Shown here: piece by piece, positions 1 to 64,000 of the stretch | Layout: every line of letters begins with the position of its first letter | How positions within the stretch are numbered: position 1 is the stretch's first letter | Assembly (NCBI GenBank): GCA_027485575.1 | Contig: JAIXQU010000112.1 | Span: 1 to 64,000 of the forward strand | DNA from: Cytophagaceae bacterium | Lineage (GTDB): Bacteria > Bacteroidota > Bacteroidia > Cytophagales > Flexibacteraceae | Length of the DNA stretch: 64,000 nucleotides | Direction: 5' to 3' | Notes under the pieces: generated by a model | Told to the model about the DNA's origin: nothing | Database searches by the model: none | What the model saw: the letters and a program-made list of their open reading frames with translations, nothing else | Position numbers and translations under genes: made by a program

Positions 1-135
1 CTGAATCTGATTGAATTCACTCCTTTCTGCTCTCATTATTGCTTCAAGGCCGAGTTTAAGGATTTGCTGATATCCATTTTCGCCATTGGCGATTTCTTCT
101 AAAATTTCACTTACTTGCTGCTGTGTAAATCTCAT
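1..135 (-). mobile_element. N-terminal fragment (cut by window edge) of a probable IS256/Mutator-like transposase
   Basis: Reverse-strand ORF from ATG at 135: MRFTQQQVSEILEEIANGENGYQQILKLGLEAIMRAERSEFNQIQ..., open to the window edge; resembles the start of transposases in this group; followed at 181-209 by GAGCTTTACACACTTTTTTGAACAGTATC, resembling an IS end. Confidence 0.45.
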
Positions 136-485
136 GGTATATGCTTTTAAAATTTGTCGATTCGAAAATCGTAAACTTTTGAGCTTTACACACTTTTTTG
201 AACAGTATCACAGTTTCATAATTTTCTGGATACGGATGGGCATTTCAAAAACAAGAAAATAACCATTGGAAGTTCAGACAAACTTTCGGACCACCAAATT
301 ATTGAGAAGGTGCGTGACTTTTTTGCGCCACACCAGTTTTAGTATGTTTTGGTCCCCCACCTGGGCCTAATTTACACCGGCCCTTCCAAAAGGTTAGAAA
401 AAACAGATGGACTATTTACTGCGGCAAAGGTCTGTAAGTCGAGGATATGGGAAGAACCAGATTCTCAGAATCAAAGAGCACTGGC

Positions 486-1187
486 TTACATAATAATCGC
501 CCTAAAAATCAGGAAATAAAACATCATGAAGATCAAATAATAGGAGACATAAAGAAGAGTCGCTTTTAAGATTGCTTTACTCCATTTGATGTTATAAAAT
601 CCTTTGGAAGCCCAAATCCAAAACAAATACGAAAAAGCGGTACCGAATGTGATAAAATATCCAAGTTCCTTTGTCACACACCAAATTCCCATAAAAGGTA
701 GGGAAATGAGACTGTTGTGCGCCTGGACAAACAAAGAAAACCAACTATTTTCTTTAAAGCTCGGCCTGACCTTTTTATAAAAAATCCATGTGAGTAGAAG
801 TAGTAGGGGCACCAACATGAGTTTCTGTGCAGTCTCGTTCAGCAAAAAGGAGTTGATAACTCCAATTTTTTCTTTCCATATAATAACATCTTTGTTTGCC
901 CAATCCAAAGAAACGGCATCGAAGTTTTTCAAGCCCTCTTTTATAGCGAAGTCATTCAATCCGGAAACAGAACTCAGATAAGCCACCAAGCCAGTTACCC
1001 CCAGGAAATAAGTTATTGGGGAAAGATACTTATCTTGCTCACCATTGCAGTAGTTCCTCACCATTTCCCCGGGCCCCAAAGTCAAATCTTTAAGGGTATT
1101 GAACAATTTATTGTCCTCCCACCCGATCAGTTCCTTCGCCACTTCTGCTATTTCACTTTTTTTGCTATTGTAACTTTTCTCTTCCAT
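486..1187 (-). CDS. DUF3667-like multi-pass membrane protein
   Basis: LTLGPGEMVRNYCNGEQDKYLSPITYFL pattern followed by several hydrophobic helices. Confidence 0.5.
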   Translation of the reverse strand: MEEKSYNSKKSEIAEVAKELIGWEDNKLFNTLKDLTLGPGEMVRNYCNGEQDKYLSPITYFLGVTGLVAYLSSVSGLNDFAIKEGLKNFDAVSLDWANKDVIIWKEKIGVINSFLLNETAQKLMLVPLLLLLTWIFYKKVRPSFKENSWFSLFVQAHNSLISLPFMGIWCVTKELGYFITFGTAFSYLFWIWASKGFYNIKWSKAILKATLLYVSYYLIFMMFYFLIFRAIIM

Positions 1188-1459
1188 TCTGCAAAAGAAG
1201 GCAATATTGTTTTATTGAAAGGATGTTTTAATCCAAGGTCTTTGGCTCACCAATCAATTCTAATGGGTTTTTGAAAATAAGGATTTGCAAATCAATACAG
1301 CAGTGGTCAGTTGGTCAAAAAATCAGGAAAAAGTTTCACGTAGTTCTATACATTTTGAATTAGTCAAATTGAAACAAATCCAATCAATTTTGGATTTTTC
1401 ATCCAAACAACAAATTTCAACTTGCAGGATACGCTTTTGAATTGTTGCTTTGCAGCACC

Positions 1460-1912
1460 ATGTCAACAAAGTCAATAGCAGAAATTCAAAACGAAATCGT
1501 GGAGGAATTTGAACTGTTTGATGACTGGACCGATCGGTATGAATACATCATCGATCTCGGCAAAAAAAATCCGCCACTTCCTGAAAAATTTAAAGTAGAA
1601 GACAACATCATCAAAGGTTGCCAATCGCAGGTTTGGTTGGTTTCTACTTTTGAAAATGGACTTGTGCACTTCCAGGCAGACAGCGATGCCATCATTGTAA
1701 AAGGCCTGGTGGGTTTGCTAATCAGGGTTTTATCTGGCCACAAACCAGAAGAAATTTCAAGTGCCGACCTCTTTTTTATAGATAAAATTGGCATGACCAG
1801 CCACCTTGCCCAAACCCGTTCCAATGGTTTACTTTCCATGGTAAAACAAATGAAGTTTTACGGCCTGGCATATGGAACCCAATCAAACAAGGACTTACAA
1901 ACAGAGCAATAA
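1460..1912 (+). CDS. sufE: SufE family protein (cysteine desulfuration / Fe-S assembly)
   Basis: RYEYIIDLGKKNPPLPE...NIIKGCQSQVWL motif with the conserved Cys; start taken at MSTKSIAE. Confidence 0.93.
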   Translation: MSTKSIAEIQNEIVEEFELFDDWTDRYEYIIDLGKKNPPLPEKFKVEDNIIKGCQSQVWLVSTFENGLVHFQADSDAIIVKGLVGLLIRVLSGHKPEEISSADLFFIDKIGMTSHLAQTRSNGLLSMVKQMKFYGLAYGTQSNKDLQTEQ

Positions 1913-1925
1913 CGATTTTACCAAT

Positions 1926-3032
1926 ATGCAAAGAATAGCCCAACGTCCGGATGCAACACTTTTACTCGCAGACGGAACGGTTTTTCATGGCAAAGCCATA
2001 GGCAAAAAAGGAACAAGCGGTGGCGAACTTTGCTTCAATACCGGTATGACGGGTTACCAGGAAATTTATACGGACCCTTCTTATTTTGGGCAAATTGTGA
2101 TTCATACAATGGCCCATATTGGCAACTATGGTGTGGTCAAAAATGAGGTCGAGTCTGATTCTGTCAAAATATCAGGCATGATTTGCGATGGATTTTCCGG
2201 CATCTATTCCAGAACAGGCGGTGATGACAATCTCGACAACTATCTGGCAGAAAATGGAATCGTAGGAATTGCAGAAATTGATACACGCAAGCTTGTGAAG
2301 CACATCAGGCACAAAGGCGTGATGAATGCCATTATCTCTTCAGAAATTTTGCAAGTGCCTGGTTTGCAAAAAGAACTGGCGCAGGTTCCTGACATGGAAT
2401 CTCTTGAATTGGCCTCCAGGGTGATGACTTCAAAACCGTATTCCCTTGGGCCGGAAACAGGAAAACGGGTTGCCGTTCTGGATTATGGAATCAAACAAAA
2501 TATTGTAAATCAACTGGCTTTGCAGGATTTGAATTGTTTGGTTTTGCCTGGAAATGCAGCCTTGGCCGATATCCTTGCCTTTCAACCAGATGCTTTTTTT
2601 ATCTCAAATGGTCCAGGAGATCCTGCCAGTATGGACTATGCGGTTGATACCATAAAACAACTTTTGGAAACCAAAAAGCCGCTTTTTGGCATTTGCTTGG
2701 GTCATCAACTATTGGCAAGGGCCTATGGTTTGTCCACTTTTAAAATGAAAAATGGCCATCGGGGATTAAACCATCCGGTCAAAAATCTGATTTCCGGCCA
2801 TTGTGAAATTACCAGCCAAAACCACGGTTTTGCCGTAGATCTTGAAGATGTGAAAAAGCATGCTGCGCTTGAACTCACGCACATCAACCTGAATGACAAT
2901 TCTGTAGAAGGCATAAGAACTAAAAACGGACAGGCATTCTCTGTGCAATACCATCCGGAAGCCAATCCAGGTCCACACGACAGCCGGTATTTGTTTGGCC
3001 AGTTTAAGGATTTGATTCTGGAGAGGAAATAA
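1926..3032 (+). CDS. carA: carbamoyl-phosphate synthase small subunit
   Basis: DGTVFHGKAIG, GELCFNTGMTGYQEIYTDPSY, GICLGHQLLA (class I glutaminase), QYHPEANPGPHD; internal ATG at 1926 avoids overlap with sufE. Confidence 0.96.
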   Translation: MQRIAQRPDATLLLADGTVFHGKAIGKKGTSGGELCFNTGMTGYQEIYTDPSYFGQIVIHTMAHIGNYGVVKNEVESDSVKISGMICDGFSGIYSRTGGDDNLDNYLAENGIVGIAEIDTRKLVKHIRHKGVMNAIISSEILQVPGLQKELAQVPDMESLELASRVMTSKPYSLGPETGKRVAVLDYGIKQNIVNQLALQDLNCLVLPGNAALADILAFQPDAFFISNGPGDPASMDYAVDTIKQLLETKKPLFGICLGHQLLARAYGLSTFKMKNGHRGLNHPVKNLISGHCEITSQNHGFAVDLEDVKKHAALELTHINLNDNSVEGIRTKNGQAFSVQYHPEANPGPHDSRYLFGQFKDLILERK

Positions 3033-3106
3033 GTCCCCAGTTTAGACCCAGAATACCTGCCAGGAGACAGACTGGGATTTCCCATTGACTATTCCGGAAT
3101 AATAAT

Positions 3107-3140
3107 AAGTGAAACCCAAATTGAGTTGGGCTGCTCACTT
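3107..3140 (-). terminator. hairpin at the serS 3' end (possibly bidirectional with carA)
   Basis: AAGTGA-AACCCAA...TTGGG...TCACTT; overlaps the serS stop codon; weak AU-rich tail on the minus strand. Confidence 0.5.
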
Positions 3141-4416
3141 AGTTTATCCACTCAAACCGGGTGTATGGAACCAAAACATCCGGAATCCGGATTCCTTCTG
3201 GTGTTTGGTTGTTTTCTAATAGGGCAGCTACGATCCGAGGTAAAGCCAGAGCCGATCCGTTCAAGGTATGTAAAAGAAAGGTCTTTTTGGTCTCTTCAGA
3301 CTTTGCCCTCAGCTTCAATCGGTTGCTTTGAAAGGTTTCGAAATTACTTACCGAACTCACTTCCAACCAACGAGCCTGTGCACCAGAATAAACCTCCATG
3401 TCATAGGTTAAAGCAGAAGTTTGGCTCATATCCCCCCCGCAAAGCCTCAAAACCCGATAGGGCAGATTTAGTTTTTCTAAAAGGCCTTGCACATATTTTC
3501 TCATGTCTTCCAAAATCAGATAAGACTGATCAGGATGAGCGATTTGTACAATTTCAACCTTGTCGAATTGATGCAAACGGTTTAAACCCCGGACATGGGC
3601 TCCCCAGCTTCCAGCTTCTCTTCTGAAACAAGGCGTATAACCAACACATTTTTTGGGCAGCTCAGTTTCCTTTAAAATGGTATCACGGAAATAATTGGTG
3701 ATGGGCACTTCAGCCGTCGGTATCATATACAATCCATCTTCCTGGATATGATACATTTGTCCATCCTTATCAGGAAGTTGCCCGGTACCATACCCCGATT
3801 CTTTGTTGATAACAATCGGAGGCTGCATTTCATTATAGCCTGCTTTTTCAGCCTCATCCAAAAAGAAATTGATAAGCGCCCTTTGGAGCTTGGCACCTTT
3901 TCCTTTATAAAATGGAAAACCCGCACCACTTACCTTGTTTCCATTTTCAAAATCGATGATGTCGTATTTGGCAATCAGATCCCAATGCGGCAGACTTCCT
4001 TCGGGCATGTTTTTCGATTCTCCCCATGATTCCACCAATTCATTTTCTTCGGGTGTTCTTCCATTGGGTACTGAAACATGGGGTACATTGGGAAGTACAA
4101 CCAGGGCATTAAACAAGGAATCTTCTAAAACTGCAGTTTTTTCTTCCAGGGTTTTTATTTCTCCCTTTTTGCCAGCAACCTGGAGTTTAATGGCTTCTGC
4201 CTGTTCCTTTTGGCCCGATTTCATCAATTGGCCAACTTCTGCAGATAGTTTGTTAACCTCCTCCTGAAACTTATTCAGGTTGGATTGAATCTCCTTTCTT
4301 TCATTGTCCAGCAGAATGGCTTTTTCAACCTGCTCAGAAGCGTTTAAAACAAATTTTTTCTCAAGGCCAAGTATTATCCTTTCCTTTTCATCTCTAAGTT
4401 GCTGAATTTGAAGCAT
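3139..4416 (-). CDS. serS: serine--tRNA ligase
   Basis: N-terminal coiled coil, GYNEMQPPIVINKESGYGTGQLP, CFRREAGSWG, EVSSVSNFETFQSNRLKLR, HTLNGSALALPRI. Confidence 0.97.
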   Translation of the reverse strand: MLQIQQLRDEKERIILGLEKKFVLNASEQVEKAILLDNERKEIQSNLNKFQEEVNKLSAEVGQLMKSGQKEQAEAIKLQVAGKKGEIKTLEEKTAVLEDSLFNALVVLPNVPHVSVPNGRTPEENELVESWGESKNMPEGSLPHWDLIAKYDIIDFENGNKVSGAGFPFYKGKGAKLQRALINFFLDEAEKAGYNEMQPPIVINKESGYGTGQLPDKDGQMYHIQEDGLYMIPTAEVPITNYFRDTILKETELPKKCVGYTPCFRREAGSWGAHVRGLNRLHQFDKVEIVQIAHPDQSYLILEDMRKYVQGLLEKLNLPYRVLRLCGGDMSQTSALTYDMEVYSGAQARWLEVSSVSNFETFQSNRLKLRAKSEETKKTFLLHTLNGSALALPRIVAALLENNQTPEGIRIPDVLVPYTRFEWIN

Positions 4417-4441
4417 TATTTTTTAAAGAATTGATTCTAAA

Positions 4442-5371
4442 TTAAGATTTGGGTAAAAATATCTCCGCCATCATGCATCGGATACTTCCTCCGCCTACAA
4501 ACTCTATGGTCGGAATTTCTATGGGTAGCAATTCACCAAAGGGTGACATTTTTTCTTTCTGGCTTTCGGTTAAACTATCAAATGCTGTTTTTGAAAGCAC
4601 GGTAAAAACTTTTCCTTTCTGGTTTTTTACCTGAAGAAGATTCCCGCAAAAGCCTTTTTCCAATTGGTCTATTGAAATAAGAACAACCTTATGGGTGCGC
4701 TCCAGTGTTAATTGAACCAGTGTTTTTTCAATGTTATTGGGAATGCACTCCAAGCAAACGACTGCCATTTCTTTTCCAATGCTCATCACCACATTGGTAT
4801 GATAGTATGGGAAGCCTTTTGAGCTTCTTGTTTGAAACAGAACAGTTTCGTAGCCCATAATTTCAGCAAAGGATTCTACTGCTTTCTTTTGGGTTCTCTC
4901 CGAAATGGCTGCATACACTACCATATTTTCCCTGTCAATAATCAGGCTTCCCGTTCCTTCAAGAACAACCTCATTTCCCAGTTCTTTCTGCCAGTGGTTA
5001 ACCTTTTCAATTTTAAATCCGGCCTCCTTCAATAAAGAAATGGCCTGGTCCAATTGTTGGGATTCAATATTCCGGTTTGCGGCCTTCATGGGAAAAACGT
5101 GAATGTTTCCAGCTTCATCCGTTCCAAACCAATTGTTTGGAAAAACGGCATCCGGCATGGATTGGTATTCAGGTTTTTTTTCCACAATCAATACATCTAC
5201 ACCTTTCTTTTTTAATTGTGCCACAGCACCTTCAAATTCTGAATTTGCTTTCTGGTTTACATCAATCCCAGTTGGGTTATGCTGAAATTCATTGTCTTTT
5301 GCGGTTTCTTCGTTGAAAGAAAAATCAACAGGTCGTACCATTAAAATGGTATTGCTGATTTGGTTATTCAT
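4442..5371 (-). CDS. ctlX: arginine deiminase-fold protein, citrulline-utilization hydrolase CtlX type
   Basis: ILMVRPVDFSFNEETAKDNEFQ..., PDAVFPNNWFGTDE, HTNVVMSIG, GGGSIRCMMAEIFLP. Confidence 0.82.
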   Translation of the reverse strand: MNNQISNTILMVRPVDFSFNEETAKDNEFQHNPTGIDVNQKANSEFEGAVAQLKKKGVDVLIVEKKPEYQSMPDAVFPNNWFGTDEAGNIHVFPMKAANRNIESQQLDQAISLLKEAGFKIEKVNHWQKELGNEVVLEGTGSLIIDRENMVVYAAISERTQKKAVESFAEIMGYETVLFQTRSSKGFPYYHTNVVMSIGKEMAVVCLECIPNNIEKTLVQLTLERTHKVVLISIDQLEKGFCGNLLQVKNQKGKVFTVLSKTAFDSLTESQKEKMSPFGELLPIEIPTIEFVGGGSIRCMMAEIFLPKS

Positions 5372-5455
5372 TATAACTTGGCTTTTGTTCTTATTTAGGC
5401 CGGCAATTTAAGGCATTTTTGCAGACAAGTCTTTTCTATTTGGGGTTTGGGGCAT

Positions 5456-5486
5456 AAAAAAAGCCCCGTCAAAGACAGGGCTTTTT
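5456..5486 (-). terminator. intrinsic terminator downstream of the TerB-ABC transporter
   Basis: AAAAAAAGCCCCGTCAAAGACAGGGCTTTTT: GCCC/GGGC plus GTC/GAC stem with A/T flanks. Confidence 0.8.
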
Positions 5487-5520
5487 ACATACTAAAAAGT
5501 GGTTATTCAGATATGCAATT

Positions 5521-8500
5521 TTATGCTTTTGAGTGTCCTTTCTTTCTTTTAAAGGACATATTGTCAATTAGTTTTCTCATGAGGTCAAAGTACAGGCTGA
5601 TGTACAACAAGCCCGACATCATCCACAATACTATGATATTGAATATGGGCGTTTCAACTTTTAAACCCATAAAATATTTGAATGGAGAGAAAAAATGAGC
5701 CCTGGAGAAGATTTTATTTTCTGGGGATGGGTCTTTAAAAATTGGGTCCACCATTTGAACCAGCTTGCCATCGACCTCTATTATTTTCTTTTCCTCATCA
5801 CTATTTTTTACGTACCGTTCTATGGTCCCATTGTGGTTATTCAACCTGAAATGATTCAGATTTTGGTTTCCTCTCAATTGGGTACTCAGGTTGTCAAAAA
5901 TTTTGCTTTCAGTTTCGGCTGCATTTTTAGAAATATCTAAATAGTGGCTCCTTAATTTTGTGCAAAAGGTCTGGGCTTCCTGCAAAATTTCAATGTCGCA
6001 ACCTGGAGCAAGCAGATTTACATTTTTCATTGATAAAGCCGGGTGGATTAGATTTTCTTTTAAAATCTCATGTCTTAGAACCGCTAAGTCGCTTTCAATC
6101 TTGTCTTTATGCTTGAATAATTTGCTATTTCCATATTCAATGGCGTATTCGATTTTGGCTTCAAGTTCCGGCACCAGATAGATGTATTTATCATCGGCTG
6201 AGTGCTTTTTAAACCTTGTTTCAAAAAACGCTTTGTTGTAGTTATTGTCTTTAAAAAAGGAGACCATCAAACCTTCATAAGCCCACCTGGATGCCATTAC
6301 TTCTGCTAAAACAGGCACATCGGTATTGTCTTTCAGGTCAGGATTAATTTTACTGAATTTGATTACGATTCCCCCGAGAACCAATTGTGGTATAAGCATT
6401 ATCGGGATAAGGATGTAAATCGTTACTGCCTGGTTAAACGCAGCGCTTATATTTAATCCCATCATGTTGGCAAAGCAGGTAGATGAAAAAAGTAAGCCCA
6501 TTTGAATCCAGGAAAACTCTTTTATCTCAAGCACATAACTGGATACCATCCAGAAAGTCAGTGTTTGAAAGGCAGATAACCCGAATAGAATCAATACTTT
6601 AGATAATAAGTAGCTGCTTCTGGATAAATTTAAGAACTTCTCTCTTTTCAGTATTTTTCTGTCGTGAAAAATCTCTTCTGCACTTACGGTAAGCCCGAGA
6701 AACAGACAAACAATAATGGATATGAAGATAAAAACGGGTAGATTTTCATTTTCGGCGAAAGTGTAGCTACCGCCTGTTAATTTATCTATGCTGTAATGTC
6801 TGTTTATCAAGGCTAGCAATAAAGCCAGTAGGGGAGCCTGCAACAAGTTGATTGCAAGGTATTGTCTGTTATTAAGTTTGGCTAAAACATCTCTTTTTAC
6901 AAATACACCAAACTGTCGGGCCCATTTTGAATGCTTAATGGCTTGAATTACAGATTTACTTCCTTTAGAAATCGCTTCTGGTTTATAAGACTTCCTGAAT
7001 TCCTGGTACCATTCGAAAGGAGGGATTTTTCGCTCTCTGGTATATCTGCCAAATTCAGTTACCCGTTTGGCTTCTATCAAGTCAAAAATAAGCTCAGGAT
7101 TCACATGTCCACATTCAAAACAATAAGCCTGATCTTTTCTTAATTGATTGGTTTTGCTCTTGAAGTAAACAATGGCTTCTATTGGATTTCCATAATAAAT
7201 CGGAAATCCACCTGTATCCATGATGAGCAACCGGTCAAACATTTTGAAGATGTCAGATGAAGGCTGGTGGATGACAACAAATACAAGCTTTCCGAGCAAA
7301 CTAAGTTCCTTTAACAACTCAATTATGCTTTGAGAATCTCTCGAAGATAAACCGGAAGTAGGCTCGTCCAGAAACAAAACTCCAGGTGCCCGAAGTAGTT
7401 CCAATCCAATATTTACCCTTTTCCTTTCTCCTCCGGAGATAATTTTATCCATCGGGTTTCCGACTTTGAACTGTGCAATTTCAAGAAGACCTAAATCAGA
7501 CAAAGTTTTATTGACCAGCTCATGAAGCTCAGTTTCAGTTTTATTTGCAAAACTTAATTTTGAAGCAAAGTATAGATTTTGAAATACGGTTAATTCTTCT
7601 ATAAGTAAGTCGTCCTGAGGTACATATCCAATCACCCCCATTAGTTTTTGCTTGTCCTGGTGAAGGTCCAGACCGTTAATCAGGATTTCTCCTTTTGCTG
7701 GTTTGAGATTGCCATTCAGGACTTCTAAAAGTGTGCTTTTGCCAGCACCACTTGCGCCCATTAAGCCTACCATTTTTCCTGAACTTTCAGTAAAACTAAG
7801 TTCATGCAGGCCTACCTTTCCATTTGGAAACTTATAAACGACTTTGTTGACTTCAAACGTTATCTTTTCTTTTTCCTGGTCTTCCAGAAATTTAGAAATG
7901 ATATCTGAATAATATATGGGAGAAGAATCATCTCCTTTAATCAAGCCACCGGAAGAAAAATTATACACTTCATCTTCCAGCATCTCCACGCCATTGAGGG
8001 TGAGGCCTTTTTCTCCGGAATATTTTACATGATAAGACCCAATATTTTCAAGCTTCATCACAGCTATGTAGCCGGGAACTTCTTCTGAGTAGATGTGTTT
8101 GCTGTGGCGAAGTTTTGTGTTTTGACTAGAGGAAATTATTACAACATTTTGAAAATCAGGCTCAATACCTTGAGTTTTTGCGCAGAACTTTAAAACCTGG
8201 TGAAACTCTTCATGAGAAATATTAAAGACTTCGGCCACAGTATGAAGGAACTCCATTTCCTGCGGATGAATGTATCCATCAGAGTCAATTAAAGAAATAA
8301 GAACAATTACGACATTCAGTTTTTGTTGTTGGTTCATCTCTTCATTCAGATTGTTGCATAACAGAACCATCCTTGAAGAATCTCTTACGGAAAAGAATCC
8401 TTCTTCAGGTTTTTTCTTTGATGCAGCATTCAAAGAGTGCTTGTCCAAATATTCTTCAAATAAAGTAAGGTAAGTTTCCGGGTTATCAATCGAGAGTTGA

Positions 8501-8607
8501 TATTCCAGAAAAAGCCTGACAATTTCCCTAACCTTTTCACGGTCCAGGTGAAATTTTGAAGCGATAGCAAATAACTGAATGAGGCTAATAAGTAGAGGCT
8601 CACTCAT
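5521..8607 (-). CDS. TerB-like domain fused to ABCG-type ABC transporter (ATPase + ABC-2 permease)
   Basis: Walker A GASGAGKST, signature ISGGERKRVNIG, Walker B VLFLDEPTSGLSS; N-terminal LISLIDSDGYIHPQEMEFLHTV TerB-like helix; multiple C-terminal TM segments; start at MSEPLLISL (8607) preferred over 8721. Confidence 0.85.
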   Translation of the reverse strand: MSEPLLISLIQLFAIASKFHLDREKVREIVRLFLEYQLSIDNPETYLTLFEEYLDKHSLNAASKKKPEEGFFSVRDSSRMVLLCNNLNEEMNQQQKLNVVIVLISLIDSDGYIHPQEMEFLHTVAEVFNISHEEFHQVLKFCAKTQGIEPDFQNVVIISSSQNTKLRHSKHIYSEEVPGYIAVMKLENIGSYHVKYSGEKGLTLNGVEMLEDEVYNFSSGGLIKGDDSSPIYYSDIISKFLEDQEKEKITFEVNKVVYKFPNGKVGLHELSFTESSGKMVGLMGASGAGKSTLLEVLNGNLKPAKGEILINGLDLHQDKQKLMGVIGYVPQDDLLIEELTVFQNLYFASKLSFANKTETELHELVNKTLSDLGLLEIAQFKVGNPMDKIISGGERKRVNIGLELLRAPGVLFLDEPTSGLSSRDSQSIIELLKELSLLGKLVFVVIHQPSSDIFKMFDRLLIMDTGGFPIYYGNPIEAIVYFKSKTNQLRKDQAYCFECGHVNPELIFDLIEAKRVTEFGRYTRERKIPPFEWYQEFRKSYKPEAISKGSKSVIQAIKHSKWARQFGVFVKRDVLAKLNNRQYLAINLLQAPLLALLLALINRHYSIDKLTGGSYTFAENENLPVFIFISIIVCLFLGLTVSAEEIFHDRKILKREKFLNLSRSSYLLSKVLILFGLSAFQTLTFWMVSSYVLEIKEFSWIQMGLLFSSTCFANMMGLNISAAFNQAVTIYILIPIMLIPQLVLGGIVIKFSKINPDLKDNTDVPVLAEVMASRWAYEGLMVSFFKDNNYNKAFFETRFKKHSADDKYIYLVPELEAKIEYAIEYGNSKLFKHKDKIESDLAVLRHEILKENLIHPALSMKNVNLLAPGCDIEILQEAQTFCTKLRSHYLDISKNAAETESKIFDNLSTQLRGNQNLNHFRLNNHNGTIERYVKNSDEEKKIIEVDGKLVQMVDPIFKDPSPENKIFSRAHFFSPFKYFMGLKVETPIFNIIVLWMMSGLLYISLYFDLMRKLIDNMSFKRKKGHSKA

Positions 8608-8947
8608 AATACAATGGTTTTTAACGTGGATAGCATGGCCAAAAGCTACCTTAAGAGTTTTGGCACTGATAAATAGGGTGATATTCACAAGGAAGGTCGA
8701 CCAATATGTTGAAAGGTTCAACGTATTAAGTCCAACTCCCCCGCTTCTTTAAATCATCAAATGAAATGGTTTTATCTTCTTCCAAGTGACGGGTCAAAAG
8801 TACGGGGTAGGAAATGGATTCTTGAACTAACTGGTATGCGTTTCTTACACGGATCTGTTAATCCTGGATAAACATCAAAATTCGCTATTATCGGAAAGTC
8901 CAGTTTAAAGTAATACTTGAAGTAAGCGAGATCAATACGAACCTTTA

Positions 8948-8990
8948 GTGATTATTGGAAATTAGCATTTGCTTCATTTTCAATAATCAC
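8948..8990. repeat. long inverted repeat/stem-loop
   Basis: GTGATTATTG(8948-8957)/CAATAATCAC(8981-8990) perfect 10-bp arms, extendable inward by GAAAT/ATTTT with one wobble. Confidence 0.65.
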
Positions 8991-9040
8991 CTGAATTCAG
9001 TTTACCCTCAAAATATTTATTTTGAGGTATTCTTTTTGGT

Positions 9041-10147
9041 TTATTTAAAGAATTTAATCAGTTGATCTGACACATAATCAACCTGTGCAGGTTGAAGACC
9101 AGGATAAAGTGGAAGGCTTAGACTGCTTTTGGCCAGCTCTTCGGCCAATGGAAAATCCCCTTTTTTAAACCCATTGGGTTCATAAGCTTTTTGTAAATGC
9201 GGAGGAATCGGATAATGAATTACAGTTTTAACTCCATTATTTTCTAAGTAGGATTGCAGCTCATCTCTCCTTTCAAGGGTTCTTACCACAAACAGGTGAT
9301 ATACATGGGTTGACTTTTCTGCAATTTCCGGTAAAATCAGGTTTTCAATTCCTTTAAGATTTTTCAAATATTGAAGTGCAATTTCCTGCCGTTGTTTTGT
9401 CCACTTTTCTATGTATTTAAGTTTAACAGATAGAAGGCCAGCCTGCAATTCATCGATCCGGTTGTTATATCCTTTCTCCATATTATAGTACCGCTTTTCT
9501 GAACCATAATTTCTCCAGACTTTGCATGCAATGGCCAATTCCTCAGAATTGGTTGTAATTGCGCCTGCTTCTCCATAAGCACCAATATTTTTGGTTGGAT
9601 AGAAACTTGTGGCATTAACATGGCCAAAAGAACCCGTCATCTTGCCATTGAAAGTAGCGGAGTGCGCCTGTGCATTATCTTCGATAACAAACAGGTTATT
9701 GGCATTTGCTATTTCCATTATCTTATCCATTTCACATGCCTGCCCATAAAGGTGAACTGGCATAATGGCTTTTGTCTTTTTAGTAATGGCTTTTTCTATG
9801 CTTGAAGGTGAAATATTATAAGTGAGCACATCGGGTTCTGCAAAAACAACTTTTGCACCAGCCATTTCAACAGCAAGAGCCGTTGCTATATAGGTATTAG
9901 ATGGAACAATCACCTCATCTCCAGGTCCAATGCCTAGAACTCTCAGGCTTATATGCAAAGCATCCAAACCATTTGAAATGCCCACAGCATATTTAACCTG
10001 ATTATATTTTGCATAATCATGCTCAAAATCATGTGTCATTTTCCCTGAAACATAAAATTGAGAATCAAAGAATTTAGCAAAAACATTTTTTGATTCTTCA
10101 GCAACTAGTTGGTTTTGAGCTGAAAACGAAAGAAAAGGAACTTCCAT
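9041..10147 (-). CDS. DegT/DnrJ/EryC1/StrS aminotransferase (probable dTDP-3-keto-6-deoxyhexose 3-aminotransferase, FdtB-like)
   Basis: GISNGLDALHISLRVLGIGPGDEVIVPSNTYIATALAV, FYPTKNIGAYGEAGAI (PLP Lys), GYNNRIDELQAGLL; start ATG at 10147. Confidence 0.92.
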   Translation of the reverse strand: MEVPFLSFSAQNQLVAEESKNVFAKFFDSQFYVSGKMTHDFEHDYAKYNQVKYAVGISNGLDALHISLRVLGIGPGDEVIVPSNTYIATALAVEMAGAKVVFAEPDVLTYNISPSSIEKAITKKTKAIMPVHLYGQACEMDKIMEIANANNLFVIEDNAQAHSATFNGKMTGSFGHVNATSFYPTKNIGAYGEAGAITTNSEELAIACKVWRNYGSEKRYYNMEKGYNNRIDELQAGLLSVKLKYIEKWTKQRQEIALQYLKNLKGIENLILPEIAEKSTHVYHLFVVRTLERRDELQSYLENNGVKTVIHYPIPPHLQKAYEPNGFKKGDFPLAEELAKSSLSLPLYPGLQPAQVDYVSDQLIKFFK

Positions 10148-10151
10148 AAAA

Positions 10152-10994
10152 TTAAAAAGACTTTGAAAAAATATGAGTGCAGCTACCAAGCTTGAATCCA
10201 AGCTTTTCGCAGTTATGAATAACGGCTTTGTTGGTTGTTTGGGTAGTCATAACCAAACATTTGGCATTGTTGTTTTTTGCGTAATGCAATGCCTCCAAAC
10301 ATAATAAATAATGCCAACCCTTGTTTTCAGGTAAGCAAGCGGTTAAAGGAATTCTGAATAGAGGTTCTTTTTCGAACCAGGAATCCTCCTTTAACCTTGA
10401 AAGAGCAACAAAAGAGTAGGGAACCTGGTCTAAATCAGGAACAAATACACATTCTGAAAATCCATTTACACAGTTTTCTATGTAGGTCTCCAAATAATTA
10501 TTGGCCATTCTGGTTGTAAAAAAGGGGTCTGCATGGTATCTGTCAAAATCATTTACCGCTTGAGATGCTACTTTTTTAAGATAAGGTATATCGACCTTGC
10601 TGGCTTTCCTGGAATTGTTTAATGGAGTCGGTAAATGGTCAAGCAAATGAAAATATGTCAACCGGCTTTCTACCAATGAAAAGCCCAATCCTGAAAGGAG
10701 GCCAAAACAGCCAACTGCTTCAGAAGGGACCTCAATGAATATATGTTTTGAAAGTCCGTTTTCTTCTTTGTTTATGTATTTGTTAAACCTCTCGCTATTA
10801 AACTTTTCTGGATTTAGAAACGATATTTTGGAAACATCCGCACCGAAAAATTGAGAATCCCATTCCATTTTCAGGAGTCCGAACCCGTCATTCAAATTTT
10901 CTGATTTTTTCTCAAGATTCTCTTTCCAGACTTTTAAATCGAAATTAAAAATCCTTTGGAGAAAACTTAATGGATGCCAAAATTCAAAATCCAT
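10152..10994 (-). CDS. GNAT-family N-acetyltransferase, WecD/RffC-like
   Basis: MEWDSQFFGADVSKI, ALHYAKNNNAKCLVMTTQTTNKAVIHNCEKLGFKLGSCTHIFSKSF C-terminal acetyltransferase pattern. Confidence 0.68.
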   Translation of the reverse strand: MDFEFWHPLSFLQRIFNFDLKVWKENLEKKSENLNDGFGLLKMEWDSQFFGADVSKISFLNPEKFNSERFNKYINKEENGLSKHIFIEVPSEAVGCFGLLSGLGFSLVESRLTYFHLLDHLPTPLNNSRKASKVDIPYLKKVASQAVNDFDRYHADPFFTTRMANNYLETYIENCVNGFSECVFVPDLDQVPYSFVALSRLKEDSWFEKEPLFRIPLTACLPENKGWHYLLCLEALHYAKNNNAKCLVMTTQTTNKAVIHNCEKLGFKLGSCTHIFSKSF

Positions 10995-11410
10995 TATTTA
11001 TCAAGGCCTCTATATTGTAAAAAGCTGCTATAATCCCTGATATAGTCACTCGGATCATAAATATGAGATGCCAAAACCAAACAAACCGAGCCGGATGAAA
11101 AGTTCAGTTCTGAGGCCCAGATCGAAGGTGGAATCAATAGCCCATGATAAGGACGATTTAAGAAAACCTGCCTTTTTGAAACACCATCATCCATTTGAAC
11201 TTCAAAACTACCAGAAGCCGGAATTAAGAATTGATAGCAGTCCTTGTGTGCATGTGCCCCTCTCGATTCTCCTCCAGGGATATCGTAGAGGTAAAATATC
11301 CGCTTTACATCAAAAGGAAGATGAATGGAATTTTCTATTGGTGAAATATTACCGGCCCTGAATTGAATGACGGGCAGAGTAATAATTGAGGCTTCAAATA
11401 CGGAATACAA
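10994..11410 (-). CDS. FdtA/QdtA-like cupin, dTDP-4-keto-6-deoxyhexose 3,4-ketoisomerase
   Basis: DVKRIFYLYDIPGGESRGAHAHKDCYQFLIPASGSFEV; intact HAHK motif. Confidence 0.88.
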   Translation of the reverse strand: MYSVFEASIITLPVIQFRAGNISPIENSIHLPFDVKRIFYLYDIPGGESRGAHAHKDCYQFLIPASGSFEVQMDDGVSKRQVFLNRPYHGLLIPPSIWASELNFSSGSVCLVLASHIYDPSDYIRDYSSFLQYRGLDK

Positions 11411-11414
11411 TTTG

Positions 11415-11825
11415 TTAAAAGTTTAATGTGAATTCAGAGAAATCCCGGATATAATCTTCAGGCTGAAAAAGTGTTGAAGAGGCGACCAAACAAACAGAAT
11501 TGGTTGAAAAGTTTTGCATTTGCCTCCACAATAAATTTGGAATGTACAAACCAAAATAGCTCCGGTTTAAACTAAATACTTCTTTATCACCATTTTGATA
11601 GGAAACCTCAACATCAAAACTCCCGGAAAGTGCAACAATAAATTCTTTTTGCTCCTTAAATGCATGCCCTCCTCTGGTTTCACCTCCGGGCACATCGTAA
11701 ATCAAATAGGTTCTTTTTATTGGAAATGGAATCTGGTTATCTGTCTCAAAAAACGATAAATTTCCTCTTAGATCCAGGAATTTTGGAAGATGGATAATTT
11801 GGGGCTTTTGATTAGACATATTCAA
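11415..11825 (-). CDS. second FdtA/WxcM-like cupin with altered HAFK motif
   Basis: PIKRTYLIYDVPGGETRGGHAFKEQKEFIVALSGSFDVEV; tandem paralogue of 10994..11410. Confidence 0.85.
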   Translation of the reverse strand: MNMSNQKPQIIHLPKFLDLRGNLSFFETDNQIPFPIKRTYLIYDVPGGETRGGHAFKEQKEFIVALSGSFDVEVSYQNGDKEVFSLNRSYFGLYIPNLLWRQMQNFSTNSVCLVASSTLFQPEDYIRDFSEFTLNF

Positions 11826-13191
11826 TTGGCTTTGATTTTTTCTGATAAAGGTTGTTTTGTAAATTCACTCTTTCGGCAGAAATTCTTGCCAGAATGTAAA
11901 GTTTCAAAAATTTATTATACCTGTTAATAAAAAATAAAACGGGCCAAAAGGTCATTCCAATAAATGCATAAATCCCGGGAAGATCTCCTCCTCTTAAAAG
12001 TGGAACAATGGAAGCGACAGTAATTCCCTTAATTAAGTGGCGGACATCAGTCTTAAATCGCAGAGAATATCGGAGAATGGCATTAATTAGAAACGCATAA
12101 ATAATAGATAAAACAACAATCCCTGTTACGCCCCCTTCTCCATAAAATGAACCGAAAATAGATTGGGAGATGCCTACAGAACCACCACCCATGTTGTCAT
12201 TAAGCCCCAATTTATTTGCATAACCACCCAGAGGTTTGTCTGGCCACATACTTCTTGGGATAGGCCGGTAAAGCACTTCCAAATGTTCTGTACCATAATG
12301 GTAATCTAAATGTTGGGGATATACCTGCAAAACCATCATAAACCCATCCAACATGGTTTGATCCTCCGTTGATTTATTCCTTTCCCAGGCAAGTGATAGC
12401 TTTTGAAGGCCAGTTAAATTACTCACATCGGTTCTTCTTTTTACCCCGGCAAGTCCAAAGGCCAATGAAACAGCAAGTCCTCCAATCAGGTATATTCTCA
12501 ATTTATACAATGGATTTTTGTCCCCCACAAACATGATACCGATGGTAATGGACCAGGAAAGAAACTGAAATCTTCCCGAGGATGTATATGTTAAAGAAGC
12601 TGCAAAAGCAATTATGGCGCCAAATAAAATCTTGACTATCAATTGGTCCTTGGCCTCATAATTCTTGAAAACAATATACATCAGGGAAATAACTCCGCCC
12701 AGACCAAACCCAATCATAACATAATATGATCCTCCCAATGCAATACCTCCACCACCCGCCAGGTAAGAATTCACAAAAGCGAGTTTAGCATAAAAACTCA
12801 CACTTCCAATCAAGGCAAATCCTATCAGAATGGTTACCTGAAATTTTGATAGAAAGCTTTTCAGAGATTGAGCATCATCTTTGAATCTTTCAGGTGCCTT
12901 TCTAAACATTGAAAATGTAAAATATGCCACTGATAAAACTGCCGTGCCCAGAAAAAAGTAATTTAATGCGACCAGGGCTATTTCATCGGTCATGCTAAAA
13001 ATATTTTTTGAATAGGCCACTCTAACCCATCTTTCAGCACCTGATGTTACCAGATTGTATCTGTTAAGACCTGAGGTGTAAAAAAAGAAAACGAACAGCC
13101 CCAGCAACTCATCGTTTTTTACAACAAACAGAACAAGAGCCAACATTGCCAGCGCCATTGTTCCTACCAAAATGTTGTCTGGAGTAAGCAC
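11812..13191 (-). CDS. polytopic membrane protein, oligosaccharide repeat-unit polymerase (Wzy)-like
   Basis: About ten hydrophobic segments, large loop before RSMWPDKPLGG..., GSFYGEGGVTGIVVL; embedded in a sugar operon. Confidence 0.62.
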   Translation of the reverse strand: MLTPDNILVGTMALAMLALVLFVVKNDELLGLFVFFFYTSGLNRYNLVTSGAERWVRVAYSKNIFSMTDEIALVALNYFFLGTAVLSVAYFTFSMFRKAPERFKDDAQSLKSFLSKFQVTILIGFALIGSVSFYAKLAFVNSYLAGGGGIALGGSYYVMIGFGLGGVISLMYIVFKNYEAKDQLIVKILFGAIIAFAASLTYTSSGRFQFLSWSITIGIMFVGDKNPLYKLRIYLIGGLAVSLAFGLAGVKRRTDVSNLTGLQKLSLAWERNKSTEDQTMLDGFMMVLQVYPQHLDYHYGTEHLEVLYRPIPRSMWPDKPLGGYANKLGLNDNMGGGSVGISQSIFGSFYGEGGVTGIVVLSIIYAFLINAILRYSLRFKTDVRHLIKGITVASIVPLLRGGDLPGIYAFIGMTFWPVLFFINRYNKFLKLYILARISAERVNLQNNLYQKKSKPIEYV

Positions 13192-13195
13192 TTCT

Positions 13196-14347
13196 TTAAG
13201 AGATATTTATGCTATGATTTAACCACCTGCTTGGTATCTCTCCGGAAAGACAATGAAAATAATCCTCTTCACTGCAAGGTACCTTTTCCGTTCCTGAGGT
13301 TCCCGGAACTTCCATCCACCAGTTTCCGGTAGATATACTTTTATAAAAAACGATTTCTTCTTTTGAAGTTCCTGGTATCATCACATGGTGTTTAACCACA
13401 ACATTTGGTGAAAAGGATAAATCGTCTGCCCGATGGTAAAAACCTTCAATCAAGTACCAAACCATGGTGCCAATCATAAGGCTGGTTGTTTCCCTGTAAT
13501 CAAGACCTGGATTCAACTCAAATATGCCAAAACAATTAAGTTTCGGACTGCAGCCGGCATACCATGATATCTGGCAAGCTTCTTCACCGGTTAAACCAAA
13601 TGGAAATGCAGTTGCATTTGCCGGAGCTTCACTCATTCTTACTGCTGAAAGGTCGAAAGATAAAAAGTCTGCACTTCTTATCAAAGGTTCAATGCCTTTG
13701 AATTCTTCCCTGATTTCACCCAAACGCATTTTAAAATGATGGTGCTGGTCTATTGCTGCAAGAATATTCTCATCCATTAAATAGGTTTGATATCCCAAAT
13801 GGATGTATTTAGAGATTGTTTCTTTGTGCCTTGTTAAGATTCTGCCTATGTGGTGGTTGGCCATTCCGGATTGGGTACTTGGCTCGGTATCAGATTTGCT
13901 GTCTATATTGAGCAATGTAATTTTTTTCCCAAGCTCTTCATATGCCCAGATGATAGGCAATGTATGATCGTGCGTACCTCCGATAACGATTGGTAAGGTT
14001 CCGTTTTCGAGCAAAACCCTTATGGCTTCTTTCAACCTTAAGTAGGAATCTTCAAGAGAATCTCCAGGTCTTAGGTTTCCCAAATCTACCATATTGTATT
14101 TGACATGGGAGGCCCTTAATCCATAAAATGCTCTTCTGATTGCATCGGCTCCTGAATGGGCACCTTCATTGTCTGGGTGTCCTCTTTCTTCTACCAACCC
14201 AATTATGGCTATATCTACCCCTGAAATATCAGGAAAGTGGTCTTTATAGATTTTAATTCTTTGATTAATAAAACTGAAATGCTCAAATCCCTCCCAGGTT
14301 TCTGGTGAAACCGGGTCGAAAAATAAGGATAGACTTACGTTGGCCAA
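13196..14347 (-). CDS. arginase/agmatinase/formiminoglutamase superfamily protein, divergent metal site
   Basis: IAIIGLVEERGHPDNEGAHSGADAIRRAFY, PIVIGGTHDHT, LLNIDSKSD, FLSFDLSAVRMSEAP. Confidence 0.85.
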   Translation of the reverse strand: MANVSLSLFFDPVSPETWEGFEHFSFINQRIKIYKDHFPDISGVDIAIIGLVEERGHPDNEGAHSGADAIRRAFYGLRASHVKYNMVDLGNLRPGDSLEDSYLRLKEAIRVLLENGTLPIVIGGTHDHTLPIIWAYEELGKKITLLNIDSKSDTEPSTQSGMANHHIGRILTRHKETISKYIHLGYQTYLMDENILAAIDQHHHFKMRLGEIREEFKGIEPLIRSADFLSFDLSAVRMSEAPANATAFPFGLTGEEACQISWYAGCSPKLNCFGIFELNPGLDYRETTSLMIGTMVWYLIEGFYHRADDLSFSPNVVVKHHVMIPGTSKEEIVFYKSISTGNWWMEVPGTSGTEKVPCSEEDYFHCLSGEIPSRWLNHSINIS

Positions 14348-14400
14348 TTTGATCGAAGCTGATTTATCAGCAAAGTTGATTGAAATTTATAATTTTCTAA

Positions 14401-14438
14401 TGGAAACTTTTTTTGTTTCAAAAGTTTCCATAGTTTTG
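14401..14438 (+). promoter_or_regulatory. candidate TetR operator overlapping a Bacteroidota-type promoter
   Basis: Perfect 10-bp inverted repeat TGGAAACTTT(14401-14410)-N10-AAAGTTTCCA(14421-14430) abutting TAGTTTTG (TAnnTTTG -7 box, 14431-14438). Confidence 0.65.
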
Positions 14439-14472
14439 CGCCTACTTAACGTTTTTTTCATTTCATTGACCA

Positions 14473-15096
14473 TTGGAAACCAAAGAAAAAATACTTACCA
14501 AAACCGAAGAGCTTTTCATGCGATATGGCATAAAAAGCATTACAATGGATGAGGTTGCCAGGCATTGCAATATTTCCAAAAAGACCATTTACCAATATTT
14601 TCCTGACAAGGATTCCCTTGTTAAAGAAATAATGGAAGTGCACATGAAGGAAGATATTTGTTTGATAAATGCGCTGACTCAGCAAAACTGTTCTGCCTTG
14701 GAAGAGGTACTTAAAATTTCTGAGTTTATGAAAAAGGACATCGCAGAAATTCATCCCTCGGTCTTATTTGATTTGAAAAAGTACCACAGTGCCGCCTATG
14801 AGGTTTTTGAAAAACATAGAGATACGCACTTTATGGAAACTGTTGTCAAAAATCTTGAGAGGGGATTAAAGGAAGGGGTTTACCGGCAGGAGATTGATGT
14901 TCGTGTTTTTGCAAGATTAAGGGTGATTGAAATCGAAGCAATGTTTAACCTCCAGCTTTTTAAAGAAGTTGATATTGATTTATCTCTTGTCCAACTTCAT
15001 TTTATTGATCATTTCGTGAGGGGCTTAGTCACAGAAAAAGGCCTTAAGCAATGGGAAACAATCTCAGAAAATCTATTCAAAGTTATTCGTAATTAA
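14473..15096 (+). CDS. TetR/AcrR family transcriptional regulator
   Basis: METKEKILTKTEELFMRYGIKSITMDEVARHCNISKKTIYQYFPDKDSLV N-terminal HTH; start codon TTG. Confidence 0.94.
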   Translation: METKEKILTKTEELFMRYGIKSITMDEVARHCNISKKTIYQYFPDKDSLVKEIMEVHMKEDICLINALTQQNCSALEEVLKISEFMKKDIAEIHPSVLFDLKKYHSAAYEVFEKHRDTHFMETVVKNLERGLKEGVYRQEIDVRVFARLRVIEIEAMFNLQLFKEVDIDLSLVQLHFIDHFVRGLVTEKGLKQWETISENLFKVIRN

Positions 15097-15117
15097 AGAC
15101 ATCAAGAATTTTAAAGA

Positions 15118-16482
15118 ATGAAATTATTTATTTTAAGCTTACAATTATCTCTTTTCACTGTTCCAGTTTTAGTCAATGCTCAAAAAAGTTTTACTGCACA
15201 AAATGCAGTTCAGTATGCATTGGAAAACAGTCCGTTGGTAAAAAACGCAAAAATTGAAATTGAAGTTGCCAAAGCCAAGGTTTCTGAGACATTCGGAATA
15301 GGGTTGCCTCAAATTTCTGGTAATGCCTTGGTTCAAAATTATCCTGAAGTTCAAAGGTTTGTTTTGGAAAATACTGAAAACACACCCTTTTACACCAATC
15401 AATTACCAAAAGATGCTCCTGTGGCATTTGGCTTACAGCTTGCCAACAGTTTTTCAGGGTCGATAGGTTTAACCCAATTAATTTTTAATGGTTCATATAT
15501 AGTGGGTTTAAAAGCATCCAAAACATATCAGGAACTATCTGTTAAGCAATTGAAGCAGGCAAAAATCAATTTAACAGAACAGGTATTGAAAAGCTATTAT
15601 GCCATTTTGGTTAACCAGGAAAAAGCAAAATTAATTGACCTTAACCTTTCCAGACTCGACAGCACTTTTAAAGAAACAAAAGCACTATTTAAAAATGGAT
15701 TTGTGGAAAAGATTGATTTAGACCGTATTGAGGTACAACTAAACAATCTAAAATCAGAAAGGCAAAAAACAGATAGATTTCTGAAGTTATCTACCAATGT
15801 TTTGAAACTACAAATGGGAATGCCTGTAAATGAAGCCATTGAACTTATCAGTAAATTGGACTCCATAAAACCCGAAAACATAACAGCGGCAAGCCCAACC
15901 ATTGATTACAGCACTAGAATCGAGTATTCCACCTTACAAACCCAAAAAGCTTTGGCGGGTCTTGCAATCCGGAACATTAAAGCCGGATATCTTCCTACAT
16001 TGGTTGGCCTGGCAACTTTGGGCGTTAATTCTGCTGCCTCTAAATTTCAAAATTTAGGAAATTTCTCAGAAAAAAACAGGTATGCACCCTACGGTTTTAT
16101 TGGATTGAGTTTAAATGTTCCAATTTTTGATGGTTTTCAAAAGAAGTTCCAAAATCAACAAGCCAGGTTTAATCTTGAAAAACTTAACAATGGCATCAAA
16201 CAACAGGAAAATACCATTGATTTAGAGCTGAGTCAGGCAAATACAAATCTGGCAAATGCCCAAACCAATCTTGAAATTCAAAAGAGAAATCTGGATCTGG
16301 CACAAGAGGTTGTGAGAGTTTCAAAAGTTAAATACAGACAGGGAGTTGGTTCTAATCTGGAGGTAACCAATTCAGAATCTTCTTTAAAAGAATCTCAAAA
16401 CAACTACTATACAGCTCTTTATGATTTTGTGATTGCCAAAATAGATTTGGACAAAGCCCAAGGTCTATTGGTTACAGAATAA
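15118..16482 (+). CDS. TolC family outer-membrane efflux protein
   Basis: Signal peptide, two OEP repeats with coiled-coil heptads (QENTIDLELSQANTNLANAQTNLEIQKRNLDLAQEVVRVSKVKYRQGVGSNLEVTNSE). Confidence 0.94.
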   Translation: MKLFILSLQLSLFTVPVLVNAQKSFTAQNAVQYALENSPLVKNAKIEIEVAKAKVSETFGIGLPQISGNALVQNYPEVQRFVLENTENTPFYTNQLPKDAPVAFGLQLANSFSGSIGLTQLIFNGSYIVGLKASKTYQELSVKQLKQAKINLTEQVLKSYYAILVNQEKAKLIDLNLSRLDSTFKETKALFKNGFVEKIDLDRIEVQLNNLKSERQKTDRFLKLSTNVLKLQMGMPVNEAIELISKLDSIKPENITAASPTIDYSTRIEYSTLQTQKALAGLAIRNIKAGYLPTLVGLATLGVNSAASKFQNLGNFSEKNRYAPYGFIGLSLNVPIFDGFQKKFQNQQARFNLEKLNNGIKQQENTIDLELSQANTNLANAQTNLEIQKRNLDLAQEVVRVSKVKYRQGVGSNLEVTNSESSLKESQNNYYTALYDFVIAKIDLDKAQGLLVTE

Positions 16483-16529
16483 CGTCCATACAATTTACTA
16501 CCACTCATTTATAATAAACGAAAAGAAAA

Positions 16530-16793
16530 ATGAATGCAATTGCAAAAGGCCGGTTCAACTTTATTTTTAAAAGGCATTTCCTAATTCCACCTTCTCAACT
16601 TAAGAAAAGAAAGTATCTGGAAGACTTGGGCCTAACCAAGTTGGAGCAAATTGAAATGCTAAACTATTTTGAAGAAGAGTTTAACATTCGCTTTTCTGAG
16701 CAAGATGAAAAAAGGATCAAAACCATTGATGACACCATTAGCATTTTAGAAAAGTATTTGAATTACAATAATTCACAATTAAAAATCGGATAA
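16530..16793 (+). CDS. acyl-carrier-protein-like small protein lacking the phosphopantetheine serine
   Basis: EDLGLTKLEQIEMLNYFEEEFNIRFSEQDEKRIKTIDDTISIL aligns without gaps to the ACP helix II-III region ([21 protein letters not shown]...), DSL replaced by TKL. Confidence 0.7.
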   Translation: MNAIAKGRFNFIFKRHFLIPPSQLKKRKYLEDLGLTKLEQIEMLNYFEEEFNIRFSEQDEKRIKTIDDTISILEKYLNYNNSQLKIG

Positions 16794-16801
16794 AAACGGG
16801 T

Positions 16802-17938
16802 ATGAAAAAGCATATATTTTTAGTAGGGATATTTCCAATCTTATTTTTTGCATGTGGGCAAAAAGAAAAAGGAGATCTGGCTGGCAAGAAAGAAGCACTT
16901 GCTGCGTTGAAGAGCGAAAAATCAGCAATTGATAAAAAGATTTCTCAGCTTGAGTCTGAAATCTCTCTTTTGGATACCAATTCAGGTAAATCTCAAAAGA
17001 TAAAGCAGGTATCATCGACCACTTTAGCTCCTGAGCAGTTTCAACATTTTGTAAGTGTGCAAGGCTCGGTTGAGGCCGATGAAAACGTAATGGTTACTTC
17101 CAAAATGCCAGGTTTGATTACCTCAATTAAAGTAAGACAAGGTGATATGGTTAAGCAAGGACAAATTCTTGCCGTTTTGGATGATGATGTTTTACAAAAA
17201 TCAATTGATGAAGTCAAAATTGGATTGGCGCAGGTGGTGGTTATGTATGAAAAGCAGAAGTCACTTTGGGACCAAAAAATAGGAACCGAAATGCAGTATC
17301 TTGGCCTTAAGAATCAAAAGGAAAGCCTTGAGAAAAAGCTGATTACCTTAAAAAGTCAGGAAAGCCAAACATTAGTTACAGCACCATTTTCGGGTGTAAT
17401 TGATGAGGTTTTTGTAAAACAAGGGTCATTGGCCTCTCCAGGAATTCCTTTAATGCAACTTGTAAATGTTAATCTTTTAAAAGCGGTCGCAAAAGTTCCG
17501 GACTCTTATGTAGCATATATCAAAGAAGGAGACAATGTAAGTGTGAGATTCCCCGATCTGGATAAAACGATATCAGCAACAGTAGGTTATGTAGGTCGAA
17601 TTGTAGATCCACTTTCCCGAACGTTTAAAATTGAAGTAAAAGTGCCTTCTGAAAATGGAAGCCTGAAGCCAAATTTACTTGCGATGATCCAAATCAACGA
17701 CAAGACCAGCAAGTCAGCCATCGTAATTGAAGAAAACATAATTCAACCTACGGAAGCCGGAAAAATAGTTTTTGTAACTGCTGTAGAAAAAGGACAGAAA
17801 ATAGCCAGGCAAAAAACTGTTACTACAGGATTATCCTATAATGGAAAAGTAGAAATCCTTTCAGGCCTTTCTGCCGGAGAAAACCTTATCACAACCGGAT
17901 ACCAGGATTTGGCAGATAACCAACCCATCAGTTTTTAA
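16802..17938 (+). CDS. RND efflux periplasmic adaptor (MFP/HlyD family) lipoprotein
   Basis: Lipobox FFAC, VMVTSKMPGLITSIKVRQGDMVKQGQILAVLDD, coiled coil, APFSGVIDEVFVKQGSLASPG. Confidence 0.95.
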   Translation: MKKHIFLVGIFPILFFACGQKEKGDLAGKKEALAALKSEKSAIDKKISQLESEISLLDTNSGKSQKIKQVSSTTLAPEQFQHFVSVQGSVEADENVMVTSKMPGLITSIKVRQGDMVKQGQILAVLDDDVLQKSIDEVKIGLAQVVVMYEKQKSLWDQKIGTEMQYLGLKNQKESLEKKLITLKSQESQTLVTAPFSGVIDEVFVKQGSLASPGIPLMQLVNVNLLKAVAKVPDSYVAYIKEGDNVSVRFPDLDKTISATVGYVGRIVDPLSRTFKIEVKVPSENGSLKPNLLAMIQINDKTSKSAIVIEENIIQPTEAGKIVFVTAVEKGQKIARQKTVTTGLSYNGKVEILSGLSAGENLITTGYQDLADNQPISF

Positions 17939-17965
17939 AATTATAATCCCCATTTCAGGAGAATA

Positions 17966-20900
17966 ATGCAACACAAAGAATTTCGTCCCACTTCCTGGGC
18001 AATTGACAATAAAACTACGATTTATATTGTTACTTTCTTGATAACCATTGCCGGTTTGATGATTTATGGAAGGCTCCCAAAAGAACAGTTTCCAGATATT
18101 GTTATTCCACAATTTGTAGTAACAACCATTTATCCGGGTACAAGTCCTGAGGACATGGAAAACCTGATCACCAAACCAATAGAAAAGCAGCTCAAGTCAG
18201 TAAGTGGGATAAAAAAGATAAAGTCCCAATCCATTGCTGACTTCAATATGGTGACGGTAGAATTTAATACAGGAATACCGGTAGCGGTTGCCAAGCAGAA
18301 AGTTCAGGATGCAGTTGACAAATCCAAATCAGACCTGCCAAAGGATATGGACAATGACCCTGTTGTTCAGGAAGTTGACTTCTCTGAATTTCCGATTATG
18401 AATATAAATGTTTCTGGAAATTATTCGCTTGATAAGTTGAAAAAGTATGCGGAATTGTTTCAGGATGAAATTGAATCACTTCCAGAAATTACCAGAGTTG
18501 ATATCATTGGAGCATTGAACAGAGAAATTCAAATCAATGTAGATGTATATAGAATGCAGGCTGCTGGATTTACTTTCAGAGATATTGAAGGTGCTGTGGC
18601 TTCTGAAAATATCAATATTTCAGGTGGTGAGTTGAATGTTGAAGATGTCAGACGAACGCTTCGTGTAACTGGAGAATTCAAGGATATGGAATCAATCAGA
18701 AACATTGTAGTGCGTTCAGCAACAGGTGCTTCTGTGCTTTTAAGAGACATTGCAGATGTGGAAGATGCCTATGCTGAACGTCAGGATTTTGCCCGTTTGG
18801 ATGGAAAGGCGGTTATCACCATGAATGTAATTAAACGTTCTGGCGCCAACCTGATTGCAGCTTCTGATAAAATCCAGGAGATTTCAGCAAGATTGCAAAA
18901 AACCAAACTGCCCGATGGTCTGAAAGTTACGCTTACGGGAGATCAATCCGATAAAACCAGGGTACAGCTTAACGATTTGATCAACTCAGTTATTCTGGGC
19001 TTTATTTTCGTGGTTTTAATCCTGATGTTTTTTATGGGGACTACCAATGCAATTTTTGTTGGACTGGCGGTTCCACTTTCCATTTTGTTGGCATTCCTTT
19101 TTATGCCATCGCTGCATTATTCTCTTAATGTAATCGTAATGTTCTCTTTCCTTCTTGGGCTGGGAATTGTGGTAGATGATGCCATTGTAGTGATTGAAAA
19201 TACCCACCGGATTCTACATGACCATAAGGAACTATCTGTAATTCAAGCTGCAAAAATGGCTGCCGGCGAAGTTTTTCTTCCGGTTCTTTCAGGAACTTTA
19301 ACCAATGTTGCCCCGTTTTTTCCACTCCTTTTCTGGCCAGGTATTGTGGGTGAGTTTATGAAGTATCTCCCTGTTACACTGATTATTACCTTGTTTGCGT
19401 CTTTGGTTGTCGCCTTTATCATGAACCCTGTATTTGCGGTGAGTTTTATGAAAAAAGAAGGCGATGGTACTGAGAAGAAAGAAGGGTTGAAATCACTGAT
19501 AAAACCATTGTTAATTCTTGGGGCACTTACTGGGATATCTTATGCGGCAGTTGGGTTTGGATTTGGAAATTTTATGGCGACCATTTTGGTTTTATATTTG
19601 GTTAACCATTTCTTTTTCACTCCATTAATCAACGGTTTTCAAAAAGTAGTGTTGCCTGCTTTCATGAGACAGTATCGGGCTTTTATTACTTTCCTCATTC
19701 AGGGTTACAGACCTTATGGAGCCTTGGTTGTTGTTATTTTTATTTTTATAGCTGTTATTCAGATATTTAAAGCCTCAAATCCTCAGGTTGAGTTTTTTCC
19801 GAATGGGGAACCAAATTTTATTTATGTATACAATCAAATGCCCATTGGCACAGATGCCCGGGTTACTGATTCGGTAACAAAAATCATTGAAAAACGAGTA
19901 AACGAAGTAATTGCTCCTAATAGGCAATACGTTACTTCAGTTATATCAAATGTTGGGATTGGCGCAGGTGATCCTCAAAATCCAGATAGAATTGTTGCGC
20001 CACATAAATCTAAAGTTACAGTTGCTTTCGTAAATTTTGACCAGAGATTAGGTGTTTCCACTTCAACTATTTTGACTGATATCAGAGAAAATTTGACGGG
20101 AATTCCCGGGACTGAAATTTCTGTTGAAAAAGAAAGAGGCGGCCCTCCAACAGGAAAACCAATTGCAATCGAAATTTCAGGAGAAGATTTTTCGGTTTTG
20201 AACAAAATAGAGAAACAAGTAAAAATCGAAATTGAAAAAGCCAATGTTCAAGGAGTTGAAGAGCTGAAGTCTGATTTGGTTCTGAATAAACCTGAAATCA
20301 TTGTCGATATTGATAGAATCAAAGCTACCCAACAAGGGATCTCAACCGCCCAGATTGCCCTTGAGATAAGAAATGCACTTTATGGAAAAGAGATTTCTCA
20401 GTTCAGAGATTCGAAAGAGGAGTACCCAATCATGCTTAGGTTGAAAATTGACAACCGGGACCAGATTGAAAAGCTTCTCAATCTTCAGATAAGTTACCGT
20501 GATATGGCAATCGGTGGTGCTTTCAGACAGATTCCTATCAGTACTTTAGCAAAAATCAGGTATGAAAGTACCTATTCAAGCATCAACCGGAAGAATCAGG
20601 AAAGAATGGTTACCCTATCTTCCAATGTGTTAACAGGATTCAACGCCAATGAAGTGGTTGCGGAAATCAACAAAGTGGTTTCAGGTATGGATATTCCAAC
20701 CGGATATGTGGTGAAAATGGGCGGTGAGCAAGAGGATCAAAAGGAAACGCAGGATTTTTTGGGTATTGCCTTTGCCATGTCTCTGGGATTGATTTTTATT
20801 ATTCTGGTAACCCAGTTCAATTCCATTTCCAAGCCATTTATCATTTTTGGAACTGTAGTGCTCTCATTGATAGGCGTTTTGCTTGGATTTGCACTTACCC

Positions 20901-21382
20901 ACATGACTTTTTCAATTGTGATGACAGGCGTAGGGATTATTGCTCTGGCGGGAATTGTGGTTAAAAATGGCATCATTCTCATTGAGTTTATTGATGAATT
21001 GCGATCCCGGGGTTTTGGTTTGTCCCGTGCCATTTCAGAAGCTGCCGCCATTCGTTTGATTCCGGTAGTTTTAACTGCGGCTTCAGCTGTTTTAGGTTTG
21101 ATTCCATTGGCACTTGGTTTAAATATAAACTTCGAAACCTTGTTTACACATGGTGATCCCGACTTTTTTCTAGGCGGTGACTCTGTAGTCTTCTGGGGGC
21201 CACTTGCCTGGACTATAATTTTTGGACTTACCTTTTCTACCTTTTTGACATTAATAATAGTTCCAGCTATGTATTATGCCGTTGAGCGCATCAAATTGAG
21301 AGTGGCAGGCAAAATACACGAAGCTGAGTATGAAAATATTAAGGCAAATTCAAACCAATTGGAAATTGCCGATGCTTTGTAA
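17966..21382 (+). CDS. RND (HAE1/AcrB-type) efflux permease
   Basis: WAIDNKTTIYIVTFLITIAG, VTTIYPGTSPEDMENLITKPIEKQL, GLGIVVDDAIVVIENTHR, long two-repeat TM architecture. Confidence 0.97.
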   Translation: MQHKEFRPTSWAIDNKTTIYIVTFLITIAGLMIYGRLPKEQFPDIVIPQFVVTTIYPGTSPEDMENLITKPIEKQLKSVSGIKKIKSQSIADFNMVTVEFNTGIPVAVAKQKVQDAVDKSKSDLPKDMDNDPVVQEVDFSEFPIMNINVSGNYSLDKLKKYAELFQDEIESLPEITRVDIIGALNREIQINVDVYRMQAAGFTFRDIEGAVASENINISGGELNVEDVRRTLRVTGEFKDMESIRNIVVRSATGASVLLRDIADVEDAYAERQDFARLDGKAVITMNVIKRSGANLIAASDKIQEISARLQKTKLPDGLKVTLTGDQSDKTRVQLNDLINSVILGFIFVVLILMFFMGTTNAIFVGLAVPLSILLAFLFMPSLHYSLNVIVMFSFLLGLGIVVDDAIVVIENTHRILHDHKELSVIQAAKMAAGEVFLPVLSGTLTNVAPFFPLLFWPGIVGEFMKYLPVTLIITLFASLVVAFIMNPVFAVSFMKKEGDGTEKKEGLKSLIKPLLILGALTGISYAAVGFGFGNFMATILVLYLVNHFFFTPLINGFQKVVLPAFMRQYRAFITFLIQGYRPYGALVVVIFIFIAVIQIFKASNPQVEFFPNGEPNFIYVYNQMPIGTDARVTDSVTKIIEKRVNEVIAPNRQYVTSVISNVGIGAGDPQNPDRIVAPHKSKVTVAFVNFDQRLGVSTSTILTDIRENLTGIPGTEISVEKERGGPPTGKPIAIEISGEDFSVLNKIEKQVKIEIEKANVQGVEELKSDLVLNKPEIIVDIDRIKATQQGISTAQIALEIRNALYGKEISQFRDSKEEYPIMLRLKIDNRDQIEKLLNLQISYRDMAIGGAFRQIPISTLAKIRYESTYSSINRKNQERMVTLSSNVLTGFNANEVVAEINKVVSGMDIPTGYVVKMGGEQEDQKETQDFLGIAFAMSLGLIFIILVTQFNSISKPFIIFGTVVLSLIGVLLGFALTHMTFSIVMTGVGIIALAGIVVKNGIILIEFIDELRSRGFGLSRAISEAAAIRLIPVVLTAASAVLGLIPLALGLNINFETLFTHGDPDFFLGGDSVVFWGPLAWTIIFGLTFSTFLTLIIVPAMYYAVERIKLRVAGKIHEAEYENIKANSNQLEIADAL

Positions 21383-21415
21383 ATTGTGATTTTGGGTTTA
21401 TTAAATTGTTAAAGG

Positions 21416-21440
21416 TCCCGCGTTTTTCGCGGGATTTTTT
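21416..21440 (+). terminator. intrinsic terminator of the efflux operon
   Basis: TCCCGCG-TTTTT-CGCGGGA followed by TTTTTT. Confidence 0.92.
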
Positions 21441-21542
21441 ATTGACTAAATTTCGACTTCGTTAATTTATTTGTGGTGGTGTTAATTTCTATGGTTATTC
21501 TGATTACAAGTCCCATACTTTTACAATTTTAAAACCTGAATA

Positions 21543-22817
21543 ATGGGTCGGCAAGGCATTCGCATAATTTTGATTCTGGCAACCTTAGCTCTGATTGGGG
21601 TTGGTTTTATCCAATGGTTTTGGCTGGAGAGGGCATTTAATTTAAAGGCTCTACAGTTCAATCAAAGTGTGAAAATTGCATTAACTAACACAGCCCAAAG
21701 GCTTTTAGATTACAACAAAAACAAAACCAAACTTATCAATCCTGTTAACCAATTGGCCGATGATTATTTTGTGGTCAGGGTTGATGATGTCATTGATGCC
21801 AATTTATTGGAAATTTTCCTAAAAGAAGAAATCCAAAAGACCCACCTTCTTCTGGATTATGAATATGGCATATATGATTGCGCCAATGACAAAATGGTTT
21901 ATGGAAACTATATAGCCTCCAACTCAAAAAATCTGGAGGTAAATTCTAGAACAGACCTCCCAAAATGGGAAAATCAAACCTACTATTTTGGTGTTCGGTT
22001 TCCCTCAAGAGGCTCAACCCTCGTCGGACAAATGGGAATTTGGCTTTTTTCATCTGGCGTGCTTGTCTTTGTCATCGTATTTATGATTATCGCAATGGTT
22101 ATGATCTTAAAGCAAAAGCGTTTATCAGAAATTCAGAAGGATTTTATTAACAACATGACTCATGAATTCAAAACGCCCCTTTCTTCAATTCTAGCGTCGG
22201 TTGAAACCCTCAAAACAACACTTGAAAGCGAAGAACTTCTTTCTGTAAGAGCCGGCAGGTATCTGTCTATTATCCACATGGAAGGCAAACGTCTTCAAAA
22301 TCAGGTAGAGGCAGTTTTGAAAATGGCAAACCTGGAAACAACCAATTTGAAGAAAGAAAATATTGATATTAAGGAGCTTATTATAAAAGCAGCAGATGCT
22401 GTCGAAGCCAACATTCTAGCTTCAAAAGGAAAGATTGAATTAGAGTTGCCTGACGAGTCAATTGTAATCCAGGCAGATGGTCTTCATCTATCTAACGTTA
22501 TTTCCAATCTGATAGACAATGCAATAAAGTACAATATTGGAGCGCCGGAAATAAAAATCAAACTCAATCAGGAAAAACAGGATTTGATCCATCTGAGTAT
22601 TTCAGATAATGGGATTGGAATTGACAAAGAGCAGCTATCTAAAATTTTTGACAAATTTTATCGGGTTCCAACCGGGAATTTGCATGACGTTAAGGGTTTT
22701 GGGTTAGGGTTGTATTACGTAAAATCTGTTTTAAAAGCCCACGGTGGTAAAATTGAAGCGTATAGCAAACCTGGGCAGGGAACAAAAATGGACATTTATT
22801 TACCTTTTAAAAATTAG
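21543..22817 (+). CDS. two-component sensor histidine kinase
   Basis: FINNMTHEFKTPLSSILASVETL (H box), NLIDNAIKYN, GFGLGLYYVKSVLKAHGG. Confidence 0.95.
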   Translation: MGRQGIRIILILATLALIGVGFIQWFWLERAFNLKALQFNQSVKIALTNTAQRLLDYNKNKTKLINPVNQLADDYFVVRVDDVIDANLLEIFLKEEIQKTHLLLDYEYGIYDCANDKMVYGNYIASNSKNLEVNSRTDLPKWENQTYYFGVRFPSRGSTLVGQMGIWLFSSGVLVFVIVFMIIAMVMILKQKRLSEIQKDFINNMTHEFKTPLSSILASVETLKTTLESEELLSVRAGRYLSIIHMEGKRLQNQVEAVLKMANLETTNLKKENIDIKELIIKAADAVEANILASKGKIELELPDESIVIQADGLHLSNVISNLIDNAIKYNIGAPEIKIKLNQEKQDLIHLSISDNGIGIDKEQLSKIFDKFYRVPTGNLHDVKGFGLGLYYVKSVLKAHGGKIEAYSKPGQGTKMDIYLPFKN

Positions 22818-22830
22818 AAAAATAAAAAAT

Positions 22831-23529
22831 ATGAGTACCAATAAACCAACAATTCTGTTAGCCGAAGATGACGAAAATTTGAGATTTGTAATTCAGGACA
22901 ACTTTGAATTACGTGGATATGAGGTTGTTGCAGCATCAAATGGCGAAGAAGCTTTAAACTCTTTTTTAGCCTCACCAAGCGATCTTTGTATTTTTGATGT
23001 AATGATGCCAAAGTTGGATGGGTTTGAACTTTCCAAAAAGATTAGAGAGATTAACCAAAATGTGCCCATAATTTTTTTGACCGCCAAAGGTCTTAAAGAA
23101 GACAGGCTTCAAGGTTTTAAAATGGGTGGAGATGATTATTTAACGAAGCCATTTAGCATTGAAGAACTAATTTTCAGAGTCGAGGTTTTCCTAAAAAGGC
23201 CTGTCGTTCAGAAAAGCAATGCTACCAACAGTGTTTTCAAGACCGAGAAAATGGAATTTCTGCCTGGTCAGCTTAAAATAGTGACACCCACTGAAACCAT
23301 TTTTCTGACCTATAAAGAGGCAGAGCTTCTGGAGTTGTTTTTTAAGAATCCAGGCCAAATTTTAAAAAGAGAAGAAATCCTGATGAAAATCTGGGGAACC
23401 GATGATTATTATAAAGGCAGAAGTTTGGATGTTTTCATTTCGAAGATTAGAAAGTTTATCCTTTCAGATCCTTCATTTGAAATCCAAACTGTTCATGGTA
23501 TTGGGTTTAAATTTGTAAAGCATTCCTGA
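22831..23529 (+). CDS. OmpR/PhoB-type response regulator
   Basis: ILLAEDDENLRFV, CIFDVMMPKLDG, FLTAKG, winged-helix C-term KREEILMKIWGTDDYYKGRSLDVFISKIRKFL; start ATG at 22831. Confidence 0.95.
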   Translation: MSTNKPTILLAEDDENLRFVIQDNFELRGYEVVAASNGEEALNSFLASPSDLCIFDVMMPKLDGFELSKKIREINQNVPIIFLTAKGLKEDRLQGFKMGGDDYLTKPFSIEELIFRVEVFLKRPVVQKSNATNSVFKTEKMEFLPGQLKIVTPTETIFLTYKEAELLELFFKNPGQILKREEILMKIWGTDDYYKGRSLDVFISKIRKFILSDPSFEIQTVHGIGFKFVKHS

Positions 23530-23604
23530 CCTGAAATCACAATTCTCCCTCGAAAGAATATGAGTTAAAGAACTGAATCACAGAGTTTTTTTAAAAATAT
23601 TTGG

Positions 23605-23910
23605 CTAAAATTTTAACTCCAAAGATTCTATTTTTTCTCCTTTCAGAATGTGCGAATCAAAAATCTGGTCAAGGTTTTCCATTGTTAATGAACCATAAAA
23701 TGTACCTTCCGGGTAAATGACCAAAGCCGGTCCATGCTGACAAACATCAAGACAACCAGCTTTTTGGGCTCTTATTTCTACCTGTAAGTTGGCTTCTTTG
23801 ATTCTTGAGCGGAGGTGTTGAACTGCTTCCATTCCAAAGGCTTCACCGCAGCATTTTTTCCCTTCCGCCTTTTGGTTGGCACAAACAAAAATGTGTTTTT
23901 CGTATTTCAT
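23605..23910 (-). CDS. thioredoxin-like (2Fe-2S) ferredoxin
   Basis: HIFVCANQKAEGKKCCGE...QKAGCLDVCQHGPALVIYPEGTFYG. Confidence 0.88.
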   Translation of the reverse strand: MKYEKHIFVCANQKAEGKKCCGEAFGMEAVQHLRSRIKEANLQVEIRAQKAGCLDVCQHGPALVIYPEGTFYGSLTMENLDQIFDSHILKGEKIESLELKF

Positions 23911-24016
23911 TGAGGTTTTTTCTGCCTGCAATCTATAATCTGTTTTCCATATTGGCTTATGTTTGGTTTTTGAAGATCAGATCCAGGATTTATTGTTTGG
24001 TAGAATCCGAATCAGG

Positions 24017-24460
24017 TTAACTGAGTTTTTCGAAATATTTTATATACAAATCTGACCTTTGAGAAAACTGAAACCATACCAGAAATTTTACCAACCAATC
24101 TGGCCAGTTTTTGGCAGCCTCAAATTCAATGGAATCGATGATACAGGACTGATTATCAATTGTCTCAATTTCATGTTTGTGTCTCCAGAAGTTAAGAAAG
24201 GGAGGAAGGACTATACCTTCATCAACAAAGAACCACTTTTTTTCATCCTCAAAAAATTCGGTTATTCTACTAACCCATGTCCATGAGAATAGGATAAAGT
24301 TCAGTTTGATATCGATCTCATCATTTATTTGATTGCCTCCGTATTGTTCGATTTTAACAATCGGAAACGTAGGGCTCAAAAATTGTAATAATTGAACATC
24401 AAAATTGCTGACCACCTTCTCAAAAGGGGAAGCAACTGTGGTTTTGAAAACCAATTTCAT
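24017..24460 (-). CDS. SRPBCC/START-fold protein
   Basis: MKLVFKTTVASPFEKVVSNFD... single-domain length and pattern. Confidence 0.5.
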   Translation of the reverse strand: MKLVFKTTVASPFEKVVSNFDVQLLQFLSPTFPIVKIEQYGGNQINDEIDIKLNFILFSWTWVSRITEFFEDEKKWFFVDEGIVLPPFLNFWRHKHEIETIDNQSCIIDSIEFEAAKNWPDWLVKFLVWFQFSQRSDLYIKYFEKLS

Positions 24461-24688
24461 AATATTTATTAACCAATCGTATTGGAATCGTAAAAGTCCA
24501 ATAAAATCATTTTTGTTTTAAATTCCAATTAAAGTGTTGAAAAACAGAAATTTGTGCTGTTTTTAAAATTTCCGTTTTAAGGAATTATTGGCAGTTACGC
24601 ATAAAAAATTACATAAATGCCATTCTCTGTTCTGAGGGGAGTTGTCATGCATTTCCACAACTTAATTTTGAAAAAAAGTGGAAATTCT

Positions 24689-25132
24689 ATGAAAACCTTA
24701 ATTTATGGATGCATAGCCCTGATGCTATACACCTTCGATGCGGAAGCAAAAGATGGCAATTCGAATAAAAATTGGAAAACAACAGTCTTTCTTGAATCAA
24801 AAATTGATGCGGATGGAATTTCATTGATCCTCAATGATGAATTGATAGGCGTTTATCACCATTTCATACTCGAAAAAAGTCTTGATGGCAAATCCTTTAT
24901 CGAAGTGGCCAGAGTGGATGAATTAAAAGATACAGAAGGATCCAGAAAAATTAATTTCAAAGATTTTCCTTTTGATAAGAATTCACTTTCCTGTGTTTAT
25001 TACAGAATAAGAGCAGTGGATGAGTTTGGATGGTTTGACTTTACAAATACGGTAACTGCCATGAGAAAACTGGATATTGCCCAGAAAAATAACAAAGAGT
25101 ATTTGTCCGGGCAACCCAATAATCAGTTTTAG
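24689..25132 (+). CDS. secreted stand-alone FnIII/T9SS-like beta-sandwich module
   Basis: Signal peptide; HHFILEKSLDGKSFIEVARVDELKDTEGSRKINFKDFPFDKNSLSCVYYRIRAVDEFGWFDFTNTV resembles the FxVERSxDGxxF...YYRLxxVDxxG pattern. Confidence 0.5.
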   Translation: MKTLIYGCIALMLYTFDAEAKDGNSNKNWKTTVFLESKIDADGISLILNDELIGVYHHFILEKSLDGKSFIEVARVDELKDTEGSRKINFKDFPFDKNSLSCVYYRIRAVDEFGWFDFTNTVTAMRKLDIAQKNNKEYLSGQPNNQF

Positions 25133-26343
25133 AGTTCTTGCTTGTAAGCAAAATCTTCAAGGTAGGCAAAATTTGGCATAAGCTCACCTCCCTTGCAAAT
25201 CGCAGCTTTTTTGATGGAAACATGGTTTCCGCTTACCAATTCCGGAATGATATGGTGCATCAGCATTTCTCCAAAAGCATGAGAAGCATCATAGGGCAAT
25301 TCACAAGGCAGATTATCAACAGCACAGACTGTTATATTATTCTTATTTGAAAATGCCGGCATTTCTTCAAAAGTTTCCGGGTTAATGTCGTAAAATGGAT
25401 TTTCGATGGTACTAGTCCGGATTGTTGTCGGGATAGAACCATGCAAATCGCATGTTACATCAGAGATAACTTTAATTTTGAAATCAGCCTGTTTTGTTTG
25501 TTCACCAGAAAATAATACCGGTGCCTTTGGGTCCCAGTAATGGCATGGAATTAAAATATCGGAACTCTGGGCAAATGCCATAAAATGTCCTTCATAATCC
25601 TGTGGATTTATCCTAAACTTTTTCTCGTCCCAAATTTCATTAATCGGGTCCTTAAAATAGTGCCTGGAACTCAAAATAGTGAAAACGGGATAATTGTATG
25701 TTTCTGTTAAATAATCATCTGGTTCCACTTCGGCAATTCCCAGTCCTTTTAAAACCTCCATAGCACCGGAACCAACTCTTCCACTGCCGGTAATCGCTAT
25801 TTTAATCGGCCCTAGAACTGGGGTATGGTGCTTTGCATAATTCATCATCTCACTCATGTCGCCACATTCAAAAGCAGGCTTTAATCGGATTTCATGAAAT
25901 CTAAACATCCACATTCTTAGGGCGTTATACGCACCTACAATTCCAGCAAATCGGCCAAAGGCGACGGTTCGTTGTCCTTTTTCATCAACCAGACATTCAT
26001 AATCCACCAAAGTAATCTTTTTTTCTAAGGCGGTCTGTAGTAGTTTCTGGTTGTGGGCCTGCTTTTTTATGGTATGGGAGAAAAAGAAATAAACCTTTCC
26101 CTCGATCAATTCTGCGGGTGGCACTTCTTTTATTCCAAACAAGACATCGCAGTCCTGTATATTATTTCCTAACTCCAGGCCCAGGCCCAAATACATTTCA
26201 TCAGGGATACATCTGATTTTGCTGGGCTCAATGTAGAATTGAATTTGCGGATTGTTGATTTGAATTTCATGGCATTGTTCAGGAAGAAATGCAACACGTT
26301 TATCCGGTGGAAATTTTCGCTCCCGAATTAAGCCGATTTTCAC
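25129..26343 (-). CDS. NAD(P)-dependent alanine dehydrogenase/saccharopine (lysine) dehydrogenase-like oxidoreductase
   Basis: MKIGLIRERKFPPDKRVAFLPEQ, IAITGSGRVGSGAMEVLKGLG Rossmann motif, ISDVTCDLHGSIPTTIRTSTIENPFYD. Confidence 0.82.
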   Translation of the reverse strand: MKIGLIRERKFPPDKRVAFLPEQCHEIQINNPQIQFYIEPSKIRCIPDEMYLGLGLELGNNIQDCDVLFGIKEVPPAELIEGKVYFFFSHTIKKQAHNQKLLQTALEKKITLVDYECLVDEKGQRTVAFGRFAGIVGAYNALRMWMFRFHEIRLKPAFECGDMSEMMNYAKHHTPVLGPIKIAITGSGRVGSGAMEVLKGLGIAEVEPDDYLTETYNYPVFTILSSRHYFKDPINEIWDEKKFRINPQDYEGHFMAFAQSSDILIPCHYWDPKAPVLFSGEQTKQADFKIKVISDVTCDLHGSIPTTIRTSTIENPFYDINPETFEEMPAFSNKNNITVCAVDNLPCELPYDASHAFGEMLMHHIIPELVSGNHVSIKKAAICKGGELMPNFAYLEDFAYKQEL

Positions 26344-26680
26344 AGTAGAATTTTTAGAAAGGTGTACTAAATAAATATGGGTGCAAAAAAAGCCAATTGA
26401 TTGCGGATGTCCTAAAATCTAATTCAATAAATTAATTCAATGTTTGGATGTAGATAATTTGTAAGGAAAGGGCCATAATGATATGATTTTATGATTTTTA
26501 CCAAGTCCTAGCCAGGAATTGGTAAGTCCATTTTTTGCCTTTTATATAATTTTATTTATAATTTTTTTAACTTTTTAAATATTGAGTTCTAAAAAACCTT
26601 ATTTTTGCACCCCTAACCCTGTATTATCTGGAATAGCCAATTAGAAATAGACCAAGTAAGGTAAAAAGCCCTAATTAGTT

Positions 26681-26710
26681 TTTTGACCGCTTGATCTCCC
26701 TCTATGTTTG
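26681..26710 (+). promoter_or_regulatory. candidate Bacteroidota promoter upstream of the giant T9SS adhesin
   Basis: TTTTG (-33) and TATGTTTG (-7) separated by 17 nt. Confidence 0.45.
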
Positions 26711-26828
26711 AATGTTTGGATTTGTGGGGTAAGTTCTGCTCAAAAGCTAAATCTTATTTTTGGTTATTAAATAGCTTAAAATCAATTATTTGTCCGCAAA
26801 AAAGACCTTCTAAACCTGTGATTAACTG

Positions 26829-29800
26829 ATGAAAAAATTTTTATTTTTGGCCCTGATCTCGGCGATCGGACTTGTAGGAAATTTAAAAGCGCAATCCGTT
26901 TCCTGTATTGAAATCGGAGTTAACCCTCCGGTGGTTTGTGCTGGTAGTATAATTGAGATTCCATATATACTAAACCCACCCAATTGCTGTGGGCCAGATG
27001 GTATTAGAATTGAAATTGACCGTTCTCCGGCCTGTACTTTTTCTCCACCACTGATTGAAGGTCCGGGAAACCGAATATTAATTCCTGTTGGGACGCAGCG
27101 AGGAAACTACTGTGTAAGGTTTCGATGTGGTAATAAAGTATCTGTAGCCAAAACTTTTAGAATAGATTCTCTGGATCTTACACCTCCTCCAAGCATAATT
27201 ATTGCACAAACATCCCCTATCAGACCTAGTTATTGTCCAGATGACACCTTGTCATTTTGTATTTCTAATATTGCTGGAGCAGGAACTGGATATACCATTC
27301 AATGGGGATTGAATGATACTCTTTTGGATGGACAGTCTGACTCTTGCTTTAATATAACCAATCTGCAGGATAAAGATAAAATTTATTGTTTGGTAACGAA
27401 GCAAAGCCCTTGTGCCCTTTTTGCTACAAGTGCCTCAGATACAACAACTTTAAGGGTTAATAAAAAGCCAAAAGTTAGAGTTGTTTTGGCCCCGGGAAGT
27501 ACTGGTTGCGAATTATCCCTGAATACTTTTATTGCCAAACCCGATAGCGCTGACCCCAATTCATATTTTATTTGGACTCGGGAAACAATCAGAGGAATCG
27601 ATACCCTTTCCCAGGGTATTAATGATACTGTTTATTCTCTTTCGCCGGCAGATAGTGCAAAATTTGGATACAAGATTTGCGTTGAGATTATTTCTGGCCG
27701 ATGCAAATTAAAGGCCCAGGACTGTTTTGAAATTAAAGCCTGTGGTCAGGTTTTTATAGATCCTCCCCTCGTTACTGAAATATGTGCAGGTACAATTTTG
27801 AGAGTACCTTATAAAATATCAGGTTCTTTTACTGCAACCAATGTTTTTAAGGTTCAACTCTCAGATTCGCTGGGAAATTTTGGAAATCCTGTTGACATCG
27901 GGACTTTAGTTTCAGTAAAAGCTGACACAATTTTAGCCTTAATCCCGGCAGGTTCAAACGGAGGAGATTGCTTCAAGGTCAGAATTATCAGTTCACTTCC
28001 AATTGATACCAGTGATTCAAGCGCTTGCATCAAGGTATTTCCAAAGCCTATTGATCCAACAACTGTTGGCGATTCTGTATGTAAGTCTGGCTCAGTAACC
28101 TTATCTGCCAGTTCTATTCAAATTGGCTCAATTTTTCAATGGTATACATCCCCATTTGGAGGAACATCTGTTTTCACTGGAAACGAATTAACTTTAAACA
28201 TAACCAGAGATACTGTTTTTTATGTTTCTTCCACATCTGTAAATGGTTGTGAAAGCGATAGAATTCCGGTGAGCGGTATAATAAATCCTTCACCAGATGT
28301 GGAGGCAGGTGCTGATTTACAAAAATGTGTTGGAGATGGACCTGTGACGTTAACTCCATTCCCAACTGGCGGAACCTGGTCAGGTTCGCTTTTGGTGAGT
28401 AATAATGTAATCGATTTAACAGGAGTAGCGCCTGGGGTATATACTTTATTTTATCAGGTTTCTAATTCTCTGGGATGTATCACTATCGATTCATTAAAAA
28501 TTAATGTTACAGTCAAACCTGTGGTCAATGCAGGAAATGATACTACTTTTTGTTCCAATAGGTCTCCAGTATTATTGGTTGGAAGTCCGGCGGGAGGAAT
28601 TTGGTCTGGCACTGGCATCCAATCAGATGGAACTTTTGTTCCCTCCTCTTCAGGTGCCGGGACATTTGATATTGTTTATTTCTTTGAATTGAATGGTTGT
28701 TCTGCTTCTGATACAGTAAAAGTTACAGTAAATGAAGCACCTCCAATTTTTACAGTTACCACTACCAATCCATCGGCTTGTAATGTTGAGGATGGTTCTG
28801 CTACACTTGCAGGAATTGTAACTGGCCCAGGTTTTAAGGTGAAATGGTCCGTTAACCGGGCGGATTCATTATCAGATCCAACGCTTTCGAATTTAGATGC
28901 GGGGGCCTATACTGTGGTAGTCACCGAGCAATCTACGGGCTGTTCAAGAACCGCTGCATTTGGCCTTAGTGATCCTACTGTTACTCCTCCTGTAATTTCT
29001 GGATTAGATGCAAACTATTGTTCTTCTGATGATTGTGTAACAATGATAGTTGTACCGAATTCCCCAACCGGAACCTGGTCGGGAACAGGAGTTGTAGGGA
29101 ATACATTTTGTCCTTCTTTGGCAAATCTTGGTCCAAATGTCATAGTATATAGCTATGATACAGTTGGAGGATGCACAGGTAGTTCTTCGGTTATTGTCAG
29201 GGTAAATCAATCACCGGTAGTTAATGCTGGTGGGCCAATTGATACAGTTTGCAGGAACATCGGGCAATTTGTTTTAACTGGTTTTTCACCACCATCTCCT
29301 CCATCAGTATGGTCTCCTCAGCCTTTGGTAACGACAAGCGGAACGGTTAATCTTTCACTTGCAGCTACCGGAAACAACACACTTACCCTAACCAGGACTT
29401 TGGGAACTTGTACAGCTACGGATACAAGGGACGTATTTGTAATAGACAATCCGGAAATAAGCATTTCCAGGAACCCTGCTTCTCAGGTTTGTGTCGGTAG
29501 CTCTTTGGTTCTAACTGCCAATGTTTCAAATGGTGCCACAGTAGTAAGATATGAATGGTTTAAGGATAATGTCATTATCCCAAATGAAAACGATGATTCT
29601 ATAAGTGTCAGTTTAGCAGGCTCATATACGGTTAGGGCAATTGGTGTTGTCCAATGCGAAAATACGTCCTTACCCATTTTGGTTAATTTCAATCCATTGC
29701 CTTCCAATGGCGTTACTCCTTCCGGGATTTTGACACCATGCTCTAACAATCCAACTGTTTTAACAGCAGATAGCCTTACTGGTTACACATACCAATGGTT

Positions 29801-32800
29801 TGGATTAGATTCAATTGCTGGTGCAACAAGCCGGAAATTTGTTCCATTGGTAAGCGGCCAATACAAAGTAAGAATAAAGAATAGTTCAGGTTGCACCGCT
29901 TTCTCAGATATTGTAAATGTAAATATTCTGGATGCTCCAGTAGCACCGATTATTGCTCCGCCGTTTTCAGATACTTGCTTACAGGCTGGGCAACCTATTA
30001 CCATAACTGTAGGTTCTTCTGGTGCAGGACTTAGTTTTATCTGGAAAAAAGTTGCAAATCCCGATAGAGTTTTATCTTCTAACGGACCTTCAATTACTTT
30101 AGATACCATTGGTAGCTATTATGCAACAGTAATTGCTTCCAATGGTTGCTTCGCCATTTCTGATACCATAAATCTTAAACCAACCATAAAAATAACTGTC
30201 CAGGACTCAATCATTGAAAAATGCGTTGGAGATAACCAATTTGTTGTCTCAGGTTTAAGTCCTTCAACCGGATGTCAATTATTGTTCAATGGGGTTCCTT
30301 TGCAAAACAATATTTTTAATCCCGACCAGATTGGAAATTACATTCTTACCTACCAATGTGGAAGTACAAATGGATGTATTTCCAGGAAAAATATTGAAAT
30401 TCGGGTTACTCCGTTGCCTTTAGCAAATCTTTCAGTTCAAGGACCAACCAATGTTTGTCAGGGTGATACCGTAAGATTAATTCTTAATGACGGTGTGGAA
30501 ACCGGATGTAGCTATCAATTACTGCGAAACGGAACTGCTTTTGGTCCAGCAGTAAATACGGCTATTATTCCAGTTACGCTTCCAGGGAGCTACTCCGTGT
30601 TGGTTACTTGTGTAAGATGTTCCACCTTATCAAATTCTATTCAGGTAAATTTCAATCCAAAACCTACGGTCAACCCAGGTCTGGATTTGTCAGGATGTTC
30701 GCCGCTAATTGTCAATTTGAATGCTGCAGGAGTAACGCCTGGTGCATGGAGTGGCTCTCCGAGAGTTACCTCGACAGGATCCTACAACAGTGGAACTTTT
30801 ATCGGCTGTGATTCTGTCACATTGACTGTTGTTAATCCGACAACTTTGTGCTCAAACTCGGCAAAAAAGGAAATTTGTATATTTGCTTTACCCGATTTTA
30901 ATGTCGCAACTCAAAACGCTACTGCCTGCTTATTATCCAATGGATCGGCATGGGTGATAAACGGAAATTCTTCCGTTTCATATGAATGGACAAAGGTGGG
31001 TGATCCAACCATCCTATCGGTTAATGATTCATTGCTGAATGTTTTGCCAGGGGTTTATAAAGTTAAGATTACTTCTGTTTTTAACATTTGTAGCATTGAG
31101 AAAACGGTCATCATCAATAGTCCTAATAACCTGGAAATACAGATTGCAGGAATTCAAGATTCGCTTTGTGCCAATTCAAATCCAGTTCAGTTAACTGGTG
31201 TCCCTCAAGGTGGAATATTTAGTTCTATAGGAAATCGAATTCTCCCTGGCCCTCCTTCAAGATTTGATCCTTCAATTCCAGGTCTTGCCATTGATACAAT
31301 ATTTTATACGGTCAACGTCAATGGTTGTGTTGGAACCGGAAAGAAAGCAGTTAAAATTAATTCTATCCCGGTTTTGGATGCAGGTCCTAATGAGGATGTT
31401 TGTTTTGGAGATACTTTGGTATTAACAGCGCTTCAACCTTCTTCTGTTCCTCTTCTCTGGGTTGGCCAACAAATTGAAAATGATAATCTTTATGTTGCCT
31501 CTGATCCGGGAATAACTTCATCTGTGGTCTCATTTGGATATTCTATAAATGGTTGCAGCAATACTGCGTCTAAAACAATCACAGTAAGACCTTTGCCTGA
31601 GTTTGAGGTTGTTACTCAAGATGTTTCAAGCTGCGGATTGACTGATGGTAAGGTGGTTGTGAATATACTCAATCAAAACCAGTTCCAGATTATAGTTAGA
31701 AATGTTCAAGGCAATGTCATCCCACCACCAAGAGATAACCTTCCGGTTGGAGTTTACACTGTAAAGGTTACCAACAACACAACAGGTTGTGTAAAAGATG
31801 AATCTTTTGGAATTACGGGTCCAACCAACATCAATCCATTTGTTTGTCTTCAGAATGTTCCCATAGCCATTTGTCAAAATGATCCTCCGGTAACCATTGG
31901 AAAATGCAGGCCATCTGCTTCTATTTTTATCAATGGGGTACCAACACAGGTTCTGAATCCGGCTATCTATATTCCAAACGATAATATTGGTGTGATTCTG
32001 ACTGATACAGATGCCAATGGTTGTATTGGGGTTGAACAAAAAATTGTAGGAATTAAAGGTGTCCCATCTGTTAATGTGGCCGGCACGGGTCCTCTATTTG
32101 CTTGTACTGGCCAGGGTGTTTTACAGTTGACTGGTTTCTTTCCTTCATTTGATCCCACTATTCCTGAAAACGGTTGGACTTCTCCAGGTTCCCCTGCTGG
32201 TTTTATTACCAGAGAAGGAAGAATTAATCCTTCGGTTGTTACTTCAAATCAAACTTTTACACTTAGGTACACAGCAAAGAATGCCGATGGTTGCTCTGAG
32301 TTCAAAGAGGTTACCTTTAATATTTATGCAACTCCGGTGGCATCTATTGTTCCGAATACGCCCAATATTTCTATTTGTTTAGGAAGTTATGCTTCTCTTT
32401 CTTCCTTAAATCAAAACCCTGGATATGCTTACACATGGTATTTAGGTAATCAGGCAAATCCACCCCAGATTGGATTTGGTAGTTCATTAAATGCAACTTT
32501 AGGTGGTCCTTACAGGTTAATTGTTAACAACAATGGTTGTACATCTTCTTTTTCAGATATTGTTAATGTAACCACCACTCCAGCTCCTGTAATTGTGAGT
32601 ATTGGTCCGGATTCAATTATTTGTCAAACATCACCAAGCTTTGGGATCACAACTCCAATTGTATCAGGTGTAACCTCAACTGCACCAGTTTGGACAGGTG
32701 TTGGCAGTACCCCAGCTGGATTTATTAGCCCGGTTGGTATTGTAAATCCTTCTCTTGGACTACAGGGCCCTAACAAAGTCAGGTTTGTTGTAACCAATGG

Positions 32801-34328
32801 AAATTGCAGCGATACCGCCGAACGGATTTTTACTGTTATTCCTACAATCAATTCTCCGATTCAAGTAAATGGTAGCGTAGAATTATGCGATGGAGATGAA
32901 GTTGCTCTAATTGCACAGGCTACCGGGGCAGGTTACTCATATGAATGGTCCAGAGACGGAAGTGTAATCCTAAACGAAAATGATGACACCTTAATCGTAA
33001 AGCTCGCAGGAGAATACAAGGTTAAAATTCTAATTAATGGAAATGGAAGTTGCTCAGAGTTTTCAACCCAGACAGTTACAATTACGGTAAGACCATCTCC
33101 GGTAGTCAACATTTCCGGAGACACAATTTTAAGCATTTGCTATCCTGCCTCCACAATAGACTTAAATGCTGAGAGGCCATTTTCTCCAAGTGATGCAATT
33201 TGGTCCGGGCCTTCATCGATAGTTTCTTCAAATGGGGTAATAACGCCTAACAATATTCCAGCTGATGGAGACTATGTGTTGACTCTGACAAAAACAATTG
33301 GAACTTGTAGCACTTCGAAATCCCTGACCATCAGGGCGAACAGAATACCAGATGCCAATTTTACAGCAAACCCTGGTGCAATTTGTGATGGAGACTCGGT
33401 ATCAGTTACCTATCTGAATCCAAATAATTATCTAACTACCTGGTTAAGAGACAATAATGTTATATTAATCAATGTAAATGCCTTCAAAGCAAAAATAGCC
33501 GGAAATTATTCCTTGATTGTTAACAACAATGGTTGCATAAAGTCTGAAAGTAAATCCATTTTCGTGAGTCCGAAACCTGTTTTTGGATTGAAGCCGGATA
33601 CTTTTGTCTGTAAAAATGGAAGTCCAATTCTATTTAATGTAATTAACCCATCTGCTGGAGTTGGGGTTTGGTCCGGGTCTGGGATAAACCAAAATTCAGG
33701 AAATTGGAGTCCATCAGATCCTTTGGTTCCTTCTTCTGGATTTGATACAATAACTTATACCCTTACTTCTGAGGATGGTTGTATCACTAAAAAATCAACC
33801 ATAATCAGAATTGATGCAGTACCAGAAATAAAGCTCACCGCAAATCCTGAAACCATTGAGATAAAAGGTCCATCCATCCTTACTGCCAGTGGAGGAGTTA
33901 AATTTGAATGGTCACCAACCAATACACTCAATCAGAATAATGGACCTTCCGTTTCTGCCTCTCCAATGAAGACGGAACGGTACACCGTTAAGGTTACTTC
34001 TGATAAAAACTGTATCAATGAGGCATCCATAACAGTTAATGTGGATGAGGAATTTAAAATTTATGATGCCTTCTCACCCAATGGCGACCAGGACAATGAT
34101 GAATGGGTAATCAAAAATATCCAGGATCCCAGATTTGCCCAAGCAACTGTAAAGGTGTTTAATCGATGGGGAAATTTGGTTTATGAGTCTGAAAAAGGTT
34201 ATCCAAAACCTTGGGATGGTTCCTATGAAGGAAAACAGGTTCCACCGGGAGCGTACTTTTATATAATTGATTTTGGAACCGGATCCGGATTTAAAGCGAA
34301 ATCAGGTTCAGTAACAATTTTACGTTAA
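26829..34328 (+). CDS. giant multi-Ig-like surface protein with T9SS type-B (gliding motility-associated) C-terminal domain
   Basis: Signal peptide MKKFLFLALISAIGLVGNLKAQ; many Cys-containing Ig-like repeats; C-term IYDAFSPNGDQDNDEWVIKNI...VKVFNRWGNLVYES...PWDGSYEGKQVPPGAYFYIIDFG. Confidence 0.95.
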   Translation: MKKFLFLALISAIGLVGNLKAQSVSCIEIGVNPPVVCAGSIIEIPYILNPPNCCGPDGIRIEIDRSPACTFSPPLIEGPGNRILIPVGTQRGNYCVRFRCGNKVSVAKTFRIDSLDLTPPPSIIIAQTSPIRPSYCPDDTLSFCISNIAGAGTGYTIQWGLNDTLLDGQSDSCFNITNLQDKDKIYCLVTKQSPCALFATSASDTTTLRVNKKPKVRVVLAPGSTGCELSLNTFIAKPDSADPNSYFIWTRETIRGIDTLSQGINDTVYSLSPADSAKFGYKICVEIISGRCKLKAQDCFEIKACGQVFIDPPLVTEICAGTILRVPYKISGSFTATNVFKVQLSDSLGNFGNPVDIGTLVSVKADTILALIPAGSNGGDCFKVRIISSLPIDTSDSSACIKVFPKPIDPTTVGDSVCKSGSVTLSASSIQIGSIFQWYTSPFGGTSVFTGNELTLNITRDTVFYVSSTSVNGCESDRIPVSGIINPSPDVEAGADLQKCVGDGPVTLTPFPTGGTWSGSLLVSNNVIDLTGVAPGVYTLFYQVSNSLGCITIDSLKINVTVKPVVNAGNDTTFCSNRSPVLLVGSPAGGIWSGTGIQSDGTFVPSSSGAGTFDIVYFFELNGCSASDTVKVTVNEAPPIFTVTTTNPSACNVEDGSATLAGIVTGPGFKVKWSVNRADSLSDPTLSNLDAGAYTVVVTEQSTGCSRTAAFGLSDPTVTPPVISGLDANYCSSDDCVTMIVVPNSPTGTWSGTGVVGNTFCPSLANLGPNVIVYSYDTVGGCTGSSSVIVRVNQSPVVNAGGPIDTVCRNIGQFVLTGFSPPSPPSVWSPQPLVTTSGTVNLSLAATGNNTLTLTRTLGTCTATDTRDVFVIDNPEISISRNPASQVCVGSSLVLTANVSNGATVVRYEWFKDNVIIPNENDDSISVSLAGSYTVRAIGVVQCENTSLPILVNFNPLPSNGVTPSGILTPCSNNPTVLTADSLTGYTYQWFGLDSIAGATSRKFVPLVSGQYKVRIKNSSGCTAFSDIVNVNILDAPVAPIIAPPFSDTCLQAGQPITITVGSSGAGLSFIWKKVANPDRVLSSNGPSITLDTIGSYYATVIASNGCFAISDTINLKPTIKITVQDSIIEKCVGDNQFVVSGLSPSTGCQLLFNGVPLQNNIFNPDQIGNYILTYQCGSTNGCISRKNIEIRVTPLPLANLSVQGPTNVCQGDTVRLILNDGVETGCSYQLLRNGTAFGPAVNTAIIPVTLPGSYSVLVTCVRCSTLSNSIQVNFNPKPTVNPGLDLSGCSPLIVNLNAAGVTPGAWSGSPRVTSTGSYNSGTFIGCDSVTLTVVNPTTLCSNSAKKEICIFALPDFNVATQNATACLLSNGSAWVINGNSSVSYEWTKVGDPTILSVNDSLLNVLPGVYKVKITSVFNICSIEKTVIINSPNNLEIQIAGIQDSLCANSNPVQLTGVPQGGIFSSIGNRILPGPPSRFDPSIPGLAIDTIFYTVNVNGCVGTGKKAVKINSIPVLDAGPNEDVCFGDTLVLTALQPSSVPLLWVGQQIENDNLYVASDPGITSSVVSFGYSINGCSNTASKTITVRPLPEFEVVTQDVSSCGLTDGKVVVNILNQNQFQIIVRNVQGNVIPPPRDNLPVGVYTVKVTNNTTGCVKDESFGITGPTNINPFVCLQNVPIAICQNDPPVTIGKCRPSASIFINGVPTQVLNPAIYIPNDNIGVILTDTDANGCIGVEQKIVGIKGVPSVNVAGTGPLFACTGQGVLQLTGFFPSFDPTIPENGWTSPGSPAGFITREGRINPSVVTSNQTFTLRYTAKNADGCSEFKEVTFNIYATPVASIVPNTPNISICLGSYASLSSLNQNPGYAYTWYLGNQANPPQIGFGSSLNATLGGPYRLIVNNNGCTSSFSDIVNVTTTPAPVIVSIGPDSIICQTSPSFGITTPIVSGVTSTAPVWTGVGSTPAGFISPVGIVNPSLGLQGPNKVRFVVTNGNCSDTAERIFTVIPTINSPIQVNGSVELCDGDEVALIAQATGAGYSYEWSRDGSVILNENDDTLIVKLAGEYKVKILINGNGSCSEFSTQTVTITVRPSPVVNISGDTILSICYPASTIDLNAERPFSPSDAIWSGPSSIVSSNGVITPNNIPADGDYVLTLTKTIGTCSTSKSLTIRANRIPDANFTANPGAICDGDSVSVTYLNPNNYLTTWLRDNNVILINVNAFKAKIAGNYSLIVNNNGCIKSESKSIFVSPKPVFGLKPDTFVCKNGSPILFNVINPSAGVGVWSGSGINQNSGNWSPSDPLVPSSGFDTITYTLTSEDGCITKKSTIIRIDAVPEIKLTANPETIEIKGPSILTASGGVKFEWSPTNTLNQNNGPSVSASPMKTERYTVKVTSDKNCINEASITVNVDEEFKIYDAFSPNGDQDNDEWVIKNIQDPRFAQATVKVFNRWGNLVYESEKGYPKPWDGSYEGKQVPPGAYFYIIDFGTGSGFKAKSGSVTILR

Positions 34329-34347
34329 TACCCTAATATCTGAACAA

Positions 34348-35349
34348 ATGAAAAAGAACATAAAGTTATTCGTATTGATGATGATATCCAGTTTTGGGGT
34401 TCATGCTCAACAACAAGGGTTGTATTCAAACTTCCTTCTTAATGGATATATATATAACCCTGCTTTGGCAGGAATAGAGGATCACCTGGATGTAAGAACA
34501 AGTTTCAGAAGGCAGTGGGTTAATTTACCTGGTTCTCCAACCACGATGTATGGGTCTATCAATGGTGCAGTCAACCAAAAGGACCTTAACAAGGAGGAAT
34601 TGGGTTCATTGCCAATGAGGGGCGCATCCACTATAAAATTTAAAAATGTAGTACCTAAAAAGATGCGGCATGGGGTAGGTGCTTTTTTCCTTAGCGACAA
34701 TGCTGGATTAATTACAAGAAACACAATTAGTCTTGGTTATGCATGTCATATTCCATTAAATCAATACTATTACCTTGCGGCGGGTGCCAATGTAGGTGCT
34801 CATTTTTTTAATCTGGCTTCTCCCACATTGAGGGACCAGGGAGATGATGCATTTTCCGGTAGCCAAAGTTTTGGAACCATTCCAGACCTTCAGGCAGGAC
34901 TCTATCTTTATTCTGAAAATCTGCAGATAGGCTTAAGTGGAACTCAATTGGTAGCCAATAGAATGAGCTTTGCGGCTCAAAATAAGTCCAGAGAGTTCAA
35001 CAATTTAACCAGACATTTTTTCGGAACTTTTTCTTACCGAGTCCCAATTGACCAGGACTTTGATTTGTTACCTGTAGTTATTGTAAGGTATACTGACAAT
35101 TCACCTTTGTCTTATGAGGCAGGAGCAAAAATAAGATACAGGAACACTTTTTGGGCTGGTGGAACTTATCGTTTTGGTGCTGCTGCAACCGGGATGGTTG
35201 GCTTTTCGATGTATAAATTTATCGACCTTGGTTATGCTTTTGATTTTACAACCAATCAGATTCAAACCAGTAGCATTGGCTCACACGAAATTGTATTAGG
35301 CCTGAGATTGTATAACAAAAAACCAAACTCTTCGCTTAAAGTATGGTAG
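34348..35349 (+). CDS. PorP/SprF family type IX secretion membrane protein
   Basis: QQGLYSNFLLNGYIYNPALAGIEDHLDVRTSFRRQWVNLPGSPTTMYGSINGAV. Confidence 0.95.
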   Translation: MKKNIKLFVLMMISSFGVHAQQQGLYSNFLLNGYIYNPALAGIEDHLDVRTSFRRQWVNLPGSPTTMYGSINGAVNQKDLNKEELGSLPMRGASTIKFKNVVPKKMRHGVGAFFLSDNAGLITRNTISLGYACHIPLNQYYYLAAGANVGAHFFNLASPTLRDQGDDAFSGSQSFGTIPDLQAGLYLYSENLQIGLSGTQLVANRMSFAAQNKSREFNNLTRHFFGTFSYRVPIDQDFDLLPVVIVRYTDNSPLSYEAGAKIRYRNTFWAGGTYRFGAAATGMVGFSMYKFIDLGYAFDFTTNQIQTSSIGSHEIVLGLRLYNKKPNSSLKVW

Positions 35350-35372
35350 TTCTAAATCCCTTTAACAGCATT

Positions 35373-36884
35373 ATGAAATTGACTAACTGTTTGGCAACTT
35401 GTTTTTTGGTGGCTGTAACCACGTTGATGGGTCAAGCCCAGACACCAAGAAACTATGCACTTCATAAAATGGATTCTTCCATAAACAATGAATTTGAAGA
35501 GATCCAACCTATTGTAACCAGAGATGGCCAAACAATGTATTTTGTTCGTTCTCTTTCGCCCAGAAATGAGGGTGGAAAAGAGTCAGGACAGGATATTTGG
35601 ATGACCAAAAAGACTGGTGATACCACCTGGACTAAACCAGAAAATCTTGGAAATCCAGTAAATAACACAGAAAACAATGGGGTAATCGGGATTAGCAACG
35701 ATGGGAAAACCATGCTGATTTCAAATATTTATCTTAAAAAGAAAATGGACCCGGGAATTTCAGTTTCTACCAAAGGGGATGACGGAAAATGGTCTCAACC
35801 GCTTTCTCTGCAAATCAAGGATTTTACAATTCAAAAAGGATATCTAGGTGGGTATTGGTTAAGGGATGAAAAGTCAATTCTATTGACGATGAAGTCGGAT
35901 GCTGCCGTAGGTAGGGAAGATCTTTATATCATTTTTAAAGAACAGGATGGATCCTGGTCAAAACCTTTAAATCTTGGAAATACCATCAATACCGTGGGTT
36001 TTGAAATCTCCCCTTTTTACATGGAAGAGGATTCAATGCTTTATTTTGCTAGTAATGGCCATGAAGGTTCTGGTGATGCTGATATATTTAGGTCCAAAAG
36101 ATTGGATGCAACGTGGACTAAATGGTCAAAACCTGAAAATCTTGGACCCTTTTTTAATGGTGAAGGATTTGATGCCTATTTTTTCATAAACAAATCGGAT
36201 TCAACTATCTATTTTTCAAAAGAAAATCCGGAGAATAACTATACTGACCTTTATTTCACGCATCTTAAAAACCTGAACGAGGCCTTAAAAAAAATGGCTG
36301 AAAAAAGGAAGAAAGGTGACAATAATGTAGCCTCAAACAAAGAAGGGCCAAATCCAAATACGCCAGCAGGGAAAGCAGCCAAGGAGGCTGAGGACCAAAG
36401 AAAAGCAGAGGAAGAGTTAAATAAAAGAGAAAGAGTTGTAATTAAGGACTTTGACAATGTTCTTTTTGATTTTGCAAAGTATGATTTGCGGCCTGAGGGT
36501 AGAAAAAGACTTGATAAGCTTTTTGACTATCTGCAAACCAATCCGACAGTAGGTGTAGAATTAATAGGTCATGCAGATAGTATTGATACAGAGTTGGTAA
36601 ACTTGATTTTATCAGTAAAGCGTTCAGAAGAATCTAAACAATATCTGATCAATAAAGGTGTATCCAAAAGAAGAATTCTTACCCATGGTTTTGGTAAACA
36701 ATTGCCAACAACTACCAATGTAACTGAAGAGGGAAGGCAGTTGAACCGAAGATGCGAAATCAATATCTTGCTGGATAACAGGGCAAAACTTAAGATGGAA
36801 TTTAAACCTGAACCCATGGAGGAAAAGATTCCAACCAAACAAGATATAAAACCAAAAAAACCTAAGGCCCCTGCCAAAAAGTAG
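35373..36884 (+). CDS. OmpA family protein with PD40 (WD40-like) repeats
   Basis: PD40-like repeats (QDIWMTKKTGDTTWTKPENLGNPVN...), C-term VLFDFAKYDLRPEGRKRLDKLFDYLQTNPTVGVELIGHADS...LNRRCEINIL. Confidence 0.93.
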   Translation: MKLTNCLATCFLVAVTTLMGQAQTPRNYALHKMDSSINNEFEEIQPIVTRDGQTMYFVRSLSPRNEGGKESGQDIWMTKKTGDTTWTKPENLGNPVNNTENNGVIGISNDGKTMLISNIYLKKKMDPGISVSTKGDDGKWSQPLSLQIKDFTIQKGYLGGYWLRDEKSILLTMKSDAAVGREDLYIIFKEQDGSWSKPLNLGNTINTVGFEISPFYMEEDSMLYFASNGHEGSGDADIFRSKRLDATWTKWSKPENLGPFFNGEGFDAYFFINKSDSTIYFSKENPENNYTDLYFTHLKNLNEALKKMAEKRKKGDNNVASNKEGPNPNTPAGKAAKEAEDQRKAEEELNKRERVVIKDFDNVLFDFAKYDLRPEGRKRLDKLFDYLQTNPTVGVELIGHADSIDTELVNLILSVKRSEESKQYLINKGVSKRRILTHGFGKQLPTTTNVTEEGRQLNRRCEINILLDNRAKLKMEFKPEPMEEKIPTKQDIKPKKPKAPAKK

Positions 36885-36983
36885 TTTTTTTAAAAGGTGA
36901 AGGAGGATTTTATATACTCAAATATATTGAATCCTTCTTTCCAGGTAAATGCCTAATAATCAAACTCAAGGCAATGGTTAAAG

Positions 36984-37007
36984 ACCTGATATTCTCAGGT
37001 TTTTTTT
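36984..37007 (+). terminator. intrinsic terminator of the T9SS adhesin operon
   Basis: ACCTGA-TATTC-TCAGGT followed by TTTTTTT. Confidence 0.82.
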
Positions 37008-37116
37008 AAGAAAAATTCGTTTTCCGGCAAAAAATTCTTTCGCTATTAAATCCAAGGGGGTTTTAATAATCTTAATTTAAGCGGGTTTTAAAGTTTTTTG
37101 TTGCCCTTATGATTTT

Positions 37117-37297
37117 AACCCAGAATAGTCATTAGGAATTCCCTGTCTGCCTACAGGCAGGTATTCCGATGCTAAACTGCTTCAAATCAGAAACTTCCTT
37201 ACCTTTTCTTCTGTATCCGTAGAGTTGCCATGAATTTCGGATAAAAGGTGCTGATTTTTTGCCTCTCATAACGAAGTCCTGATAACTAATCTGGGTT
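37117..37297. repeat. 181-bp element bounded by 25-bp imperfect inverted repeats (MITE-like)
   Basis: AACCCAGAATAGTCATTAGGAATTC (37117-37141) vs reverse complement of 37273-37297, AACCCAGATTAGTTATCAGGACTTC: 21/25 identical; internal CTGCCTACAGGCAG palindrome. Confidence 0.55.
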
Positions 37298-37518
37298 TTA
37301 CGTCCTGAGCATTAAAAATCCTTGCCGAAAAGGCATGATAAATATTTAGCATGAAAATTGAGGATTGCTATTCAGAGTTTGCATAAAAACGAATCAGACA
37401 TTATACCTTTTCAATAGACATCAAACTTCATTTTTGATGAACAATCCAGAGTTGTTTAATCATTTATAATATTTTGTTAAACAAAACTGGACCTATAAAG
37501 GTCTTATTATCTGAACAA

Positions 37519-37932
37519 ATGAAAATCTCAGTATTTAGAAAAGAGCATTTTAATGCTGCTCACCGTCTTCACAATCCCAATTGGTCAGATGACAAAAACA
37601 AAGCAGTATTTGGAAAATGCAACAATGCCAACTTTCATGGGCACAACTACGAGTTGATTGTAGAGGTATCTGGAGAAATCGATCCTGAAACTGGTTATTT
37701 GATAGATATGAAATATCTTAGCAGTATCATTCAGGAGCATGTAACTGAAAAATTTGATCATCAAAACTTAAATACAGATGTTAAAGAATTTGAAAACCTT
37801 AACCCCACCGCAGAAAACATTGCTGTGGTTATTTGGCATATTTTAAGAAAACAACTTAACGAACAATTCGAAATAATAATTACTCTTTATGAGACAGAAA
37901 GAAACTTTGTTAGATACCCCTCTTCAAGATAA
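37519..37932 (+). CDS. 6-pyruvoyl-tetrahydropterin synthase / 6-carboxytetrahydropterin synthase family, C-x5-HGH (PTPS-II) type
   Basis: FNAAHRL, GKCNNANFHGHNYELIVEVSGEIDPETGYLIDMKYL, FDHQNLN, PTAENIAVVIW, ETERN. Confidence 0.93.
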   Translation: MKISVFRKEHFNAAHRLHNPNWSDDKNKAVFGKCNNANFHGHNYELIVEVSGEIDPETGYLIDMKYLSSIIQEHVTEKFDHQNLNTDVKEFENLNPTAENIAVVIWHILRKQLNEQFEIIITLYETERNFVRYPSSR

Positions 37933-37966
37933 GATACTTACAATTAATCCTTTAGAAGGTTTTACT

Positions 37967-38611
37967 ATGGAAGAAATTGGAGAACAGCACTTGTTCACAA
38001 GTTTTGAAACACCCATGCGGCCAGATGCTTTTGAGCTGGATGATGAAACTAAAATTGAACTTATTGAGCGGCGATTCACTGAAATTATGAATATTTTGGG
38101 ATTAGATCTGAACGATGATAGTCTCAAGGGAACTCCGCACAGGGTGGCAAAAATGTATGTGAAAGAGGTTTTTAAAGGATTAAACCCAAAGAATGCTCCC
38201 AAAATTGCCTTGTTTGACAACAAGTTCCAGTACGACCAAATGCTGATTGAAAAGGACATTACCTTATTTAGCAATTGCGAGCATCACTTTGTTCCAATCG
38301 TAGGGAAAGCCCATGTTGCCTACATTTCAAGTGGTAAAGTTATTGGGTTAAGTAAAATCAATAGGATAGTGGAATATTTTGCAAAAAGACCACAGGTTCA
38401 GGAAAGATTAAATGTGCAAATAGCAAAATATCTATCTGAAGTTCTTGAGACCGAAAGTGTTGCTGTAATCATTGATGCAAAACATCTTTGTGTTAGTTCC
38501 AGAGGGGTAGAGGACACCTCAAGCTCCACAATTACAGCCACTTATCTCGGCAAATTTCAGGAGCAAGGAACGAAAAACGAATTATTACAACATATCTACA
38601 ACGGCCGATAA
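37967..38611 (+). CDS. folE: GTP cyclohydrolase I
   Basis: GTPHRVAKMYVKEVFKGL, TLFSNCEHHFVPIVGKAHVAYI, GLSKINRIVEYFAKRPQVQERL, DAKHLCVSSRGVEDTSSSTITA; start may be 37889 or 37967. Confidence 0.96.
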   Translation: MEEIGEQHLFTSFETPMRPDAFELDDETKIELIERRFTEIMNILGLDLNDDSLKGTPHRVAKMYVKEVFKGLNPKNAPKIALFDNKFQYDQMLIEKDITLFSNCEHHFVPIVGKAHVAYISSGKVIGLSKINRIVEYFAKRPQVQERLNVQIAKYLSEVLETESVAVIIDAKHLCVSSRGVEDTSSSTITATYLGKFQEQGTKNELLQHIYNGR

Positions 38612-38632
38612 AATTCAGCTAAAATTTTTAAA

Positions 38633-38660
38633 AAGCCATGTGAAAGCATGGCTTATTTTT
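38633..38660 (+). terminator. intrinsic terminator of folE
   Basis: AAGCCATG-TGAAAG-CATGGCTT perfect 8-bp stem then ATTTTTT. Confidence 0.85.
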
Positions 38661-38661
38661 T

Positions 38662-39351
38662 ATGAAAAACGTATTGATAGTAGGCGCTAGTTCTGGGATT
38701 GGTGAGTCGTTAAAACTTAACCTTGAACAAGCAGGAATGTCAGTTTATACTGCAGGTAGAAGACCGGTTTCTTCGTCTGGCCATGTTTTTTTTGATGCAG
38801 GTTCTAACGAAGATTTTCAAATTCCGGAAGGATGGCCATCAGAATTTCATGGTTTTGTTTATTGCCCGGGGACAATCAATCTTAAGCCATTTTCCAGGAT
38901 GAAAAATGAAGATTTTCTTTCTGATTTTCAGGTTAATTTTTTGGGTTTTGTTTCAGTTTTGAAAGCCGTTTTACCTTCCCTTAAAAAGGCGAATGGCGCT
39001 TCTGTCGTTGTCTTCTCCAGTGTAGCTTCAGTAGTTGGTCTGGGATTTCATTCCAGTATTTCTGCCGCAAAAGGCGCCCTTCAAGCTATGGCAATTTCTT
39101 TGGCTTCTGAATTGGCGCCAAATCAAATACGAGTTAATGTAATTGCCCCATCTCTAACCAACACTCCACTTGCATCTACTCTTTTGAATAGTCCTGAAAA
39201 AATAGAAGCCTCGGGTAAGAGGCATCCGTTGCAAAGGGTTGGAAATGCCAATGACATTGCCTCTGCTGCTGCATATTTTTTAGGTGATAGCAGTTCTTGG
39301 GTTACCGGTCAGGTTCTAAGTGTGGATGGTGGTTTGAGCACCTTAAAATAG
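38662..39351 (+). CDS. SDR family protein with altered catalytic Tyr position
   Basis: VLIVGASSGIGESL, FSSVAS, FHSSISAAKGALQAM, RVNVIAPS, SSWVTGQVLSVDGG. Confidence 0.92.
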   Translation: MKNVLIVGASSGIGESLKLNLEQAGMSVYTAGRRPVSSSGHVFFDAGSNEDFQIPEGWPSEFHGFVYCPGTINLKPFSRMKNEDFLSDFQVNFLGFVSVLKAVLPSLKKANGASVVVFSSVASVVGLGFHSSISAAKGALQAMAISLASELAPNQIRVNVIAPSLTNTPLASTLLNSPEKIEASGKRHPLQRVGNANDIASAAAYFLGDSSSWVTGQVLSVDGGLSTLK

Positions 39352-39377
39352 GAGGCAGAGGTTTAGGAGAATGGGTT

Positions 39378-40259
39378 TTACTCTTTTTCCTGCATAATCC
39401 TCAGTTTTTTTCGAATCTGTTCGCTGGTAAGTGTGCTTCCATCCGGACACCAGCCTGGGGGATTCAACAGATATCTGATTTTGGTTTGAAAAGATACAGG
39501 TCTGTTTAAATCCTGAATTAATTTTTTCCATTCTCCAAAGATTACCTCTTCTGGTGAACCGGTTCTAAGTGGGGTTGTCAATCCAAATTCCGGTTTTTCT
39601 GTTTCTGCCTGAAATGTTCCAAAAATCCGGTCCCAGATGATAAGAACCATGCCCATATTTTTATCCAGATAAATTGGGTTTTTGGCATGATGAACCCTAT
39701 GGTGGGAAGGCGTCACCATGAACCATTCCAGAAACCCCATTTTATTGATTTTTTCCGTGTGTACGAAAAATCCATAGGTCTGGCAAAGGGCATACATGAA
39801 AAGAATATCCAAAGGTTGAAATCCAAGAAAGGCCAGTGGCATATAATAGACAAACCTATACAATGGCTGAAAAACTGAACTTCGGATAGCCACAGTAAAG
39901 TTGAATTTTTCCGAACTATGGTGGGTAACATGGACTGCCCAGAAAAACCTTGTGTAATGGTCAACTACATGAAGGAGATAGTACAGAAAATCTTGCCCCA
40001 GAAAGAGGAACCCCCAATACAATATTTGATTTTCTATTTGAATAGGCGCAAATTGGAAAGCAAAAACCAATGCCCCTAAAGTAACTCCTCGCATCAGGAT
40101 ATCTAAACCAAAGTTAAGTCCGGTACACAAAAGATTGATTGCCGTGTCCTTTGTTGAATAGCTTTTGGTGTTTTGAATGCTTGAAATCAACATTTCTCCC
40201 AAAATTAAAACCAAATAAATGGGTGTTTCAATCAATAAGAGAATTTGCTCACGAATCAT
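39378..40259 (-). CDS. fatty-acid hydroxylase/sterol desaturase superfamily membrane protein, alkylglycerol monooxygenase (AGMO)-like
   Basis: Histidine clusters HVVDH, HVTHH, HHRVHH; FFVHTEKINKMGFLEWFMVTPSHHRVHHAKNPIYLDKNMGMVLIIWDRIFGTFQAETEKPEFGLTTPL; NPPGWCPDG. Confidence 0.88.
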   Translation of the reverse strand: MIREQILLLIETPIYLVLILGEMLISSIQNTKSYSTKDTAINLLCTGLNFGLDILMRGVTLGALVFAFQFAPIQIENQILYWGFLFLGQDFLYYLLHVVDHYTRFFWAVHVTHHSSEKFNFTVAIRSSVFQPLYRFVYYMPLAFLGFQPLDILFMYALCQTYGFFVHTEKINKMGFLEWFMVTPSHHRVHHAKNPIYLDKNMGMVLIIWDRIFGTFQAETEKPEFGLTTPLRTGSPEEVIFGEWKKLIQDLNRPVSFQTKIRYLLNPPGWCPDGSTLTSEQIRKKLRIMQEKE

Positions 40260-40277
40260 GAATTGATGCTCAAAAAT

Positions 40278-41852
40278 TTATTGTCTTTGTTTTTCAAAGA
40301 TAACAGCTGCGAACCGATTATCAGAGGCTTGAAAAACCTGCAATTCTTTATATTTTCCACTTTGGACAAAATATTCATATGGAACCCCCCTTTTGTAGTT
40401 TGGCCTGTAACCATAATGGCTATCCCACAAAACAATACTTCCAATCGGTGCTTTTTCCATGGTGGCGGTGTCTGCTATGGCAATTGGCTCCGGAGTGAAC
40501 TGTTTTTCAACTTTTCCAAAGAAATAATAAAACATGATGTGGGTGTTATACAGAGGCTTCCCACTTACAAGGCTTGAATTGCTTTTGTACCAGGTAGCAA
40601 CCTCCTGACAAACTTTATCTTCCTCACTAAGCTTTATAGCTTTTACATTAACCAAGGCCATAAAGGCACAAAGTACAGCAAACATGGTGGTTTGAATGGT
40701 TTTGCCAACGGGAATAAAAACAAACGCCGAAGCAAAAAGCGCCCCGACCAAAGGGATGGTATCACTCTCCTCGGTGAGAACAACAAAATTGTGTTTGTAA
40801 TTGAGATAAACTCCAACAAGAATTAAATAGGGGATGATGATGTAGGCAAGTTGAATCTTATTAGCCATAGATTTCACCCTGTCTAACGCAAGAGACGCAC
40901 AAACAGCAACCAAAGGTGAAATTATACACATATATCTCAGGTTTCCTCCTGTTGCAGGCCCAATGGGAACTTCCTGCCAGTTGAAAAGACAATTCAGGAG
41001 AAAAAAACCAAGGGTGGCCACCAGAATAGCGGGTTGTTCCATCTTTTTATTTAGGGCCATTTGACCCAGGAACAGAACCATTAAAGTCAGGGCCACTGGT
41101 CCAAAAACTACGGCTGAGGTTAAAAAATAATGGTCAAAACCTTGTCTTGTATAGGCATCTTTGAGTGTTTCTGAAGTTCCAAGAATTTGAGTTACTAAAT
41201 ACATGGGGTCACCATAAAGGAGATAGCCTGCAAAGTTTTGCAACAGTGGGAGGATAGCAATAGAAAAAGCAGAAATCCAGTTTCTTTGAAACAAAAGTGA
41301 AACGCCTAAAATTGCAGCAATTGGATAAAATTCCTGACGGATTGTACAAATGAGACCAGCTAAAATTGCAGCTGGCAGCATTTTTTTCTGGGCATAAAAA
41401 TAATAACCAAGGATTAAGAGGAAGCCCGCAGGAAATTCAGAATAATTCCGGAAAGAAAGCGAAATCCAAAGCGGTTGACTGGCAAGTAAAATAAACGCAA
41501 TCCATGGATTGCTTGCCCCCAACTTTTCAGCCGTTTTATATGCAAAAAAACAGGAGAATCCTGCAAATAGACAGTTTTGAAAAGTAACCAGTTTCTGGCC
41601 TCCAAGTGCTGTCAGCACATACAGGATTTTATAACCAGGTTTTGCCCAGTTGCCCATAATGGCGGTTGGGTCGAACCAAAACCGAAGCATGGAAAGATAG
41701 TGGTTGGCTTCGTCTTGTTGGTAAAACCCCTTGGATTTGAGGGAATAGGCAAAATAAAGGAGGCTCAAAACACCCGCGGCCAAAATGGGCCAGGAATTTT
41801 TAGCAGTATTATTTGTTTTTAAGACTTCAACTTTAGGATCAGTTGTCTTCAT
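40278..41852 (-). CDS. polytopic membrane protein, probable GT39/ArnT-like glycosyltransferase
   Basis: Multiple TM helices with early QQDEANHYLSMLRFWFDP acidic loop, LICTIRQEFYPIAAIL. Confidence 0.5.
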   Translation of the reverse strand: MKTTDPKVEVLKTNNTAKNSWPILAAGVLSLLYFAYSLKSKGFYQQDEANHYLSMLRFWFDPTAIMGNWAKPGYKILYVLTALGGQKLVTFQNCLFAGFSCFFAYKTAEKLGASNPWIAFILLASQPLWISLSFRNYSEFPAGFLLILGYYFYAQKKMLPAAILAGLICTIRQEFYPIAAILGVSLLFQRNWISAFSIAILPLLQNFAGYLLYGDPMYLVTQILGTSETLKDAYTRQGFDHYFLTSAVVFGPVALTLMVLFLGQMALNKKMEQPAILVATLGFFLLNCLFNWQEVPIGPATGGNLRYMCIISPLVAVCASLALDRVKSMANKIQLAYIIIPYLILVGVYLNYKHNFVVLTEESDTIPLVGALFASAFVFIPVGKTIQTTMFAVLCAFMALVNVKAIKLSEEDKVCQEVATWYKSNSSLVSGKPLYNTHIMFYYFFGKVEKQFTPEPIAIADTATMEKAPIGSIVLWDSHYGYRPNYKRGVPYEYFVQSGKYKELQVFQASDNRFAAVIFEKQRQ

Positions 41853-41925
41853 TCAAAATGTTTTAAAACGTAGCAAAGGTAAGTCTGAAATGCGATTTAT
41901 CCACTTTTCAGGTTTTGAAAACTAA

Positions 41926-42957
41926 TTATGGCTTAAATCCACTTTCACTAAAAATTTTCCTTGCGTTTTTCTCTGCCATTACTTCAACCAGGCCTTTTTT
42001 CTTTTCCTGAGCCCATTTTCTTACAATTTGCCACCCCAGCCATCTTCCAATTCTACCAGGGCAATCATCACCAATTTCTATGATTTTGGGTCGTTCGTCA
42101 CAATACTTTTTTATTAAAAACAAGTCCGTATTAAAGAATAAATTTTTGTCCAGATAATGGGCCCAGATTGTTTTCAGATTGGATTGCAATCCCTCTAATT
42201 CTACCTGGGTGTATCCGGTTAAAAGGGTATCCTGCAAGCAGGGCATGGTTTTTTCCATAAAATAATAAACCCGTCCCCACTTCATCATTTCACCCATCAT
42301 GGTATTGTCAAGGGGATCAATCTGGCAAAACCGGTCTGCTTCCACCATTGCAATTTCAGGGACAAGAAACCGTTTTTTAAGTCTTCTTCTGATGTAAGCC
42401 GGCAGTGGGTTACCGTCTGCTGATCTGGCAATATATCTGGCAGAATCACTGAGGAAAAATTCAAGTCCGATAACCAAAATAGAATCTTTAACCTCAAGAT
42501 CTACACCATATCCTGAAACAAGGGTATATACAGGAGGAACATAAAATTCCGGATAGTAGTATTTAATGTGCGAAAAAAGTTGGGAAAGGTCAGATTGAAG
42601 CCAGTTCAAGTCTTTAAACTCTCTTTTCACATCCATGGCCATGGTATCTACATGACTGGAAGTGCTCAATCCAAAAATATCCTTTATCAAAATGCTGTCA
42701 TGTGGAAGTTTTGACCTTTGAAGGAATTTTTCTGAGAAAAGTGGATATTTATCTAGAAATATTCTGGTCGAAGCAGTATCCCTTAATCCATCAATTTCTG
42801 TTTCCAGTCTAACGAGGCTTACTTCCTTTTCTAATTTGACCTCACCTTCGCTTTCCCTGCAATTGTTTTTTCCACAAGAACTAAGTAAAAAAATCAAACA
42901 AAAACTTAATATTGTGCCCTGAAGACTGTGCTTTTTATCTAATAATTTCATTTTCAA
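41926..42957 (-). CDS. gldB: gliding motility lipoprotein GldB
   Basis: Lipobox LLSSCGKN; YIRRRLKKRFLVPEIAMVEADRFC, MGEMMKWGRVYYFMEKTMPCLQDTLLTGYTQVEL, PGRIGRWLGWQIVRKWA. Confidence 0.85.
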   Translation of the reverse strand: MKMKLLDKKHSLQGTILSFCLIFLLSSCGKNNCRESEGEVKLEKEVSLVRLETEIDGLRDTASTRIFLDKYPLFSEKFLQRSKLPHDSILIKDIFGLSTSSHVDTMAMDVKREFKDLNWLQSDLSQLFSHIKYYYPEFYVPPVYTLVSGYGVDLEVKDSILVIGLEFFLSDSARYIARSADGNPLPAYIRRRLKKRFLVPEIAMVEADRFCQIDPLDNTMMGEMMKWGRVYYFMEKTMPCLQDTLLTGYTQVELEGLQSNLKTIWAHYLDKNLFFNTDLFLIKKYCDERPKIIEIGDDCPGRIGRWLGWQIVRKWAQEKKKGLVEVMAEKNARKIFSESGFKP

Positions 42958-42988
42958 TATTGACCAGCAAGTTTACTCTCTTATTTAT

Positions 42989-43702
42989 ATGAAAAACAAC
43001 TCAATTCTCGCTTTCCTATTACTTCTTGGTTCTTTTCATTTAAGTGCACAAGATTCTAAGTTCAGGCTTGGTCTTCGTTTTGCTCCCAACATAGCAATGA
43101 CACGTGTTCAGGATGCAAATGAAACAGATAGTGTTACCTATAAATCCAATGGTGCAGGTGTTCGGTTTAGTGGTGGTTTAACAGGAGATTTTTATTTTGG
43201 AAAAAACTATTCGTTTTACACGGGTCTATGGTATACCGTTCAACGAATTGGAATAGAGTTTTCTGAAACAAGCAGAAATAAAATCTCAGGTTCGTCCATA
43301 CACAACCTTCAATATGTTCAGGTTCCAATTGCTTTGAAGTTGTTCACCAATAATATAGCCACTGATACAAAATTGTATTTTGTACTTGGCCTCACAGCGG
43401 GATTAAACATAAATGAGAAAGAAAAAGAATGGAGCACAACTGAAGCGCCGGAGAAGAAAATATATAAAAAACCAGGTATCGGCAATGCATTTTCATTGTT
43501 CGATGCTGGATTGCTTGTCGGAATAGGAGGAGAAAAACAGTTAGGAGAAAATACCACGGTATTCGCTGGATTGTCATACAACCGGGGCTTAACCAGTGTC
43601 CAAACTAAAAAGGGCCCTTTTAGCGTAGATGGTAAATCTGCAAAAGATGCCTACAAAGTGACTACCTCTCTTTTAAGTATCGAGGCGGGTATTAAATTTT
43701 AG
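42989..43702 (+). CDS. outer membrane beta-barrel, PorT-like family
   Basis: Signal peptide; LGLRFAPNIAMTRV..., YSFYTGLWYTVQRIG, YVQVPIALKLFTN, C-terminal SIEAGIKF. Confidence 0.75.
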   Translation: MKNNSILAFLLLLGSFHLSAQDSKFRLGLRFAPNIAMTRVQDANETDSVTYKSNGAGVRFSGGLTGDFYFGKNYSFYTGLWYTVQRIGIEFSETSRNKISGSSIHNLQYVQVPIALKLFTNNIATDTKLYFVLGLTAGLNINEKEKEWSTTEAPEKKIYKKPGIGNAFSLFDAGLLVGIGGEKQLGENTTVFAGLSYNRGLTSVQTKKGPFSVDGKSAKDAYKVTTSLLSIEAGIKF

Positions 43703-43705
43703 GTT

Positions 43706-44287
43706 TTGGTTAACGTAGCGATTTTTTCCTCCGGATCTGGAAGCAATGCTGAAGCATTGATTAGGTACTTCCAAAATCATCCTACCATAAGAATTAAGCT
43801 ACTCATCTTCAATCGAAAAGAGGCAGGTGTTAAAACAAAAGCCGAACTTTTAGGAATAGAAACCCAGTATTTTTCTAAGTCAGAATTTGAATCAAGGCCA
43901 AAATTGGTTGTTGATTTTCTTAAAAACGAATCAATCGACTTTATTTTACTGGCCGGGTTTTTATTGTTGGTTCCAAAAGAAATTGTCGAATCATTTCCTG
44001 AAAGGATTCTGAATATCCATCCAGCACTTCTCCCAGCGCATGGTGGAAAGGGCATGTATGGAATCAATGTGCATCGGGAAGTAAGGAGATCAGGAGCTAA
44101 AAGTACAGGAATGAGTATACATTTGGTAGATTTGGAATTTGATAAAGGAAAAATTTTGTTTCAATCTGCCTGTCCTGTATGGGAAACCGATTCAGAGTCC
44201 GATATTGCAGCCCGGGTTTTGAAACTTGAACACTTACACTATTCGCTTGTAGCAGAGCAATATATTAAATCAATTAAAGAAAAATAA
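43706..44287 (+). CDS. purN: phosphoribosylglycinamide formyltransferase
   Basis: NVAIFSSGSGSNAEALI, FILLAGFLLLVPKEIV, ILNIHPALLPAHGGKGMYG; start codon TTG. Confidence 0.93.
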   Translation: MVNVAIFSSGSGSNAEALIRYFQNHPTIRIKLLIFNRKEAGVKTKAELLGIETQYFSKSEFESRPKLVVDFLKNESIDFILLAGFLLLVPKEIVESFPERILNIHPALLPAHGGKGMYGINVHREVRRSGAKSTGMSIHLVDLEFDKGKILFQSACPVWETDSESDIAARVLKLEHLHYSLVAEQYIKSIKEK

Positions 44288-44296
44288 TTCAGATTC

Positions 44297-44845
44297 ATGA
44301 TTGAATTGTCAAAAATAGCCGCCTTGGCTGGCCAACCAGGTCTTTTTCAAATTAAAACACCCCTCAAAAACGGAGTGATGATGGAAAGCCTTGATGAAAA
44401 GAAAACTAAAGTTGTTGCGGGAGCAACCAGCAAAGTTTCTGTATTGTCAGAAATTTCTATTTACACCCAAAGTGCAGATGGCTCAGTTAGTCTTGAGTCT
44501 GTTTTGCAGAGTTTGCACGAAAAATATGGCGCTTCTTTGCCGGCAACCTCAAAATCAGATGGGGCGGATCTCAAGAATTTGTTAAAAAGTGTTTTGGCAG
44601 AAGTTGATTTCGATCGGGTTTATGTTTCAGACATAAAAAAACTTGTAACCTGGTATGGCATTTTGGTTGCCAACAATCCTGAGATTTTTGCAAAGCCGGT
44701 TTCAGAAACAAAGGCAGAAGAAAAAAGCGAAGAAAAGCCAGCTAAAAAGCCCAAAGTAGCTAAAACTGAAGCAAATGAGACTGTAGAGAAGGAGAAAAAA
44801 GCAGCAGAGCCAAAACCAAAAAAGCCTGCCGCCCCCAAGAAATAA
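44297..44845 (+). CDS. DUF5606-type protein with Lys/Pro/Ala-rich tail
   Basis: MIELSKIAALAGQPGLFQIKTPLKNGVMMESLD..., DFDRVYVSDIKKLVTWYGIL, low-complexity C-terminus. Confidence 0.72.
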   Translation: MIELSKIAALAGQPGLFQIKTPLKNGVMMESLDEKKTKVVAGATSKVSVLSEISIYTQSADGSVSLESVLQSLHEKYGASLPATSKSDGADLKNLLKSVLAEVDFDRVYVSDIKKLVTWYGILVANNPEIFAKPVSETKAEEKSEEKPAKKPKVAKTEANETVEKEKKAAEPKPKKPAAPKK

Positions 44846-44870
44846 ATTTTTCCTCTCAGATTTTTTACGG

Positions 44871-45404
44871 ATGAACCAGGGAGCCAATATTGTTAAAATA
44901 AAAGAAAATGAAAGGCTTTCTGAGGATTCAATATTTAAATCCAGGCCATCAGAGAACCAATCGGTCAATTCCTTTGATAAAATATTAAAGGAAAGAAAGT
45001 CCAGATTGCAGCAGGCTGTCATTTATGGAAAATCTGCCCTACAGGATTTTTCAAAAAGGAATCAATATCTGGCAGTTGGGAAGGAAAATGCATTTGATGT
45101 TGCTTTTGCAGATTTTTTGAATGCACCCAGTATTGATGCAATCGACCTTTCAGAATATTCCGGAAGAATTGGAAGTCAAATATTTATAACAGTTGTAGAT
45201 GATTTTGCAGTGGCTTCCGTATATGTAAAAATTGAAAATTCGGATGGTTCTATTGCGGATGAAGGCTATGCGGAGCCGGGTCTGTTTCGAACAGAATGGA
45301 CTTTTTCTGCCAGTCAGGACAACCCAGTATTGAAGGGAGATAAGATAACGGTTACCGCATCAGATTTGCCTGGAAACGATTCTGAATTGCAGCGGTTTTT
45401 ATAA
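44871..45404 (+). CDS. conserved hypothetical protein
   Basis: Intact ORF in operon-like spacing; beta-rich C-terminal half. Confidence 0.6.
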   Translation: MNQGANIVKIKENERLSEDSIFKSRPSENQSVNSFDKILKERKSRLQQAVIYGKSALQDFSKRNQYLAVGKENAFDVAFADFLNAPSIDAIDLSEYSGRIGSQIFITVVDDFAVASVYVKIENSDGSIADEGYAEPGLFRTEWTFSASQDNPVLKGDKITVTASDLPGNDSELQRFL

Positions 45405-45424
45405 AATATTTGCCAACAGTTTTT

Positions 45425-47548
45425 TTAGTTTAGGGCTACGGTTTGAAACCGATTGGCTCTGAAATTGACTACTTTGTAACTGTGGTTTAAATCTGACCAA
45501 TTTTTAAGGGTTCTTTCATTCCAGTCAACCCAAATTTCTTTAGGTTCTATTCCTTTCAATGCATTTTCAATGGTTTTGAAGCCAGCCTGCTGCACAATCA
45601 GGAAATCGACAGGCAGTTTTTGTTGGACTGTTGTATCCATTTTCAAATAATTTCCCAGAAACAGGAATCGTTTTCCACTTTCGACAACCAGGATGCTTTT
45701 CTTTTTGTCGTCCTTTTTACTCTGGGAAATTATAATCCCTTTTTTACAAAATGAAGATATCTGATGCAGGTGGAATCCTTCTCTAAGGGACTTGATTTCA
45801 AAAGAATTTTGCCCTTTGGATGTATCTGAAGCAAGCAAAGTTAGTTGGGCTGTCCGGCCTTGAAGTCGGGCAATCATCCAGTCTTTTTTTGTTCTAAAGG
45901 CATAATTAACCTGTGGTCTTTTCCATAAATAAATCTGATAGCCCAGAATGCCAATAGAATAAAGCAGAAGAAAAAATAAGCTGTAAACCAACATCTTATA
46001 ATTTGTTCTAAGAATCCAAAGCTGAAGGAAAACCAAAAACCCGAGTAATAGGAAAATCGCCCAGTTAGGTATGTAGATTTGGTCTAAAGTGCTAAACGGT
46101 AAACCTGCAATCCAGAGCACAAATTGGTTTAAGCAAAAAATAAGGAAATGGATAACCCATGCCACCCCATGTGCCAGCCCTGGCAGAAATGAAGTTAAAA
46201 TCAAGGCTATTCCGCAATATATCAATCCATTGGAAACAGGAACAGCCACCAGATTGGCCATTAAAAAATAAACAGGAAACTGGTGAAAATAGTATACTAT
46301 CAAAGGAAAAGTTGCGAGTGTTGCCGAAATGGTGATGCTGGTTGATTCCCAAAAAAAACGTAGGACCTTATTTTTAAATGAAACAAGTTCCTTTATAGGT
46401 TTGTCAAAACTAAGAATCCCATAAACAGCAGCAAATGACAACTGGTATCCAACGTCATAAACGATTTCTACATCCAATAAGAAAAGAATAATGGTTCCCA
46501 GGCAAAGGCCGTTGATGGGTAAGCCTGGTTTTTTTAACAGTTCTCCAATTTGGATAATGGTGAAAATGGTTACCGCCCTCAAGACAGATGGGCTCAATCC
46601 GGTGACCATGGCATAAAGCCAAAGCAAACCAATCACCATTACTGAGAAAGCTGTTTGCCCGTATTGAAACCTTTTAACCCATCCAAGAATGGTAGTCAGA
46701 AATACGAAAATGAGTCCGACATGCATGCCAGAAACGGCCAGAATATGTGTAACGCCTGCCGCTGAATAAGCCGATTTTAGTTCCGGATCTATCTTCCTGC
46801 GGATACCCAGCAAAAGAGCAGAAAGCATGAAGCCATCATCTTGTTCAATGCTTAACTGGTTGATTTTGTTTTCCATCCAAAACCGGATTTGATGAGAGAA
46901 GTAAACCAAACGATTTGGGTAAGGCTGCCCTGCGCTTGAAAAATCATTGGCAGAAACGAAAACCTGAAAGCCAATTCCTTTTCTATTGTAATATTTTTTG
47001 GCATCGAATTGGCCGGGAATCGAAGGCTTTTCTATTTCTGAAAGTTCCTTACCTACCAAAATTCTGTCGCCATTTTGAAAGGTCTGGTTCCCGATTCCTG
47101 AAAATTGCAGCAACACTTTCCCATCATAATTTTGCCAGCCCTTGTTGGTTTTTATTTTTTCAACAAAAGCCTGACATCTTATTTTTTCAGGACCGTTGTT
47201 GCCGAAGTTTTCATCTATCCGGCAAAGGAAACTTGTATTGGCAGGGATAGTTTGGGTGTCAGATTGAAAAGCAGCCAACCCCATTCCGATACCAGCAAAT
47301 GACAACCAAAACGAAATCTGCCTTAAAATCTGAATCGACTTTCCTGATTTCTCAACAAACCAATCACTCCAGATCAGCATAGATCCAAAAAGAACCAGAA
47401 GAAGAAAACAGAGGGTAATTATTTCAATTCCAGGCGATAGGCTGTCAAAAACTACTTTTCCAAGTACCAGAAAGCAGAGGGCCTGCAAAAGTGGATTGGT
47501 TGTCCATTGGAACACCTGGGAACGAAGTTGCAATCTGGTCAAATTCAA
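45425..47548 (-). CDS. ComEC/Rec2 family DNA-uptake channel protein
   Basis: ALLLGIRRKIDPELKSAYSAAGVTHILAVSGMHVGLIF, SPSVLRAVTIFTIIQIGEL, GYQLSFAAVYGILSF. Confidence 0.93.
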   Translation of the reverse strand: MNLTRLQLRSQVFQWTTNPLLQALCFLVLGKVVFDSLSPGIEIITLCFLLLVLFGSMLIWSDWFVEKSGKSIQILRQISFWLSFAGIGMGLAAFQSDTQTIPANTSFLCRIDENFGNNGPEKIRCQAFVEKIKTNKGWQNYDGKVLLQFSGIGNQTFQNGDRILVGKELSEIEKPSIPGQFDAKKYYNRKGIGFQVFVSANDFSSAGQPYPNRLVYFSHQIRFWMENKINQLSIEQDDGFMLSALLLGIRRKIDPELKSAYSAAGVTHILAVSGMHVGLIFVFLTTILGWVKRFQYGQTAFSVMVIGLLWLYAMVTGLSPSVLRAVTIFTIIQIGELLKKPGLPINGLCLGTIILFLLDVEIVYDVGYQLSFAAVYGILSFDKPIKELVSFKNKVLRFFWESTSITISATLATFPLIVYYFHQFPVYFLMANLVAVPVSNGLIYCGIALILTSFLPGLAHGVAWVIHFLIFCLNQFVLWIAGLPFSTLDQIYIPNWAIFLLLGFLVFLQLWILRTNYKMLVYSLFFLLLYSIGILGYQIYLWKRPQVNYAFRTKKDWMIARLQGRTAQLTLLASDTSKGQNSFEIKSLREGFHLHQISSFCKKGIIISQSKKDDKKKSILVVESGKRFLFLGNYLKMDTTVQQKLPVDFLIVQQAGFKTIENALKGIEPKEIWVDWNERTLKNWSDLNHSYKVVNFRANRFQTVALN

Positions 47549-47688
47549 AGCTTTTTAGTTTCTGATTTGAAATTGAAGAAAGGGAAAAAAGATATATCAA
47601 CAAAAATCTATTTTAAATGCTCCCTTTTACCTTGGTGCAGGTTAAAGTAATTGAAAATCTACAATGAAATTTACCTGGGTTTTAATTC

Positions 47689-48315
47689 CTATTCATTGTT
47701 TTTAGATTCAACCTCAAGCCTGGAATTTTCTTCTTTGAGCCATCTGTGTTGAAAAATAAGCAATGTGGCAACCGAGCAGAAAATGGTGGCATCGGCAATG
47801 TTGAATATGGGCCAGAAGGCATAATACTGTCCTCCAAAAACTGGAATCCAATCTGGCAAAAATCCTTCCCAGATATCCACATAAAGCATATCTATTACCT
47901 GCCCATGCAACCAGGGAGAATGGCTTCCTTCAGGTGCGTTGTTCAGTAAAACGCCGTAAAAGACGGAATCGAAAAGGTTACCCATTGCTCCACCTAAAAT
48001 GAGGGCAATGCAAATGACATACCCTTTGTGCATTTTCTTTTGGATCAGGGTAAATAAATAATAGGCAATACCTACCATGGCAAGTAATCTGAAACTGGTA
48101 AGCATCAATTTCCCGTAATCAGAACCAAGTTCAAGACCAAAAGCCATACCAGGGTTCAGGGTGTAATGCAGCTTAAACCACTCCCCAAATATCTTGATTT
48201 GGCCTGGCAAACCGTATTCCATGTAGTTGTGGACCAGTAATTTGGTGATTTGGTCAAAGACTATGACTATAAAACTAAGGCCAAAGTACTGGAGATACTC
48301 TCTTTTGAAATTCAT
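47689..48315 (-). CDS. lspA: lipoprotein signal peptidase
   Basis: VFDQITKLLV, LNPGMAFGL, GGAMGNLFDSVFYG, GQVIDMLYVDIW, FNIADATI. Confidence 0.95.
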   Translation of the reverse strand: MNFKREYLQYFGLSFIVIVFDQITKLLVHNYMEYGLPGQIKIFGEWFKLHYTLNPGMAFGLELGSDYGKLMLTSFRLLAMVGIAYYLFTLIQKKMHKGYVICIALILGGAMGNLFDSVFYGVLLNNAPEGSHSPWLHGQVIDMLYVDIWEGFLPDWIPVFGGQYYAFWPIFNIADATIFCSVATLLIFQHRWLKEENSRLEVESKNNE

Positions 48316-48364
48316 TTATTTTTTTGACAGTCAGATTCAGGAATTTTTATCTCAAACCCGGTTT

Positions 48365-49327
48365 TTACATGAGTTTGGTAATGATGTCTTCTACCGAATG
48401 GCCTTCTGCTTCTGCTTTAAAGTTGCGCACCACCCTGTGCCGCATCACTTCCAGCGCTATGGCCCTAACATCTTCAATATCCGGAGAATATTTTCCTACC
48501 ATTAATGAATGACATTTTGCAGCCAGAATAAGACTTTGAGATGCTCTTGGTCCTGCTCCCCATTCCAGAAAGTCATTGGCTTCTTTAGCTGCTGTTTCGG
48601 TGTTGGGTCTGGTTTTAGAGGCAAGCCGCACAGCGTATTCCGCAACATTTTGAGTCACCGGAACACGGCGAACCAAATGCTGAAAGGCAATGATTTCTTC
48701 CTTGCCCATTATTTTTTTTATCTCCGGCTTTTCATCGCTGGTAGTAGCCTGAACTATTTTCACCTCATCGGCAAAACTTGGGTAGCCTACCTTAATGTTA
48801 AACATAAACCTGTCAAGCTGTGCTTCTGGCAATGGATATGTGCCTTCCTGCTCAATCGGATTTTGTGTGGCGAGTACAAAAAATGGTCTGTCCAAATCAA
48901 ATTTTTGTCCTGCAACTGTTACCGCATACTCCTGCATGGACTCCAATAACGCGGCTTGCGTTTTGGGAGGTGTCCTGTTGATTTCATCTGCAAGAATGAT
49001 ATTGGCAAAAATAGGACCTTGAACAAATTTAAAATTCCGATTCTGGTCCATGGTTTCTGACCCAACAATGTCTGAAGGCATCAAATCCGGAGTAAACTGA
49101 ATTCTTTTAAAACTCAAATCCAGGGCCCTCGCTACGGTTGAAATCAAAAGTGTTTTTGCCAAACCTGGCACACCCACCAAAAGGCTATGGCCCTGAGAAA
49201 AGATAGAGATCAACAAAGAGCTAACTACCTGGTCCTGCCCGATTACAATTTTTCCAATTTCTTTTTGAAGGGCAACAAAACTGGCGTTCAGTGCCTGAGC
49301 TGCTTCCCCATCATCTTTCCAATTCAT
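48365..49327 (-). CDS. MoxR-family AAA+ ATPase
   Basis: SLLVGVPGLAKTLL, IILADEINRTPPKTQAALLESMQEYAVTVAG, FFVLATQNPIEQEGTYPLPEAQLDRF. Confidence 0.96.
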   Translation of the reverse strand: MNWKDDGEAAQALNASFVALQKEIGKIVIGQDQVVSSLLISIFSQGHSLLVGVPGLAKTLLISTVARALDLSFKRIQFTPDLMPSDIVGSETMDQNRNFKFVQGPIFANIILADEINRTPPKTQAALLESMQEYAVTVAGQKFDLDRPFFVLATQNPIEQEGTYPLPEAQLDRFMFNIKVGYPSFADEVKIVQATTSDEKPEIKKIMGKEEIIAFQHLVRRVPVTQNVAEYAVRLASKTRPNTETAAKEANDFLEWGAGPRASQSLILAAKCHSLMVGKYSPDIEDVRAIALEVMRHRVVRNFKAEAEGHSVEDIITKLM

Positions 49328-49355
49328 ACCTTTTTTAATCTATAAGTAGTTTAAA

Positions 49356-50738
49356 CTAAAAGTCTTCGTCTTTCAGGATTTCACAATCGGCATAATCTTT
49401 TTCCCGACTAATAAATACTTCTGATTTTGTTTTCCTGAACCAGGATTTGATGGCTTCCCCTTTTTTCTTTTCCAAAGTAGCCATCTGTATCTTTTGATAA
49501 TCCTGTTTCAGGTTGGCCTCGTGAGGCAATATTTTTGATTTGAAGTAAAGTATCCGGGCACCTTTTTTTCCATCCTGAGTTTTAAATGCTTCAGGTTTGG
49601 TATAAGTCCCGGGTTTTAAAGAGTCAATTTTGAAAAAAATGGCCGGGTCAAGATTTTCTGTTGCAATTTTGGTCAGCCCAGTCTGCGGGTCAGCAAAAAA
49701 ACCACCGTTTTGAGTTGTTTCTTTGTCTTCAGAATATTTTTTAGCAGCATCCTCAAATTTGATACTGTCGCCAACCAATGCTTTCCGAATGCTATCCAAA
49801 CGGGTAAAACTAACCATAATGTCTTCTTCCCCTGATTCGGGCTTTATCAAAATGTGCCTTGAGTTGTATTCATTTCCCTTTTTCTCCAGAAGTTGAATCA
49901 GGTGAAATCCAAAAGGGGATTCAACAATTTCGCTTATACCTTTAGGTTCCAGTTTTAAGGCAGCTGCTTCATATTCAGGCACCATTGCTCCCTTTCCCCA
50001 AAAACCAAGATTTCCTCCATCTTTTGCTGAGCCCGGGTCTTCTGAATAGGCTTTGGCCAGAAATTCGAAATCCACACCTCCTTCTACAATTTGTTTTTTA
50101 ATGTCTTCCAGCTTTTTTCTGGCTTCTATTTTCCGGGATTTTCCAACTTTCCCCAAAATGACTATTTGTCCAACTTCCACCTCGGTAGAAAAAAATGGAA
50201 GTGAATCTTTGGGTATGTCATTAAAAAATCTTTTGACCTCGTTTGGAGTCACTTTGATATTCTTGCTGATGCTTTCCTGTACTTTTTGAATCAGCATCTG
50301 GTCCCTCACATCTTTTTTAAGTTCTTCCTTAAATTGGTCAATGGTTTTATGATAATATTCCTCCAGTTTTTCTTTTGAACCGATGGTTTGAATCATATAG
50401 TTCATTCTGCGGGTCAATTGGTCATCCACCATGTTGTCTTCAACCGTTACAGAATCAATATCTGCTTTGGCAAGCATCATTTTGTTGATAAGCAACTGTT
50501 CAAAAACCTTGCATTTAAGATTAGATTCAGGCAATCCTGAATTTTGCTGTTTGGCCTGCAAATATCCAAGTTCAACTTCAGATTTCAGGATAATTTGATT
50601 GTCTATTTTGGCAACAATTTTATCCACAACGGGTCCACCCTGGTATTGCGCCATTGCAGCTTTTGACCACAAAAGAAAGCCCACTGAAAGAAATTTCAGG
50701 AGTAAAATTTTGGGTAAATACAAGGTTAAGACTTTCAT
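49356..50738 (-). CDS. SurA-like periplasmic peptidyl-prolyl isomerase
   Basis: VDKIVAKIDNQIILKSEVE SurA N-term; two PpiC-type parvulin segments (DGGNLGFWGKGAMVPEYEAAAL...). Confidence 0.93.
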   Translation of the reverse strand: MKVLTLYLPKILLLKFLSVGFLLWSKAAMAQYQGGPVVDKIVAKIDNQIILKSEVELGYLQAKQQNSGLPESNLKCKVFEQLLINKMMLAKADIDSVTVEDNMVDDQLTRRMNYMIQTIGSKEKLEEYYHKTIDQFKEELKKDVRDQMLIQKVQESISKNIKVTPNEVKRFFNDIPKDSLPFFSTEVEVGQIVILGKVGKSRKIEARKKLEDIKKQIVEGGVDFEFLAKAYSEDPGSAKDGGNLGFWGKGAMVPEYEAAALKLEPKGISEIVESPFGFHLIQLLEKKGNEYNSRHILIKPESGEEDIMVSFTRLDSIRKALVGDSIKFEDAAKKYSEDKETTQNGGFFADPQTGLTKIATENLDPAIFFKIDSLKPGTYTKPEAFKTQDGKKGARILYFKSKILPHEANLKQDYQKIQMATLEKKKGEAIKSWFRKTKSEVFISREKDYADCEILKDEDF

Positions 50739-50764
50739 TTTGGAATGTTGCTAAGAAACAACAA

Positions 50765-50790
50765 AGGCGGGCTTCTTTTACGGCCCGCCT
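50765..50790 (-). terminator. hairpin between the two PPIase genes
   Basis: AGGCGGGC...GCCCGCCT perfect 8-bp stem; weak U-rich tail. Confidence 0.55.
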
Positions 50791-50815
50791 GTTTATTTTA
50801 AATAATTTCTAGTTA

Positions 50816-53185
50816 CTATTTAGTAATCAACTTTTTAACCAATGTTTCGTCGATTTTAACCGGATGTAAAACTTTCATGCCATCTATCCATTGCTTTTCC
50901 AGATAGTTTTGGTAATCAGAAATGACAGCACCACGGGCTTCGTCAAATGTTTTTTGTCTTGGCGCTTCAATGGCGTCAACCACAACATAGTTGATTCTTC
51001 CATTGTTTTCTATGGTATAGTTTCCTGGTTTCCATTCTTTTAATTGGTCAATCACCTTATTTTCTTCTTTCTGGAAAAGACCATCAGTTACCTGAAGGCT
51101 AAGAGGTTCGTTCGCATTTGCCAACCTTTCCATAATTTTTGGTGAGTTGGAAAAAACCCTGAAACTAACCCTTCGGCTATCCTCCGGAGTGGCCATGAAA
51201 TTGATTTTACCGGAATCTTTTACCATGATTCTGGATCTTTCTACACCAAGGCTTACCAAAGTATCAACTACATGATTTGCTCTTTTCAAAGCGATAGAAG
51301 CTTTTTCATCTTTGGCAGCAAAACCAGCAACCTCGATTGTTAAAGACTTGTCTCTTTTCAGATTTTCAGCATGTGTTCTTATGCTTAATCCATTCTTAAT
51401 CCCAATTTCTTTTCCTTTGGTTGAGAATTTGGCTGCATCAAATTTAAGGTCGTTGACAAAGAAGTTTTTTGAAGCAAGCTTCGATTTTACATTGTCTAAT
51501 GATTTTTGATTGGAAGCTGAGTAAATGGTGGCTTTTATTCTTTCGTTCCAATTGTATTTGTTTTTGTTTTCAGCATGGTAAGATTTCAAACCGGAAGTAT
51601 CTTCTATGGCTTTGGTCCAAACTTTCTTGTCCATTAGGGTAAAAAGTAAAATACCATCACGATATTCTTTTACCAACATTTTATAATCTTCATATTTTTC
51701 ATTCAAATGGCTTTCTTCATAATCCAGAACTGCTTGGTCTGCAAAATCTTTGTAAAGCAACTTCATTTGATAATCAGGTGCTTTTGATTTGGTCGCTTGT
51801 TGTTTTTTCTCAGCATATTGGAAAAAGTCTCTTAAGGAATACTTCTTTTCCTTTATGGTAATTATGGTTTCATCTAATCTTTTGTCTGCCATATCATATT
51901 TCCACTTTGCACCGGGCAGATTCGTATCTGCCTTCGAGGCGGCATAGGCGATTAATGGCTTGTTTTCAACCAGTTTGTTCTCTTTTTTAAGTCGGGCTAT
52001 CAATACTGATTTATTCAATTCAGATCTTGAATCTTTGGATACTTTGGTTTCCAGACTTGGCTTTAACTCCTCAAAAGACTCAAGCATCTTTCTGTTTTTA
52101 AGCTTTACAATGTGCCATCCAAAAGGGGTTTGAAATGGCATTGAGAAACTATTTGTATCTTTCAATGCGAAGGCCGCATTTTCGAATGAAGGCACCATCG
52201 TTCCAGTGCCAAAAGCTGGAAGGACTCCTCCTTTTGTTTTGGAATCGGTATGGTCAGAAAACTCAAGAGCAAGGCTGGAGAAATTTTCGTTTTTCTTCAA
52301 TCTGTCATAAATGTCAAATATCTTTTTTCTGGCGGCAATTGAATCTTCTTCCGGCATTCCTGGGTTTGACCTAACCATGATGTGGGCCACTGTGATTTGT
52401 CCTTGAGAAGGCCTTCTGTCAAGAACTTTGATGATGTGGTATCCAAATTGAGTTCTTATAGGTTCAGAAATTGCGCCTTTTGCCGTTTTAAATGCCACAT
52501 CTTCAAAAGGATAAACCATTTGCATGGCTGTAAAAAAACCAAGATTCCCGTCATTGTATTTGGCGGAAGGGTCGTCAGATTTATCTTTTGCCAACTTTTC
52601 AAATGCGTCGCCTCCCAATATTTTTTTTCTGATTTCCATCGCCTTGTTGTATGCTGCCAAAGTATCTTTAGGGTCAGCCTTTGCATCGCATTTGATGAGA
52701 ATATGAGAGGCATTAACCTCTTCCTTCATCCTTTCATAGGCTTCTTTTACAAGTTTTTCGGTTACAGATTTATCTGTCAGGTAGGGTTTTGCCAGTTGTT
52801 TTCTGTATCCCTCCAATTCTTTTTTGAAGGCATTGGTAGTATCTAAGCCTTCTTTTTCAGCATCCATTACCTTCAGTTTGAAATTGACATACAAGTCAAC
52901 ATACTCCCTCACACTTTTCTCTGAATTGGCATCAGAAGTATTGGAGTTGTTCTTTCCATAGACATATTTAAATTCCTTGTAAGGAACCTCAGATTTGCCG
53001 ATTGTCATGATGGGTTTGGCATCATCTGGATTTACGGCAACTGCTGCCGCTGCCGCTGGTTTTGTAATTTTCTTGGTTGAAATTGTCTTTCCTTTTTGGG
53101 AATATGCGCTGAAACCTATCAGCGAAACAAGAAGAATTGAACTTAAAGCTCTGGTATACACGGTTTTCTTAGTTTCGTTTTTCAA
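50816..53185 (-). CDS. two-parvulin-domain PPIase with embedded OmpA-like module
   Basis: NASHILIKCDA..., VAHIMVRSNPG parvulin starts; VAGFAAKDEKASIALKRANHVVDTLVSLGVERSRIMVKDSG...DSRRVSFRVF OmpA-like. Confidence 0.88.
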   Translation of the reverse strand: MKNETKKTVYTRALSSILLVSLIGFSAYSQKGKTISTKKITKPAAAAAVAVNPDDAKPIMTIGKSEVPYKEFKYVYGKNNSNTSDANSEKSVREYVDLYVNFKLKVMDAEKEGLDTTNAFKKELEGYRKQLAKPYLTDKSVTEKLVKEAYERMKEEVNASHILIKCDAKADPKDTLAAYNKAMEIRKKILGGDAFEKLAKDKSDDPSAKYNDGNLGFFTAMQMVYPFEDVAFKTAKGAISEPIRTQFGYHIIKVLDRRPSQGQITVAHIMVRSNPGMPEEDSIAARKKIFDIYDRLKKNENFSSLALEFSDHTDSKTKGGVLPAFGTGTMVPSFENAAFALKDTNSFSMPFQTPFGWHIVKLKNRKMLESFEELKPSLETKVSKDSRSELNKSVLIARLKKENKLVENKPLIAYAASKADTNLPGAKWKYDMADKRLDETIITIKEKKYSLRDFFQYAEKKQQATKSKAPDYQMKLLYKDFADQAVLDYEESHLNEKYEDYKMLVKEYRDGILLFTLMDKKVWTKAIEDTSGLKSYHAENKNKYNWNERIKATIYSASNQKSLDNVKSKLASKNFFVNDLKFDAAKFSTKGKEIGIKNGLSIRTHAENLKRDKSLTIEVAGFAAKDEKASIALKRANHVVDTLVSLGVERSRIMVKDSGKINFMATPEDSRRVSFRVFSNSPKIMERLANANEPLSLQVTDGLFQKEENKVIDQLKEWKPGNYTIENNGRINYVVVDAIEAPRQKTFDEARGAVISDYQNYLEKQWIDGMKVLHPVKIDETLVKKLITK

Positions 53186-53252
53186 TAAAAATTAGGGTGC
53201 AAGATTAATGAAAAAACTAATCCATTAATACAATAGTTTGCTAATCATTTTT

Positions 53253-53684
53253 TTAAAGGTTTTTGAGTTCAAAATACAAGGCAATGAACTGGTCTTCTGC
53301 CTCACGCATTTTTGTGATGTCTTTAGGGGACTTATCCTTCAAACCGCATAAATGCAAAACCCCATGACCTAAAATACGGAGATATTCTTCCAGAATTCCG
53401 TTGCCATATATTTTTGAATTCTCCTCAATTCTATCTGTACTGATAAAAATATCTCCATCCAAAAGATCGGCATTTTCCGAATTGTCAAAAGTGATTATGT
53501 CGGTGTAATAATCATGGTTCAGGTATTTCTTATTCATTTCCAAAAGCTCCTCGTCTGAAACGAATATATAGTTTATCTCACCGGAGATTTTGCCAAACTT
53601 TTCAAGTGTTTTTTTAACACAAGATTTGGTTAAATTTTTTGAAGGAAATTTTTTGGAGGGTGCACTTGTAAAAGTAATTGGCAT
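53253..53684 (-). CDS. ybeY: rRNA maturation endoribonuclease YbeY
   Basis: INYIFVSDEELLEMNKKYLNHDYYTDIITFD, GDIFISTDRI, ILGHGVLHLCGLKDKS. Confidence 0.92.
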   Translation of the reverse strand: MPITFTSAPSKKFPSKNLTKSCVKKTLEKFGKISGEINYIFVSDEELLEMNKKYLNHDYYTDIITFDNSENADLLDGDIFISTDRIEENSKIYGNGILEEYLRILGHGVLHLCGLKDKSPKDITKMREAEDQFIALYFELKNL

Positions 53685-53930
53685 TTTCTTTCTTTATCTA
53701 TGGCAAAAGTAAAGTATCAAGGCTCACCAATTTAATTTTTCAAACGGCAATGGCAACATTGACGAAAATGCACGCAACATAAAACTGAATCAATTATCGA
53801 TTTAAATACTTGAAAAACAGTGATTTATGATGTTGCGCAAATTTTTATTTAATTTATTTCTGGCAATAAGTTTGTCAATCTGACCTTCTACTGCTTTGCT
53901 TTGCCCTGATTTTTATTATCATATATATCA

Positions 53931-56300
53931 ATGAGCAACCGCAATCTAGTTATCGTAGAGTCACCTGCGAAGGCAAAAACAATTGAAGGATACCTCGGCC
54001 AGGGATTCATTGTTAAGTCCAGCATGGGCCATATCCGTGATTTGGTTAAGGGTGACAAGGCCATTGACGTAGAGAAAAATTTTATCCCGCACTATGAAAT
54101 TTCTGAAGGTAAACACGCCCTTGTCAAAGAATTGGCAGATCTTTCAAAAAAATCGGATATTGTTTGGCTGGCAACTGACGATGACCGCGAGGGAGAATCC
54201 ATTAGTTGGCATTTGAAAGAAGCGCTGGATATAGATGATTCCAAAATAAAAAGAATCGTATTCAGGGAAATTACAAAAAAGGCCATTTTAAAAGCCATTG
54301 AAAATCCCAGAACAATTGATGTTGACCTTGTAAACGCACAGCAGGCCAGAAGGGTTCTGGATAGATTGGTAGGATTTGAAATATCCCCGGTTCTCTGGAA
54401 AAAAATAAAGCCAGGCCTTTCTGCAGGTAGGGTTCAATCTGTAGCCGTTCGGTTGGTGGCAGAAAGAGAAAGAGAAATTGAAAAGTTTAACTCCGAACCG
54501 GTATTTAAAACCCAGGGATTTTTTAAAACCAAAGCGGGGAAAACGCTTCAGGCAGATTTAAACAAAGATTATAAGGCAGAGGAAGACATAGTTTCTTTGA
54601 TGAATGCTTCCATTGGTTCAGATTTTATTGTATCGAATAAAGAAATAAAACCTGCAAAAAGGACACCAGCGGCACCGTTTACTACTTCCACTTTGCAACA
54701 GGAAGCAAGTCGGAAACTTGGTTTTTCTGTAACCAAAACTATGGTTTTGGCCCAAAAGCTTTATGAGGCGGGAAAAATCAGTTACATGAGAACCGATTCA
54801 ACCTCACTTTCAGAAGATTCTTTGGCTGCAGCTGCAGCTCAGATTAAATCTGAGTTTGGAGATAAATATTCCCAAAGAAGGCAGTTTAAAACCAAATCAG
54901 AGTCGGCACAGGAGGCCCATGAAGCCATCCGACCTACAGATTTTGGGGTATCATCAGTGGGTGGAGAAAAAGACGAGCAGAGATTGTACGAGCTCATTTG
55001 GAAAAGAGCAATTGCCTCCCAAATGGCAGATGCTGAACTGGAAAGAACAATCATCACCATTAAGCCCGGAGGGAGCAATTATCAAAAGCTTAACGGAGGA
55101 GAAAAACTTCAGTATCAGGCCACAGGAGAGGTTATCAAGTTTGATGGATTTCTGAAAGTTTATCTGGAAAGTACTGACAATGAAGATGAAAAAGAAGGCG
55201 AGGATGAAAAACTTTTGCCTTTCGTTGAGATAGGGGAGAACCTGGGCTTAGAGCAAATTAAATCGAGACAACGATATTCCAAACCTGAACCCCGTTTTAC
55301 GGAAGCCAGCCTTGTAAAGAAATTGGAGGAAATGGGAATTGGAAGACCAAGTACCTATGCACCAACAGTTTCCACAATTGAAAAAAGGGAATATGTTAAT
55401 AAGGAATGGCGGGAAGGAAAATCCAGGATTTATATTGAGCTGGTTCTCAAAGCAGGGAAAATAGAAAGGCAGGAAAAATCAGAAATATTCGGTGCTGAAA
55501 AAGGAAAGCTATTTCCTACAGATATGGGTTTGATAGTAAATGATTTTCTGACAAACTACTTCAAAGAAATTGTGGATTATGATTTCACTGCAACTGTAGA
55601 ACGGGAATTTGATACCATAGCCAATGGAAAACTAGGATGGCAGGAAATGATTGGTAAATTTTACTTGCCATTCCATAAAACTGTTGAATCCACGGCGAAC
55701 ATTGAAAGAAAGGAAGTTAACGTAGCAAGAGAGATTGGCCTTGATCCCAAAACCGGGCAAAAACTGACAGCGAGATTGGGTCGGTTTGGTCCATATGTTC
55801 AGATTGGAGAACAAGAAGAAGGAGGTCCAAAGCCAGCCTATGCAAGCTTGAAAAAGGAACAAAGGATTGAATCCATAACACTTGAAGAGGCGCTTTCTTT
55901 ATTCGATTTGCCAAGAGAAGTTGGTGAATTTGAAGATCTCAAAATGGTGGTTAACAATGGTCGCTTTGGTCCTTATGTTAAGCATGGTTCAGCTTTTTAC
56001 TCCTTGCAGAAAACGATGGACCCTTACACAATTGATGCCGAAACAGCCATTCAACTCATTGAGGCAAAAAGGAAAGCTGATATTGAAAAGGTAATAAAAA
56101 TATATGAAAGCCGCCCGGATGTAAAAGTTTTAAATGGAAGATGGGGCCCATATATCTCCATTGGAAAAGAGAATGTGAAAATTCCTAAAGGGACAGAAGC
56201 AAAAGATCTGACATTGGAAGATTGTCTTGCCTTGGCTGCGGCTCAGGCAGGTAAGCCTGCTGCAAAAAAACCCGCCGGCAGGTTTGCAAAGAAAAAATAG
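53931..56300 (+). CDS. topA: DNA topoisomerase I
   Basis: NLVIVESPAKAKTIEGYLG, LATDDDREGE, GRVQSVAVRL, ISYMRTDST, GIGRPSTYAPTV; C-terminal repeats GRFGPYV. Confidence 0.98.
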   Translation: MSNRNLVIVESPAKAKTIEGYLGQGFIVKSSMGHIRDLVKGDKAIDVEKNFIPHYEISEGKHALVKELADLSKKSDIVWLATDDDREGESISWHLKEALDIDDSKIKRIVFREITKKAILKAIENPRTIDVDLVNAQQARRVLDRLVGFEISPVLWKKIKPGLSAGRVQSVAVRLVAEREREIEKFNSEPVFKTQGFFKTKAGKTLQADLNKDYKAEEDIVSLMNASIGSDFIVSNKEIKPAKRTPAAPFTTSTLQQEASRKLGFSVTKTMVLAQKLYEAGKISYMRTDSTSLSEDSLAAAAAQIKSEFGDKYSQRRQFKTKSESAQEAHEAIRPTDFGVSSVGGEKDEQRLYELIWKRAIASQMADAELERTIITIKPGGSNYQKLNGGEKLQYQATGEVIKFDGFLKVYLESTDNEDEKEGEDEKLLPFVEIGENLGLEQIKSRQRYSKPEPRFTEASLVKKLEEMGIGRPSTYAPTVSTIEKREYVNKEWREGKSRIYIELVLKAGKIERQEKSEIFGAEKGKLFPTDMGLIVNDFLTNYFKEIVDYDFTATVEREFDTIANGKLGWQEMIGKFYLPFHKTVESTANIERKEVNVAREIGLDPKTGQKLTARLGRFGPYVQIGEQEEGGPKPAYASLKKEQRIESITLEEALSLFDLPREVGEFEDLKMVVNNGRFGPYVKHGSAFYSLQKTMDPYTIDAETAIQLIEAKRKADIEKVIKIYESRPDVKVLNGRWGPYISIGKENVKIPKGTEAKDLTLEDCLALAAAQAGKPAAKKPAGRFAKKK

Positions 56301-56323
56301 ACCATAACGATTGGTGTAAATTC

Positions 56324-56358
56324 AGGCTGGAGAATTTTAATTTTTCAGCCTTTTTTCT
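56324..56358 (+). terminator. intrinsic terminator of topA
   Basis: AGGCTGGAGAA...TTTTTCAGCCT followed by T-rich TTTTTCTTTTT. Confidence 0.82.
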
Positions 56359-56424
56359 TTTTAGAGGATGTTCTTCAAATAAAATTCGACAGGGTGATTT
56401 TGGTTTTTTTGCCCTAATTTGTAC

Positions 56425-58956
56425 ATGTTTCCAAAAAAGATCCGAGCCTGGTTAAAAGCCAGGGGACTAACTCCATTTCCTTTCCAGGAAGAGGTTTGGA
56501 ATGCAATGATGGAAGGGAAAAGTGGCATTCTGAATGCCCCAACCGGAAGCGGAAAAACCTATGCACTATGGCTTGGTGCTTTGGGAAGGCTTTGGCCTGA
56601 AATCGAGAAAAAAGAAAATCTGACTGGAATACAGGTTTTATGGATTACACCCCTACGGTCACTTTCAAAAGACAGTCAGAAATCTCTGCAAACAGCAGCA
56701 GATGAGCTGGAAACAGGCTGGAAAATTGAGCTTAGAAACGGAGATAGCTCCTCTTCGGATAAAGCCAAGCAAAAGAAAAAACCCCCTCAATGCCTCGTCA
56801 TAACTCCGGAAAGCATTCATATTTTATTGAGTCAGAAGGAAAATTCTCATTGGTTTTCGCAGGTTCGTGTAATAGTTGTGGATGAATGGCATGATTTGCT
56901 GGGTTCAAAACGTGGCGTTCAGGTTGAACTTGCAATTTCAAGAATTGCGGGTTTGGTACTTGAGGCAGGATTGGGCCCGCCATTGGTTTGGGGTATTTCT
57001 GCAACGATTCCAAATTTGGACCAGGCCTGCCATGTTTTACTTGGTCAATCTTTTCTGGATAACAAATCTGGCTTTGTGGCAGTAAAATCTGGAATTAAAA
57101 AGGAGATTAGAATTGAAACGCTTTTTCCACAAAGCATAGAAAGATTTCCATGGGGTGGAAGAATGGGGCTTCCCATGCTTCATGAAGTTTTGTCGGTGAT
57201 TTATAAAAGCAAGTCAACCTTGGTTTTTACAAATACCCGTTCCCAAACAGAAGTTTGGTATCAGAATTTATTGCTCTTCGGAGATGATTTGGCAGGAAAT
57301 ATGGCCATTCATCATTCCTCATTAGACCTGGAAATAAGACGTTGGGTGGAAGATTCCTTAAAAGAAAGCAAATTAAAAGTAGTTGTTTGTACTTCAAGCC
57401 TGGACTTAGGTGTTGATTTTGCACCTGTTGACACCATTATCCAAATCGGGAGTCCAAAAGACATTTCCCGAATTTTACAGCGGGCAGGAAGGTCAGGCCA
57501 TGGACCGGGAAGAGAAAGCCTTGTTTATTTTGTTCCTACCCATTCACTTGAATTGGTTGATGCATCGGCACTTCAATATGGCGTTCACAATCAGATAATA
57601 GAAGGAAAACAACCCATCCAGAAGCCTTTGGATGTTTTAATTCAATGGATGGTGACCCTAGCCGTTGGCGATGGACTTGATTTAGAAAGAACCTATAAAG
57701 AGATTGGTCAAACCTATTCTTACAGAAATCTAACCCGGGATGAATGGAATTGGTGTCTGCTGTTTATCACAAAAGGAGGAGAAAGTTTTGGGGCCTATGA
57801 CGAGTTTTTAAAAGTTCATCTTGCGGAAGATGGCTTATACAGGGTCCCAAACAGGCGAACCGCACTTCGCCATCGATTGTCTATTGGAACCATTGTAAGT
57901 AGCGTATCTTTAAAAATAAAATTCCTGGGAGGTGGTTATATTGGGACAGTCGAAGAAGGGTTTTTTACAAAAATGAAACCAACGGATGTATTTTGGTTTG
58001 GTGGAAGGCCGTTGGAAATTATAAGAATTACTGCTGGCGAAGTTCTAGTCAAAAAAGCCTCGAAAGGAAAAGGAAGCATTCCAAGCTGGGGAGGGGGAAG
58101 AATGCCTCTTTCTTCAACCTTTAGCCAATTGCTGAGAATGAAAATGAACGAACTGGCAGAGGGTAAAAATCTGGATAAAGAGCTTTCTGAGTTGGCCCCG
58201 TTGGTGGAAATCCAGAAAATGTGGTCAGTAGTGCCCAGGCAAGATGAATTCCTGATAGAATATTTTAAAACCAAAGAAGGTTGGCACCTTTGTTTTTATC
58301 CATTTGAAGGCAGGTATATTCACGAAATTCTGGCTTCTCTGGTTGCTTTCAGAATAGCCTCGACTCAACCTATCAGCTTTTCCCTTGCCATGAATGACTA
58401 TGGTTTTGAGCTACTTACCGATATTCCTTTTGACATAGAGGAGGTTCTTGGTCTTAATTTGTTTTCCGTTCAGTTTCTTGAACAAGATTTGAAACAATCA
58501 ATCAATGAAGCAGAAATGGCAAGAAGGAAGTTTAGAGATATTGCCACAATTTCGGGTTTAGTTTTTACAGGATATCCAGGAAAAGTTCAGGCAGGAAAAC
58601 ATTTGCAGGCTTCCGCACAATTGATTTACGATGTCCTGGAACAATATGAACCGGACAATTTATTGTTGGCTCAGGCACATAATGAGGTTTTGGATTTTAG
58701 CAGCGAAACCTCCCGGCTGGTCGAAACCCTGGAAAGAATAAACAGCCAAAAAATGATTTTGAAAAAACCTCCGGGACCAACACCCATGTCATTTCCAATT
58801 CTAGTAGACAGACTCAGGGAAAAGCTTAGTTCTGAGAGCCTTGAGGACAGGGTCGAAAAAATTGCAAAGCAATTGGAGGCAGTGGCTGAAGGCAAAGCAT
58901 CAGGTGGCCGAAGAATGGCGAAGAACAAAACAAAAGAGGGACATGAATTGATTTAA
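56425..58956 (+). CDS. Lhr-like, ligase-associated-type DEXH helicase
   Basis: ILNAPTGSGKTYALWL, VIVVDEWHDLLGSKRGVQVELA, STLVFTNTRSQTEVWYQ, AGRSGHGPG; start ATG at 56425. Confidence 0.9.
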   Translation: MFPKKIRAWLKARGLTPFPFQEEVWNAMMEGKSGILNAPTGSGKTYALWLGALGRLWPEIEKKENLTGIQVLWITPLRSLSKDSQKSLQTAADELETGWKIELRNGDSSSSDKAKQKKKPPQCLVITPESIHILLSQKENSHWFSQVRVIVVDEWHDLLGSKRGVQVELAISRIAGLVLEAGLGPPLVWGISATIPNLDQACHVLLGQSFLDNKSGFVAVKSGIKKEIRIETLFPQSIERFPWGGRMGLPMLHEVLSVIYKSKSTLVFTNTRSQTEVWYQNLLLFGDDLAGNMAIHHSSLDLEIRRWVEDSLKESKLKVVVCTSSLDLGVDFAPVDTIIQIGSPKDISRILQRAGRSGHGPGRESLVYFVPTHSLELVDASALQYGVHNQIIEGKQPIQKPLDVLIQWMVTLAVGDGLDLERTYKEIGQTYSYRNLTRDEWNWCLLFITKGGESFGAYDEFLKVHLAEDGLYRVPNRRTALRHRLSIGTIVSSVSLKIKFLGGGYIGTVEEGFFTKMKPTDVFWFGGRPLEIIRITAGEVLVKKASKGKGSIPSWGGGRMPLSSTFSQLLRMKMNELAEGKNLDKELSELAPLVEIQKMWSVVPRQDEFLIEYFKTKEGWHLCFYPFEGRYIHEILASLVAFRIASTQPISFSLAMNDYGFELLTDIPFDIEEVLGLNLFSVQFLEQDLKQSINEAEMARRKFRDIATISGLVFTGYPGKVQAGKHLQASAQLIYDVLEQYEPDNLLLAQAHNEVLDFSSETSRLVETLERINSQKMILKKPPGPTPMSFPILVDRLREKLSSESLEDRVEKIAKQLEAVAEGKASGGRRMAKNKTKEGHELI

Positions 58957-59078
58957 TCTTTCATCAAATGTCAAATCCAGGCGCTGTCCGTTTTTTAAAA
59001 CAATCGTATATCTGGAAATGCATTCCAATGCATAACGAAAAATCATTTCATTAGCTTTGCAACCAGTAGTTCTGATAA

Positions 59079-59873
59079 ATGGAAAGATATTCGCTGATTA
59101 GCAAGCATTTAGATAGGGAAGTTTTTTTAGATATTGTCAAGCCTGAAGCCAATCAGGTAGTTGGGCAAAATTTAAAATTACTCATCCTTAATGATGGACA
59201 GGATGCAGAAGCATACCAGCTGAATTCAGTTATGAAAGAGGCAGCTGTTACAGGAATAATTGGTCCAACCCTTGCCGTTGCCGTTCATGTTGGAGAAAGA
59301 AAGCAGGAATACGGAGTTTCCAATATGCCGGATTTTGCAAAAAGAGGTGCAAAGGCATCGCTATATGCCAATTTCATCAAATTTGAACTTTTGCCCTGGT
59401 TAGAATCACATTTCCCAATCAGCAGCCATCAAATGGATAGATCGGTTGCCGGTTTTTCTTTGGGAGCCTTGAGCGCTTTTGACATTGCTTGGCATCATCC
59501 AGAAGTTTTTGGTGTTGCCGGCCTGTTTTCGGGCAGTTTTTGGTGGAGGTCTAAATCACTGGAGGATGGATATTTACCTTCTGACCGGATTGCACTCCAA
59601 TTGGTAAACAACACCAAAACCAGGAAAAACCTGAAAATGTGGTTTCAAACAGGTTGGATGGATGAAAGTGCAGACAGGGATTTTGATGGATTGATTGATT
59701 CTATTGGCGATACCATAGATTTGATTCAGGCTCTCAATGCCAATGGCTATGAAAATGGAAAGGAGATCGAGTATGTCGAAGTCGGTAATGGCCACCATAA
59801 CCACAAGACTATGGCCCAGGTTTTCCCCAGATTTTTAAAATGGTGGCAATCAAACAATCAAAACCTGAATTGA
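59079..59873 (+). CDS. esterase D-like alpha/beta hydrolase
   Basis: LLILNDGQDAEAYQL, RSVAGFSLGALSAFDIAWHHPEVFGVAGLFSGSFWW nucleophile elbow, NGHHNHKTM. Confidence 0.9.
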   Translation: MERYSLISKHLDREVFLDIVKPEANQVVGQNLKLLILNDGQDAEAYQLNSVMKEAAVTGIIGPTLAVAVHVGERKQEYGVSNMPDFAKRGAKASLYANFIKFELLPWLESHFPISSHQMDRSVAGFSLGALSAFDIAWHHPEVFGVAGLFSGSFWWRSKSLEDGYLPSDRIALQLVNNTKTRKNLKMWFQTGWMDESADRDFDGLIDSIGDTIDLIQALNANGYENGKEIEYVEVGNGHHNHKTMAQVFPRFLKWWQSNNQNLN

Positions 59874-59874
59874 A

Positions 59875-60246
59875 ATGCAATTAACTCCTGACAATAAAAT
59901 GCGGAAATTTGTTTTGGTTGGAGATAAGGTGCTTATCCAGCCGAAAGCTTTTTCTGATCAAACCAAATCCGGGTTGTATCTGCCTCAAACTGTTGTTGAA
60001 AAAGAGCCAATCCATAGTGGATATGTTTTACAGGTTGGACCAGGTTATGCCATTCCAGCAATGGAAGAAAATGACAGTTGGAAACCCGAAGAAGAACGGC
60101 TCAGGTATATTCCCCTTCAGGCTAAAGAAGGAGACGTGGCACTATTTTTAGCCCGAAATGCATTTGAGGTTTTGTATGAAGGAGAGAAGTATATGATTAT
60201 TCCCCATTCTTCCATTTTGATGTTGGTCCGGGATGAAGACCTTTGA
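59875..60246 (+). CDS. GroES-like co-chaperonin family protein
   Basis: VGDKVLIQPKAFSDQTKSGLYLPQTVVEKEPIHSGYVLQVGPG... Confidence 0.82.
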   Translation: MQLTPDNKMRKFVLVGDKVLIQPKAFSDQTKSGLYLPQTVVEKEPIHSGYVLQVGPGYAIPAMEENDSWKPEEERLRYIPLQAKEGDVALFLARNAFEVLYEGEKYMIIPHSSILMLVRDEDL

Positions 60247-60265
60247 ATTTAAAGCTTGATTTGAT

Positions 60266-60844
60266 ATGGAATTGGTTCCTCCATGGTATGGCCCGACACT
60301 GGAAGATATTTTTAACCTTCGGTTAAATGATGAAATTTCAGTAAATCTGGACACCAGATTTCACCGGGCTGACAAATTTTCACAAATGAAAATCCTTGGC
60401 CCGAATGGGCTGATTTCACTTTCAATTCCTGTAAAAAAACATATCAGCAATAGTCCAATAGGTGAAATAAAAATAGATTATATTCAGAAATGGCAAAATC
60501 AGCATTGGCGATCAATCCAGTCTGGTTATGGCCGATCCCCTTTTTTTGAATATTATGAGAAAGAGCTGAAAGAACTTTTTTATCAGAGCCCGCAATTTTT
60601 AACAGATTTTACCGTTCCCATATTTAGATGGGTTTGTAAACAATATTTTCCAATTAAATATTTTTCAGTCATTTTGGCCGAAAATATGGTAAATTTCCAA
60701 CCAAAAGGCCAGTTACACATGTCTGATAATAAGGATAAACAACTGAAAAATGGGCTTGAAAACTATTCGCAGGTTTTTGGTCAGGAATTTGTTTCAGGAC
60801 TTTCGGTATGGGATGCTTTATTTTGCAAAGGACCAAATTTTTGA
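60266..60844 (+). CDS. WbqC family protein
   Basis: DTRFHRADKFSQMKILGPNGLISLSIPV, WQNQHWRSIQSGYGRSPFFEYYEKEL. Confidence 0.88.
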   Translation: MELVPPWYGPTLEDIFNLRLNDEISVNLDTRFHRADKFSQMKILGPNGLISLSIPVKKHISNSPIGEIKIDYIQKWQNQHWRSIQSGYGRSPFFEYYEKELKELFYQSPQFLTDFTVPIFRWVCKQYFPIKYFSVILAENMVNFQPKGQLHMSDNKDKQLKNGLENYSQVFGQEFVSGLSVWDALFCKGPNF

Positions 60845-60958
60845 AATTGCAAAACTGAATGCGTCTTTTTAACGTTTATTACGTCAGAAATGAAGCTTCG
60901 TTAAGAAGCGATTTAGGAGTATTTTTATTTTTTTATTTACAACAAATAAAAGACATTT

Positions 60959-63505
60959 ATGAAGGCAGATGCTAAGTTTTCGAATCGGGTAAAAGAGGTA
61001 ATATCTCTTTCCCGCGAGGAGGCCCTCAGGTTGGGCCATGAGTATATTGGAGCCGAACATTTGCTTTTGGGGATGATTCGGGAAGGAGAAGGAATTGCCA
61101 TTGCCATTTTACAAAAGCTTGGTATTGTTATGGATGAGCTCAGGGTAACAATAGAGCGAGCCACAAAGAGTACCGCAACGGGCAATGTTAAAAATCTTTC
61201 GAATATTCCATTAACCAAACAAGCAGAAAAGGTATTGAAAATTACATACCTTGAGGCTAGAATTTCTAAATCTGAACTTATTGGGACGGAACATTTATTG
61301 CTCTCTATTTTGAGAGACAATGACAATCTGGCCACTCAGATTTTAAATCGGTTTGATGTGAATTATGAATTGGTAAAAGAAACCCTGGAATATCATTCTA
61401 CATCAACTTCCAGTGCACCTGAATCACCGAAAGCATCATCTGACACAGAAGACGAAGGAGAAGAAAGAGCACAAGGAAACTACGGTGCTCCGGGAAAAGA
61501 CCAAGGTAAACCTGGAGGCGAAAAATCAAGGACGCCGGTCCTGGATAATTTCGGAAGAGATTTGACCAAAATGGCCGAAGATGGCAAACTGGATCCAATT
61601 GTTGGAAGAGAAAAGGAAATTGAAAGGGTTGCCCAGATTTTGTCAAGAAGAAAGAAAAACAATCCAATTCTCATTGGTGAACCAGGGGTTGGAAAAACAG
61701 CCATTGCTGAAGGACTTGCCTTGAGAATAATTCAAAAGAAAGTTTCCCGGGTTTTGTTCAATAAGCGGGTTGTTACTTTAGACCTTGCTTCGCTCGTAGC
61801 TGGGACAAAATACAGAGGCCAGTTTGAAGAGAGAATGAAGGCGGTAATGAGCGAACTTGAAAAGTCGCCCGAGGTCATCCTTTTTATTGATGAAATTCAT
61901 ACCATTGTTGGTGCAGGTGGTGCTTCAGGTTCCCTGGATGCCAGCAATATGTTCAAACCAGCCTTAGCCAGAGGTGACATACAATGTATTGGTGCCACCA
62001 CTTTAGATGAATACAGACAATACATAGAAAAAGATGGCGCCCTTGCCCGTCGGTTTCAAATGGTTTTGGTTGATGCAACTACAGTGGAAGAGACAATCCA
62101 GATCCTGGACAACATCAAGGATAAATACGAAAATCACCACCATGTGAACTATACACAAGAAGCAGTTGAGGCTTGTGTAAAATTATCAGAAAGATATATT
62201 TCTGACAGGTTTCTACCAGATAAAGCCATTGATGTTTTGGATGAGGCTGGAGCCAGAGTTCATATCAACAATATAAATGTACCTGAAGAAATTATCATTC
62301 TTGAAGAGTCAATTGAGAACATTAAGAAGGATAAAAACAGGGTAGTAAAGAGTCAGAAATATGAAGAGGCTGCCTTGTTGAGAGACAAAGAAAAGAAGCT
62401 TCTGGATCAACTGGAGCAGGCAAAAGTACGTTGGGAAGAAGAAACCAAAACCAAAAGGTATACGGTTGAGGAATCCAATATTGCCGAAGTAATTGGTCAG
62501 ATGACAGGCATTCCTGTGAACCGGATCATTAAGTCTGAGGGACAAAAACTCTTGACGATGGCCCAGGATTTGAAAGGTAAAGTAATTGGGCAGGATGAAG
62601 CCATCATTAAATTGACAAAGGCCATTCAAAGGACAAGAGTTGGTCTCAAAGACCCCAACAAACCAATTGGTTCGTTTGTTTTCCTTGGACCTACCGGAGT
62701 TGGAAAAACAGAATTGGCCAAAGTCCTGGCTACCTACCTTTTTGATAAAGACGATTCACTCATCAGAATAGATATGAGTGAGTATATGGAAAAATTCTCT
62801 GTGTCCAGGCTTGTTGGAGCGCCTCCAGGATATGTAGGCTATGAAGAAGGAGGACAGCTCACCGAAAAAATCAGGAGAAAACCTTATTCAGTTATTCTTT
62901 TAGATGAAATTGAAAAGGCACATCCGGATGTATTTAACATTTTGCTTCAGGTGCTTGATGATGGAATTTTAACTGATGGCCTTGGAAGAAGAGTTGATTT
63001 CAGAAATACCATCATCATCATGACTTCTAACATAGGAGCCAGAGATTTAAAAGATTTCGGTACGGGTATCGGATTCAGTACGGCCTCTAAGAGAGAAAAT
63101 GCGGATGAGCAAATGAAAGCTACCATTCAAAGTGCTTTGAGAAAGGCTTTTTCACCTGAGTTTTTGAACAGATTGGATGATGTTATTGTGTTTAACTCTC
63201 TGGAAAGGGAAGATATCCATAAAATCATTGACCTTTCTCTTGCTAAAGTTTTTGAGCGAATTAAGACTTTGGGCTACAAGGTTCAACTTACTGAAAAAGC
63301 CAAAGACTTTCTGGCAATCAAAGGTTATGACAAACAATATGGTGCCAGGCCTTTGAACAGAGCCATTCAAAAATATCTGGAGGACCTTGTTGCCGAAGAA
63401 ATTTTGAAAGGTGAAGTAGCCCAGGATGATGTCATACTTGCTGACCATGAAGAAGGAAAAGATGAGCTTAAAATAAGTGTTGTGAAAAACGAAAGCGCTT
63501 CTTAA
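60959..63505 (+). CDS. clpC: ATP-dependent Clp protease ATP-binding subunit ClpC
   Basis: N-terminal Clp repeats, two AAA modules ([29 protein letters not shown]), UVR-like [14 protein letters not shown]. Confidence 0.96.
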
Positions 63506-63519
63506 TCCTGATTTAAAAA

Positions 63520-64000
63520 TTAATTTAAAGAGCCTTCATTAGAAATAGTGGAGGCTTTTTTTGATCTCGGGTGAAACTCCTGGATGACCTGTTTTAGATA
63601 GCCCATATCGAGATGCGTATAAATTTCTGTTGTGGTAATGGATTCATGGCCAAGCATTTCCTGTATCATTCTTAAGTCTGCACCCCCTTCCAGCAAATGG
63701 GTGGCAAAAGAATGCCTGAATGTGTGTGGGCTGATTTTCTTCTTGATCCCTGCCAATTTTCCCAATTGGACCACGATGTTAAAAATTGAAACCCGACTTA
63801 GATTCTTACCCCTTGGATTGAGCAACAAAAAATCTGTAAAAGCTGGGTGAATTCTTTTATGGTCTCTTACATCAGTTTTATATATTCTTATTGCCTGGGT
63901 GGCTTCCTCGCCAATGGGCACAAGTCTTTCCTTATCAGTTTTGCCGATAACACGGATAAATCCAGCCTCGGTGTACAACTGAGAAATCAATAGATTGCTT
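63520..64000 (-). CDS. xerD: tyrosine recombinase XerD (5' part beyond window)
   Basis: [56 protein letters not shown]; reading frame stays open to 64000. Confidence 0.92.
63531..63562 (+). terminator. intrinsic terminator of clpC, inside the convergent xerD ORF
   Basis: AGCCTTCA...TGGAGGCT then TTTTTTT. Confidence 0.8.

Follow-up and report, generated by a model that had tools for sequence, protein, structure and literature searches.

Does a bacterial membrane hydroxylase gene that lies against a set of tetrahydropterin synthesis genes encode a pterin-dependent enzyme of the AGMO kind (AGMO/TMEM195, EC 1.14.16.5; tetrahydrobiopterin (BH4)-dependent cleavage of alkylglycerol ethers)? The question is raised by a 64,000-nt stretch of DNA from a Cytophagaceae bacterium (hereafter the window; the host assembly is a draft of 3.9 Mb), in which an earlier note had read one gene as an AGMO-like hydroxylase and had proposed pterin-dependent lipid oxidation for its product. 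The features on which our answer rests are collected in Table 1.

Table 1. Positions in the window of the hydroxylase gene, its neighbours and the residues compared with human AGMO
Feature	Position	Strand	Basis or remark
PTPS (6-pyruvoyltetrahydropterin synthase), mammalian BH4 type	37519..37932	+	PF01242; best PDB matches 1b66, 3i2b
GTP cyclohydrolase I (GCH1), exact start uncertain	37889..38611	+	TIGR00063 and NF006824, above cut-off
SDR without the YxxxK tyrosine, convergent neighbour	38662..39351	+	Part of the PTPS-GCH1-SDR cluster, not of the hydroxylase
Hydroxylase gene (AGMO-related PF04116 membrane protein)	39378..40259	-	293-aa ORF, ATG start, PF04116 match, AlphaFold2 model
Trp209-Asp210 (human W243, D244)	39630..39635	-	Multiple alignment
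Met202 in place of AGMO Y236 (DKNM, not DKNY)	39654..39656	-	Alignment; Met in 68/69 clade members
His box 3, HHRVHH (H187, H190, H191 = human H221, H224, H225)	39687..39704	-	Alignment
His167 (human H201), within FFVHTE	39759..39761	-	Alignment
Ser127 in place of AGMO Q162	39879..39881	-	Alignment; Ser in 69/69 clade members
His box 2, HVTHH (H110, H113, H114 = human H145, H148, H149)	39918..39932	-	Alignment
Tyr102 in place of AGMO E137 (BH4 contact)	39954..39956	-	Alignment; role of E137 from PMC3617469
His box 1, HVVDH (H97, H101 = human H132, H136)	39957..39971	-	Multiple alignment
Membrane glycosyltransferase-like protein, 524 aa, upstream	40278..41852	-	Weak match to NF046093 (glycopolymer-formation family)

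A superfamily member with long-range similarity to AGMO

The 293-aa product matches Pfam PF04116 (fatty acid hydroxylase superfamily) with 88 bits (E 8e-25), above the cut-off of 31 and far outside chance. All of the strings quoted in the earlier note are found in this reading frame: HVVDH at residues 97-101, HVTHH at 110-114 and HHRVHH at 186-191, together with the FFVHTEKIN...FGTFQAETEKPEFGLT run and NPPGWCPDG. The AlphaFold2 model of the protein (53 sequences) has a mean pLDDT of 96.6 and is helical for the most part; among solved structures Foldseek turned up nothing convincingly related to this model, and querying the PDB by sequence gave no significant match. A second PF04116 protein is encoded in the host genome (L001, G000:C145:265-660); it is distant from the window protein, and its residues differ at several of the AGMO positions. 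The window also holds a very long ORF of 2499 aa at 26829-34328 (+).

For comparison with AGMO we used a provisional human sequence, which is 445 aa long, as published, and is correct at 16 of 16 published positions, its other letters being uncertain. BLASTP aligned this provisional sequence to residues 12-282 of the window protein, with 37% identity over 283 columns (159 bits, E ~4e-48), compared with 42-72 bits for other PF04116 proteins of the same order and 273 bits for the best long bacterial protein. The alignment extends about 90 residues beyond the last His box, so that the likeness to AGMO past this cluster, and its being closer than that of a generic sterol desaturase, as the earlier note had it, are both borne out.

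Residues and clades that set the window protein apart from AGMO

Human AGMO depends on nine histidines (132, 136, 145, 148, 149, 201, 221, 224 and 225) and also needs Q162, D233, N235, Y236, W243 and D244 (PMC3617469, PMC7911779). The eight-histidine motif and the ninth conserved His are present in the window protein (H97, H101, H110, H113, H114, H167, H187, H190 and H191), and the alignment shows D233, N235, W243 and D244 to be kept as D199, N201, W209 and D210. These correspondences can be counted at fixed spacing up to residue 162; beyond it the window protein is offset by one, and the multiple alignment was used there.

Three positions are exchanged: E137 to Tyr, Q162 to Ser and Y236 to Met. 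The active-site Glu and Tyr by which the earlier note proposed to recognise AGMO are therefore absent. Ala mutants of human AGMO at Q162 and Y236 are inactive (PMC3617469), while E137 is a BH4 contact whose mutation to Ala increases the Km for BH4 by about 18-fold and is absent from the list of changes that abolish activity (PMC3617469); a Glu of this type is said to be missing from other members of the superfamily (PMC3617469, PMC7911779). The window protein is also shorter than AGMO, 293 vs 445 aa: it stops without the C-terminal extension and has no match to the AGMP_C domain (PF24858), and nothing in the host genome scored above the cut-off of that profile.

Relatives are common in the group. 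Matches at E 1e-10 or better were found in 77 of 98 related genomes, the window's own included, and a scan of GTDB genomes returned 80 named loci, almost all in Bacteroidota, with a few of the more distant ones labelled Gammaproteobacteria, Polyangiaceae and Hyphomonadaceae. We aligned 110 proteins, a few of them near-copies, comprising 69 of the window type, 20 long and 21 short ones. Within the window clade, which is centred on Bacteroidota, residue 162 is Ser in every protein and residue 236 is Met in all but one (68 of 69), while residue 137 varies freely (Tyr in 26, His in 15, Glu in 9, Arg in 5, Lys and Phe in 3 each, and others). The long proteins of Bacteroidota (about 400-465 aa; for example L016, L019 and L144) share the His boxes and 37-41% identity with the window protein, but they differ from it in always having Q162 (20/20), in mostly keeping E137 (17/20, with Val in the other three) and in carrying His or Tyr at 236, mostly His. 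Two of five long proteins scanned matched PF24858 weakly, under the cut-off. Among the short proteins most have Q162, and residue 137 is mixed. A search of open-licence papers found no characterised bacterial member of the window clade.

The trees, both of which include the provisional human sequence and the three diagnostic columns (137, 162 and 236), separate the same groups. A quick tree of 66 rows recovered the window clade (SH-aLRT 97) and a group made up of human AGMO and the long proteins (99). In a more careful tree of 42 rows, human AGMO and the long, mostly E137 bacterial proteins formed a group with support of 100/100, which together with most of the short Q162 proteins made a group of 21 rows (99/97) that left the window clade outside; as a single group the window clade was moderately supported (87/78). 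Forcing the window protein to join the human and long proteins cost 124 log units, a figure to which we give less weight than to the branch supports because the constraint was strict and also split the window clade. The window protein thus falls apart from the clade with the human enzyme, counter to the grouping that the earlier note would have led one to expect; judged from its sequence, it is AGMO-related but not an AGMO orthologue. It is an ordinary member of a known superfamily, placed in a separate subfamily that adjoins AGMO. The proteins L014, L015, L016, L019, L024, L029, L032, L144, L151 and others, of AGMO length, with E137 and Q162 and grouping with human AGMO at 100/100, are by their sequences candidates for true bacterial AGMO.

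The neighbouring pterin genes

In the window the SDR gene adjoins the hydroxylase gene on the opposite strand, the two converging with 26 bp between them, and GTP cyclohydrolase I and PTPS precede the SDR. Each of the 30 PTPS loci fetched (the window's among them) has GCH1 next to PTPS, and in several lineages, all four congeners among them, the SDR comes after the pair. As a cluster the three genes (window 37519-39351) are conserved within part of the order. The catalytic tyrosine of the YxxxK motif is missing from the window's SDR and from 19 of 19 aligned relatives, a conserved HxSIxxAKGA-like stretch being found there instead. An atypical SDR may thus belong to a tetrahydropterin pathway.

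The hydroxylase gene does not share this constancy. In the congeners G001 and G002 it lies on a different contig from the PTPS-GCH1-SDR cluster and retains the glycosyltransferase-like gene and GldB as neighbours, and in G003 and G004 the pterin cluster is present and no hydroxylase match was found, although such an absence is not absolute, because the congeners are represented by draft assemblies of 230-290 contigs. Inspection of 102 context stretches yielded a PTPS homologue on two occasions, at a distance of 6-8 kb, and neither GCH1 nor the SDR in any. No functional partner emerged among the neighbours of the clade, the commonest of which look like housekeeping genes and are present at no more than 12 of about 65 loci. 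A link to pterin by gene neighbourhood, striking in the window itself, was for these reasons dropped: the adjacency is unconserved in named relatives and even within the genus, and we therefore reject it as support for pterin use. A rearrangement is the best explanation for the junction between the hydroxylase and the pterin cluster in the window.

Nearly all members of the order have the tetrahydropterin-type pathway, whether or not they carry the hydroxylase gene. The host genome encodes a protein with a nitric oxide synthase oxygenase domain (L087, G000:C61:19819-20889; 505 bits to PF02898), and a search of it for aromatic amino acid hydroxylases found none; the nitric oxide synthase is likely another user of the host's pterin.

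Probable function and its alternatives

We consider it likely that the window protein is a diiron lipid hydroxylase of the PF04116 superfamily, from a Bacteroidota-centred subfamily that stands beside the AGMO group and outside it, and that BH4 binding through an E137 of the AGMO type is not to be expected of it. By analogy with the family, a diiron centre and lipid hydroxylation are most likely: the eight His ligands and the ninth essential His would bind a pair of iron atoms at the membrane face, making the protein an integral membrane, non-haem diiron monooxygenase that would activate O2 and hydroxylate a C-H bond of a membrane lipid, close to the lipid head group.

The pterin-dependent lipid oxidation proposed in the earlier note is left unsupported, because the AGMO residues are replaced (Tyr, Ser and Met at 137, 162 and 236) and the clade groups apart from the human enzyme. 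That E137, Q162 and Y236 are all replaced speaks, at the level of sequence, against the handling of cofactor and substrate known from AGMO, but is compatible with pterin use by another route; loss of the Glu would alone be compatible with pterin use, because E137A raises the Km and is not among the abolishing mutations. "AGMO-like" is a fair label for the similarity, while "pterin-dependent AGMO" is an unsupported one.

It is unlikely, if the best of the alternatives, that the protein is a pterin-dependent lipid hydroxylase acting on another substrate, with its cofactor bound otherwise than through E137. The position in the tree beside AGMO, the tetrahydropterin-type pathway of the host and the Glu found at 137 in 9 of the 69 clade members are all consistent with such an enzyme, but residue 137 varies freely across the clade, the pathway occurs in the order irrespective of the hydroxylase gene, and the host's nitric oxide synthase can account for the pterin.

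Less probable again is a true bacterial AGMO, cleaving alkylglycerol ethers with BH4 and having exchanged its pterin contact residues. Such a reading would fit the 37% identity to the provisional human sequence that continues past the last His box, the retention of D233 and N235 and the adjoining PTPS-GCH1-SDR cluster. Against these stand the replacement of E137 and of both residues whose Ala mutants are inactive in the human enzyme, a protein that lacks the C-terminal extension and belongs to a clade distinct from that of human AGMO, and the congeners, two of which have the hydroxylase without pterin adjacency and two the pterin genes without a hydroxylase match.

A hydroxylase of amino-acid-containing lipids, similar to the ornithine lipid hydroxylase OlsE, is very unlikely and was dropped: OlsE (NF052566), likewise a membrane hydroxylase of the PF04116 type, is the sole NCBIfam match of the window protein and matches 10 of 10 clade members tested, but the score of 58.3 bits is far under the curated cut-off of 475, and an aminolipid substrate is weakened further because the OlsB/GlsB-type acyltransferase (PF13444) was not found in the host genome. 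The plasmalogen desaturase family PF10520, a sign of plasmalogen synthesis, had no match in the host genome, nor in the control genomes.

To return to the diiron lipid hydroxylase outside the AGMO group, we put forward, tentatively and as something that may well prove otherwise, that the Ser/Met clade forms an AGMO-related branch, widespread in Bacteroidota and distinct in function, that oxidises a membrane lipid with a cofactor arrangement other than that of AGMO, perhaps a tetrahydropterin bound without E137, or perhaps a wholly different electron donor.

Bacterial proteins of the window type are easily named AGMO from the similarity of their His boxes. Residues 137, 162 and 236, taken with length, separate the window clade from the AGMO-proper clade of Bacteroidota, with which the human enzyme groups. 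The bacterial proteins of the AGMO-proper clade might aid the biochemistry of AGMO, which has been reported to be too labile to purify, and the window clade offers a natural comparison for the gain or loss of pterin use.
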